Shown here: positions 1 through 39,200 of the stretch, in pieces
Layout of the letters: every line of letters begins with the position of its first letter
How positions within the stretch are numbered: the first letter of the stretch is position 1
From: a virus
Strand: one strand, 5' to 3'
DNA: 39,200 nucleotides
Virus record (IMG/VR): IMGVR_UViG_3300042301_001300
Span: 1 to 39,200 of that record
Made by a program: the position numbers and the translations under genes
Notes under the pieces: model-generated
Told to the model about the DNA's origin: nothing
Database searches by the model: none
What the model saw: the letters and a program-made list of their open reading frames with translations, nothing else

Positions 1-115
1 ACTGCGGCAACAGAGTCGGTGGATGTGAACAGCACGGGTGGTGTGCAGGAAACTCTTACAGATATTCTTGCTTTGGGTACACAGATTCGTTTGATGTCTC
101 CACGTGAAATGAAAC
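1..115. repeat. Left copy of the terminal overlap (circular contig)
   Basis: Bases 1-115 recur at 39086-39200. Positions 13-115 are identical; positions 6 and 12 differ. Both differences fall in third codon positions of the gene that spans the junction and are silent. The overlap means the contig closes into a circle of about 39,085 bp. This fits a circularly permuted or otherwise circularising phage genome assembled from a population. Confidence 0.93.
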
Positions 116-279
116 GTAACTTCACTGAATCACAAGGTGACACCCGTAGAGCAGAGGAAGTTTCTTCTGGGGCTGTTGGAAACAGTTTCAGTCAGTTGCA
201 ACGTTTGCGTCGTGACCGTATTCAGGCTGAAGCAGCAAGACTTTCGAGGGCGTACCCAACTTTTTTATCGAAGGATTAA
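1..279 (+). CDS. C-terminal part of the junction-spanning connector-like virion protein
   Basis: Reading from base 1 in frame, this is the end of the gene that starts at 38477; joined through the terminal overlap it gives a 295-residue protein. The GTG at 19 is not the start, because the frame is open upstream across the junction. This part is mostly helical, with a Ser/Gln/Arg-rich segment (GNSFSQLQRLRRDRIQAEAA) near the C-terminus. The next gene begins 3 bases after the stop. Size and position directly before a long beta-rich protein resemble the adaptor/nozzle pair of short-tailed phages (T7 gp11/gp12 type). That assignment rests on context, not on a recognised motif. Confidence 0.8.
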   Translation, partial: TAATESVDVNSTGGVQETLTDILALGTQIRLMSPREMKRNFTESQGDTRRAEEVSSGAVGNSFSQLQRLRRDRIQAEAARLSRAYPTFLSKD

Positions 280-282
280 ACG

Positions 283-2163
283 GTGTCGGTAACAACATTT
301 ACCTTACCGTATTTTGGGACACCTCCTTTCTATTCAGGTACGGCAGTATCTTCACTTGTTCCTAATGTTTTTCCTGTTGCTATTGATGGTCGCCCGTTTA
401 TGGTTGACCAAAAATCAGGGAAGTTTCAACGAGGTTACGAGCAACGTGTTCGTGATTCTACGGATGATTCCACTAGCCCTGGTGAGGGTGCTATTAACCC
501 TGGTGGTTTGTGGAGGCGCGGTCAGGATTCTTGGCATAGTGGTGCGGGGCAAACCTATGCAGACATGAATGATTCTGCGCCGTTTAGGTTTTACAAATCT
601 AAAGGTGTGAACCCTTGGGTTAAGGGGCAGTTGAGTTTGCATAACGCAACTAAAGTTTCGTTGTCTAATGCTTCTACTACACAGCACATGGTTGTTTGTG
701 GAACCCGTGTTTATGTTGCGTTGGATGGCGACGTCAAATTCACTACCAATCCATATGCGGCTAGTCCTACATGGACTGCTGTTGTTGACACTGCTGGTGG
801 TACCGCAGCACCTACAGGAACGGTTGCTGCTATGGCTACCGACGGTAATAAAGTTTATTTGGCTTACCCTGCTGATGGCATAAGACAAGTAATCCCTTCT
901 GTTGACCCTGCTCTTATTTCAAATACTAAATTTGTTACTGGTTCTGAATCTTTCACCATGCTTGGGTTTGCTAAGAACTATATGTTTGGTGCGCACGACC
1001 ACGACCTTCATTTGATTAGCGATACTGGTACTAAATCACTTGTTATTGAACCTGACGATACGGAGTTCCGTTTTGTTGGTGTAGCCACAGGACAAAACGC
1101 TGTGTACGCGGCAGGGTTCTCAGGGAAGAAATCCCTTATTTACAAAATCACTATTAAAGCAGACGGTACTTTGGATACGGGTGTGGTTGCTCTTGAACTG
1201 CCAACAGGTGAAGTGGTGACAGCAATCAGTGGGTACCTTGGGTCAATTCTTGTTGGTACGAACAGGGGTGTCCGTTACTGTTCAACAGATGCCAATGCAA
1301 GTCTTATCGCAGGACAACTAATTCCGACATCAGGTGCAGTACAAAAGTTTGCGTCAAATGACAGGTTTGCATATTTTACATGGACAAACTATGACGGAAC
1401 ATCGAGTGGATTGGGAGCGTTAGACCTGTCCGTGTTTATCGCACCTAATACCCCAGCGTTTGCTACGGACCTTATGCATACCTCTACCGCCGCTGTCAAC
1501 AGTGTTGTTGTGTTTGACGACCCAGTAACACCGTTCGCCACGAAACGTATGTTTGCATTGAGCGGGGTTGGTATCATCGTTGAAGACTCCGCTAACCTTG
1601 TTGCTTCAGGAGAAATAGAAACAGGGTCATGGCGTTGGGGAATTCCAGACCGCAAGTTCATCGCCAAAATAGACACACGTTCCACCTCTTTGGTTGGGTC
1701 TATCACTTCATACTTGAAAATTGATGATGGCGCATACGAAGCAGCAGGCACATGGGCTGAGGCTGGCGATACCGAAAACTCGTTTGACGGGTCAGATTCT
1801 AAAGCAATTGAAGCAAGTTTTAAGTTTGTGTTAGAAAGAAGCACTGCCACAACAGGACCAACCTTTACTCGTTGGATGGCTAGAGCCTACGCTGCCCCTT
1901 TCCGTTCGCAAGTTTTCTCTGTCCCTATTATCTTGCATAAGTCGGTAACGGTAAGAGGGAAAGAATACTATTTTGATGTTGACGAGGAGCAAACCTTTTT
2001 TGATGGGCTAATTGAATCCCCTCGGATTATTACCCTACAGATAGGTTCTTTCACGCATAATGTTATTCTTGAAGATATTGTCTGGCAGCCTGTAGATTCT
2101 TCGGGTAACAGTTGGGCATTCGAGGGTACGCTTGTAGTAACCTTGCGGTCAGTCGAAAACTAG
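283..2163 (+). CDS. Large beta-rich tail protein, nozzle-like candidate
   Basis: This 626-residue protein starts at GTG 283, three bases after the upstream stop. It has no signal peptide. The N-terminal ~110 residues carry a signature I associate with actinophage virion proteins (INPGGLWRRGQDSWHSGAGQ, then SAPFRFYKSKGVNPW). Residues ~120-440 are repeated short beta segments with Gly turns, resembling propeller blades. The C-terminal ~180 residues form another beta-rich domain ending in VTLRSVEN. A propeller-rich protein right after a connector-like gene would fit a tail nozzle. A minor tail protein of a siphovirus is the alternative. It lies in the fibre/tail block and is surely structural; the exact role is inferred. 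Confidence 0.78.
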   Translation: MSVTTFTLPYFGTPPFYSGTAVSSLVPNVFPVAIDGRPFMVDQKSGKFQRGYEQRVRDSTDDSTSPGEGAINPGGLWRRGQDSWHSGAGQTYADMNDSAPFRFYKSKGVNPWVKGQLSLHNATKVSLSNASTTQHMVVCGTRVYVALDGDVKFTTNPYAASPTWTAVVDTAGGTAAPTGTVAAMATDGNKVYLAYPADGIRQVIPSVDPALISNTKFVTGSESFTMLGFAKNYMFGAHDHDLHLISDTGTKSLVIEPDDTEFRFVGVATGQNAVYAAGFSGKKSLIYKITIKADGTLDTGVVALELPTGEVVTAISGYLGSILVGTNRGVRYCSTDANASLIAGQLIPTSGAVQKFASNDRFAYFTWTNYDGTSSGLGALDLSVFIAPNTPAFATDLMHTSTAAVNSVVVFDDPVTPFATKRMFALSGVGIIVEDSANLVASGEIETGSWRWGIPDRKFIAKIDTRSTSLVGSITSYLKIDDGAYEAAGTWAEAGDTENSFDGSDSKAIEASFKFVLERSTATTGPTFTRWMARAYAAPFRSQVFSVPIILHKSVTVRGKEYYFDVDEEQTFFDGLIESPRIITLQIGSFTHNVILEDIVWQPVDSSGNSWAFEGTLVVTLRSVEN

Positions 2164-2170
2164 GAGTTTT

Positions 2171-3343
2171 ATGGCAGTTAATGGTAAAAGCAGAAGGTCA
2201 TATCGAGGTGCGCCTGTATCCAACACGCTTAAGGTAACCCTTAACGCAAACGCAACCACCATCACACTGACTGCTCCAATGTCTGGTTTCTCTACCGATG
2301 CTGAACCTTTCTTTGTTGTGGTTGACCCTGGTACTGCTAAGGAAGAAAAGATTTGTGTTAAATACGCCACCACCGATACTCTTACTGTTGTAGACCCTGC
2401 TGTTACTTCTACATGGGGTTCATCTGTTAATGGTCGTGGTGCTGATGGCACTACTGACCGTGAACATTTACAGGGTGCTGTTATTTATCCTGTGTTTACG
2501 GCGTTAGAAGCAAATCAGTCTAACGAGTTGGTATCTAAATACGCTAACGCTGGGTCTGTTGTGTATCAGGGTTCGGGAACGCCAGGTACTTTTACTGAAC
2601 TTGTTGTTGGTACGGCTGCTCAAGTGTTGAAAGTAAACTCTGGTGCTACAGCCCCTGAATGGGGTCAGGTTACTGCTGAGGGTATTGCTACTGGTGCTGT
2701 GACTTCAGCCAAAATTCTTGATGCAACTATTGTGCAGGGTGATTTGGCTTTGACGTTGTTGAAGGTTCTTTGTCCTGTTGGAACTATTAGTGCTTATGCT
2801 GGTGCGACTGCTCCTACGGGATGGTTGTTGTGCGATGGTACTGCCACTACAGGTTATACGGAACTGATTGCTTTGGTTGGGGCTACAACCCCGAACATGA
2901 AAGGCAAAGTTGTTGTTGGACTGAACTCTGTTGAAACAGAGTTTGACACTTTGTTTGAAACTGGTGGTGCAAAAACTGTTACTTTGACTTCAGCGGAATC
3001 TGGTGTCCCTGCCCACTCCCATACGAATACGGCAACGTTTACTGGCAACTCAGGGACAACTAGCAGTAAAAATCTTGAACACAACCACTCATACAGCAGT
3101 GACCAGTTTTTTTCCATAGGCGTTTTCAATGCGGCAGACCTTCCTGGTGACATTTATCAGGCTTCTGGTTCAGCCAACACAGGGGGAATGTCTACCAACG
3201 TAACCCATGACCATAGTTTTACTCCATCAGGCACAGTGACAGTGACCAACGTACCCAACACCGCAGCAAATGCAGCCTCAGCGCACACGAACTTGCAGCC
3301 GTACATAACCCTTAACTACATCATTAAACACGACTACGTTTAG
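2171..3343 (+). CDS. Tail fibre protein with phage tail-collar domain
   Basis: This 390-residue fibre protein starts at ATG 2171, seven bases after the previous stop, with a GGAG box (2162-2165). Residues 1-110 are a beta-rich attachment-like region. A short linker contains the fibre motif GAVTSAKILDATIVQGDL. From about residue 200 there is a tail-collar fold: GTISAYAGATAPTGWLLCDG, then a region with paired His motifs (HSHT, HNHS, HDHS), ending LQPYITLNYIIK. In T4 gp12-like fibres such His residues bind metal along the trimer axis. It is probably a receptor-binding fibre tip. A second, shorter collar-domain gene lies at 32843-33511. Confidence 0.9.
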   Translation: MAVNGKSRRSYRGAPVSNTLKVTLNANATTITLTAPMSGFSTDAEPFFVVVDPGTAKEEKICVKYATTDTLTVVDPAVTSTWGSSVNGRGADGTTDREHLQGAVIYPVFTALEANQSNELVSKYANAGSVVYQGSGTPGTFTELVVGTAAQVLKVNSGATAPEWGQVTAEGIATGAVTSAKILDATIVQGDLALTLLKVLCPVGTISAYAGATAPTGWLLCDGTATTGYTELIALVGATTPNMKGKVVVGLNSVETEFDTLFETGGAKTVTLTSAESGVPAHSHTNTATFTGNSGTTSSKNLEHNHSYSSDQFFSIGVFNAADLPGDIYQASGSANTGGMSTNVTHDHSFTPSGTVTVTNVPNTAANAASAHTNLQPYITLNYIIKHDYV

Positions 3344-3345
3344 AG

Positions 3346-4632
3346 ATGCGGTCTAGCCGTTGGCTGATATTTGCGCCTCTCGCAGTATTCGCTTTATTTC
3401 CACCAGCCGCTAAAGCCGATGTTCTCGGCAACTGGACATACAGTCAGTCACAAGATTGTGGTGGCTCAATAGAGGTAGTTGACAACATCATCACTTTGCA
3501 TGGTCCTGACTTGAACGGTTGTAGTGGTGGGGCGCATTGGGTGCAAATTGAAACGGTTGTGCCTGCTGATGTGAACACAGTTGACTTTGATTGGTCGTAT
3601 CAAACCAATGATGGTTGGGTGTATGACCCGCCACAGTACGGCATCAACGGCGTATACACATTGATTACACAAGTCAACACTTCGTCAGGAACTATGTCTA
3701 TACCTGTGGTTGAAGGCGACATTTTTACGTTCCGTCAATACTCGATAGATACCTGTTGCCAGCCTGGTAATCTGTCTATTGCTAATCTTTCTTTATGGGA
3801 CACCACAACAACATCCACGACTACAACGACGACCACTTCTACTATTGCACCCTCTACGACTGTGCTTGTGGTAGAAGAATCGACTACTACGATACTTCAA
3901 ACAACGACCACACTGCCACCAGACACGACAGTGCCAGAGGCGACAACAACGACGGTGGTGGAAGCGTCAATAACAACGGTTGAAGCGTCAACAACAACGG
4001 TTCTTGAACCTTTAACAACAGTTCTGGAAACGACAACGGTTCCCGACACCACCATCCCCGACACCACCGTTCCTGATACCACGGTGCCTGACACCCTGCC
4101 ACCAGACACCCTGCCAGACGCACCAGAAACGCCTGAGACGCTCCCAATAGATGTAACCGAGGAAATACCAGCCGAACTAGTAGAAGCCCTCCTAGACGCT
4201 GTGGACAGTGGCGAACCACTCACCGAAGAACAATTCGACACAGCCATAGAAGCACTCGGCGACCTCAACGAAGAAGAAGCCGTAGCCCTAATCGAGCAAC
4301 TCCTTGACACCGAAGTAACAGCCGACCAAGCCGAAGAACTCGCCACCAACCCTGACGTGTTGGCTGTCATCACCGAAGAACAAGCCACAGAAATCTTTGA
4401 AACCATTGAAGTAGAACAACTAGACGACACCCAAATAGCCGAACTCACAGCCGCAATCCAAGACGCACCCCTCGCCGTACAAGAAGCCTTTGAAGCGACC
4501 ATCGACATCTTCGGCGGATTTGACGACTATGTGCCAACAGGTTCCAACATCCCTGTAGGAGAACGACGAACCCTCATCGCCATCGCAGCGGGGGCAACCC
4601 TCACAGCGGCATCAACTAGAATAAGACGATAA
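3346..4632 (+). CDS. Secreted, membrane-anchored Thr-rich surface protein (function unknown)
   Basis: A 428-residue protein with a Sec signal peptide (MRSSRW, hydrophobic core, likely cut after AKA at residue 24). Residues ~25-150 form a Cys-containing beta-rich ectodomain. Residues ~152-260 are a low-complexity Thr/Val/Pro/Asp linker (TTTTT, then repeated VPDTT units). Residues ~262-400 are very acidic helical repeats. The end carries GERR, a hydrophobic stretch and RIRR, like a C-terminal membrane anchor. Such Thr-rich linkers are typical of actinobacterial cell-wall proteins. It starts 2 bases after the fibre stop and overlaps the first holin-like gene by one base. Its role could be host-surface modification, superinfection exclusion or lysis. 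Codon use shifts to C-ending codons in the 3' half. Confidence 0.85.
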   Translation: MRSSRWLIFAPLAVFALFPPAAKADVLGNWTYSQSQDCGGSIEVVDNIITLHGPDLNGCSGGAHWVQIETVVPADVNTVDFDWSYQTNDGWVYDPPQYGINGVYTLITQVNTSSGTMSIPVVEGDIFTFRQYSIDTCCQPGNLSIANLSLWDTTTTSTTTTTTTSTIAPSTTVLVVEESTTTILQTTTTLPPDTTVPEATTTTVVEASITTVEASTTTVLEPLTTVLETTTVPDTTIPDTTVPDTTVPDTLPPDTLPDAPETPETLPIDVTEEIPAELVEALLDAVDSGEPLTEEQFDTAIEALGDLNEEEAVALIEQLLDTEVTADQAEELATNPDVLAVITEEQATEIFETIEVEQLDDTQIAELTAAIQDAPLAVQEAFEATIDIFGGFDDYVPTGSNIPVGERRTLIAIAAGATLTAASTRIRR

Positions 4633-4799
4633 TGAAACGCCTCTCCAACCTCATCAAAGACAACGCCTGGACATACGCAGGCACAGGACTAGTCCTCATC
4701 ACCCTGTCAGGTCCTACCTTAAGACAGGCTATATGGGTGGTTGGTGTATCATTAGTTTTACACGCAGCATTAACTCTCAGCACAAAGGAATCAGAATGA
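4632..4799 (+). CDS. Small two-helix membrane protein, holin-like
   Basis: A 55-residue protein whose ATG overlaps the preceding stop (TAATG) and whose stop overlaps the next start (ATGA). It has a short basic N-terminus (MKRLSNLIKDNAWTYAG), a hydrophobic helix at ~16-26, a short loop with one Arg, and a second hydrophobic helix at ~33-48 ending in a charged tail. Two predicted membrane segments next to a holin and an endolysin suggest an accessory holin or antiholin. No specific family is recognised. Confidence 0.72.
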   Translation: MKRLSNLIKDNAWTYAGTGLVLITLSGPTLRQAIWVVGVSLVLHAALTLSTKESE

Positions 4800-5032
4800 A
4801 GAAAGCACAAGACATCGCAGGTCGTATCGTGGCAGTGTTCCTGTCCTCAGCGCTGGCAATCGTAGGCGGCAGTGCCGTTATTGCCCCCGAGTTGGAAATT
4901 TGGAAGTCGGCGGTTTTAGCAGGCTTTGCCGCTACTGCGACAGTCATCCAGAAACTTGCTCAGTCATCGCTTGATGGCAAACTCACTATGGAAGAAATCA
5001 ACAGTGCGTTCGGCGCAAAAGCCGAAAAGTAA
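4796..5032 (+). CDS. Holin (r1t-type-like)
   Basis: A 78-residue protein. ATG 4796 is chosen because it overlaps the previous stop (ATGA) and yields a normal small holin; an in-frame ATG 63 bases upstream would only add sequence lying inside the previous gene. A charged N-terminus (MKKAQDIAGR) precedes two membrane helices (~9-27 and ~36-53), then a polar, charged C-terminus. This layout resembles the r1t holin family common in actinophages, which opens the cytoplasmic membrane for the endolysin. The endolysin follows within 5 bases. Confidence 0.82.
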   Translation: MKKAQDIAGRIVAVFLSSALAIVGGSAVIAPELEIWKSAVLAGFAATATVIQKLAQSSLDGKLTMEEINSAFGAKAEK

Positions 5033-5036
5033 ACCT

Positions 5037-5564
5037 GTGGCGTACCCTGTTGTACCCGTAAAACTTTGCGACCATCTAAAGACTGCGGTTGCAGGCAAAC
5101 TTACTGCTGACCAGTTACGCAAAACTGTTGGTGGCACGTTGCATCATTGTGCTGCTGACGCATGGGAAGCGATGGTTGATGCCGCATCTAAGGCTGGTAT
5201 CAAACTGACACCGACATCAGCAGGCGACACATATCGCACACTCGAATCCCAAACCAAAGCGTTCTTCCAACGGTACCAACTGGAACCAACAGGCAACCCT
5301 GACACACGCACCTTCGAAGGTAAGAAGTGGTATCTGAAAAAAGGTATGGCATGTTTGGCAACACCAGGCAAATCGCAGCATAACCTCGGGATTGCCGTTG
5401 ATGTGGCTACAGCATCAGGACCTAGACTTGCATGGATGCTAGCCAATGAACATCTATTCGGCTTCTCACATGAAGTTCAGTCGGAGCCGTGGCACATACG
5501 CTACACCCAAGGAAACCAAGTTCCGCCTGCGGTTGCAGCCTTCGTTGCTGCGAAAGCCGTATGA
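5037..5564 (+). CDS. Endolysin, VanY/D-Ala-D-Ala carboxypeptidase-type peptidase
   Basis: Starting at GTG 5037, this encodes 175 residues. The frame is open further upstream, but that extension lies inside the holin gene. The C-terminal half has the zinc-peptidase signature: SQHNLGIAVDV (His115, Asp122) and SEPWHIRY (Glu150, His153), the ligands and catalytic Glu of the VanY/LAS family. It cuts peptide cross-links of peptidoglycan. The N-terminal ~100 residues form a helical region, possibly a peptidoglycan-binding-like part. No signal peptide is present, so release depends on the adjacent holin. The ribosome binding site is weak, suggesting translational coupling to the holin. Confidence 0.88.
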   Translation: MAYPVVPVKLCDHLKTAVAGKLTADQLRKTVGGTLHHCAADAWEAMVDAASKAGIKLTPTSAGDTYRTLESQTKAFFQRYQLEPTGNPDTRTFEGKKWYLKKGMACLATPGKSQHNLGIAVDVATASGPRLAWMLANEHLFGFSHEVQSEPWHIRYTQGNQVPPAVAAFVAAKAV

Positions 5565-5565
5565 C

Positions 5566-5784
5566 ATGGATGCTGGTTGGGCTAGTGTTCTCGCTGCTGC
5601 TGTTGCTGGTACTTTCGGTCTGCTAACAGTTCTTGTTGCTAGGTTCGCTAAAGAAAACCGTGCCGACCACGCTGTAGTTCAAGGGATTTTGAGGGGCATG
5701 CACAAAACGATTTACCGTACTGAGGACAAGATAGATGTTGTTGCAAACAAACTTTCGGAGCATGTAGAAAACCACAAAAAGTAA
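5566..5784 (+). CDS. Single-pass membrane protein with coiled-coil tail (DUF2746-like)
   Basis: A 72-residue protein; ATG 5566 lies just after the endolysin stop and is preferred over an in-frame start 120 bases upstream inside the endolysin gene. A short N-terminus (MDAGWAS) is followed by one membrane helix (~7-27), then a polar helical domain with heptad-like spacing (HAVVQGILRGMHKTIYRTED) and a His/Lys-rich end. The architecture matches small lysis-cassette membrane proteins of actinophages of the DUF2746 kind. It may assist holin function or act like a spanin; the role is inferred from position. Confidence 0.72.
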   Translation: MDAGWASVLAAAVAGTFGLLTVLVARFAKENRADHAVVQGILRGMHKTIYRTEDKIDVVANKLSEHVENHKK

Positions 5785-5824
5785 CCGAATAACAGTTGCA
5801 GGTTCGGCTATATTTGCTGGTCCC

Positions 5825-5983
5825 ATGACACGCGAAACGTTATACACAATCCGCAAATTCCTTGTAACAGCAAGGGTTTCCCGCCCTGAAGAAGACGAAT
5901 TCTTTACCGCACTCAGAGCGTTAGACCGTCTCATAGTTGAGGACGCTAAAACTCTCCAGATGGCTGGAAGTTCACTAGACTAA
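5825..5983 (+). CDS. Small helical protein of unknown function
   Basis: A 52-residue ORF (starts MTRETLYTIRKFL, ends MAGSSLD) 40 bases downstream of the lysis block. It is predicted all-helical with alternating charged and hydrophobic residues. It has no membrane segment or cysteine. The next gene follows 4 bases later, so it fits the packed gene order. No family is recognised. Confidence 0.55.
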   Translation: MTRETLYTIRKFLVTARVSRPEEDEFFTALRALDRLIVEDAKTLQMAGSSLD

Positions 5984-5987
5984 ACCT

Positions 5988-6113
5988 ATGTCCCAACAAG
6001 ACTGGCTGACCTGCCCCGACTGCAACATCAGTTGGTTGTATGCCGAAGGCAAGTACTGTGCGATTTGTAAAGAACGAGGGGAACATGACACCGAACCCAC
6101 TTACGAAGACTGA
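5988..6113 (+). CDS. Small zinc-ribbon protein
   Basis: A 41-residue protein with two CxxC knuckles (CPDC at 9-12, CAIC at 24-27) spaced as in a zinc ribbon, and an acidic tail. It begins 4 bases after the previous stop and overlaps the next gene by 29 bases in another frame. Several such mini zinc ribbons occur in this genome. The function is unknown; nucleic-acid or protein binding is plausible. Confidence 0.6.
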   Translation: MSQQDWLTCPDCNISWLYAEGKYCAICKERGEHDTEPTYED

Positions 6114-6357
6114 ACCACCAATGGTGTTAGTCCACTGGGCTGACACACATCTTTCCGATGGTGGCTGGCTCGACATGGACGAGTACGAAGATGACGGTGA
6201 ATGTATTGTTGCAAGTTTGGGTTTCATGGTTGCTGTTGGCGATGCAGGTTCGAAGAAAGACCACGTGAATTTGTGGCAGACGTTATGTAAGGGTGAAGGT
6301 ATCCACGCAATCCATATTCCTGCTGGGATGGTGCGGTCAATAAAAATCTTGGGATAG
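6085..6357 (+). CDS. Conserved-looking phage protein of unknown function
   Basis: A 90-residue protein. ATG 6085 is chosen over an in-frame ATG at 6040 because AGGGGA lies four bases before it. The body is acidic and beta/alpha mixed (DGGWLDMDEYEDDGECIVAS, later IHIPAGMVRSIKIL). It resembles small phage proteins of unknown role that end in a similar IP-x-x-x-V/I motif. It is the last gene before the strong early promoter at 6361 and so probably belongs to the upstream transcript. Confidence 0.65.
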   Translation: MTPNPLTKTEPPMVLVHWADTHLSDGGWLDMDEYEDDGECIVASLGFMVAVGDAGSKKDHVNLWQTLCKGEGIHAIHIPAGMVRSIKILG

Positions 6358-6360
6358 TCC

Positions 6361-6389
6361 TTGACATAGGTATCACACCCGTGTATGGT
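6361..6389 (+). promoter_or_regulatory. Strong sigma70-type early promoter
   Basis: TTGACA at 6361-6366, a spacer of exactly 17 bases, and TATGGT at 6384-6389. This is the best match to a vegetative promoter in the window. It lies in the 65-base gap before the recombination gene cluster and should drive the early rightward genes from 6423. Confidence 0.8.
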
Positions 6390-6394
6390 GATAC
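6370..6394. promoter_or_regulatory. Operator-like inverted repeat inside the early promoter
   Basis: Perfect 7-bp arms GTATCAC (6370-6376) and GTGATAC (6388-6394) separated by 11 bp, with a nested ACAC-CC-GTGT dyad (6375-6384). The element spans the spacer and the -10 box of the promoter, so a bound dimer would block RNA polymerase. Candidate binders are the phage RHH protein (7990-8163) or a host regulator. Confidence 0.6.
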
Positions 6395-6422
6395 ATGAAG
6401 GAACCACTATGAAAGGGAAATC

Positions 6423-7379
6423 ATGCAAATCACACGTCATCGTGTAACAAAACCAACCCACGGCGAGCAAGACTGGTTAGACATACGCTTCTGGGATAAT
6501 CAGAAACGTAAACGAGTATCAGCGTCAGCAGTAGCCGCAATCTACGGGCTACATCCGTTTGTGCCAGCAGACAAATATGCTGCGGAACTGTTAGGTGATA
6601 TTCCCCCTGCACCTATCCCTCCGAACCCTGCAATGGAACGCGGTAACCGTTTGGAACCGTTCGTATTGGAATGGGCTAGAGATAAAACAGGTATTGATTA
6701 CATCACCCCTGAAGAAATGTTTGTTGCTGAAACAGATGACGGTGCAAGGATGATTTCTACTTTGGATGGATTCTTTGAATCTGATACCGAACGTAAGGTG
6801 TTGGAAATCAAAACGATGAACCGTGAATGGCAAGGCGAACTACCTGACTACTGGCGTATTCAAGGCATCCAGCAAGCCATCTGTTCTGACGTAAGACAAA
6901 TTACGTGGGCTGTGTTTGACTCAACAATGGTGCTTCATATCCATGAGCAAATCATCAGCGATGGTGAGGTTGAAGAACACTGTGAGAAGGTTGCCAAATG
7001 GTTGACCTCAATTGATTTGGGTATGACCCCAGAAGGAGTCCATTGGTCTTATGAAACTATTACCGCTCGTTACCAGAAGCCTGCACCTACGTCTATTGAA
7101 CTTCCGTCTACGGCTAAAGAGTTGGTTACACAACTGAAGCATGTGAAGTCGGAACTTAAAGCGTACGGTGAAATTGAGGACAGGTTGAAAGCAGAACTGT
7201 GCGATTTGATTGGACCGAACGAGGTTGCTACTGTCGATGGAACAATCGTTGCAACATGGAAGGGCAAGTCATGGGCATCGTTAGACATTAAATCGTTGAA
7301 GATGAATGAGCCTGCTCTTACAGAAAAATATAGTAAGCAAGTAACCAACAGAACACTTCTCTTGAAAGGGGAAAGATAA
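6423..7379 (+). CDS. YqaJ/RecE-like recombination exonuclease
   Basis: A 318-residue protein starting at ATG 6423, five bases after AAAGGGAAA. It has the YqaJ/lambda-exonuclease order of motifs: SASAVAAIYGLHPF (~33-46), MERGNRLEPF (~71-80), STLDGF with Asp115, LEIKT with Glu128 and Lys130, and YWRIQGIQQA (~143-152). These make up a PD-(D/E)XK core that resects dsDNA 5'-3'. A helical C-terminal region (~230-318) follows. It overlaps the annealing protein gene by one base (TAATG), the usual exonuclease/annealase pair of phage recombination systems. Confidence 0.87.
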   Translation: MQITRHRVTKPTHGEQDWLDIRFWDNQKRKRVSASAVAAIYGLHPFVPADKYAAELLGDIPPAPIPPNPAMERGNRLEPFVLEWARDKTGIDYITPEEMFVAETDDGARMISTLDGFFESDTERKVLEIKTMNREWQGELPDYWRIQGIQQAICSDVRQITWAVFDSTMVLHIHEQIISDGEVEEHCEKVAKWLTSIDLGMTPEGVHWSYETITARYQKPAPTSIELPSTAKELVTQLKHVKSELKAYGEIEDRLKAELCDLIGPNEVATVDGTIVATWKGKSWASLDIKSLKMNEPALTEKYSKQVTNRTLLLKGER

Positions 7380-7990
7380 TGAAACTAGAAGAAATCCTTG
7401 GCGCATACGGTGTGCCAGACCCAAAGATTGTTGGCAAACTACCTAAAGGTGGAACGTCACTCGATTTCGTGGGACACGCAGACATCACCCGCATCCTGCT
7501 AGAGATTGACCCGACATGGCGTTGGGTTCCTATCGCATGGGATAACGGTCGACCATCAATCCATGTTGAGAACGGTATTGCAACCATGTGGGGTGAACTC
7601 ACAATCCTTGGACAAGCCCGTCTAGGTGTTGGTTCGGTGCGTGCAGACAAACAAGAACTAGACAAAGAACTTGTCGGTGACTTCCTTCGTAACGCTGCAA
7701 TGCGTTTCGGTATCTGCCTATCGTTGTGGACTAAACAAGAATGGGATGACAACGCTAAACCTGCACCAGCACCCAAAGCAGTTAAAGCAGAACCTGCTGG
7801 TGATGCACCACTATCTCAAGAACAGATTGAACAGTTCATTTCTGCTTGCGAGAAGGCAGGGTTCACACCTGAAACTGTTGCCGCTAATGCCAAAGTTAAC
7901 TGGGGCAAAGGTGCAATCATATTGAGCAGTCATCTTCCGTTGTTGCGTTCAGCGTTCAACGATTTGAAATCATTTAAGGAAGGCGCATAA
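7379..7990 (+). CDS. Putative ssDNA-annealing recombination protein (Rad52/ERF-like group)
   Basis: A 203-residue protein coupled to the exonuclease by TAATG. The core (~20-125) carries LPKGGTSLDFVGHADITRIL, a Trp-rich segment (PTWRWVPIAW) and FLRNAAMRFGICLSLW, which I recognise from phage single-strand annealing proteins. Residues ~128-145 are an Ala/Pro/Lys linker, followed by a small C-terminal helical domain. It would anneal the 3' overhangs made by the exonuclease. Fold-family assignment is by memory of motifs; a different annealase superfamily is possible. Confidence 0.7.
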   Translation: MKLEEILGAYGVPDPKIVGKLPKGGTSLDFVGHADITRILLEIDPTWRWVPIAWDNGRPSIHVENGIATMWGELTILGQARLGVGSVRADKQELDKELVGDFLRNAAMRFGICLSLWTKQEWDDNAKPAPAPKAVKAEPAGDAPLSQEQIEQFISACEKAGFTPETVAANAKVNWGKGAIILSSHLPLLRSAFNDLKSFKEGA

Positions 7991-8163
7991 TGGCGGCGAC
8001 ACGAACCGTTGACCCTGCAGGCATCTATCGTTCTACAAAGATGGTGTCTCTTAGGTTGACCAGTATACAAATGGAACATATTGCGAAACTTTCGGAGAAG
8101 CGTGGAGTGTCACGTAGTCTTTTGTTTCGACAGTTATTGGCGGAGGAAATGTCCCGTGTCTAA
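7990..8163 (+). CDS. Ribbon-helix-helix DNA-binding regulator
   Basis: A 57-residue protein coupled by TAATG to the annealase gene. After a short N-terminus there is a beta strand MVSLRLTS (~18-25), then two helices with a turn (QMEHIAKLSEKRGVSRSLLF and RQLLAEEM). This is the Arc/CopG/MetJ pattern, in which a dimer inserts the strand into the major groove. It is a candidate autoregulator of the early operon through the dyad at 6370-6394. It overlaps the next gene by 8 bases. Confidence 0.72.
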   Translation: MAATRTVDPAGIYRSTKMVSLRLTSIQMEHIAKLSEKRGVSRSLLFRQLLAEEMSRV

Positions 8164-8491
8164 AGAACGTGCTAAAGGCACGAACTTCGAAACGTTCATA
8201 GTGAACTATTTGAAAGACATGTACCCGTTTGTTGAACGCCGTTCGTTGAATGGTGCTTTAGATAAGGGCGACATCACAGGTACTGACCCACGTTTAGTTT
8301 GGGAATGTAAAAACCATAAGACATTGAACTTCTCTGGCTGGTTACATGAGGCTGAGGTTGAACGCATTAACGCTGGTGCTGAGATTGGGATTGTGGTTGC
8401 GAAGCGTCGCAGTTACGGTAATCCTGCTGACCAGTATGCGGTCTTAAGGTTGGATGAGTTGTTAAAACTATTGAAGAAAGCAGGCTACTAA
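8156..8491 (+). CDS. PD-(D/E)XK nuclease, Holliday-junction-resolvase-like
   Basis: A 111-residue protein. GTG 8156 is chosen because a GGAGG box sits 9 bases upstream and a longer in-frame start at 8081 would run through the RHH gene. Motifs follow the Hjc-like order: Glu12 (GTNFETF), RRSLNG, Asp39 (KGDITG) and Glu50-x-Lys52 (WECKN), with a helix HEAEVERINAGAEIG afterwards. Small proteins of this kind resolve branched DNA. Placement in the recombination operon supports that role. Confidence 0.72.
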   Translation: MSKERAKGTNFETFIVNYLKDMYPFVERRSLNGALDKGDITGTDPRLVWECKNHKTLNFSGWLHEAEVERINAGAEIGIVVAKRRSYGNPADQYAVLRLDELLKLLKKAGY

Positions 8492-8667
8492 TGACACAGT
8501 TCAATGTTGGTGACAAAGTAATTATCGACGACCAATCAGGCACTATCGAGTCTGTCAGCGTTGGTACTCAAGGCAACAAATATGATGTGCGTTACGGGCA
8601 TACCTTTATGATTGCCACCGATGTACCCGAAGATGAAATAGAATTGTGGGTGGAGGATGAACAGTAA
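8491..8667 (+). CDS. Small SH3/KOW-like beta protein
   Basis: A 58-residue protein joined by TAATG to the nuclease gene and to the next gene by another TAATG. The sequence FNVGDKVIIDDQSGTIESVS looks like the first strands of an SH3-like barrel, with an acidic C-terminus (EDEIELWVEDEQ). The function is unknown. Confidence 0.62.
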   Translation: MTQFNVGDKVIIDDQSGTIESVSVGTQGNKYDVRYGHTFMIATDVPEDEIELWVEDEQ

Positions 8668-8846
8668 TGGATGACATCACCCGCGAACTATACGAATGTT
8701 TAATGGAACGCATCTATGGACTGAAACATCCAATCGGATGGGTTGGTGCAACACCGCGTGAACGTGAAGCAATGGACGCATACATCAACCGTGGGTATGA
8801 ATCACAGAAACCTATCGTTGAACGCACTGTAGATGGCATCGAATGA
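8667..8846 (+). CDS. Small hypothetical protein
   Basis: A 59-residue protein with TAATG coupling upstream and ATGA coupling downstream. It is predicted helical, with a charged body (TPREREAMDAYINRGYES). No family is recognised. The overlap geometry on both sides makes it a credible gene in spite of its length. Confidence 0.6.
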   Translation: MDDITRELYECLMERIYGLKHPIGWVGATPREREAMDAYINRGYESQKPIVERTVDGIE

Positions 8847-9277
8847 TTGAACGCACCGAAGGATATGTTCCATCACATGACATCAACCCGCATGACTTCA
8901 CAAAAGATTTAGCGTTCGGACATGAAGGCGAAGAGATTGTTAAAACATTTCTTGCTGACTTAAGTAACGGTTCATTCGAAGTGAAGTATGACAGATACCG
9001 TAATGGTCGTATCTTTGTTGAGTTTGAACAAAACCCGCACAACAGTGGATGGAAACCATCAGGTATCGCTGTGACCAAAGCACGATGGTGGGTGTATTTG
9101 TTTTCGCCATCAGCGTTTGTTATAATAGAAACCAGCAGGTTACGCCGTTACATCAAGGCGAACATTCAACATCTGCCCGAGCGCATCGCAGCGCAAACAT
9201 CCGACAACCCAGCGAAAGGCATACTTATATATCCAGAGCAAGTGAAGGAGTTGATGTCACTATCCGCCTACGATTAG
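8843..9277 (+). CDS. Putative nuclease-fold protein
   Basis: A 144-residue protein starting with ATGA overlap. The central region has HEGEEIVKTFLADL, VKYDRYRNGRIFVEFEQ (Asp50, Glu60) and GWKPSGIAVTKARWWVYLF. This order resembles restriction-endonuclease-like phage proteins in which an acidic strand pair is followed by a K-P-S-G motif. I do not see a clean E-x-K, so activity is uncertain. It lies with recombination and ssDNA genes. Confidence 0.58.
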   Translation: MIERTEGYVPSHDINPHDFTKDLAFGHEGEEIVKTFLADLSNGSFEVKYDRYRNGRIFVEFEQNPHNSGWKPSGIAVTKARWWVYLFSPSAFVIIETSRLRRYIKANIQHLPERIAAQTSDNPAKGILIYPEQVKELMSLSAYD

Positions 9278-9286
9278 GAGAATAAA

Positions 9287-9763
9287 TTGTTGAAACGTAT
9301 CATCGCAAGTTTTATAAGTTTGATTGCTTTAGGGGCAACGGTAGCAATAGCAGAAGCACCATCTGCTGAAGGGACACCATCATCGACCACAAACATTCGC
9401 AACGTAAGGGAAGCACTACCACCAATTACAGTTCCATCTACCGCTTTACAAGGTAAGTGGTGGGGGTTGGCACGGCAGGTTGGTTGGGCTGAAAAAGATT
9501 TACCGATATTAGATTTTGTTATTAACAGAGAAAGCAGAGGGGACAACAAAGCATGGAACAGACAAGACCCGTTCGGAGGAAGCCGTTGTTTGGTTCAGGT
9601 CAACGGCAGTTGGACAAAATGGCTACGCGAAAAAGACATCCTTCAACGACCAGCCGACCTATTCAACCCAACAGTCTGCCTTACGGCAGGGCTAGCCATC
9701 CATCAGTATGGAATGGACAGGTACGGGTGGGGTTGGGGACCTTGGGCGATACAAGCCCCCTGA
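9287..9763 (+). CDS. Secreted transglycosylase/lysozyme-like enzyme
   Basis: A 158-residue protein with TTG start at 9287 and AGGAG six bases before it (a TTG at 9290 is the alternative). Residues 1-24 form a signal peptide (MLKRI, hydrophobic core, IAEA). After a short linker comes an SLT/lysozyme-like domain: FVINRESRGDN with the candidate catalytic Glu82, a Q-N-G segment (LVQVNGSW), and LTAGLAIHQYGMDRYGWGWG near the end. It would cut glycan strands outside the membrane independently of the holin. It sits in the early operon, far from the lysis cassette. Confidence 0.8.
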   Translation: MLKRIIASFISLIALGATVAIAEAPSAEGTPSSTTNIRNVREALPPITVPSTALQGKWWGLARQVGWAEKDLPILDFVINRESRGDNKAWNRQDPFGGSRCLVQVNGSWTKWLREKDILQRPADLFNPTVCLTAGLAIHQYGMDRYGWGWGPWAIQAP

Positions 9764-9769
9764 TATAGT
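9742..9769 (+). promoter_or_regulatory. Candidate promoter for a leaderless transcript
   Basis: TATAGT at 9764-9769 with a weak TTGGGC at 9742-9747 (16-base spacer). The ATG at 9776 lies where transcription should begin, six bases after the -10 box, so the mRNA would start at or next to the start codon. Leaderless mRNAs are common in actinobacteria. Confidence 0.45.
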
Positions 9770-9775
9770 TGAAAT

Positions 9776-9937
9776 ATGAAGGGACGTACAGCACAGCGAT
9801 GGTTTTGTGACCGTTGTGGCATGACCTTAAACACCTATGTCCGTGTATCTGAACCCCCAACACACGTGTGTATTAGTGCAGAAGATAACAGAATATCATC
9901 CAACAGACAACCAATGAAAGAGAAGGTAGGCAAATGA
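9776..9937 (+). CDS. Small zinc-finger-like protein
   Basis: A 53-residue protein, probably from a leaderless transcript, and overlapping ssb by ATGA. Residues CDRC (11-14) and H-V-C (30-32) form a likely metal site; the C-terminus is basic (NRQPMKEKVGK). The function is unknown. Coupling to ssb suggests a role in DNA metabolism. Confidence 0.6.
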   Translation: MKGRTAQRWFCDRCGMTLNTYVRVSEPPTHVCISAEDNRISSNRQPMKEKVGK

Positions 9938-10329
9938 ATAACATCACCATCGTAGGGAACTGCGGTAAACCAATCGAACTGAAATATGGTGCGAACGGTA
10001 AAGCAATCGGCAACTTCACTGTTGCCACAACATCAGGCAAAGATGACAAGAAGCAAACAACATGGCATAACGTCACCGTGTTTGGTGACATGGCAGAAAC
10101 TGCAGCAACTTCTATTGAGAAGGGTTCCCGTGTAATTGTGGTAGGGAAACTAGACATCTCTTCGTATGAGAAAGATGGCAACAAAGTGTGGACAACCAAA
10201 ATCCTCGCAGACGAAATCGGTTTGACGATGCGATTCAACGCTGTGTTCGCTGACAAGACTGAACGTAACCTTGCGATGGTTACAGAAAAGTTTGGTGCGG
10301 TGCCGTTTCTTGGGAATGATTCATTCTAA
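9934..10329 (+). CDS. ssb: Single-stranded DNA-binding protein
   Basis: A 131-residue OB-fold SSB. It starts MNNITIVGNCGKPIELKY, with conserved FTVATTSG, TTWHNVTVFGDMAE and GSRVIVVGKLDISSYE. Compared with bacterial SSB the C-terminal linker is short, and the acidic tip is reduced to GNDSF, which may weaken contacts with host partners. It coats ssDNA during replication and annealing. It overlaps the next gene by TAATG. Confidence 0.9.
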   Translation: MNNITIVGNCGKPIELKYGANGKAIGNFTVATTSGKDDKKQTTWHNVTVFGDMAETAATSIEKGSRVIVVGKLDISSYEKDGNKVWTTKILADEIGLTMRFNAVFADKTERNLAMVTEKFGAVPFLGNDSF

Positions 10330-10583
10330 TGGATATTATGATGCTTGATTTCGAGCAGTGGTTAGAGATTGGTATGCGGGCGGGGTTTGTTTCTCCGCCT
10401 GTATGCCATACACATGACGGTATCCCGATGTCTCTCACTGAGGAAGTGGATTTTGAGGAAGGTTCAGACCCTTGCATCCATATCATGCGATGCTATGAAT
10501 CTAAAGAGATGAAGGAAGCAATAGAAGCAAACAGTTTTTCGATTATAGAAATGAGGAATCCGTTTCGTGGAGAATTCAACTGA
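10329..10583 (+). CDS. Actinophage-type small protein of unknown function
   Basis: An 84-residue protein coupled to ssb by TAATG; ATG 10341 is a possible later start. It has a distinctive segment AGFVSPPVCHTHDGIPMS and then DPCIHIMRCY, reminiscent of a recurrent actinophage/actinobacterial protein of unknown role. His and Cys residues could bind metal. It overlaps the following gene by 17 bases. Confidence 0.68.
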   Translation: MDIMMLDFEQWLEIGMRAGFVSPPVCHTHDGIPMSLTEEVDFEEGSDPCIHIMRCYESKEMKEAIEANSFSIIEMRNPFRGEFN

Positions 10584-10866
10584 TGGTGCAGAGGTACTAA
10601 CCGAAGCATACGATTTGATTACAGGTGACAGACATGATGAGTACGCTCACCCGTTAGAGGATTATACGCAGACCCGCGACATTTTTGAGGGGCTGACAGG
10701 TGTGTCTTTAACTGTTGAGCAAGCCATCTTGTTTATGGTGAGTGTGAAGTTGTCACGTCTTAGGACAGCATTGGAAGCAGGCAGATGGTCACATGACACC
10801 ATTGTGGACACGGCAGGGTACATCGGGTGTTTGGCTATGGTGAAAGAAAAACTGTGGAACAAATAA
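10567..10866 (+). CDS. DUF6378-like all-helical phage protein
   Basis: A 99-residue protein from GTG 10567. Typical motifs are EAYDLITGDRHDEYAHPLED and LFMVSVKLSRLRTALEAGRW, ending DTAGYIGCLAMVKEKLW. I associate this with the phage family DUF6378; the RHxEY pattern and helical make-up recall the MazG/all-alpha NTP pyrophosphohydrolase group. That would fit a nucleotide-pool role, but the link is tentative. Confidence 0.72.
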   Translation: MENSTDGAEVLTEAYDLITGDRHDEYAHPLEDYTQTRDIFEGLTGVSLTVEQAILFMVSVKLSRLRTALEAGRWSHDTIVDTAGYIGCLAMVKEKLWNK

Positions 10867-11033
10867 CTAAGTTGCGTTGCAACAAATGTGGGTTCACGGT
10901 GAAACTAGATAAGCAAAGACTGGTCGGCTGTGGTTGTGACCCTGATGCGCCTTCGTGGATTGCGTTGGAGAAGACTGGACGATTATTAAAAATGTCTGAC
11001 GCGAACTATGATGTGATGGAAACCAATGCGTGA
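10854..11033 (+). CDS. Small zinc-ribbon protein
   Basis: A 59-residue protein. GTG 10854 overlaps the end of the previous gene and removes an N-terminal extension that would lie inside it. CNKC (9-12) and CGC (26-28) with CDPDAPSWIALEKTGR form a zinc-ribbon-like unit seen in actinophage small proteins. Function unknown. Confidence 0.62.
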   Translation: MEQITKLRCNKCGFTVKLDKQRLVGCGCDPDAPSWIALEKTGRLLKMSDANYDVMETNA

Positions 11034-11124
11034 CAGTGGGAAACCTTCTCCGTGTCCGTGTGTTGGTGAACTGATAACAAGGGAGATACAGTGTGGCAAA
11101 TATGAGGAAGACGAAGACGACTGA
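11026..11124 (+). CDS. Possible micro-protein (weak)
   Basis: A 32-residue ORF with Cys-rich CPC motif and an acidic tail (YEEDEDD), overlapping the previous gene by 8 bases and the next by 32. Without it there would be a 59-base gap. Support is only positional. Confidence 0.28.
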   Translation: MRDSGKPSPCPCVGELITREIQCGKYEEDEDD

Positions 11125-11227
11125 AGAAATTATTGCTGACTTAAGAAAGCAAGTACAGCAGTTACAAGAGTTGATAAGCCAGTTGAAGGGTGACATGGCT
11201 TCTATTGAAAGGGAACTAAACCGATGA
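11093..11227 (+). CDS. Small coiled-coil protein
   Basis: A 44-residue protein; GTG 11093 is chosen because GGGAG lies just upstream at the right distance. After MANMRKTKT the sequence is one helix with heptad spacing (IIADLRKQVQQLQELISQLK). Its stop overlaps the WhiB start (ATGA), so the two are translationally coupled. It may oligomerise or act with the WhiB protein; no family is recognised. Confidence 0.6.
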   Translation: MANMRKTKTTEEIIADLRKQVQQLQELISQLKGDMASIERELNR

Positions 11228-11484
11228 CAGCATTAAAGTATTTAGGATGGTTTGATGATGCGGTGTGCAAAGGTATGGATGGCAACATCTTTTTTCCTGA
11301 CACACCTACAGGTATTTCGACCAAAGGTATTTTCGTTGATGCACAAGCAGTGTGTAAAGGTTGCGCTGTGAAGAAGCAATGTCTTGCGTTTGCTATGGAA
11401 GCAGAAGAGTTTGAGCAACGTAGGTACGGTGTGTGGGGTGGCAAGACCCCTGCCGAGCGTTCGGTGTTGCGTTCGGGATATTGA
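11224..11484 (+). CDS. WhiB-family iron-sulfur transcriptional regulator
   Basis: An 86-residue WhiB-like protein with the four cluster ligands Cys15, Cys44, Cys47 and Cys53 (CKGCAVKKQC) and the GVWGG turn (69-73), then a short basic tail (SVLRSGY). WhiB proteins occur almost only in actinobacteria and their phages. They bind sigma factor region 4 and redirect transcription. In mycobacteriophage TM4 a WhiB protein represses host whiB2 and contributes to superinfection exclusion. It is the last gene of the early rightward operon. Confidence 0.9.
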   Translation: MTALKYLGWFDDAVCKGMDGNIFFPDTPTGISTKGIFVDAQAVCKGCAVKKQCLAFAMEAEEFEQRRYGVWGGKTPAERSVLRSGY

Positions 11485-11532
11485 AAAGCCCCACTCAACG
11501 CTAGGGAAGGGGAAACCTTTGCGGAATGGGGC
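11484..11532 (-). terminator. Intrinsic terminator of the leftward operon
   Basis: Read on the minus strand, GCCCCA (11532-11527) pairs with TGGGGC (11493-11488), with an inner hairpin (GCG/CGC and AAGG/CCTT), followed at once by TTTT. It lies 10 bases past the stop of the last leftward gene and overlaps the end of the WhiB gene by one base. On the plus strand there is no T-run. Confidence 0.62.
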
Positions 11533-11542
11533 AGTTCAGGTC

Positions 11543-11836
11543 TTAGTCTAACATGGTTTTGTTTATTTTGCTCACCTTGTAATCTGCCAGTTTGTAGAGC
11601 AGGCTGTTGTCGGCTGTTGTTTGGGCACATTCGGCGGTACGGAACTTGCAGGCTTTATTGATGTCGCGGGTGAAAGCGTGTTTGCGTTCTGTGCCACGCC
11701 ACCACCCGTACTCTTTGCCTACTACTAGTCGGACTACTACGTACAGGTATCGGGGGGTGTGTTGTAATGCCTGCTGTTTTTTGGTGTCTTGTCGTTGCCA
11801 GTTCCAGTAGCGGTAACGACTGGCTGGTGTTCTCAA
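11543..11836 (-). CDS. Small basic protein, last gene of the leftward cluster
   Basis: A 97-residue protein from TTG 11836, overlapping the stop of the preceding gene. The recognisable part is VVRLVVGKEYGWWRGTERKH followed by AFTRDINKACKF, similar to short phage proteins built around a Y-G-W-W-R-G motif. The first ~25 residues are less certain, and an internal start is possible. No enzyme motif is seen. Confidence 0.6.
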   Translation of the reverse strand: MRTPASRYRYWNWQRQDTKKQQALQHTPRYLYVVVRLVVGKEYGWWRGTERKHAFTRDINKACKFRTAECAQTTADNSLLYKLADYKVSKINKTMLD

Positions 11837-11979
11837 CTGTTTTCGTATTCGTTGAGTTCATGTATTAAGACAGTCCAACCCCAACGCTTGCGTAGCACCT
11901 CTACTACTTCGCGTGCTGTAGGTTCGTTTGTTATCCATGTGTTGATGAAGTCGTCGATGATGTCGTTGCTAGTTTCCAT
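11833..11979 (-). CDS. Small acidic helical protein
   Basis: A 48-residue protein (METSNDIIDDFINTW...ELNEYENS). ATG 11979 has GTGGAG six bases upstream; an in-frame ATG at 12000 would add seven residues. It overlaps the previous gene by 11 bases. Contains RKRWGWTVLI. Function unknown. Confidence 0.52.
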   Translation of the reverse strand: METSNDIIDDFINTWITNEPTAREVVEVLRKRWGWTVLIHELNEYENS

Positions 11980-12181
11980 TGGCATCTCCACGTTGGTCAT
12001 AGGGCAACTTGAAATATGATTGGGCAGTTTCCCTGTACGCTTCGGGTGTTGTTGCTCTCTTTCCTAGTTGCCATTTGTAACGGTCACGGATAGCCTGCTC
12101 ACGCTCAATCTTTTTTAGATACTGTCTTGTTGCTACCGTGTACCCCACTGCGAACCATATGATTACTAATGCGTAGTTCAT
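11969..12181 (-). CDS. Small membrane protein
   Basis: A 70-residue protein with one N-terminal membrane helix (NYALVIIWFAVGYTVATR) followed by a basic, then polar cytoplasmic tail. Its start overlaps the upstream stop (ATGA). It could act at the host membrane, for example in exclusion, but nothing specific is recognised. Confidence 0.62.
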   Translation of the reverse strand: MNYALVIIWFAVGYTVATRQYLKKIEREQAIRDRYKWQLGKRATTPEAYRETAQSYFKLPYDQRGDANGN

Positions 12182-12381
12182 GAGTTCTCTCCGTTCTCAA
12201 CATCAAACGCTTCAACATCAAAAGCCCCTGCGGTTTCCATGTCTAGCCCGTGTTGGTCTAGTAGTTGGGCTATCGCATTTGCTTCTGCTTGTTCTTCGTT
12301 CTCTGCCATAACATTTGTGATGAGACTGAAGTAACTACCTACGAACCTGACACACCACTCTGTTTCTGTTGTCGTGGTCAT
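12178..12381 (-). CDS. Small protein with DpnD/PcfM-like beta-beta-alpha unit
   Basis: A 67-residue protein coupled on both sides by ATGA overlaps. The pattern WCVRFVGSYFSLITNVMAEN, then EEQAEANAIAQLL, is a beta-hairpin plus helix with an A-x-N/S-E-x-x-A motif. It recalls DpnD/PcfM-type proteins and resembles both halves of the 12946-13332 product. The C-terminus is acidic. Function unknown. Confidence 0.62.
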   Translation of the reverse strand: MTTTTETEWCVRFVGSYFSLITNVMAENEEQAEANAIAQLLDQHGLDMETAGAFDVEAFDVENGENS

Positions 12382-12557
12382 TGGGCTACCGCCTGTTTCA
12401 TACCCTGCTCAATCAACCACTGCGCCTGATTTAGTTGCTCAAGCATCGCGATAGTTTCCATTGGTGCTAACTCTCCTGTCCTAATACCGTCCGACAGTAA
12501 GAACCTCAAGTCCTCAAACTGGCGTACGATTTCTGCTCTGATAGTTTCTGTTGTCAT
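12378..12557 (-). CDS. Small helical protein
   Basis: A 59-residue protein. ATG 12557 is chosen because AAGGAG lies upstream at good spacing; the longer frame is an extension into the zinc-ribbon gene. It is predicted fully helical (TIRAEIVRQFEDLRFLLSDG). Coupled by ATGA to the zinc-ribbon gene before it and to the next gene. Function unknown. Confidence 0.6.
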   Translation of the reverse strand: MTTETIRAEIVRQFEDLRFLLSDGIRTGELAPMETIAMLEQLNQAQWLIEQGMKQAVAQ

Positions 12558-12679
12558 TGCTGTTCTCCTTTGTTGTTGTTTGTTGTATCCATTATTTTGC
12601 AGTAACAGTGATGGCAAAGTTCATACTCGTCCATCTCTGCAACTGCTGTTAGTTCATGCTCACAGTTTTTACAATTCAT
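12554..12679 (-). CDS. Small zinc-ribbon protein
   Basis: A 41-residue protein: CKNC at 3-6 and CHHCYC at 22-27 give a compact metal site. The last residues (TTNNNKGEQQ) are encoded by a CAA/AAC-rich stretch that also carries the ribosome binding site of the next gene. Its start lies 11 bases inside the end of the preceding gene. Confidence 0.58.
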   Translation of the reverse strand: MNCKNCEHELTAVAEMDEYELCHHCYCKIMDTTNNNKGEQQ

Positions 12680-12914
12680 TGCTTTTCCCTTCTTTTAATT
12701 CTGCGTAATCTAACCCAGCATCCATAATCCACTGGTTTACATCGTTGCCAGCATTCTCCCACTCGTCAAACTCTTTACATATTTTTTCCCAGCCAGCATC
12801 GGTGAGTTCCAACCCGTCATAGTTTTCAAACTGTGGTTTGTCCCACCAAAGAATACAAACTTCCTGTTCGGGGGAATACCGACTCAACATTTCAATCGCT
12901 TGTTTTGCTTTCAT
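12669..12914 (-). CDS. Small acidic Trp-rich protein
   Basis: An 81-residue protein. ATG 12914 is supported by AAAGGAG and the same leader sequence that precedes the 12557 start. Sequence: MKAKQAIEMLSRYSPEQEV, then ILWWDKPQFENYDGLELTDA, mainly helical and acidic. Such negatively charged small proteins are typical of phage accessory operons and sometimes mimic DNA, but there is no direct evidence here. Confidence 0.62.
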   Translation of the reverse strand: MKAKQAIEMLSRYSPEQEVCILWWDKPQFENYDGLELTDAGWEKICKEFDEWENAGNDVNQWIMDAGLDYAELKEGKSNEL

Positions 12915-12945
12915 TGCTGTTCTCCTTTGTTTGTTGTTGTTTGTT

Positions 12946-13332
12946 TTATATTGAAGTATGTATCTCAAACTCATCTTTGTTCATGTACTCAAACACATCT
13001 CTTGCTACATCCTCGGCTTCGTCTTCGTTCTCTGCTTCAACAAAAACTGTGCCGATAATCGTGACCAAGAACTCCTCGTCCTCATCACCAAACTCCTCTG
13101 TGCTTTCGCACCTAACAAACTGCTCGGTCAGCGCATCATCTTTGTATAGGTTCCACGCTTTCCAACAGTCCTCGTGCAGTCCCTCTTCAACTAGTTCAAC
13201 ATCATCAAACTCAAAGTCTCTTGCGGTGTACCAGTCGCCGTAGAACTCTTGTTTCATTCGGGCTACTGCTTGCGCTTCTGACTTAGCGTGTATCTTTTCT
13301 AGGTTCCAAACCGATACCGAGTACTTGTTCAT
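12946..13332 (-). CDS. Acidic protein with two tandem DpnD/PcfM-like units
   Basis: A 128-residue protein from ATG 13332 (GGGAGAAGAAGA upstream; a longer frame would run into the previous gene). The first unit is YSVSVWNLEKIHAKSEAQAV and the second VTIIGTVFVEAENEDEAEDV. Each is a beta-hairpin followed by an A-x-S/N-E-x-E/Q-A helix. A charged linker (DDVELVEEGLHEDCWKAW) joins them. The charge is strongly negative overall. No catalytic motif is seen. Confidence 0.66.
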   Translation of the reverse strand: MNKYSVSVWNLEKIHAKSEAQAVARMKQEFYGDWYTARDFEFDDVELVEEGLHEDCWKAWNLYKDDALTEQFVRCESTEEFGDEDEEFLVTIIGTVFVEAENEDEAEDVARDVFEYMNKDEFEIHTSI

Positions 13333-13664
13333 TCTTCTTCTCCCTTGATGTAGCCGAGCGGATACCATTCGTCACCACATTCAGCACAGGTATAGCCATC
13401 GGGGTATCCCTCTTCGTATGATGGCTGTGATGATGCTCCTTTGTTTCTTGGTTCGTTAGCGCATTGCAAACAAACTAAACCACCTGCGTCTAATGCGATA
13501 CCGATTACCCCATCTCCTGTTGGACAGTCTGAATATGGGTTCTCATTACCTTCGTTGTCTTCACACCCACACCAGTTGAATATCGCAACCTGTGTTTCGT
13601 GTGTTAGGTCAGCCATTTCGCCCCAACTGTAGGAGCGTTGGCTTGGGTCTGTTTCTTGCTTCAT
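13329..13664 (-). CDS. Zinc-ribbon-containing protein
   Basis: A 111-residue protein from ATG 13664 (AAAGGG seven bases upstream); an in-frame start at 13709 would lie inside the previous gene. Cysteines come in groups: WCGC near 32-34, then CLQC and CAEC (GYTCAECGDEWYPLGY) at the C-terminus, probably a zinc ribbon. It is acidic and ATGA-coupled at both ends. The function is unknown. Confidence 0.6.
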   Translation of the reverse strand: MKQETDPSQRSYSWGEMADLTHETQVAIFNWCGCEDNEGNENPYSDCPTGDGVIGIALDAGGLVCLQCANEPRNKGASSQPSYEEGYPDGYTCAECGDEWYPLGYIKGEEE

Positions 13665-13837
13665 GCTTGTACCCTTTCTGCTTGTTGTTTGTACTGTCTG
13701 ACCTGACAAGCGTGTGCTAGCCAGTACTGCTCTAACGGGTCGCCCCGTGTCGCTTTAGCGTTACGGTCTGCGCGTTTCGCTTCCGCTTCATACGCTTTCA
13801 ATATCGCGTTGATGTTTAGTTGCTTTGCCCGTGCCAT
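13661..13837 (-). CDS. Small basic helical protein
   Basis: A 58-residue protein (MARAKQLNINAILKAYEAEA...), coupled upstream by TAATG and downstream by ATGA. Almost all helix, rich in Arg, Lys, Gln and Ala (QVRQYKQQAERVQA). It may bind nucleic acid; no family recognised. Confidence 0.6.
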   Translation of the reverse strand: MARAKQLNINAILKAYEAEAKRADRNAKATRGDPLEQYWLAHACQVRQYKQQAERVQA

Positions 13838-14124
13838 TACTTAGCCCCCCTGACTGCTTCTAATGTGCGTAGTATTGCTCGCAACGATAGATACGCTTCG
13901 CTCTTCGTCATACCCAAGTAACCGTCACCGAGATGTAGTGGCTTGTCCGAGTATCCCGAGTTACCTTCATAGCCTGTGGTATAGAGACGGTATGCCCGTC
14001 CGTATGTTTTGCTACCTTTGTCAAGCACTACCTTTGTCTCTGCTGGCAACAAGTTTGCCCACCTAAACTCTTCGGTAATCATCTTCACTAGTTGCTCTAG
14101 TTGTCTTTCCGTTGTTCTTTCCAT
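13837..14124 (-). CDS. Hypothetical protein, first gene behind an internal leftward promoter
   Basis: A 95-residue protein from ATG 14124 with GAAGGGAA upstream. Helical ends flank a Gly/Tyr-rich middle (YRLYTTGYEGNSGYSDKPLH). It follows a near-consensus promoter (14157-14185), so it opens a second leftward transcription unit. Function unknown. Confidence 0.66.
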   Translation of the reverse strand: MERTTERQLEQLVKMITEEFRWANLLPAETKVVLDKGSKTYGRAYRLYTTGYEGNSGYSDKPLHLGDGYLGMTKSEAYLSLRAILRTLEAVRGAK

Positions 14125-14156
14125 TGCTGGTTCCCTTCGTTGATGTGATATGTCTA

Positions 14157-14185
14157 ACCGTAGTACGAATACTATGAGATGTCAA
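14157..14185 (-). promoter_or_regulatory. Leftward promoter with embedded dyad
   Basis: On the minus strand TTGACA (14185-14180), a 17-base spacer and TACGGT (14162-14157). The spacer contains TAGTA-TTCG-TACTA, a perfect 5-bp inverted repeat that could be an operator. It should drive the genes from 14124 leftward. Confidence 0.72.
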
Positions 14186-14203
14186 GGATTATCTTTTCAT
14201 CGT

Positions 14204-14243
14204 GGGTGTCGGGGACTTGAACCCCGATGTCTGCCAGTCACCC
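14204..14243 (-). other. Structured element with a tRNA T-arm-like hairpin
   Basis: Minus strand: GGGTG and CACCC close a 40-base element. Inside is a 6-bp stem TCGGGG/CCCCGA with loop TTCAAGT, which fits the tRNA T-loop consensus TTCRANY. The unpaired stretch ACTGGCAGACA resembles a tRNA D-loop. No anticodon arm or full acceptor stem is present, so it is not a tRNA. It may be an att-type tRNA fragment or a relative of the two three-way-junction elements at 15301 and 15802. It lies between a stop codon and the promoter at 14157-14185. Confidence 0.5.
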
Positions 14244-14253
14244 GACTTACTTG

Positions 14254-14451
14254 TTACCCGTTGGTAACTTTCATCCCGTCCGCTTGATGCCACGCTTCAC
14301 CCTCACCCATAACGGGCTTCACCTTGTAATCTAAATTACCGTAACGCTGTCGGGCATCCACTATCTCCACCTCAAAACATAATGCCGACCCTGCCACCTG
14401 TAGTAGTGCTGTCTTGCCTATGTTCTGTGCCAATTCTTGTGCGGTAGCCAT
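14254..14451 (-). CDS. Small beta-rich protein of unknown function
   Basis: A 65-residue protein joined by TAATG to the gene before it. After a helix (ATAQELAQNIGK) comes a beta-rich part (ALCFEVEIVDARQRYGNLDY) and a Gly-rich end. No family recognised. Downstream is the structured element at 14204-14243. Confidence 0.62.
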   Translation of the reverse strand: MATAQELAQNIGKTALLQVAGSALCFEVEIVDARQRYGNLDYKVKPVMGEGEAWHQADGMKVTNG

Positions 14452-14699
14452 TAGTTGCCTGCTTTCGCTTCTTCTCGTTCTTCTTGGACTTCGCGGTCTA
14501 GTCTCCGTACTTTTTTCAGTTGCTCTACTGCTTGCCCTGCTTTGTCCATCATGTGGTCATAGCCCCTAGCCCATGCGTAATCTAGGTCTTCTCTGTCCAC
14601 CTGTTCTATGACTGTCTCTACTTCTTTCATCAACCGTTGCAAGTCTCGCTTCAAGTTGTCTAGTTCGGTTTCGTATCTGCTCGTTGCTTCTGTGTTCAT
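14451..14699 (-). CDS. Small coiled-coil protein
   Basis: An 82-residue protein from ATG 14699 (TAATG with the membrane protein gene; the longer reading frame is out-of-context extension). It is a long charged helix with heptads (YETELDNLKRDLQRLMKEVE and LKKVRRLDREVQEEREEA). Probably oligomeric. Function unknown. Confidence 0.62.
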   Translation of the reverse strand: MNTEATSRYETELDNLKRDLQRLMKEVETVIEQVDREDLDYAWARGYDHMMDKAGQAVEQLKKVRRLDREVQEEREEAKAGN

Positions 14700-14824
14700 T
14701 AGTTGCCCCCCTCTTGTCTGCCGAGCGCTCTCCCCATATGAAAACATATGAACCCGATAGCCATTGCGCATAGCACCGAGACTTCGGCTGAATTGTCCCG
14801 AATAAAGTAGATGATATTTTCCAT
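14699..14824 (-). CDS. Small single-pass membrane protein
   Basis: A 41-residue protein coupled by TAATG at both ends. One membrane helix (AEVSVLCAMAIGFICFHMG) is flanked by MENIIYFIRDNS and a short basic/Gly tail. Tiny membrane proteins in early phage operons often interfere with host envelope functions; that is only an analogy here. Confidence 0.58.
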   Translation of the reverse strand: MENIIYFIRDNSAEVSVLCAMAIGFICFHMGRALGRQEGGN

Positions 14825-14958
14825 TATTTCCCCGTTTCCGTTTCTTCTTCTTGTGTTGTGGCAACTATCGCCCCGACAATTTCCTCTTTTGTTGCGGTCA
14901 TTGGTAATGTCACCGTTGGACGGTCAAAACCTATGCCCATAATTACTATTTCACCCAT
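14824..14958 (-). CDS. Small acidic protein
   Basis: A 44-residue protein from ATG 14958 (38 residues if the internal ATG is used). N-terminal hydrophobic strand (MGEIVIMGIGFDRP), then a polar Thr/Glu-rich tail (TQEEETETGK). It overlaps both neighbours by a few bases. Function unknown. Confidence 0.5.
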   Translation of the reverse strand: MGEIVIMGIGFDRPTVTLPMTATKEEIVGAIVATTQEEETETGK

Positions 14959-15263
14959 GATGTTTCGTGGTCCCTTCTTGTTAATGAATAAAAGTCCTGT
15001 ACTCTTGCCAAGTATTCTGTTTTGATTACTTCCGATGTGAATTGGTGATACCGAAGAAAACCAGTTTGAGTGCTCGGTATGCTCCCTTTCCCTTCTCCTT
15101 CTAAAAATCGGTCTAGTTGCTCCTCTGCTCTCTCTAGTTCTTCAATTAAATATCGCAACTCAAACTTAGTTTTCTCTGCTTGACCGTGCAATAAGGTTAA
15201 TCTGTTGCCCCATTCTCGGTCCGTCTCGCCTTCTTTTCTTTCGTGCATCGTTCTTTCGTCCAT
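14946..15263 (-). CDS. Charged helical protein
   Basis: A 105-residue protein from ATG 15263 with AAAGGGAAA upstream. Very rich in Glu, Arg and Lys (MDERTMHERKEGETDREW), with a predicted coiled coil (LIEELERAEEQLDRFLEG). It lies directly downstream of the folded leader at 15301-15346. Function unknown. Confidence 0.65.
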   Translation of the reverse strand: MDERTMHERKEGETDREWGNRLTLLHGQAEKTKFELRYLIEELERAEEQLDRFLEGEGKGSIPSTQTGFLRYHQFTSEVIKTEYLARVQDFYSLTRRDHETSWVK

Positions 15264-15300
15264 AGTTTCCCTTTCGTTTCTTATTCTGCTTTTGCATCGT

Positions 15301-15346
15301 TCCCTAGTGAGTGCGTGACACTCTGCCGACTGTATCGGGCTAGGGA
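15301..15346 (-). ncRNA. Three-way-junction structured leader, copy 1
   Basis: The closing stem TCCCTAG (15301-15307) / CTAGGGA (15340-15346) is perfect over 7 bp. Inside are two hairpins, GAGTG/CACTC (5-base loop) and CCGA/TCGG (5-base loop), with only one or two unpaired junction bases. It sits 38 bases before the 15263 start. A second copy at 15802-15843 has the same closing stem and order but different paired sequences in both hairpins, as expected if structure is conserved. On the minus strand both are followed by a similar tail containing ATGC(A/G)AAAGCAGA. Confidence 0.55.
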
Positions 15347-15357
15347 GAACCTACCTG

Positions 15358-15561
15358 CTAACTCTCTATGTAAATTTCTTGCCATTCTCCGTCTAGAGGT
15401 AGGTTGAGTGTTTGCTGTTCTTCGGCTGTAAAGTAGTCTGCTGTTGTTTTGTGTCCCCAACCGTCCGAATTATTCCACCATAAACTCTCCCAATATGACG
15501 GGTGATTTCTAAACGCTAGTTTGGGTGTCCCTATGTGATGTATCGCATATTCAATTTTCAT
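15358..15561 (-). CDS. Small Trp-rich protein
   Basis: A 67-residue protein; ATG 15561 overlaps the previous stop (ATGA), which favours it over an in-frame start at 15582. Sequence features: MKIEYAIHHIGTPKLAF, then YWESLWWNNSDGWGHKTTAD and an acidic end. The folded leader at 15301-15346 follows its stop. Function unknown. Confidence 0.62.
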   Translation of the reverse strand: MKIEYAIHHIGTPKLAFRNHPSYWESLWWNNSDGWGHKTTADYFTAEEQQTLNLPLDGEWQEIYIES

Positions 15562-15758
15562 TGGTTGCCCCGTTCTTTCCAATATCCTGTTGAAATAAAT
15601 ATGTCCGATAGTTTTTGTATTTCTCGGGCAGATGTCACGCCATAGATTGAGTTTGGCTCGCTCTTGTCGTTCATTGCTTGCGCTCTGATTAGTTGTGGGA
15701 TTAAAAACTCTGTGCAGATATAGTCAATCTGTGCATCGTTTAGTTTGCTTGCGTCCAT
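15558..15758 (-). CDS. Small helical protein
   Basis: A 66-residue protein. ATG 15758 is chosen because GGGGAAAGA lies just before it; the longer frame from 15815 would overlap the folded leader at 15802-15843. Predicted helical (QIDYICTEFLIPQLIRAQAM). Function unknown. Confidence 0.58.
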   Translation of the reverse strand: MDASKLNDAQIDYICTEFLIPQLIRAQAMNDKSEPNSIYGVTSAREIQKLSDIFISTGYWKERGNQ

Positions 15759-15801
15759 TCTTTCCCCGTTCTGTAGTTGGATGTTGTCTGCTTTCGCATT
15801 G

Positions 15802-15843
15802 TCCCTAGTGCTCATTGAAGAGCCACGCCCAAGGCGCTAGGGG
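15802..15843 (-). ncRNA. Three-way-junction structured leader, copy 2
   Basis: Closing stem TCCCTAG (15802-15808) / CTAGGGG (15837-15843; last pair G-U) with two inner hairpins, GCTC/GAGC (6-base loop) and CGCC/GGCG (3-base loop). Same architecture and closing stem as copy 1, with compensatory changes in both hairpins. It lies between the stop of the first leftward gene and the start of the second. Confidence 0.55.
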
Positions 15844-15849
15844 AATAAT

Positions 15850-16029
15850 CTAGGACTCTAATCCGCAAGCCTCTAGAAATAGGTCACGCTTGAAATTGGC
15901 GTTATCTCTCTTCATAATCTTGGCTAATTCTTCTGCTACATCTGCTAACGCGCCTTTACCCTCGCCTACGCAATCCTCGCGGATAATTTTGATAGCCTCG
16001 GCTATTTCCCTGTAATGCTTGCGTGTCAT
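15850..16029 (-). CDS. First gene of the leftward operon, small conserved-type phage protein
   Basis: A 59-residue protein from ATG 16029 with GGGGACAAG upstream. The sequence MTRKHYREIAEAIKII and the ending NFKRDLFLEACGLES match a small protein that I recognise from many phages (xHYxxIA ... F-x-x-ACG). All helical. Its molecular role is not established. It is about 40 bases downstream of the predicted leftward start site. Confidence 0.72.
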   Translation of the reverse strand: MTRKHYREIAEAIKIIREDCVGEGKGALADVAEELAKIMKRDNANFKRDLFLEACGLES

Positions 16030-16074
16030 CTTGTCCCCTGTCCCTTGTAGTAAGGCTTATTCCCTACTGATACA

Positions 16075-16103
16075 ACTATATCCAAGCGTAATACAAATAG
16101 CAA
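16075..16103 (-). promoter_or_regulatory. Main leftward promoter
   Basis: Minus strand: TTGCTA (16103-16098), 17-base spacer, TATAGT (16080-16075). It points to the leftward cluster, with transcription expected to start near 16068. A CRP-like palindrome is centred about 53 bases upstream of that point. Confidence 0.7.
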
Positions 16104-16113
16104 GTATTATTTA

Positions 16114-16129
16114 TGTGACATGCGTCACA
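16114..16129. promoter_or_regulatory. CRP/FNR-family consensus palindrome
   Basis: TGTGA-N6-TCACA (TGTGACATGCGTCACA), matching the CRP half-sites exactly on both sides. Actinobacterial CRP-type regulators such as GlxR and mycobacterial Crp use nearly the same consensus. It lies between the divergent promoters, about 53 bases upstream of the leftward start and about 108 upstream of the rightward one. Confidence 0.6.
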
Positions 16130-16193
16130 CACTTAGACAACGGTAGCCCATCACCAACACAGATACAAGAGACCAACACATCACAACAAGAGA

Positions 16194-16223
16194 TAGACAG
16201 TAGGCGACCCTCGCCGATATAAA
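16194..16223 (+). promoter_or_regulatory. Rightward promoter of the control region
   Basis: TAGACA (16194-16199), 18-base spacer, TATAAA (16218-16223). Transcription would start near 16230, run through the tandem repeats, and reach the late operon after about 700 untranslated bases. Confidence 0.5.
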
Positions 16224-16267
16224 CTATTTGCAGTGGCTATGCAATTTGTTTTGGGAAGGCTACCTAT

Positions 16268-16342
16268 ATTACTGTGCGGTAGGTTACTTGCAGGTAGTTT
16301 GTCGGCAGGAAAGTTACTTGCAGGTAGGTTACTTGACGGTAA
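16268..16342 (+). repeat. 15-bp tandem repeat array (iteron-like)
   Basis: Five consecutive 15-bp units. Units 2 (16283-16297) and 4 (16313-16327) are identical, GTTACTTGCAGGTAG. Unit 5 (16328-16342) is GTTACTTGACGGTAA. Unit 1 (ATTACTGTGCGGTAG) and unit 3 (TTTGTCGGCAGGAAA) are degenerate. Such evenly phased repeats are typical of iterons at plasmid/phage origins or of multi-site operators. Confidence 0.65.
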
Positions 16343-16924
16343 CTTGTGGGCGCGACTGGGTGTCTGCCGCGGCTAGGGAGGGTATACCATATGTATATCG
16401 TCGCGGGATGTTTTCACTCTTTTTGCGGGTGTTGTTCTGTCGGGTGTGGCGTGATACGTTTCGAGTTTGACCCATGCCTTGGAAGGAGCAGGTTGGGCTG
16501 TCTTACAGTTCAAGTTCGACCCACTTCTTTTTAGAGCATCGTTTATGTTTTTCCGCAGAGGATAAAAATGTTCAGACTGGGTGACCCGTATCAATTGAGG
16601 GCAAGTCGCGTATGCGACGCGCCAGTTCATTAACGCACAAAGTAACAAAACCTAAAACACAGTAATGCTCCCCCCACAGTTCGCCCCGAAGGACAGGTCG
16701 CCGTAGCCAAACTCTTTTAGCCGACACCAAAATATCAAACATATGACGTTGTTTACGCTGCTCCCCCACATCAAAGCATAGGGGTCGAACCACGTTCCCG
16801 TGGATAAGCCCCACACCACGCAAACGGTGCACAACCCTTGGTTGCCCAATCCTATTCATCTAGGGTGGGACTTGCTCGTTTGCTGTCTCCCGACAGGTGT
16901 GCAATGACAATACCACATGTCTGC

Positions 16925-16930
16925 TATTCT
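16925..16930 (+). promoter_or_regulatory. -10 box for a leaderless late transcript
   Basis: TATTCT ends six bases before the ATG at 16937, the same geometry as at 9764/9776. There is no ribosome binding site before this start and the -35 region is poor, so the message is probably leaderless if this promoter is used. Confidence 0.4.
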
Positions 16931-16936
16931 TGCAAC

Positions 16937-17824
16937 ATGGCAACAAAAAAAGACCCGAAACAAAAAGAAAACCAAGCACGTAAACCTGTCGCCGCAAAAG
17001 CAATGGCTGATACTTCTGGTTCCAACCTTGCAGATTTCAAAAAAGTTGTACTCAACACCCCGCAACGTGCAGCAAACAACCTGCTCAACGTAGTCAAATC
17101 AACACCGTTAGGTATAGCCGCCCAAACCGCAGCAAAAGGTGCAGCAACCTACCAAAACAAAGGTTACAAAGCAGCAGTAACAGAACAAGCAAAAATTGCT
17201 GGACTACAAATAGCATCCGAAGCCATCAGTTACGGCACAGGGAAAGCCCTACAAAAAGGCGTTGGTGCCGTGGTTAGCACTGGTCTACCAGCCCGAATCA
17301 GCAACAAAGTCACAGGTCAAAAAGTTCTTGTTCATGGAACACCAGATTTTGAAAAATTGGTTGGCAACAAGTTGATGCCAAAAGCAGGAAGCCCTGGTTC
17401 CCCAACCGAAAAAGTTGTGTTCGGTTACAACCCACAATTTAAAGGAAGCGGCAGCGCCGACTACCTCGAAGGAAGCGTCAAGCAGTACACAGGTCCAAAA
17501 GGTGGGGCAATCATCGCGAAGTTTCCTAAAAAGAGTTTGAAAAACTTGGAGTATCAAGAAAGCAATGCTGGTTTAGTTAACCAAATGGCGGCAAAAGGGA
17601 ACCCTCTTGACCCTAAAAATCCTCCTTGGGTTCTTTCTCAAAGCCCAGCAAAAATTGTTGCAAAGGTTCCTGTTGCTGGCGGCGATTTCAAAAACCAATT
17701 GGCAAAAGAACTTAAACTTGCGGGTGCACCTTTGCGTGATTCAACCAGAGAAAAGGCTATTGCAAAATTGTTGAGAGAACGAGCATCTAAGAAGTACAAC
17801 AAAAACAACCCTTCAGTCGTATAA
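16937..17824 (+). CDS. Virion-associated protein candidate with ART-like HGTP motif
   Basis: A 295-residue protein; ATG 16937 is preferred over an in-frame start 99 bases upstream because the extension looks non-coding. Basic N-terminus (MATKKDPKQKENQARK), a helical Ala-rich middle (~45-115), then a domain opening VLVHGTPDFEKL (His133), followed by VVFGYNP, a Gly-rich part and GAIIAKFPKKSL. His-Gly-Thr early in a domain is typical of the first motif of ADP-ribosyltransferase-type folds. Third-motif residues are not certain. As first late gene before terminase it may be packaged into the head, like T4 Alt, or act as a decoration protein. Confidence 0.55.
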   Translation: MATKKDPKQKENQARKPVAAKAMADTSGSNLADFKKVVLNTPQRAANNLLNVVKSTPLGIAAQTAAKGAATYQNKGYKAAVTEQAKIAGLQIASEAISYGTGKALQKGVGAVVSTGLPARISNKVTGQKVLVHGTPDFEKLVGNKLMPKAGSPGSPTEKVVFGYNPQFKGSGSADYLEGSVKQYTGPKGGAIIAKFPKKSLKNLEYQESNAGLVNQMAAKGNPLDPKNPPWVLSQSPAKIVAKVPVAGGDFKNQLAKELKLAGAPLRDSTREKAIAKLLRERASKKYNKNNPSVV

Positions 17825-17836
17825 GGTTGTCCCTGT

Positions 17837-19822
17837 ATGGGAACCAAACGTAAAGTCAACCCCGAAGACAAACAAAGATTCTTCGCAGCCATAGCAGCAG
17901 GCTCATCAATAACCGAAGCGTCACGCATCTCAGGTGTACACATCAACACAGGTTCACGCTGGTTAGCCCAATCCAAAGCAGCCAAAGCCAAACTAGACGC
18001 AGCAGTACTCGCAGTCACCAAAACCAAATCACGTGAAGGCGGCGCACAATACCGCCAATACGAACAAGACCTTGATGAGTCAAACAACCTGCTACCTGCC
18101 ATCCCCCACAACCGTCTCTGCGACGAAGCCCTACGCGGCTTACACGACTTTGACTTCTTTAGAAAACATTATTTAGGTAGAGTCCCTTCACCATGGCAAG
18201 TAGAAGCAGCAGTGGCATTAGTCACAATGCTAGAAAACCCTGAAAAAGAATTTGTTGTACTTAACGTTCCACCAGGAGCAGGCAAATCAACCCTCTTCCA
18301 CGACGTTGCAGTCTGGTCTATTGTCCGTAACCGTGCCATCCGTGTGATGATTGGTTCCATCTCCCAAGCAATGGCAAAACAATACTCCCGCCGAATCCGC
18401 GAAACCTTAGAACGCCAACAACCAATCCACCCAGACCCAGAAATTGTAAAGAAGGGACTGGCAGTTGATGCTCAAGGGTGTCTGTCTGTGGACTACGGTC
18501 GTTTCAAACCATCCGACAAAGGTGCACTATGGCGTGCAGAAGAATTCGTTGTAGAACAACTAGACGGCAACGGACTAGATAACAAAGAACCAACCGTACG
18601 TGCATACGGTATCGACTCAGAATACATCGGACACCGTGCAGACCTCTGCCTTTTCGACGACGTAGCCTCTGTAGATAATGCTCGCGAGGGCAACACTCGT
18701 GACAAACTGTTGGAACGCTGGGACCAAGTAGCCGAAGCCCGTGTAGACCCAGCAGGATTACTCGCTGTTGTAGGACAAAGACTAGGTTCAGGCGATTTGT
18801 ATGCTCATTGCCTCAACAAAATCACGTATGACATCGACGATGATGATTATGACGGGTCAGACATGACCACACCAGAGTCTTTCGCTGCCACAGAACCAGT
18901 TAAATCCTCTAAATACAAGCACATTGTGTACAAATCTTATTACCCTGAACTAGATGACGGTCCTAAATCACGTCGATATGATGCCAAACCGTACCCTGAA
19001 GGACCATTACTGGACCCGCAACGTCTCGGTTGGAAAGATTTGTCATATATCAGGTACTCAAACCCGCGCACATTCAAAGTTGTATACCAACAAGAAGACG
19101 ACGCAGACGACACCAACCTAATCTCACGTGTGTGGATAACAGGTGGGGTAGGACCCGACGGTGTTCTCTACCAGGGCTGCATAGATAATGACCGTTTACC
19201 AGGTCAAGTCCCCGAAGGACTCACCCCTCCAGTCATTTCACTAATTTCTGTTGACCCATCCCCATCACAATTCTGGGGCATCCAATGGTGGCTGTATCAA
19301 CCTGCAACAAACCTCAGATATTTGATAGATGTCGAACGAATCAAACTGACTGCCGAAGAACTCTTAGGATATGACACGTCGACAGGGGAATACTCTGGAC
19401 TGTTAGAGGATTGGACTAATCGTGCGTTCAGTTACGGCTACCCTGTATCACACATCGTGGTTGAGGTCAACGCCGCCCAACGATTCCTACTAGCCCACGA
19501 CTTTGTTCGCAAATGGCAATCACGACAAATGGTAAACATTATCCCCCACACCACACACCGAAACAAATTTGACGAAAAACTTGGTATCGAAGCACTACTC
19601 CCACCCCTCTACCGTTCAGGAGCAGTACGTCTACCAACCATGCGCGGCAACTGGAAAACTCTTGCACTTGTAGACGAACTCACCAAATGGTCGCCCGACA
19701 AAAAAAATGGTACCGACCTTGTAATGGCAAACTGGTTTGCAGAACTACACTTCCCAACAGTCGGCGGCATAAAACTTCCACCACGACAATGGCGACCCTC
19801 ATGGATGCTGAGTGGCAATTAA
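17837..19822 (+). CDS. terL: Terminase large subunit with N-terminal helix-turn-helix
   Basis: A 661-residue packaging motor. Residues ~10-60 form a helix-turn-helix (SITEASRISGVHINTGSRWL) like that of small terminases or resolvases. The ATPase follows: Walker A NVPPGAGKST (143-152) and Walker B DLCLFDD (269-275). The C-terminal nuclease domain begins around SVDPSPSQFWG (471-481), the usual first Asp of the RNase H-like fold. Length exceeds typical TerL (450-550) by about the HTH part. No separate small subunit is seen, so the HTH may supply DNA recognition. It is 12 bases downstream of the previous gene. Confidence 0.92.
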   Translation: MGTKRKVNPEDKQRFFAAIAAGSSITEASRISGVHINTGSRWLAQSKAAKAKLDAAVLAVTKTKSREGGAQYRQYEQDLDESNNLLPAIPHNRLCDEALRGLHDFDFFRKHYLGRVPSPWQVEAAVALVTMLENPEKEFVVLNVPPGAGKSTLFHDVAVWSIVRNRAIRVMIGSISQAMAKQYSRRIRETLERQQPIHPDPEIVKKGLAVDAQGCLSVDYGRFKPSDKGALWRAEEFVVEQLDGNGLDNKEPTVRAYGIDSEYIGHRADLCLFDDVASVDNAREGNTRDKLLERWDQVAEARVDPAGLLAVVGQRLGSGDLYAHCLNKITYDIDDDDYDGSDMTTPESFAATEPVKSSKYKHIVYKSYYPELDDGPKSRRYDAKPYPEGPLLDPQRLGWKDLSYIRYSNPRTFKVVYQQEDDADDTNLISRVWITGGVGPDGVLYQGCIDNDRLPGQVPEGLTPPVISLISVDPSPSQFWGIQWWLYQPATNLRYLIDVERIKLTAEELLGYDTSTGEYSGLLEDWTNRAFSYGYPVSHIVVEVNAAQRFLLAHDFVRKWQSRQMVNIIPHTTHRNKFDEKLGIEALLPPLYRSGAVRLPTMRGNWKTLALVDELTKWSPDKKNGTDLVMANWFAELHFPTVGGIKLPPRQWRPSWMLSGN

Positions 19823-19823
19823 G

Positions 19824-19829
19824 TATAGT
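19824..19829 (+). promoter_or_regulatory. Possible -10 box before the portal gene
   Basis: TATAGT in the 47-base gap between terminase and portal, the same hexamer as in several other intergenic gaps of this genome. No good -35 is visible because the upstream sequence is coding. Confidence 0.3.
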
Positions 19830-19869
19830 ATTGTTGGCATAGCCATCTACTGTAGGAGAACTACAAACA

Positions 19870-21690
19870 GTGCAATCAGTTGAACAAATCGTAGCCCTCT
19901 ACAACGCTCGCCGCGAAGCGCAAGGACCCATCCTGCGCCGTATGCGCGAAGTAAGAGACTTAGCAAATGGCGACATCGTAATACCGTTATCGGAACTTGA
20001 CCGCAACGCACGAACCAACGTAGCAAACCTACTCGTACAAGGCTTAGACCAAACCTCTATGCGTATCGCATCAACCATGCCGATGCCATTCTTCCCACCA
20101 ATCAAACAAAACAATCCAGACTCACAAGAACAAGCACGCCTTCGCAAAAAAATTATTTTGTCATACTGGGACAAAAACAAAATGGGACTTAAAATGCGTC
20201 GACGTGCAAGACACTTCCTCGCATACTCATCCAGCCCTGTGTATCTACGCCCAGATTTCAAAACGCTCACACCAACCTGGTCTATTCGCAACCCGCTCGA
20301 CACCTACGCTGCACCACACGAAGACCCAGACAACCTAGTCCCAGATGACACAATTTTTACGTACACAAAAACCGCTCAATGGCTTATCGACAATTACGGT
20401 CCACAAGTTGTTGGCAAACTTCGCATGGGACGTGTGACACCAGACTCACGTTTCACCATTCTTGAATACTGTGACGATACAGAAATTGTTTTGTGTGTTA
20501 TGGGTGCGCCAGTTGCAGAAGGAATGACACCACCAGAACGAGCAGGATTAGAAACACTTGAACTAGAACGCATGCCGAACCGTACAGGTATGCCACTGTC
20601 AGTTATCCCAAGTCGTATCTCATTGGATACCCCAAAGGGACAGTATGACGGTGTGCTTGGAATGTATTTCACGCGCGCACGTTTACAAGCACTCACGGAA
20701 ATCGCTATCGAACGTGGCATCTTCCCAGACGAATACCTTGTAGCACGTGCTGGCGAGAACCCTGAAATCATCCAGATGGCTGACGGAAAAACAGGGCAGT
20801 TAGGTGTAGTTAAGGGTGGCGACATTCAACAGTTGCAAACAAACCCAGGTTACAAAACAGATACAGCATTAGACCGTCTTGAACGCCAAGAGCGTTTAGA
20901 AGGTGCTATCCCTGCAGAGTTCGGTGGCGAATCAGGCACCAACATACGAACTGGTCGTCGCGGCGAAAACGTGCTGTCATCCACAATTGACTTCCGTGTA
21001 CAAGAAGCCCAAGCAGTATTTGAACAAGCACTCTACGAAGAAGACAAGATTGCTATTGCTATCGAACTAGCCTACTGGGGCAATCAAAAGAAATCGTTTT
21101 TCCTACAAGGACGCGCATCAGGTGGCATGACCAACTATGTGCCAAACAAAGTATTCGAAACAGACTTCCATTACGTCACATACCCATCATCAGGTTCCGA
21201 TGTTAACGGTCTTATCGTAGGTTTAGGTCAAAGACTGGGTACAGGTTTGATGTCGAAAGAATCTGCACGTGAATCCGACCCGTTGATTACCGACCCTGAA
21301 CTAGAAAAAGACCGCATCACATCCGAATCAGTAGAAGCAGCATTGCTGTCAAGTATCCAAGCACAGGCTGCTGACCCTAACGGACCATACCAACCAGATG
21401 ACCTTGCATACCTAACGATGCTCACAGTGGAAAAGAACATGAGTTTGTATCAGGCTGTACAAAAAACTCAGCAACGCGCACAAGAACGTCAAGCAGCGAT
21501 GGCACCACAAGGCGCACCAGAAACAATGCCAGGATTAGCAATGCCAGGTATGGGTGCAGAACAACCTGCAGCACCACAAGGTCCAGGCGGTGTGGAAGGA
21601 TTGTTAGCACAACTTGGTGGACCACCAGCAGGCGCAATGGCACAACCAGGAACACCTGGAGCGGTACTCAGTTTAGGAGGGAGACTATAA
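19870..21690 (+). CDS. Portal protein
   Basis: A 606-residue protein from GTG 19870 with TAGGAGAA upstream. The N-terminus (VEQIVALYNARREAQGPILR, then MREVRDLANGD) and the region ILSYWDKNKMGLKMRRRARH follow the pattern of phage portals, with a stem-like helical segment near SSTIDFRVQEAQAVFEQALY. Position right after terminase supports it. The last ~70 residues are a disordered Pro/Gly/Met/Gln-rich tail (PETMPGLAMPGMG), unusual for a portal and continued in composition by the next gene. The dodecameric portal forms the DNA entry vertex. Confidence 0.85.
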   Translation: MQSVEQIVALYNARREAQGPILRRMREVRDLANGDIVIPLSELDRNARTNVANLLVQGLDQTSMRIASTMPMPFFPPIKQNNPDSQEQARLRKKIILSYWDKNKMGLKMRRRARHFLAYSSSPVYLRPDFKTLTPTWSIRNPLDTYAAPHEDPDNLVPDDTIFTYTKTAQWLIDNYGPQVVGKLRMGRVTPDSRFTILEYCDDTEIVLCVMGAPVAEGMTPPERAGLETLELERMPNRTGMPLSVIPSRISLDTPKGQYDGVLGMYFTRARLQALTEIAIERGIFPDEYLVARAGENPEIIQMADGKTGQLGVVKGGDIQQLQTNPGYKTDTALDRLERQERLEGAIPAEFGGESGTNIRTGRRGENVLSSTIDFRVQEAQAVFEQALYEEDKIAIAIELAYWGNQKKSFFLQGRASGGMTNYVPNKVFETDFHYVTYPSSGSDVNGLIVGLGQRLGTGLMSKESARESDPLITDPELEKDRITSESVEAALLSSIQAQAADPNGPYQPDDLAYLTMLTVEKNMSLYQAVQKTQQRAQERQAAMAPQGAPETMPGLAMPGMGAEQPAAPQGPGGVEGLLAQLGGPPAGAMAQPGTPGAVLSLGGRL

Positions 21691-22077
21691 ATGGCAGCAT
21701 ACGGACAACGCACAGATTTGAACATGGCACCATCAGCGGTACCAGGACAAACATACGGTGAAGCAGGCGCACAAATGGCTGCACAACGCGCAGTACCAAT
21801 GGGCGCACCACCAGCACCAGCACCACCAGCACAAGGTGCATCAACTTCATACACAGCACCAGGTCAACTTGGACCATTGGACCGACCAACAGAACGCCCT
21901 AACGAACCTGTAACTGCTGGCGCACCATTCGGACCAGGACGCATGTCACAAGGAAACGCATACATTGGACCACGCAACAGCGACCCAATCCTTGACGAAC
22001 TACGTGCACTATACGCAACTTACCCAAGTGATGAACTTGCAGACATGTTGGATTCCTATTTGCGCGAAGGCTACTAA
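21691..22077 (+). CDS. Pro/Ala-rich protein with a short C-terminal helix
   Basis: A 128-residue protein starting directly after the portal stop. Residues 1-95 are disordered (PMGAPPAPAPPAQGA, GPLDRPTERPNEP). The last ~30 residues form a helix (LRALYATYPSDELADMLDSY). The composition matches the portal tail, so the two may have arisen from one reading frame or may interact. Possible roles are head assembly factor or minor virion protein. Coupled to the next gene by TAATG. Confidence 0.68.
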   Translation: MAAYGQRTDLNMAPSAVPGQTYGEAGAQMAAQRAVPMGAPPAPAPPAQGASTSYTAPGQLGPLDRPTERPNEPVTAGAPFGPGRMSQGNAYIGPRNSDPILDELRALYATYPSDELADMLDSYLREGY

Positions 22078-25000
22078 TGGCTGGATTCTTTAACGTCTTC
22101 GATTCCGTAGACGAGGAAAATAATGACAAAGACGCGCAAGGGAACATTGACGCACAAAACAAAATCGCTAAAACAATCACACCACAACAAGCATTAGCAG
22201 CAAGTCAAATCTACAAAAAATCTCCGTGGATTCCAGCACGTGTCATTTTAGACATGGCAAAGAACCCGACTCTTTCGCCACAGGCACAAGAAGCAATATC
22301 AGGTGTTGCCAGCAAAAAGTATGTTCAAACAAACACACCTAACAAACCTGATGACCGTAACTGGTTTGAAAAAACTATTTACGACCCAGCCAAAGCAGCA
22401 ACACGATGGGGTTTCGCAGCATTACAATTCACTCCAGACATAGTACAAAACGTTGCATCACAAGCATTTTCAGGCAATAACCCTGCAGGTGTTGACGGTT
22501 GGTTTGCTTCAACAGCATTAGGTGCGATGGCTTCAGGTCAAGACACAGGCAGCGGATTTTTTCTTGGTGGCAAAGCCGCCGAAACCCAAGCACAAAAAGC
22601 CCGAGACTTCCGTGGAACAATCAACAACCATGCTTGGACTGTTGGGCGCGGTGCAGCAGATGTTCTATTTACACCAGGAACCAAAGAGTACTCACTGCTT
22701 TCAGGGTTCTTTGATGCCGCTGTAAGCATTTTTGCTGACCCAACACTGTACGCAGGTCAAGCGTTCAAACTAGCCAAAACAGGTGAATACCTAGACGACA
22801 CTGTTAAGGGTTTAGTTGGCACCCGCAAAATATCTCAAGGATTAGCAAAACAACTTGTTGACCGTGGTCTGGTACAAACAGACAAAATCCCTGCACTAAC
22901 AGGAGAAGCCGCAATTGCCGCATCAAAAATTGCTAAAGGCGAAATAGGTTTAGATTCCGCTGAAGCAATCTCATTTAGAAACTCCGATTACTTTTCGTGG
23001 TTTGAACGAAACAACAAAGCAGTCAGAATGGCTGCCCGTATCGCAGGCTTTGGTGAAGAAGCAACCACACAAATTGCTGCACGAAAACTTACTGGAACAG
23101 CAGCAGCAGCGTTACGCGGCAAAGCAGCATTTCAAATCATGGAAGACTTCAAGGGAACCATCGACCCTGCAACCGCAGCACGACTGGCAGACGCAGACAC
23201 CCCCCTAAAGGTTAAAGCAATCATTGGTGAGGCTGCTGCACGACTATCAGCAAACGTTGAAGATGTGATGTTGCCACGACAAATTGGTGACGTTGCAGGA
23301 GTTGGCGCAACCGCTGCTGCCCGTGAAGTTATCCGTGAACGAATCCCACTGTATCGAACCATTCGCAACAGCAGATGGTACACAGATATTCCTACAGAAA
23401 ACGTATTGAACTTTGGTACTGGTTTGGAGCGGTCTAAGGCTGTGACAAACATGGCAAACTTTTTACGTGGACTTAAAATTCATACTGCACTACCAGAAAC
23501 ATTTGACAATTTTGTTGGTGAGGCAATGTCAAGCCTGTCTGTAGAAAACGCTGCAGAACGAAAAGTTGCCGCAGAAAACATTTATGCCAAGTTTATTGAA
23601 ATTATTACCGAACAATCTGGTGGTGACGTAAACATTGCCAGAGAAGCAACACGCAGAATTAAAGAAGAACTTGCCAAAATTCGTGTGTTCGGTGCCGACG
23701 AAATGGGCAACCTAGATGACGGTGGTTTGCTACAACATTTGCGTCAACTTGGGTTATCCGATAAAGAGTTATCACGTTTCGGTCCAGATGAACTTGACCA
23801 ACTGCGAATCCAAGGACCAACAGCACTTGTGGAACTAGCAGAGAACGTATATGTAATGCCAGACTACAGAAAACTTCGCGCATTAACAGGAAACAAAATA
23901 ACCAAGTTTGCTTTGACTAACGCAAAAACTGGTGACCAACGCCTAATTCCAGCAATTGCCGAACAACTCCAAACAGAAATATGGAAACCAATGGTCTTAG
24001 CCACAGGCGGTTATGTGGTCAGAAACATGATTGACTCACAAATTCGCATTGGTGCTCGTGGCTACGAAAACTTTTTTACACACCCATTCCATTTTATTCA
24101 AACAGTTATGGGAAGCCGCTATGTTGGTCCACTCACAGGCAACCTTGAAGGAAAAGCGATTACATTTGAAGACTCATTAGATGATGTTGGCGGTGCGCTT
24201 ACAAAAGTTTTGAATGATTTTCAAGATTCAACAAGCAAAACGTTATATCAAACACAAGCCATTGACCCTCTTGCCGCCAATGAGCGCATGTTACGAACCG
24301 AAAACTTTTCGCTTATTGACAGAGGGTTGGACGCAGAAGGTCACACAACTGGATACGTTGACAACTTAGGTCAAATTTACAACGACCCTATTTTGCGTAG
24401 AGTTGCAGAAATATGGAATCTTCCAAAAACTGAACGCACAGCAGCAATTGTTGATTGGTTGGAAACATCCACTGAAGGCAAGGAGGCTGCAAAGTCGATT
24501 GTTGCATACTTCAAAAACGGTGTTCGTATTGCAGACCCAGCAACTGGCAGAACACAGTTTATAAAAATTTCCAACATTGACGATACAAACCTAATTGCTT
24601 CTTGGGTTGACAATGCGGCAAGCGCAAAAATACAAACAATTATCCGTAATGACGAAGAATTACGTTTTGTAATAGCGCACAACCGTGTCCCAAGAATCCA
24701 AACAATCCTCGATGAGCGTGGCATCCCAACAACACGCCCAACCGCAACCCCAGGTGGCGGACTTACATCTGATGTTCAGTTTGAACCAAGAATGGACCCA
24801 ATAAGACTAGATACCGTTGTCTACGCTGGAGATTCAACAACTACAGGTGTTGGCGGATTGGTAAAACTTGATGCAGGCGGTGAAGGAATTATTATTCGTG
24901 TAGATAACTATGTTGTTCCAGACCCATTCAACCCAGGAACCACAATAACTCAACCTCACGCAGTCATCCAGCCTGTTGCGCCAGGTGAAGCGTTTACGGT

Positions 25001-26939
25001 TAAAACCAATGACCCAGGTTTGTTCGGTAGTCAAAGTTTGCGAGAAATGGTAGACCTAAAAGGCAACCAAGGAAAACTTGCACAGAAAGTAAAAGTTGCT
25101 AACCGCATTGTGCAAGGCAAAACACAAAAACTTGACCGTCTAAGCAAATCATTGGATAGCGGTGTTGACTGGTTTTTTACAAAACTTGTTGGCAAAGCAA
25201 CACAAAAACTGGAACGTTCACCACTTTACCGCCAAGCGTTTTACCGTGAAGTTGCAGACAAAGCAGTTCTTCTATCACCAAGCGAACAAACCCGTTTGCA
25301 ACAAAACATTATAAAATATGTTAACGATTTGAACGCTGACCTAATTGATGAAGGCAAAAGTGGGTCAATGACTGTAGAAAAATATGTTGGCAACAAAAAC
25401 ATTTACAACAAAATCTTTGGCAAAGTATCCACAGGCGACGGAACTATCGAAGAACTAGAACAATTTGCTTCATCAATGGCTGTCTATGACCTTAAAAAAA
25501 TCTTGTACAACGCCCAAGAAAAAACCAACCTTGAAGACATGCTGCGAGTGGTCATGCCATTTGCTACAGCGTTCCGTGAAACCCTTGGACAATACTCGTC
25601 ATACCTGATTGAAGACCCATCAAGAGTACGTAAAACACAGTTGGCTTTGAACGCAGCAAACTACGATTCAGACAACCCTGACAACGCACTATCAGGTTGG
25701 TTTTCCAAAGATTCAACAGATGGCAAAAACGTGTTCAACTTCCCTGCTGGTGGATGGGCTGGTTCCTTACTGGCGTTCCCAATCAAGGGTGCTTTCCAAG
25801 TTTTAAACCTACCTGGTGGCGGTCCTGTAGTGCAAATTGCTGCATCGGAACTGTTGCCAGATACACCAAGATTGGACTTTGTACGCAATCTTGTTTTGCC
25901 GTACGGTGATGTTGGTTTGAAATCGTTGGCACCACAGTGGGCTGCCCGTGGAATCGAAGCCATTAAGGGTGACACAACAAACATGGCAACAATCTTTGGT
26001 AGCACCTACGCAGAAACAGTACGTTTCTTGATACAAACTGGCGAATACAATATGCAAGACCCGAACGAAGTAGCAAAAATGTATTCGGATGCGAAACGTA
26101 AAGCAAGAGTGATGGCAGGTTTACGTGCCCTATTTCAGTTCACTGGTCCTACCTCGCCACGTATTGACTTCCGTTTGGAAACAGATGGTGGTGACATCAC
26201 CGCTTCCGCTTTGTCACAAGAGTTTTATAAACTCCAAGAAAACAACCGTGATACAGCAGTTGATGAGTTCATCAAAAAGTTTGGTGAAGATGCCTTCATC
26301 TACCTTGGACACAAAACCGAACCAGTTAAAGGCGGTCTAGAACCAACCAAACAATTCGATGGATGGCAACGAAGCAACAGTGACCTGTTCAACGAATACG
26401 GAAACACAGCAGGATACCTAGCCCCTGGTGGCGATGGGTTCAGTTTCCAAACTTGGAACCGTCAACTTAACAACAAAAACCGTCGACGACTCACAGCACC
26501 AGAGATGGTTGCAGCAGCCCAATACAAGATTGGTTCATCAATCTATCGTGAAAGACGAAACCAACTAGGAGACACCATTTCATCTGAGCAACGTGACTGG
26601 CTATCACAATGGCGTTCATCCCTTAACAAAGAATACCCAGGTTTCCCAGCCAAAGCCCAATTCAACCCTGGCGAACTAGATGCCTTCACGAAAGAACTGC
26701 GAAGCCTGGTATCTGATAACCGTGTTTCTGACAATGCAACAGCACAATCAGTTGCACAGTACTTGGATGCCCGCGATGAAGCACTACAAAAAGCCGCTGA
26801 AGCAGGGTTAAGTTCATTGGATTCTGTTCGTGCACAACCTTTGAAGGACTGGTTGAGTAGTATTGCAGCAACGCTTGTTCAGCAAAACCCTGAGTTCGCC
26901 CGCATCTTTGAAGATAAACTCGCAGGAGAGGTAGATTAG
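22077..26939 (+). CDS. 1620-residue virion protein, putative ejected internal protein
   Basis: The largest gene of the genome (12% of it), coupled to the previous gene by TAATG. Long helical stretches rich in Ala, Lys and Asn alternate with amphipathic segments (~670-700 GGYVVRNMIDSQIRIG; a hydrophobic Gly/Pro-rich region ~1235-1275, GGWAGSLLAFPIKGAFQVL). No catalytic motif is recognised. Giant proteins between portal and capsid are known as internal ejection proteins (T7 gp16-like) or polyvalent proteins in some podoviruses. With no tail-tube genes in sight I favour ejection over tape measure. Confidence 0.75.
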   Translation: MAGFFNVFDSVDEENNDKDAQGNIDAQNKIAKTITPQQALAASQIYKKSPWIPARVILDMAKNPTLSPQAQEAISGVASKKYVQTNTPNKPDDRNWFEKTIYDPAKAATRWGFAALQFTPDIVQNVASQAFSGNNPAGVDGWFASTALGAMASGQDTGSGFFLGGKAAETQAQKARDFRGTINNHAWTVGRGAADVLFTPGTKEYSLLSGFFDAAVSIFADPTLYAGQAFKLAKTGEYLDDTVKGLVGTRKISQGLAKQLVDRGLVQTDKIPALTGEAAIAASKIAKGEIGLDSAEAISFRNSDYFSWFERNNKAVRMAARIAGFGEEATTQIAARKLTGTAAAALRGKAAFQIMEDFKGTIDPATAARLADADTPLKVKAIIGEAAARLSANVEDVMLPRQIGDVAGVGATAAAREVIRERIPLYRTIRNSRWYTDIPTENVLNFGTGLERSKAVTNMANFLRGLKIHTALPETFDNFVGEAMSSLSVENAAERKVAAENIYAKFIEIITEQSGGDVNIAREATRRIKEELAKIRVFGADEMGNLDDGGLLQHLRQLGLSDKELSRFGPDELDQLRIQGPTALVELAENVYVMPDYRKLRALTGNKITKFALTNAKTGDQRLIPAIAEQLQTEIWKPMVLATGGYVVRNMIDSQIRIGARGYENFFTHPFHFIQTVMGSRYVGPLTGNLEGKAITFEDSLDDVGGALTKVLNDFQDSTSKTLYQTQAIDPLAANERMLRTENFSLIDRGLDAEGHTTGYVDNLGQIYNDPILRRVAEIWNLPKTERTAAIVDWLETSTEGKEAAKSIVAYFKNGVRIADPATGRTQFIKISNIDDTNLIASWVDNAASAKIQTIIRNDEELRFVIAHNRVPRIQTILDERGIPTTRPTATPGGGLTSDVQFEPRMDPIRLDTVVYAGDSTTTGVGGLVKLDAGGEGIIIRVDNYVVPDPFNPGTTITQPHAVIQPVAPGEAFTVKTNDPGLFGSQSLREMVDLKGNQGKLAQKVKVANRIVQGKTQKLDRLSKSLDSGVDWFFTKLVGKATQKLERSPLYRQAFYREVADKAVLLSPSEQTRLQQNIIKYVNDLNADLIDEGKSGSMTVEKYVGNKNIYNKIFGKVSTGDGTIEELEQFASSMAVYDLKKILYNAQEKTNLEDMLRVVMPFATAFRETLGQYSSYLIEDPSRVRKTQLALNAANYDSDNPDNALSGWFSKDSTDGKNVFNFPAGGWAGSLLAFPIKGAFQVLNLPGGGPVVQIAASELLPDTPRLDFVRNLVLPYGDVGLKSLAPQWAARGIEAIKGDTTNMATIFGSTYAETVRFLIQTGEYNMQDPNEVAKMYSDAKRKARVMAGLRALFQFTGPTSPRIDFRLETDGGDITASALSQEFYKLQENNRDTAVDEFIKKFGEDAFIYLGHKTEPVKGGLEPTKQFDGWQRSNSDLFNEYGNTAGYLAPGGDGFSFQTWNRQLNNKNRRRLTAPEMVAAAQYKIGSSIYRERRNQLGDTISSEQRDWLSQWRSSLNKEYPGFPAKAQFNPGELDAFTKELRSLVSDNRVSDNATAQSVAQYLDARDEALQKAAEAGLSSLDSVRAQPLKDWLSSIAATLVQQNPEFARIFEDKLAGEVD

Positions 26940-26941
26940 TA

Positions 26942-27763
26942 ATGGCTATAGACCCAGTAACAGGCGAAGAAACATCAACCACACCTTCGTTGGTGGCACC
27001 GTCTGCGCTTGGCGCATCGTCTGGTGGTCTTGCACCCGATGTAAAACTTGGTGTACGTCAGGCTATCGGCGCAGAAATGGAAGGGTTTACACCACTGCCA
27101 GGTGACATTGTTTCCACCACCCCAATCTCAGCCAAAGAAGCAACGTCTGCACGTATCCGAGAAACTGTTGCCCCAGCATCATTTGGATATGTTGGGCAAA
27201 ACCTCGTAGACGAACGCGGTGTCATTGTCCGTGGACAGTACGACCCAGCCAAAGAAGCATATAGCGAACTAGCAAGACTTGGCACAAATGACCGCATCGC
27301 ATTACAACAAACATTTGCATCGCGAGGATTGTATCCAAAGAACTTTCGTCCAACGGGAATGTTTGAATCAGCAGACATTACAGCAATGCAATCATTTTTG
27401 CGTTACGCCAACTATGCGGGTGTCACCACCAAAGTGGCACGGACATTGTTCCAATCAGATTATTCACCAACTGGTGGTCTTGGTAGGACTGTTCGACCTG
27501 ACGCTAAACAAGATTTAGATTCTGCAGTGGACACAGTGTTCAGACAGTTCATGGCACGTGATGCAACCCCTGAAGAGAAGGCTGCGTTCCGTCAGATGGC
27601 TTTCAAACAGAAATCAACTGAAGCCTTTGGTGGGGCGCAGGCACCGAACATTGGTGTTGCTGCTGAGGCGTATGCTTCTCAACAGTTTGGTCCTGAAGCG
27701 CAGGCTACTAGTGCTGCTTCGTTGTTTGACATTTTGGATAAGAAAGTTAAAGGACTTGCATAA
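26942..27763 (+). CDS. Virion protein candidate
   Basis: A 273-residue protein starting 2 bases after the giant gene, with GGAGAGG upstream. N-terminal ~100 residues are low-complexity Thr/Ser/Pro/Ala; the rest is helical (FESADITAMQSFLRYANYAG and DATPEEKAAFRQMAF). It resembles the N-terminal parts of phage internal proteins, with a P-E-E-K helix like peptidase/lysozyme-associated helical modules. Coupled by TAATG to the next gene. Function inferred from position only. Confidence 0.65.
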   Translation: MAIDPVTGEETSTTPSLVAPSALGASSGGLAPDVKLGVRQAIGAEMEGFTPLPGDIVSTTPISAKEATSARIRETVAPASFGYVGQNLVDERGVIVRGQYDPAKEAYSELARLGTNDRIALQQTFASRGLYPKNFRPTGMFESADITAMQSFLRYANYAGVTTKVARTLFQSDYSPTGGLGRTVRPDAKQDLDSAVDTVFRQFMARDATPEEKAAFRQMAFKQKSTEAFGGAQAPNIGVAAEAYASQQFGPEAQATSAASLFDILDKKVKGLA

Positions 27764-29325
27764 TGACACCACAAGAAAAAGAACTTGAAAAAGCAAAAAA
27801 GGCTTTAGCCAACGGAGAAGTCTATACGTATAAGGGTGTCAAGTATTCACTTACAAAACTTCGAGACGAACTTATCCCGTTACTAGAAGATGATGCTGTT
27901 AAAGAACAGAAGCGTATTGATGCCGCAAACGAAGCAAAAGGTGTTAAATCTAAAACACAGTCCGATATAAAGAATCAAACAAAACTTGCTATCAATACTG
28001 CTAAAAGATTAAAAAAAGACGCAGAGAGTTCGCTAAATTTTGTTCGCACAAAGTTTGGCAACGGTGAAATATCCGAACAGGAATATCAAACCGCATTGGA
28101 TTTGCCTGGAAAAATTCAGGCGGATATTACTGCCATGGAGTCTGGTTCTGTTAATGCCAGACAAACTGGGACAGGTAGAACCTATGAAATTATTGGGCAA
28201 GAACCAGTTGCAACTACTGTTCGCGGTCCTGAAGGGTTAACAGCAGAGGGAATAGTACCCAAAGAAACCCAAGAACTTATTGTTGAGTCCACCGACACCC
28301 CGACAAGTATTACTCCTAAAGGTACTGCTGGCACACCCACAGCGATGAAAACATATGTTGATGCACAACTAAAAGCAAAAGGTTTGGCTGACACACCAGC
28401 AAATCGCAAGACACTACGTACCGAATATCAAGCATTGCCTCCAACGGAAAAAGGAAAAGCAGCAGCACCAGCCGCAACAGACAACTCATGGGAACAACTG
28501 TTCATAAAGAACAACCCTGCCAAAGCATGGTACCTAACAGACCTAGACCGAAACAAATACCCACAACTATTTGCCATCCTCAAAGAATACGCACTACCAC
28601 GCCCACTCACAGTAGAAGAACAATCAGCGTTCGCAGCAAAACTTGATGGCACAGACTTCTTCCGAGAACTCAGCACCTCTGGCAAAGTACGTGAAATCAA
28701 AAACGTTGTAGGAGAACTAGGTTTCGACAGCACAGACTTCACACAGTTTGTTCACACCGCTATCAACATGGGTTACACAGGTGACCGTTTGAAACAAGAA
28801 ACCTACAAAGAAGTATTTAAGACTGGTGCCGATGGCAAATATGTGAACCCTACAGCGTTGGCTAGAGCAACCAAATCAGCCGACTACCTGAATGTTGTTA
28901 ACGATGCCCGCGCATATTTTAATACTGCAGGCGCAGACCAAGCATCAGTTCAATCTATTCTTACTGGTGGAATAACCAGAGAAGATTTCCAAAGGCAGCA
29001 ACGAGAAATCGCTAAGAAACGTTACCCACATTTGGCTGACCTTATCGACCAAGGTGTGTCGTTAGAAAGTTTGGCAGGGAACTTCAAAAACACGGCAGCC
29101 CAATTGTTGGAAGTTGACCCTAATACTCTTGACATGTCTGCAGCCGATTATGAGGTTGCCATAAACTTTGGTGAAGAAGGCAAGAAACGTGTTATGAGTA
29201 CTGGTGAGTGGGATAGGTTGTTACGTACAGACCCTAAATACGGTTGGGAAAAAACCAACAATGCTAAAGATGAGGCTAGAGGTTTGGCTGCTAACTTAGT
29301 TCAAGCGTTCGGAAGGATTATCTAA
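27763..29325 (+). CDS. Coiled-coil virion protein candidate
   Basis: A 520-residue protein with a Lys/Glu-rich N-terminal coiled coil (~1-125), a Thr-rich hinge (~150-195) and a helical C-terminal half (DFTQFVHTAINMGYTG, YPHLADLIDQGVSLESLAGN). The C-terminal half is similar in style to the next gene (helical, Phe/Asp-rich) and both may be ejected core proteins. Codon use changes sharply around 28430-28740 (C-ending codons) and back, suggesting mosaic exchange. Coupled to its neighbours at both ends. Confidence 0.65.
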   Translation: MTPQEKELEKAKKALANGEVYTYKGVKYSLTKLRDELIPLLEDDAVKEQKRIDAANEAKGVKSKTQSDIKNQTKLAINTAKRLKKDAESSLNFVRTKFGNGEISEQEYQTALDLPGKIQADITAMESGSVNARQTGTGRTYEIIGQEPVATTVRGPEGLTAEGIVPKETQELIVESTDTPTSITPKGTAGTPTAMKTYVDAQLKAKGLADTPANRKTLRTEYQALPPTEKGKAAAPAATDNSWEQLFIKNNPAKAWYLTDLDRNKYPQLFAILKEYALPRPLTVEEQSAFAAKLDGTDFFRELSTSGKVREIKNVVGELGFDSTDFTQFVHTAINMGYTGDRLKQETYKEVFKTGADGKYVNPTALARATKSADYLNVVNDARAYFNTAGADQASVQSILTGGITREDFQRQQREIAKKRYPHLADLIDQGVSLESLAGNFKNTAAQLLEVDPNTLDMSAADYEVAINFGEEGKKRVMSTGEWDRLLRTDPKYGWEKTNNAKDEARGLAANLVQAFGRII

Positions 29326-30191
29326 TGTCACAAATTGATTCCACTGCTAGCGACACACAAACCGCTTCAGATATTTTGCAAGCAACCCTGAAGTATTATG
29401 GAATGGATAACCCGCAGTTATTGGCTGATGTTAAAACCGCATTGGCTGACCGACGTTTAACAGCATCATCGTCACTGGATGACATTGGTATTCAGTTGCG
29501 TGATTCTGCTGCTTTCCGAGAACGCTTTGCAGCAAACGAAACTCGACGTGCCGCCAATAAACCCGCCTATTCGGTAAGCCAATATCTACAGTTAGAATCC
29601 TCATACCGTAATACGCTATCGGGTGCAGGTATGCCAGCAGACTTCTACAACACCCCAGAAGACTTCTCCAACTTCATAGCCAACGACATCTCACCAGATG
29701 AAGTCAAAGCCCGCGTAGACCAAGGCTATGCCGCAGTCAAAAACGCTGACCCAAAAGTAGTCAACGAACTCAAAACCCTATACGGACTAGACGATGGCAC
29801 ACTTGCCGCTTTCTTCGTAGACCCAGCACGAACCAAAGACCAAGTGCTAAGAGCAGCCCGAGCAGCCGAAGTAGCCTCACAAGCCCGCCAACAAGCAGGC
29901 ATCAGCCTCGGAGCACCAGCAGCAGAACTACTCGTCCAACAAGGCGTAACCCAAGAAGAAGCCCGAACAGGTTTCGCCCAAGTATCCCAACTACAAGAAC
30001 TCACCCGCCCACTCCAAGGAGAACAAGCCTTGACCCAAGAAGAACTAGTAGCAGGGTCATTAGGAACAAACGCTGCAGCCGCTCAACGAGTAGCCAAAAC
30101 TCAACGCCGCCGCAAAGCAGGATTCGAAGCAGGCGGAGGATTCGCCCAAACACAACAATCCAACATCGGACTTACGACCGTAGGGCAATAA
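29325..30191 (+). CDS. Helical virion protein candidate
   Basis: A 288-residue protein starting at ATG 29325 (TAATG). Mainly helical: SVSQYLQLESSYRNTLSGAG, MPADFYNTPEDFSNFIANDI, LKTLYGLDDGTLAAFFVDP. The motif YxxxLSGAGMPxxFYxxPEDF looks like those in actinophage internal proteins. The C-terminus is basic and Gly/Gln-rich. Codon use switches from T-ending to A/C-ending near 29630. Function unknown; position suggests the head interior. Confidence 0.65.
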   Translation: MSQIDSTASDTQTASDILQATLKYYGMDNPQLLADVKTALADRRLTASSSLDDIGIQLRDSAAFRERFAANETRRAANKPAYSVSQYLQLESSYRNTLSGAGMPADFYNTPEDFSNFIANDISPDEVKARVDQGYAAVKNADPKVVNELKTLYGLDDGTLAAFFVDPARTKDQVLRAARAAEVASQARQQAGISLGAPAAELLVQQGVTQEEARTGFAQVSQLQELTRPLQGEQALTQEELVAGSLGTNAAAAQRVAKTQRRRKAGFEAGGGFAQTQQSNIGLTTVGQ

Positions 30192-30215
30192 CCTGCATTA
30201 GTAAGTAAGTTGTGT

Positions 30216-30350
30216 TATAGTTACAAACGATACCTTAAACGGTAGGAACCTGTACGGGAATCCCCCGCACCGTACGGCGACATGGGGTGACCAATCAACC
30301 GCAGCCACCACGTACCTCGGACATGGTGTGGGCAGAAACGAGAGTGCCAT
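30216..30350 (+). promoter_or_regulatory. Promoter and structured leader of the scaffold-capsid operon
   Basis: TATAGT at 30216-30221 is followed by about 125 untranslated bases. Two clear hairpins are seen: GTACGG (30253-30258) / CCGTAC (30271-30276) with a GGG/CCC inner pairing, and CACCA (30306-30310) / TGGTG (30324-30328). Most genes here have no gap at all, so this long folded leader before the most abundant virion proteins is probably regulatory. Confidence 0.5.
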
Positions 30351-30800
30351 ATGTCAGATATTGACAACTACGACAACGAAGACCAAATGGAATCAAACCA
30401 AAACCCTGTTAGGGCAAGGATGAAACAATTGGAGAAAGAAACCGCCGACCTACGCAAGTTGGTAGCGGAATCTGAAGTAGCAAAACGAGAACTAGCGTTC
30501 GTGAAAGCAGGCATCGACCTCACTGCACCAGCGTCAAAGTACTTTGTTAAAGGCTACGACGGAGAACTTTCCCCAGATGCCATTAGGGAAGCCGCTGTTG
30601 AGGCGCAACTGATTAGTCCCCCAGATTCCACACCATCCAGAGAAGAAGCAAACGCTTGGCAACGAACCGCAAAAGTCGCGGCAGGAACCCAAACAACGCA
30701 ACCACCTGTTGACTGGACTCGAAGGCTGAACGACGCACGAAGCCCTCAAGAAGTAGATTCAATCCTGGCAGAAGCACGAATAGCACTACAAAATTCGTAA
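30351..30800 (+). CDS. Capsid scaffolding protein
   Basis: A 149-residue acidic, helical protein located directly before the capsid gene. The N-terminus has an acidic patch and a coiled coil (MKQLEKETADLRKLVAESEV); the middle has LAFVKAGIDLTAPASKYFVK; the C-terminus is a charged helix (SPQEVDSILAEARIALQ). Length, coiled coil and position are those of phage scaffolds that guide prohead assembly and are then removed. No protease gene is recognised nearby. Confidence 0.78.
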   Translation: MSDIDNYDNEDQMESNQNPVRARMKQLEKETADLRKLVAESEVAKRELAFVKAGIDLTAPASKYFVKGYDGELSPDAIREAAVEAQLISPPDSTPSREEANAWQRTAKVAAGTQTTQPPVDWTRRLNDARSPQEVDSILAEARIALQNS

Positions 30801-30827
30801 CAACTTCTACACAAAGGAAAAATAATC

Positions 30828-31796
30828 ATGGCAGGCGAAACCCAACTCTCGTCGTTGTCCGTAGACCAGGTAGCATTTGACCGTCTCGCATATTTTGCGT
30901 TGCGTTCAGAACTCTTGTTCGACCAGGCAGCAGACGTACAACCAGTACAGCAAGCAATGCCAGGAACTGGCGTCACATTCACAATTTTCAGCGACATTGC
31001 AGCAGCAACGTCAACACTGAACGAAGTGACCGACGTTACTCCTACAGCATTGTCCGACAGCCAAGTAACCGTAACTCTTAACGAATACGGTAACGCAGTT
31101 GTCACCACAGCCAAGTTGCGCGGAACAGCGTTCTTGGATGTTGACTCAGCAGCAGCAAACATCATCGGTTACAACGCAGGCGATTCAATCGACCAAGTTG
31201 TCCGTGAAGTGCTTGCAGGCGGAACCAACGTGGTATACGCAACAGGTGGTTCTTCAACACCAACGAGCCGTGTATCAGTTTCGGCTGATGACGTACTTGC
31301 CGCTGACGACGTTCGCAAGACCGTCGCACAGTTGCGTGGAGCAAACGTAGCAACCTTCAACGGTTCTTACATCGGCTTCATCCACCCAGACGTTTCATAC
31401 GACTTCCGTTCAGCAACGGACGCAGCCGCATGGCGTACCCCAGCAAACTATGTCAATCCAGAAGGTATCTACAATGGAGAAATCGGCTTGTTTGAGTCGG
31501 TACGTTTCATTGAGACACCACGTGCCAAAGTGTTCACTGACGCTTCGAACGGTACCAGCACAACTGGTGCAGTTGACGTGTATTGCACACACATCATGGG
31601 TCGTCAGGCTCTTGCTAAGGCATACTCAGCACAAGATGGTAACGGCGCAGTGCCGAAGATTGTTCGCGGTAACGTGACCGACCTTCTCATGCGTTTGCAG
31701 CCATTGGGTTGGTATTGGCTTGGTGGCTACGGTCGCTTCCGTGAGGCAAGCCTCCGTCGCATTGAGTCTTCATCCTCAATTGCAACTAACGTCTAA
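30828..31796 (+). CDS. Major capsid protein, N4-gp56 family
   Basis: A 322-residue protein with AAAGGA upstream. It has the features of N4-gp56-type HK97-fold capsids: LSSLSVDQVAFDRLAYFALR, SDIAAATSTLNEVTDVTPTA, SQVTVTLNEYGNAVVTT, and GFIHPDVSYDFRSATDAAAW. The ending WYWLGGYGRFREASLRRIES is typical of the family. It forms the icosahedral shell. A strong terminator follows. Confidence 0.9.
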   Translation: MAGETQLSSLSVDQVAFDRLAYFALRSELLFDQAADVQPVQQAMPGTGVTFTIFSDIAAATSTLNEVTDVTPTALSDSQVTVTLNEYGNAVVTTAKLRGTAFLDVDSAAANIIGYNAGDSIDQVVREVLAGGTNVVYATGGSSTPTSRVSVSADDVLAADDVRKTVAQLRGANVATFNGSYIGFIHPDVSYDFRSATDAAAWRTPANYVNPEGIYNGEIGLFESVRFIETPRAKVFTDASNGTSTTGAVDVYCTHIMGRQALAKAYSAQDGNGAVPKIVRGNVTDLLMRLQPLGWYWLGGYGRFREASLRRIESSSSIATNV

Positions 31797-31821
31797 TTAG
31801 TTTCTAGTTAGATAAGGCTTT

Positions 31822-31855
31822 AGCCCCCTGCTTCGGCGGGGGGCTTTTGCTTTTG
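31822..31855 (+). terminator. Intrinsic terminator after the capsid gene
   Basis: Ten-pair stem AGCCCCCTGC / GCGGGGGGCT (one G-U pair) with a TTCG tetraloop, followed by TTTTGCTTTT. The clearest terminator of the genome; it closes the head operon. Confidence 0.92.
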
Positions 31856-31856
31856 G

Positions 31857-31862
31857 TATAGT
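31857..31862 (+). promoter_or_regulatory. -10 box of the fibre/tail operon
   Basis: TATAGT immediately after the terminator and 20 bases before the next start codon. No good -35 is seen, because the upstream part is the terminator stem. An extended or activator-dependent promoter is possible. Confidence 0.42.
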
Positions 31863-31882
31863 ATGTTGAACGAAAGGTTCCT

Positions 31883-32251
31883 ATGTCTATTTCCAATTAT
31901 GCAGAGTTAAAAATTTTGGAGCACACGACAGGTAAAACTGCGTGGACTATGCCTACGAACGTGTATGTGAAACTGCATTTGGGTGACCCTGGTGAGGCTG
32001 CTACTTCTAATGCGGCTGTTGAGGCGACTCGTAAGGTTGCTGCGTGGGCTACTGCTGCGTCGGGTTCTATTGTGACTTCTGGAACGATTGAGTGGACTAA
32101 CGTTTCGACTACTGAAACTTATTCGCATTGGTCTTTGTGGGATGATGTTTCTGCTGGTAATGCTTTGTGGTCGGGTGCTTTGGCTACTACGGCGGCTGTG
32201 ACTGCTGGCGATACTTTTCAAATCACGTCACTTACGTTGACGCTGGACTAG
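31883..32251 (+). CDS. Tail-fibre-type virion protein
   Basis: A 122-residue protein with GAAAGG upstream. It begins MSISNYAELKILEHTTGKTA, then VKLHLGDPGEAATSNAAVEA and ends with a beta-rich part (SHWSLWDDVSAGNALWSGAL). The LHxGDPGE motif is common in a small actinophage/siphophage tail-fibre-associated family. It is the first gene of the appendage operon. Codons end largely in T, unlike the head genes upstream. Confidence 0.72.
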   Translation: MSISNYAELKILEHTTGKTAWTMPTNVYVKLHLGDPGEAATSNAAVEATRKVAAWATAASGSIVTSGTIEWTNVSTTETYSHWSLWDDVSAGNALWSGALATTAAVTAGDTFQITSLTLTLD

Positions 32252-32265
32252 GAAGGTAGCCCTTA

Positions 32266-32502
32266 GTGGCAACAGGTTTTCCTACTTCGCTTGATGCGTT
32301 GACTAATCCGCTTTCTACGGATGCGTTAACAAGTCCTTCTCACGCTGACCAGCATGCTGATGTGAATGATGCTGTTGAGGCGTTGCAGGCTAAAGTGGGT
32401 GTGACTGCTTCGGCTGTTGTAACCAGTTTGGATTATAAGGTTAATAAACCGTTGAACTCGGATGTTTTGGCGGCAATTATTTTGATGGACGTCGGGAGTT
32501 AA
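32266..32502 (+). CDS. Small tail-fibre-associated protein
   Basis: A 78-residue protein from GTG 32266 with AGGAAGG upstream. It contains the segment SHADQHADVNDAVEALQAKV followed by TSLDYKV. This occurs inside many phage tail fibres as a trimeric coiled-coil linker. Here it stands alone as a short gene, either a fibre fragment or an adaptor for the fibres encoded next. Confidence 0.72.
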   Translation: MATGFPTSLDALTNPLSTDALTSPSHADQHADVNDAVEALQAKVGVTASAVVTSLDYKVNKPLNSDVLAAIILMDVGS

Positions 32503-32504
32503 TT

Positions 32505-32840
32505 ATGGCATCGGGTGACAGAGTTGAATCTAGGTTGGGTGGTCCTGTCCAGTTGGGTACTTCGACTACAACTATTTGTACTGCGGCTTCGGGTGTCACT
32601 GAGGTTATTAAGCAGATTGTTATTTGTAACACGGATACGGTTGACCGTACTGTGACTTTGGCTATTGGTTCTGCGGCTACTGCTGCGAATCGTTTGATGT
32701 CTTCGTTGCCTATTGGTGCGAATGATGTGATGGTTTGGGATACGGCACTTGTGTTGTTGACTGGTGAGACGTTGCAGGGTTTGTCGGATACGGCTTCTAA
32801 GGTGACGGTTACTGTTGTCGGTTGGGAAAAGACCAACTAG
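32505..32840 (+). CDS. Small beta-rich virion protein
   Basis: A 111-residue protein starting 2 bases after the previous stop. Predicted all-beta (VTEVIKQIVICNTDTVDRTV, VMVWDTALVLLTGETLQGLS), similar in style to phage decoration or tail-associated proteins that bind at the adhesion apparatus. Its first residues (ASGDRVESRLGGPVQLGTS) are also of a fibre-attachment type. Exact role unknown. Confidence 0.65.
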   Translation: MASGDRVESRLGGPVQLGTSTTTICTAASGVTEVIKQIVICNTDTVDRTVTLAIGSAATAANRLMSSLPIGANDVMVWDTALVLLTGETLQGLSDTASKVTVTVVGWEKTN

Positions 32841-32842
32841 TT

Positions 32843-33511
32843 ATGGGTTTGTCTGTCGGTTTGGGTAATGTGACTCAGGTGCCTGCTGGTATTGTGTCGG
32901 CGTTTGCTGGTGTTACTGCTCCTTCTGGCTGGTTGATGTGTTACGGACAGGCTGTTTCTCGTACAGAGTATTCTGCGTTGTTCACTGCGTTGAGTACGAC
33001 TTATGGTTCGGGTGATGGTTCTACTACTTTTAATATTCCTGATATGCGTGGTCGTGCTGTTGCGGGTGTTGACAATATGGGTGGTACTGCTGCTTCACGT
33101 TTGACAAGTACGGTTCTTACTGCTTCTAATACTTTGGGTGCTACTGGTGGTACACAGACTCACACGTTGGACATAAGCCAAATACCTTCTGTTGCTTCTG
33201 CCACTCATAGGCACGATTTTAAATTTGCATTAAACGATAATTACTATCAACCATCAGGAACTGCTGGTGCCATGACTGGTTCGGGTGCGTATAGATACTC
33301 TACTGGCGCATATCAAAGTTCAAGTGCTGATGGCAGCGTCACCGATACACGCCAAGACGCAGGTGCAGAAACAATATCAAGTGGTAGTTCGGGTAGGTAT
33401 GCCACAATTGGCGATACGCAAACACCATCTGCAACTGCTGGCGGCGGCACAGCCCACTTGAACACGCAACCAACGATTGTTTTGAACTACATTATTAAGG
33501 CAACACAATGA
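32843..33511 (+). CDS. Tail-collar-domain receptor-binding protein
   Basis: A 222-residue protein from ATG 32843 (an in-frame ATG at 32822 lies inside the previous gene). It is almost entirely a collar domain: AGIVSAFAGVTAPSGWLMCY, TTFNIPDMRGRAVAGVDNMG, THRHDF with metal-type His, and LNTQPTIVLNYIIK at the end. It is a shorter paralogue of the 2171-3343 protein, which has the same ending. Codons are T-ending in the first half and A/C-ending in the variable loop, suggesting exchange of the receptor-contacting part. Confidence 0.86.
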   Translation: MGLSVGLGNVTQVPAGIVSAFAGVTAPSGWLMCYGQAVSRTEYSALFTALSTTYGSGDGSTTFNIPDMRGRAVAGVDNMGGTAASRLTSTVLTASNTLGATGGTQTHTLDISQIPSVASATHRHDFKFALNDNYYQPSGTAGAMTGSGAYRYSTGAYQSSSADGSVTDTRQDAGAETISSGSSGRYATIGDTQTPSATAGGGTAHLNTQPTIVLNYIIKATQ

Positions 33512-34137
33512 CTATTTCTGCTACTACACAAGGGCTAAAAACATGCAACAGGTGCAAAGCAGAACAACCGTTGTCAAGTTACAGCGTTAGAACTAACGGC
33601 AAATACTTATCGAAATGTCGACCATGCCTTGCAAAAGCATCAGCCAATTACCGTGCCAACAACAGAGAAAAATATCTTGCCGACAAGAGAGCAGCATATA
33701 AAAAAAGACAAGAAAAAACTTCTTGCGCAGCGACTTCTTTCAACTGGGACAATCTTTCTATTAACCAAAAAGAGGCAAGTGGATGTGGAATCTACTGCAT
33801 AACCATTAGTGATTATTTTTACATTGGTTCTTGTGTGAATTTTAATGACAGAATGTATGACCACACTCGGAAACTTGGTTACGGTAAGCACGTAAATCGT
33901 TTTATGCAAAATGTGTTTAACAAATACAAAACATTTGACGCTGAGTTAATTGAGTCATGTTCCCCATCTGAACTTGCATTTACCGAACAACGCTATATCG
34001 ACCAGTGGTTTGGTCATAAAAATTGTTTGAACCTGCGACCGAATGTAAAAACTATGCTTGGATTTAAACATAGCGAAGAAACAAAAAAGAAATTATCTGC
34101 TATTTTTAAGGGTGTAAACAGTAGGAGTCCAAAATGA
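33508..34137 (+). CDS. GIY-YIG homing endonuclease
   Basis: A 209-residue protein. Residues 1-10 are MTISATTQGL, identical to the start of the next gene. Then comes a treble-clef/zinc unit (CNRC 13-16, CRPC 37-40), basic helices (~45-70), and the GIY-YIG nuclease: GIY (94-96), YIG (105-107) and likely catalytic Glu160 (FTEQRYIDQWF). A NUMOD3-like DNA-binding motif ends it (LGFKHSEETKKKLSAIFKG). Such enzymes cut intron- or gene-less alleles and spread by repair. It overlaps both neighbours by ATGA, as though inserted at a gene start. Confidence 0.9.
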   Translation: MTISATTQGLKTCNRCKAEQPLSSYSVRTNGKYLSKCRPCLAKASANYRANNREKYLADKRAAYKKRQEKTSCAATSFNWDNLSINQKEASGCGIYCITISDYFYIGSCVNFNDRMYDHTRKLGYGKHVNRFMQNVFNKYKTFDAELIESCSPSELAFTEQRYIDQWFGHKNCLNLRPNVKTMLGFKHSEETKKKLSAIFKGVNSRSPK

Positions 34138-34790
34138 CCATCTCGGCAACAACTCAGGGACTCAGGCAGGGCGTTTGTACTTCGTCTAATAGACCTGCAA
34201 CACCGTTTGAAGGTCAAATGATTTATGAGACTGATACCGATTTGACTTACATTTATGGTGGGTCGGCTTGGCAGCAGGTGTCGGGTGGTACCGCTGTCGG
34301 TAACTCAGGGCTGGTATATGTCGCTGGCGCTAGTTTTTCGGCAGTCACAGAAATTTTGCTTGACTCTGTGTTTACTTCCACATACCGTAACTACCGTTTT
34401 ATTTTTGACTGTCGAAGTTCTGCTGGTGGTAACATATTCACATGGCAGGTGCGTTCTGCTGGCTCTACAATTTCAACTGCTACTTATCGTTATCAAACGC
34501 TTAACATAAGTGCAGGTACGGTTACTGGAGGAAATGCTTCAGGTGCAGGAAGCATGAGAATTGGCGCAAACGATACTTCTGCCTATCATGCGATGACTAT
34601 GGATATTTTTTGTCCTCAAATTGCGCAACCAACAAGAACTATTTCTGCTTTTAATCGTGACAGCGGACTTACGGTAGAAAATGTTTGGGGTTCACATACC
34701 GAATCAACATCGTATGACGGTATGAGAATTGCTGTTGCAAGCGGAACCATGACTGGTTCCTACGCTCTCTACGGATGCAGGAACTCCTGA
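34134..34790 (+). CDS. Modular tail-fibre protein, copy A
   Basis: A 218-residue protein with AGGAG before ATG 34134. N-terminal module: GVCTSSNRPATPFEGQMIYE, TDTD and GGSAWQQV, a common attachment motif of phage fibres. C-terminal ~150 residues form a beta-rich domain (NYRFIFDCRSSAGGNIFTWQ). Its first ten residues repeat those of the endonuclease gene but use a different codon at each of nine positions. It is a paralogue of the next gene in the first ~50 residues. Confidence 0.75.
   Translation: MTISATTQGLRQGVCTSSNRPATPFEGQMIYETDTDLTYIYGGSAWQQVSGGTAVGNSGLVYVAGASFSAVTEILLDSVFTSTYRNYRFIFDCRSSAGGNIFTWQVRSAGSTISTATYRYQTLNISAGTVTGGNASGAGSMRIGANDTSAYHAMTMDIFCPQIAQPTRTISAFNRDSGLTVENVWGSHTESTSYDGMRIAVASGTMTGSYALYGCRNS
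34203..34234 (+). repeat. 32-bp direct repeat, copy 1
   Basis: Thirty-two bases (starting CCGTTTGAAGGTC) inside fibre gene A recur exactly at 34868-34899 in fibre gene B, encoding PFEGQMIYETD in both. The surrounding sequence is much less similar, so this is a likely site of recombination between fibre genes. Confidence 0.85.
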
Positions 34791-35398
34791 TGCCTCTTAG
34801 TTCTGTTGTTGGTGCGCAATCGATTATTAAACCTGGTGTGTGTACGTCGTCTACTCGTCCTGCTGTGCCGTTTGAAGGTCAAATGATTTATGAGACTGAC
34901 ACGGATGTGTTGGCTATTTGGAACGGGTCGGCTTGGCGACAGTTGGCGGCTGCGGCAGCAACATCAGGTTCAGTGCTACAAGTCCAATCAACAACCGTTA
35001 CAGCACAACCAACTACCAGCACTGCTTCAATGACAGACATTACAGGAATGACTGTAACAATTACACCTAAAAGTTCAAGTAGCAAAATTTTAGTGACAGG
35101 CATGTTTAATATTGGTATGGATTCCACGGATGATATGTGGTTCAACCTTGTTCGTGGTTCAACGGCTTTGACTGGAACTGGTACGACTTGGTATCAACGA
35201 GGTAACGCTTTTAGCAACCAAACGCTTCACGTAATGCCTTTTCCAATTAACTATTTGGATAGTCCTGCAACTACTTCTGCAACCACATACAAATTACAGT
35301 GGCATCCACGGGTTGGAAGTTTGTCTCTCAATAAAAGATACCTTGATACAACGGTAGGTCTTGTTAGCACTATCACAGTTACGGAAATTGCTGGGTAG
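34790..35398 (+). CDS. Modular tail-fibre protein, copy B
   Basis: A 202-residue protein; ATG 34790 overlaps the previous stop (TGATG) and is preferred over an in-frame start 15 bases upstream. N-terminus MPLSSVVGAQSIIKPGV, then the same attachment motif as copy A (RPAVPFEGQMIYETDTD, WNGSAWRQL). The distal ~140 residues are a different beta-rich domain (SSSKILVTGMFNIGMDSTDD) with TNF-like/adhesin style strands. Together A and B look like one base with alternative tips. Confidence 0.75.
   Translation: MPLSSVVGAQSIIKPGVCTSSTRPAVPFEGQMIYETDTDVLAIWNGSAWRQLAAAAATSGSVLQVQSTTVTAQPTTSTASMTDITGMTVTITPKSSSSKILVTGMFNIGMDSTDDMWFNLVRGSTALTGTGTTWYQRGNAFSNQTLHVMPFPINYLDSPATTSATTYKLQWHPRVGSLSLNKRYLDTTVGLVSTITVTEIAG
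34868..34899 (+). repeat. 32-bp direct repeat, copy 2
   Basis: Identical to 34203-34234. The copies are 665 bases apart. Recombination between them would fuse the start of fibre gene A to the tip of gene B. Confidence 0.85.
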
Positions 35399-35401
35399 CA
35401 A

Positions 35402-36226
35402 ATGGCTACCCTCTATAACCAAACAGGATACACCTACAACCAAATAGGTGCAATCTACAACCAGGCTGCAATCGAACGCACAGCCACAGGTAGTGGTCAA
35501 GGCACACAAACAGCCACCCAAAACTTCTTTACCACCCTCACCACCACAGCCACAGGCGACGGTTTAGGCACATCCAACAACAGCATCGTCGTCGGCTTAC
35601 TACGAACAGCGTTTGGTGCAGGTGGCGCAACCACATCCGACACAGCCGAATGGAACATCAACCCTGCAAGAACCGCCACAGGCACAGGCACAGGCGACGG
35701 TACCGCTAACCGTGTAATCGTAAAACTTCGTGCAGCCACAGGTGAAGGCTTAGGAACATCCACTACACTCGGACTACATGTTGCACCACGAACTGCTACA
35801 GGCTCAGGCACAGGCACACAAACAGCCACACGTATCGTCACGGGCATCCGTACAGCGACAGGTTCGGGAACGGGAACGCAAACAGCGACAAGTATCAGGG
35901 GACTATTTAGAGCATGCACAGGTACAGGTTTAGGAACACAAACAGCCGAATGGGACAAATCCCACATCTTCCGTGTCCCAGTTACCAGCACATATCCGTT
36001 CGCTCAACGCCTCGGCACATCTGGTGCTGACCGACTGTTCTCTTTCGTACCACAAGGTATACGCCAATACAACCTGTTCAAACTTACCGATGGCTCATAC
36101 CAGATAACTGACCCTCGTATGCCTGAACGCATAGTCAAGGTGTACTACGGTGGGCATGATAACTTCTTGGATGCTACTGAAATAGCAGAACTGACAGCAG
36201 CGGGATACGGAGCGAGCATAACCTGA
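35402..36226 (+). CDS. Repeat-containing appendage protein
   Basis: A 274-residue protein. After MATLYNQTGYTYNQIGAIYN there are eight copies of a ~20-residue unit of the form R-T-A-T-G-x-G-x-G-T-Q-T-A-T. They begin near residues 26, 48, 68, 90, 110, 130, 150 and 170; the regular Gly/Thr spacing suggests a beta-solenoid or spring-like fibre. The C-terminal ~85 residues (FKLTDGSYQI, YYGGHDNFLDATEIAELTAA) form a separate domain shared with the next protein. Likely a surface appendage. Confidence 0.75.
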   Translation: MATLYNQTGYTYNQIGAIYNQAAIERTATGSGQGTQTATQNFFTTLTTTATGDGLGTSNNSIVVGLLRTAFGAGGATTSDTAEWNINPARTATGTGTGDGTANRVIVKLRAATGEGLGTSTTLGLHVAPRTATGSGTGTQTATRIVTGIRTATGSGTGTQTATSIRGLFRACTGTGLGTQTAEWDKSHIFRVPVTSTYPFAQRLGTSGADRLFSFVPQGIRQYNLFKLTDGSYQITDPRMPERIVKVYYGGHDNFLDATEIAELTAAGYGASIT

Positions 36227-36522
36227 TGGCAACTTTTAGACCACCAACCGATGACTTTGTTGTACCAGTAATCATTTCCAGTGTTTACAATCAGGGACAA
36301 CTTTCTAAAGAGGAACGGATGGCTAACCGTTTAGGTAATCGAATCACACCATCTGCCAGGGGTCGTAACATATATCTTTTAACAGATGGGTCATACACAG
36401 ATAACCAGCCTTCAACGTTTGCTGTTATATCCAAAACCTATTACGGTGGGCATGACATTGAGATTGATGCCACCGAGGTAGCATCGTTAACAGCCGCAGG
36501 ATACGGAGCATACATTTCGTGA
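36226..36522 (+). CDS. Small appendage protein sharing the C-terminal domain of its neighbour
   Basis: A 98-residue protein coupled by TGATG. It lacks the repeats but has the same end domain: RLGNRITPSARG, IYLLTDGSYTDN, TYYGGHDIEIDATEVASLTA, AGYGAYIS. It probably arose by duplication of that domain; it may bind the same virion partner. Its stop overlaps the next start (GTGA). Confidence 0.7.
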   Translation: MATFRPPTDDFVVPVIISSVYNQGQLSKEERMANRLGNRITPSARGRNIYLLTDGSYTDNQPSTFAVISKTYYGGHDIEIDATEVASLTAAGYGAYIS

Positions 36523-36794
36523 AACATCAAGAAACACATCCCGACCTAGATGTCGAAGGATGCTTTGGATGTCGTGTTGCAGGGGTTCGTATGGGTGTCA
36601 ACACCACTACCAGTCGTGGGAGTAAGGTGGCAGAAATCAATACAACAGAACGTAACTGGAACAAAGATATGCCAGCATACAAACGTCTTCGTGCGGATGG
36701 TTTACAACCGAAGAAGATTGATGGTGCTGCCAACGTAGAGAAAAGAGCGCAAGAAGGATGGCAAGTGGAAACAGGGATACTTCCAACTATCTGA
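36519..36794 (+). CDS. Actinophage-type small protein with CFGC motif
   Basis: A 91-residue protein from GTG 36519. Motifs: ETHPDLDVEGCFGCRVAGV (two Cys that may bind metal) and NKDMPAYKRLRADGLQPKKI. It resembles short proteins found near tail genes of actinophages. Function unknown. Overlaps the glycosyltransferase gene by 37 bases. Confidence 0.7.
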   Translation: MKHQETHPDLDVEGCFGCRVAGVRMGVNTTTSRGSKVAEINTTERNWNKDMPAYKRLRADGLQPKKIDGAANVEKRAQEGWQVETGILPTI

Positions 36795-37891
36795 ACCTTG
36801 TTGGTGTCAACATCGAAAAAGTGGGTTACGGCAAAATGGTTGTCGGACTGCGTAATGCGTTATCGGAAAAGGTAACACTTGTTGAAGATGCTGAACATGT
36901 TGTTTTTGCTTTAAGACCTAACTTGATTAAAGGTTGGCAGCGTACGCAGGTGCCGCATTTGTTGACTATGTGGGAAACGAATTGGTTGCCACCAGAGTTC
37001 TCTGACTATCTACAAAACTTTAGTAAGGTCATTGTTCCTTCGTTGCATAACTGGGAACTGTTCTCACAATTCCATGATGATGTGCATATGATTCCGTTAG
37101 GTGTTGACCGTGGTATGTGGTTCCCTTCGGAAGATAAACCTGATGGCAAGTTCCGTATCATGTGCGGGGGTTCGGAATGGTATCGCAAAGGTATGGATGT
37201 GGTGTTAGAGGTGTTTAACAAGTTGCAGTTACCTGACGCAGAGTTACATATCAAAATTGTTCCGCCGCATCTGTTCGCACCGAAAGATTTGGAGTATCCG
37301 AATGTGGTGGTGCATCGTGACTGGTTGACTGTGGAGCAGGAACGTGATTTGGTTCGCTCTATGCACGGGTTTATATCTGTTTCACGTGGCGAAGGGTTTG
37401 GGTTAATGCCGTTACAAGCAATCTCTGCTGGTGTCCCAACGATTCTTTCTGATGCTCATGGTCATCGAGAGTTCTCCAACCTTGCCACCCATCGGATACC
37501 TACTACTAGTGTTCCTACTGCTAAAGGTGTTTGGCAGGACATGGGTGATTGGGATGAACCTGACCCTGAAGCACTCGCTGAAGCCATCAAAGATTTGTAT
37601 GCGAACCGTGACAAGTATCGTCGTCAGGCAAACCTGACAGCCCCACAAACAGCGGCGTTCAACTGGGGTACAGCCGCCGACCAGTTACTACAAATTGTTA
37701 AACCATCTGGGAAACAGGTACCAGATGATTGGATGCCATTGGAACCTACATGTGAGATACAGGTGTCACGGCGTGTTCACGCCACCATTGGTGGTCATAC
37801 TGTGAAGATGGTTCCAGGGGAAATGTATACTGTAGTGTTGAATGTGCGCGATACTTTGCGTGAATCAGGATACTTATTGGAGACACTATGA
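36758..37891 (+). CDS. GT-B family (GT4-like) glycosyltransferase
   Basis: A 377-residue protein. N-terminal Rossmann half: LVGVNIEKVGYGKMVVGLRN, then VIVPSLHNWELF and MIPLGVDRGMW. C-terminal half: IMCGGSEWYRKGMDVVLEVF and VSRGEGFGLMPLQAISAGVP (~208-227), the nucleotide-sugar-binding motif. Where most GT4 enzymes have E-x7-E, here the second Glu is Gln220 after Glu212, which may alter catalysis. The last ~65 residues are an additional beta domain. Placed among fibre genes, it might decorate virion proteins or host surface glycans. ATG 36758 is the chosen start; its ribosome binding site is poor. Confidence 0.85.
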   Translation: MASGNRDTSNYLNLVGVNIEKVGYGKMVVGLRNALSEKVTLVEDAEHVVFALRPNLIKGWQRTQVPHLLTMWETNWLPPEFSDYLQNFSKVIVPSLHNWELFSQFHDDVHMIPLGVDRGMWFPSEDKPDGKFRIMCGGSEWYRKGMDVVLEVFNKLQLPDAELHIKIVPPHLFAPKDLEYPNVVVHRDWLTVEQERDLVRSMHGFISVSRGEGFGLMPLQAISAGVPTILSDAHGHREFSNLATHRIPTTSVPTAKGVWQDMGDWDEPDPEALAEAIKDLYANRDKYRRQANLTAPQTAAFNWGTAADQLLQIVKPSGKQVPDDWMPLEPTCEIQVSRRVHATIGGHTVKMVPGEMYTVVLNVRDTLRESGYLLETL

Positions 37892-38043
37892 AATCTAAAC
37901 CAGTGTGGGATACACCTAATCCTAAGAAGAAATCTGTGAAACTGTCTCCTAAGAAGAAGGCTGCTGCGAAGGCTTCGGCTAAAGCGGCTGGTCGCCCGTA
38001 CCCTAATCTGATTGATAATATGAACGCAGCGAAGAAAAAGTAA
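37888..38043 (+). CDS. Small Lys/Ala-rich basic protein
   Basis: A 51-residue protein coupled by ATGA to the glycosyltransferase gene. It is very basic (NPKKKSVKLSPKKKAAAKAS), with a conserved-looking end GRPYPNLIDNMNAAKKK. Similar short proteins occur near structural genes of marine and actinobacterial phages. It could bind packaged DNA or a virion component. Confidence 0.7.
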   Translation: MKSKPVWDTPNPKKKSVKLSPKKKAAAKASAKAAGRPYPNLIDNMNAAKKK

Positions 38044-38303
38044 TGGCTAAGACTGCTGCTTGGACACGCAAAGAAGGCAAGAACCCTGCTGGCGGGTTAA
38101 ACGCTAAAGGTCGAGCCTCCGCTAAAGCGCAAGGTATGAACTTGAAGCCACCTGTTTCTGCTGCCCAAGCAAAGTCTTCTCCTAAAGCGGCTGCCCGCCG
38201 TAAATCGTTTTGTGCACGGATGGGTGGTATGCCAGGTCCGATGAAAGATGAGAAAGGCAGACCGACTCGTAAGGCTTTGGCTTTACGTAAATGGGATTGC
38301 TAG
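38043..38303 (+). CDS. DUF6321-like basic protein
   Basis: An 86-residue protein coupled by TAATG. The sequence WTRKEGKNPAGGLNAKGRAS followed by ARRKSFCARMGGMPGPMKDE and GRPTRKALALRKWDC matches a compact family I know from marine and freshwater phages (DUF6321-type). Net charge is strongly positive. The family function is not established; association with DNA in the capsid is a reasonable guess. Confidence 0.8.
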   Translation: MAKTAAWTRKEGKNPAGGLNAKGRASAKAQGMNLKPPVSAAQAKSSPKAAARRKSFCARMGGMPGPMKDEKGRPTRKALALRKWDC

Positions 38304-38344
38304 TTCGTGGTAATCTGTTCGTCTCAACCTTGAAAGGAAAAGTT

Positions 38345-38476
38345 ATGCCAATGGTCGGAAAAAAAGAATTCGGTTACGGTGCAAAAGGTATGGCAATGGC
38401 GAAAGCAGAAGCCAAGAAAACTGGTAAGCCGATGAAGATGGACAAGTCCAAAATGAAGGCTAAGAAAAAGAAGTAA
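38345..38476 (+). CDS. Small Lys-rich basic protein
   Basis: A 43-residue protein; ATG 38345 has GAAAGGA six bases upstream, so the longer in-frame ORF is not used. Starts MPMVGKKEFGYGAKGMAMAK and ends in KMKAKKKK. This MPMVGKKxF type of mini-protein recurs beside DUF6321-type genes in aquatic phages. Function unknown. Confidence 0.72.
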   Translation: MPMVGKKEFGYGAKGMAMAKAEAKKTGKPMKMDKSKMKAKKKK

Positions 38477-39200
38477 ATGACCACAGCAGCAACCGTCATT
38501 GATAGGACGTTGCGGCAACTACTGTCTGGAACGGTTGAGGCTCGCAACAAACTGGCTTCAACTGTTACCAGCAGTGATACCAGTGTTACTGTCACGTACT
38601 CATTGGATGGATTGAGTGTTGGACAAGTTTTTGAAATAGATTCAGAACTGTTTTACGTTTGGTCTGCTGATGCTGGCGCCAAAACTTTAGAAGTGCAACG
38701 CGGATACAACGGGACTACTGCTGCAGCACATACTGCTGGTGCGATTGTTACTGTTAGCCCACGGTTCCCTAGAGCGCAATGCCTTGAAGCGTTGAACGAC
38801 GAAATCTCTGACTTGTCTTCACCAATGCACGGCTTGTTCCAAATCAAAACAATGAACATCGATTACAACGGTTCAGATGTGATGGTTAACTTGACGGGTG
38901 TTACAGCCATCATTGACCTTGTGCAAGTGTCAGTTCGATATATGACTGACGATTATCCGATAGCACGTAAGGTGCGTCTTATCCGTGACCTTCCAACAGA
39001 TGACTTTGCTTCAGGGTTCGCAATCCGTTTCGACCAAGGGGTGTTCCCTGGCAGGTTACGTGTTGTATACAAAGCACCGTACGCGACTGCAGCAACTGAG
39101 TCGGTGGATGTGAACAGCACGGGTGGTGTGCAGGAAACTCTTACAGATATTCTTGCTTTGGGTACACAGATTCGTTTGATGTCTCCACGTGAAATGAAAC
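38477..39200 (+). CDS. Connector-like virion protein (N-terminal part; gene crosses the contig ends)
   Basis: ATG 38477 follows the previous stop without a gap. The frame is open to the contig end and continues at base 1, ending at 279 (295 residues in all). N-terminal ~100 residues: a helix (VIDRTLRQLLSG), then a beta-rich part with VEARNKLASTVTSSDTSVTV and ELFYVWSADAGAKTLEVQRG. Middle: PRFPRAQCLEALNDEISDLS, reminiscent of tail-adaptor proteins that have a helical base. The order adaptor-like then nozzle-like suggests a head-tail interface. No decisive motif. Confidence 0.78.
   Translation, partial: MTTAATVIDRTLRQLLSGTVEARNKLASTVTSSDTSVTVTYSLDGLSVGQVFEIDSELFYVWSADAGAKTLEVQRGYNGTTAAAHTAGAIVTVSPRFPRAQCLEALNDEISDLSSPMHGLFQIKTMNIDYNGSDVMVNLTGVTAIIDLVQVSVRYMTDDYPIARKVRLIRDLPTDDFASGFAIRFDQGVFPGRLRVVYKAPYATAATESVDVNSTGGVQETLTDILALGTQIRLMSPREMK
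39086..39200. repeat. Right copy of the terminal overlap
   Basis: Repeats bases 1-115 with two silent differences (39091 A versus G at 6; 39097 T versus A at 12). See the left copy. Confidence 0.93.

Follow-up and report, generated by a model that had tools for sequence, protein, structure and literature searches.

In mitochondrial tRNA punctuation and at the RNase III sites between T7 early genes, structured RNA marks cuts in a long transcript. Viral tRNA-like structures, such as that of turnip yellow mosaic virus (TYMV), and phage and operon RNAs cut by RNase P have been reviewed (PMC11143913). Reports of short conserved repeats 5' of actinophage genes go back to at least 2011. In cluster K mycobacteriophages, SAS is a 13-bp SD-like word, GGGATAGGAGCCC, and ESAS is a pair of 17-bp inverted repeats (PMC3203893). 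Repeated intergenic motifs also occur in Microbacterium phages of clusters EC, EF, EG and EI and in Gordonia phage CaiB (PMC7302621, PMC9302106). The openly accessible papers searched gave no description of tRNA-like intergenic elements in such phages.

The elements described here come from the window, which is the whole 39,200-nt stretch of viral DNA analysed, and from related phages. SAS and ESAS are similar to them in that they are repeated in a single orientation immediately 5' of some early genes, lie in relatively long gaps and are lacking in the host, whereas a tRNA-like fold is not described for them (PMC3203893). Identity with SAS/ESAS was rejected, as the element sequence differs and the model of class R1 (see below) gave no significant matches in the right arm of TM4. 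In TM4, the ESAS copies upstream of SAS include inverted repeats (TGTTGAC...TCAACA) that may be DNA sites and not RNA structures. The Microbacterium and CaiB motifs are likewise short repeats in gaps 5' of start codons of actinobacteriophages, but they are short words or 18-bp inverted repeats for which a compensatory RNA fold is unreported (PMC7302621, PMC9302106).

Structured elements in the leftward operon

The window carries a WhiB family gene on the plus strand (11224-11484, Pfam E 5.5e-16), and its terminase is distantly related to Streptomyces phage terminases (about 25-31% identity). On account of these two genes, the host of the phage is very likely an actinobacterium. GenBank phages searched with the window nucleotides gave no matches.

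A preliminary description of this DNA had placed two three-way junctions in a leftward operon. Their position, closing stem and fold were all reproduced, and both elements, renamed w1 and w2, were on the minus strand, the one transcribed in this operon. The pattern CCCTAG-N18..48-CTAGGG occurred twice in the whole window, against 0.02 expected from shuffles. The three-way junction folds had energies of -20.7 kcal/mol for w1 (z -4.2) and -18.9 kcal/mol for w2 (z -2.5).

Element w1 (15301-15346, minus strand) consists of a closing stem P1 (TCCCTAG/CTAGGGA, 15346-15340/15307-15301), P2 (15338-15335/15329-15326, loop TACAG) and P3 (15323-15319/15313-15309, loop TCACG). Element w2 (15803-15842, minus strand) consists of P1 (CCCTAG/CTAGGG, 15842-15837/15808-15803), P2 (15836-15833/15829-15826) with a turn at 15832-15830 and an invariant G at 15829, and P3 (15823-15820/15813-15810) with the T-loop-like sequence TTCAAT (15819-15814). 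Its 3' tail AC (15802-15801) directly follows P1. A further minus-strand hairpin, P4, lies behind each element, reading ATGC-AAAA-GCAGA after w1 (15285-15297) and ATGC-GAAA-GCAGA after w2 (15787-15799). The two have a UGC-RAAA-GCA hairpin in common, and ATGC-RAAA-GCAGA was not found elsewhere in the window at zero mismatches.

Both elements precede small minus-strand genes. After w1, an SD sequence (AAGGG, 15269-15273) and an ATG lead into a 105-aa gene (14946-15263). After w2, an SD and an ATG lead into a 66-aa gene (MDASKLNDAQ..., 15558-15758), of which a 61-aa in-frame stretch (15558-15743) gave no matches in a family search. The downstream tails had been described as similar and as ending in ATGGACG; the SD and start codon were found after both elements, but ATGGACG is not a family feature.

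Folding of the remaining gaps revealed a third, tRNA-like element, w3 (14200-14244, minus strand), upstream of a 95-aa gene (13837-14124, minus strand). Its acceptor stem (GGGTG 14243-14239/CACCC 14208-14204) is followed by a linker, ACTGGCAGACA (14238-14228), which contains GG as in the tRNA D-loop, and by a T arm (TCGGGG/CCCCGA) with the loop TTCAAGT (14221-14215). The 3' tail is AC (14203-14202), and the full order is GGGTG-ACTGGCAGACA-TCGGGG-TTCAAGT-CCCCGA-CACCC-ACGA. The element thus has an acceptor stem, a GG linker and a T arm, without an anticodon arm. It is the only match of its class, R2, in the window. The third element, the P4 hairpin and a P2 turn with a 12-15 pair (see below) had been overlooked in the preliminary description.

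Two RNA classes with compensatory changes

Pattern scans of IMG/VR found relatives for both w1 and w2. Scans with the tail and the CTAG pattern also gave many chance matches, which were removed by folding. Model R1 was built on 26 distinct w2-type sequences. At E up to 3, a first search with it yielded 110 matches from 51 loci, of which the weakest are chance or antisense readings of the w1 type, and a second gave 74 matches in 34 further loci. In a joint run on 70 loci, 146 matches in IMG/VR phage contigs had an E of up to 0.0005; 103 of them were distinct, and single contigs had up to 7-8 copies (L220 and L241). By blastn the R1 consensus had no matches, and R1 confirmed neither of two pattern matches in a species-genome collection of bacteria.

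The 103 distinct sequences were aligned to their own model, R1. Standard pairs filled 99.4% of the paired cells, and each helix contained several pair types. Both sides differed from the commonest pair in 319 cells, compared with 79 in shuffles that ignore relatedness, which was left in. When the partner was slid by one column as a control, pairing dropped to about 45%. G-U was found in 61 cells and A-C in none. Because the complementary strand would show the G-U cells as A-C, the alignment indicates that the sense-strand RNA is the selected form.

The preliminary description had proposed an undescribed phage cis-RNA family with compensatory changes. Many homologues were found, and Rfam had no match for them. 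A lack of further homologues with such changes, which would have spoken against the proposal, is clearly contradicted by the 146 matches of R1. From these comparisons, the existence of a conserved RNA family is near certain.

The P3 loop of R1 is TTCAAT or TTCGAT in 92 of the 103 distinct sequences. Within P2, position 12 covaries with position 15 (mutual information 0.63), and G16 is unpaired and invariant (103/103); these are R1 model numbers, alignment columns minus one. This favours a reading of P2 with three pairs, one unpaired G and a terminal 4-nt turn, in which the 12-15 pair encloses two bases. Behind P1 come A or G and then C, and the base after these is A, U or G with a single exception.

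The w1 type has the layout of R1, with P1, P2 ending in TACA-G, P3, A and P1, and a different P3 loop (TCACG). It was found in about nine contigs, nearly all of them almost identical; in one version (L236), the P3 stem (AGGT/ACCT) and the outer P1 pair have both changed, as read by eye. The two window copies had been taken as one family. Their layout, closing stem and tail agree with this, but w1 was insignificant against the w2-type model (E 0.47 on the right strand in an unfiltered search of the window). The link between w1 and w2 would consist of these three features, with separate relatives for each.

A pattern scan for w3 found 57 viral contigs. In blastn, w3 matched 109 GenBank phage records, mostly of Streptomyces and Mycobacterium phages, some weak ones surely by chance; among the records listed, the matches fall in unannotated stretches. 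For R2, a descriptor scan counted 7 copies each in sampled regions of the isolate phages Konstantine and Joe and 13 in that of Send513, against at most 0.1 in shuffles. These copies lie in gaps between genes. The R2 model had 83 matches in 54 loci with an E of up to 0.01, the last one partial. Plasmids searched for R2 gave no matches.

In the 52 distinct R2 sequences, 99.7% of cells were paired and 11 of the 12 pairs had changes on both sides. These 11 include linker column 15 with T-loop column 30 (A-U 43, G-C 4, C-G 2, U-A 1), a tertiary contact between linker and T-loop. The linker GG, TTC-R-A and the loop-closing G-C pair (columns 23-31, 52/52) were invariant, as they are in genuine tRNAs. 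An independent scan used a pattern that fixed the linker and T-loop and left the acceptor free. All five acceptor positions paired in 43 of its 44 distinct matches, for which the chance is about 0.7% each. Most of these matches started 4-17 nt past a stop codon, and an A/G-C end was present in 43/43, with C as the next base in only one.

R1 was not found in the Konstantine, Joe and Send513 regions, so R1 and R2 were kept as separate classes. Their layout, their tail and their co-occurrence in the same phages suggest a link between them.

Both classes were compared with known RNAs. Rfam 15 gave no matches in the window, in 15200-15900 at E<=5, in 12 related loci or in 5 further loci at E<=1, and ARAGORN called no tRNAs in the window or in 20 other loci. 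R2 has the G-C pair (G53-C61) that closes the TTCRANN loop of a tRNA T arm, whereas R1 has TTCRA in the 92 sequences without this pair. The invariant GG of the R2 linker corresponds to that of the tRNA D-loop, and it may dock in the same manner. A full tRNA gene was rejected, as the anticodon arm is absent and the acceptor of 5 bp and T stem of 6 bp differ from a 7-bp acceptor. A chargeable viral tRNA-like 3' CCA was also rejected; the elements are internal to the transcript and end in A/G-C followed almost never by C. One pattern match (L248), by sequence reading, belonged to an ordinary tRNA whose variable arm is long, and the tRNA-like idea arose from that resemblance. Three findings extend the preliminary description: the likeness to tRNA, the placement in many copies and the occurrence of a sister class in cultured phages.

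Placement between genes and downstream tails

In most of the 139 distinct R1 placements, the element starts 2-20 nt past the upstream stop codon, and 28-55 nt separate its end from a start codon with an SD. This distance is 81-82 nt in one promoter-bearing group, and the simple start rule produced a few spurious, very short ones. In L220, L241 and L261, R1 is present in many gaps where consecutive small genes are about 90-110 nt apart, and overlapping genes have none. The apparent first genes of L220 and of the window operon are without an element, as judged from few operons with a home-made gene caller. In the window, this probable first gene (59 aa, 15850-16029, minus strand) is preceded by neither R1 nor R2, and a promoter-like match is located near it (16103-16075). 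A promoter-like TTGACA stretch was observed between the element and the SD at L154:268-395, L175:6317-6442 and 14125-14200 of the window (minus strand); transcripts from such a promoter would therefore be without the element.

A P4 hairpin is far commoner in the tails than in shuffles; stems of at least 6 pairs were present in 62 of 117 tails, against 2.7 expected. R1 and R2 have in common the A/G-C end rarely followed by C, the position just past the stop, a distance of about 30-50 nt to the next start and usually a P4 before that start. The leaders of L220, L241, L252, L256 and L261 have the SD inside a hairpin, e.g. GACCT-GAGG-AGGTC, and in one phage group the stems of this hairpin compensate (GACC/GGTC, TACC/GGTA, TGCC/GGCA).

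Other structures occupy some gaps. Large ones lie at L256:4190-4300, L256:4649-4762, L241:11558-11670, L241:11176-11302 and L241:10342-10449; their hairpins have about 15-21 pairs, with an SD hairpin behind them, and they are possibly RNase III sites. Another type of three-way junction, with the P3 loop TTCACGA or TTCGTGA and unmatched by R1, lies at L256:2103-2197 and L256:2900-2996.

No common family was found among 66 proteins encoded downstream of elements, and a protein search with one early gene of L220 gave no matches. A riboswitch or single-pathway leader was rejected on the lack of a common family. An intrinsic terminator was rejected as well. Contrary to the alternative that these were only terminators, minus-strand terminator-like sites were absent at the elements and throughout 13800-16300, and the stem is followed by AC-N and not by a U tract.

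Possible functions and comparison with known systems

The sequence comparisons demonstrate a conserved sense-strand fold, its placement and its tRNA-like features. We propose, with a probability of about 0.4, that the elements are tRNA-like modules that punctuate polycistronic phage mRNA and are cleaved by RNase P or RNase Z. In R2, an acceptor-like stem stacks on a T arm, and the linker has its invariant GG as in the D-loop/T-loop elbow of tRNA. In R1, a closing stem bears a T-loop-like hairpin and a small hairpin with the invariant unpaired G. The GG of R2, or the G of R1, may dock into the T-loop. The host tRNA-maturation enzymes, RNase P at the 5' side and perhaps RNase Z at the 3' side, would recognize the module and cleave the mRNA of the operon in its intergenic gaps, and the folded ends would then protect the mRNA pieces from exonucleases. 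The shape is compatible with RNase P cleavage at the 5' end of a stacked acceptor/T-arm helix. The covariation in R1 and R2, the invariant tRNA-like loops, the 43 of 44 matches in the free-acceptor scan, the stop-to-start placement and the many copies in the Konstantine, Joe and Send513 regions argue for punctuation. Several points argue against it. The stack has 11 pairs versus 12 in tRNA; the 3' end is A/G-C and rarely C, not the CCA that aids bacterial RNase P; R1 has no G-C pair closing the T-loop; the P3 loop of the w1 type differs; and Rfam matches, tRNA included, are absent. Other structures in gaps of the same operons also mean that general structure may suffice. That the rare C at the third tail base reflects avoidance of a mature CCA end is speculation. 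The wider statement is slightly more doubtful still, namely that several actinobacteriophage lineages have many half-tRNA modules of at least two architectures with a common tail, by which the host tRNA-maturation machinery cuts mRNA into separately protected gene units.

Passive 5' protection ranks second and is rather unlikely. The fold would halt 5'-to-3' decay by RNase J or hide the 5' end from RNase E, and would thereby keep the message of each downstream gene stable, with no need for specific cleavage. A compact junction with probable tertiary contacts directly 5' of each gene, P4 close behind in most copies, other stable structures in similar gaps and the element-free first genes of two operons are consistent with it, but plain hairpins would be enough for such a boundary, and it leaves the kept TTCRA, GG, unpaired G and A/G-C-(not C) end unexplained. 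Translation control, ranked third, is unlikely. A host or phage protein or the ribosome would bind the tRNA-like fold and aid or block (re-)initiation after the upstream stop, which agrees with the tight distances to stop and start codons and with the compensating SD hairpin of one phage group. Many element-bearing phages are without this hairpin, conserved pairing of the element with the SD was not noticed, and the downstream genes have no common function. Structured RNA right after stops, in many copies along a single operon, might also act on transcription, as an HK022 put-type antiterminator RNA or by shielding the untranslated gap from Rho. This is improbable, as there are many copies within an operon and not one near the promoter, no link of tRNA-like loops with RNA polymerase is known and a U-tract terminator is absent at the sites. 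A DNA site (a repressor or recombination site, a tRNA-derived attachment site or a gene-exchange boundary) is very improbable; the elements do lie at gene borders beside unrelated genes, and phage att sites are often copies of tRNA 3' halves, but the G-U cells without A-C counterparts indicate selection on sense RNA, the stems of both classes change in compensation, and the copies are many per genome in a single orientation relative to genes.

One of the repeat sets 5' of actinophage genes is, by these comparisons, a covarying RNA of tRNA-like form, which occurs in phages that are easily grown and marks gaps now left blank by annotators. If RNase P or RNase Z cuts the modules, phages have adopted tRNA punctuation for mRNA. 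If they are uncut, they are a new compact RNA fold usable as an insulator or stabilizer.

Compared with the mitochondrial and T7 systems, which use full tRNAs or long hairpins, the elements are half-tRNA modules of about 45 nt and putative cut sites. They resemble viral tRNA-like RNAs in acceptor/T-arm mimicry, and for the latter RNase P cleavage is known (PMC11143913). Those RNAs have a single 3'-terminal structure or a single cleavage site, whereas the elements occur in many intergenic copies in DNA phages, without CCA or an anticodon arm. These likenesses and differences suggest that the elements are a kind of viral tRNA-like structure whose location and copy number are new.
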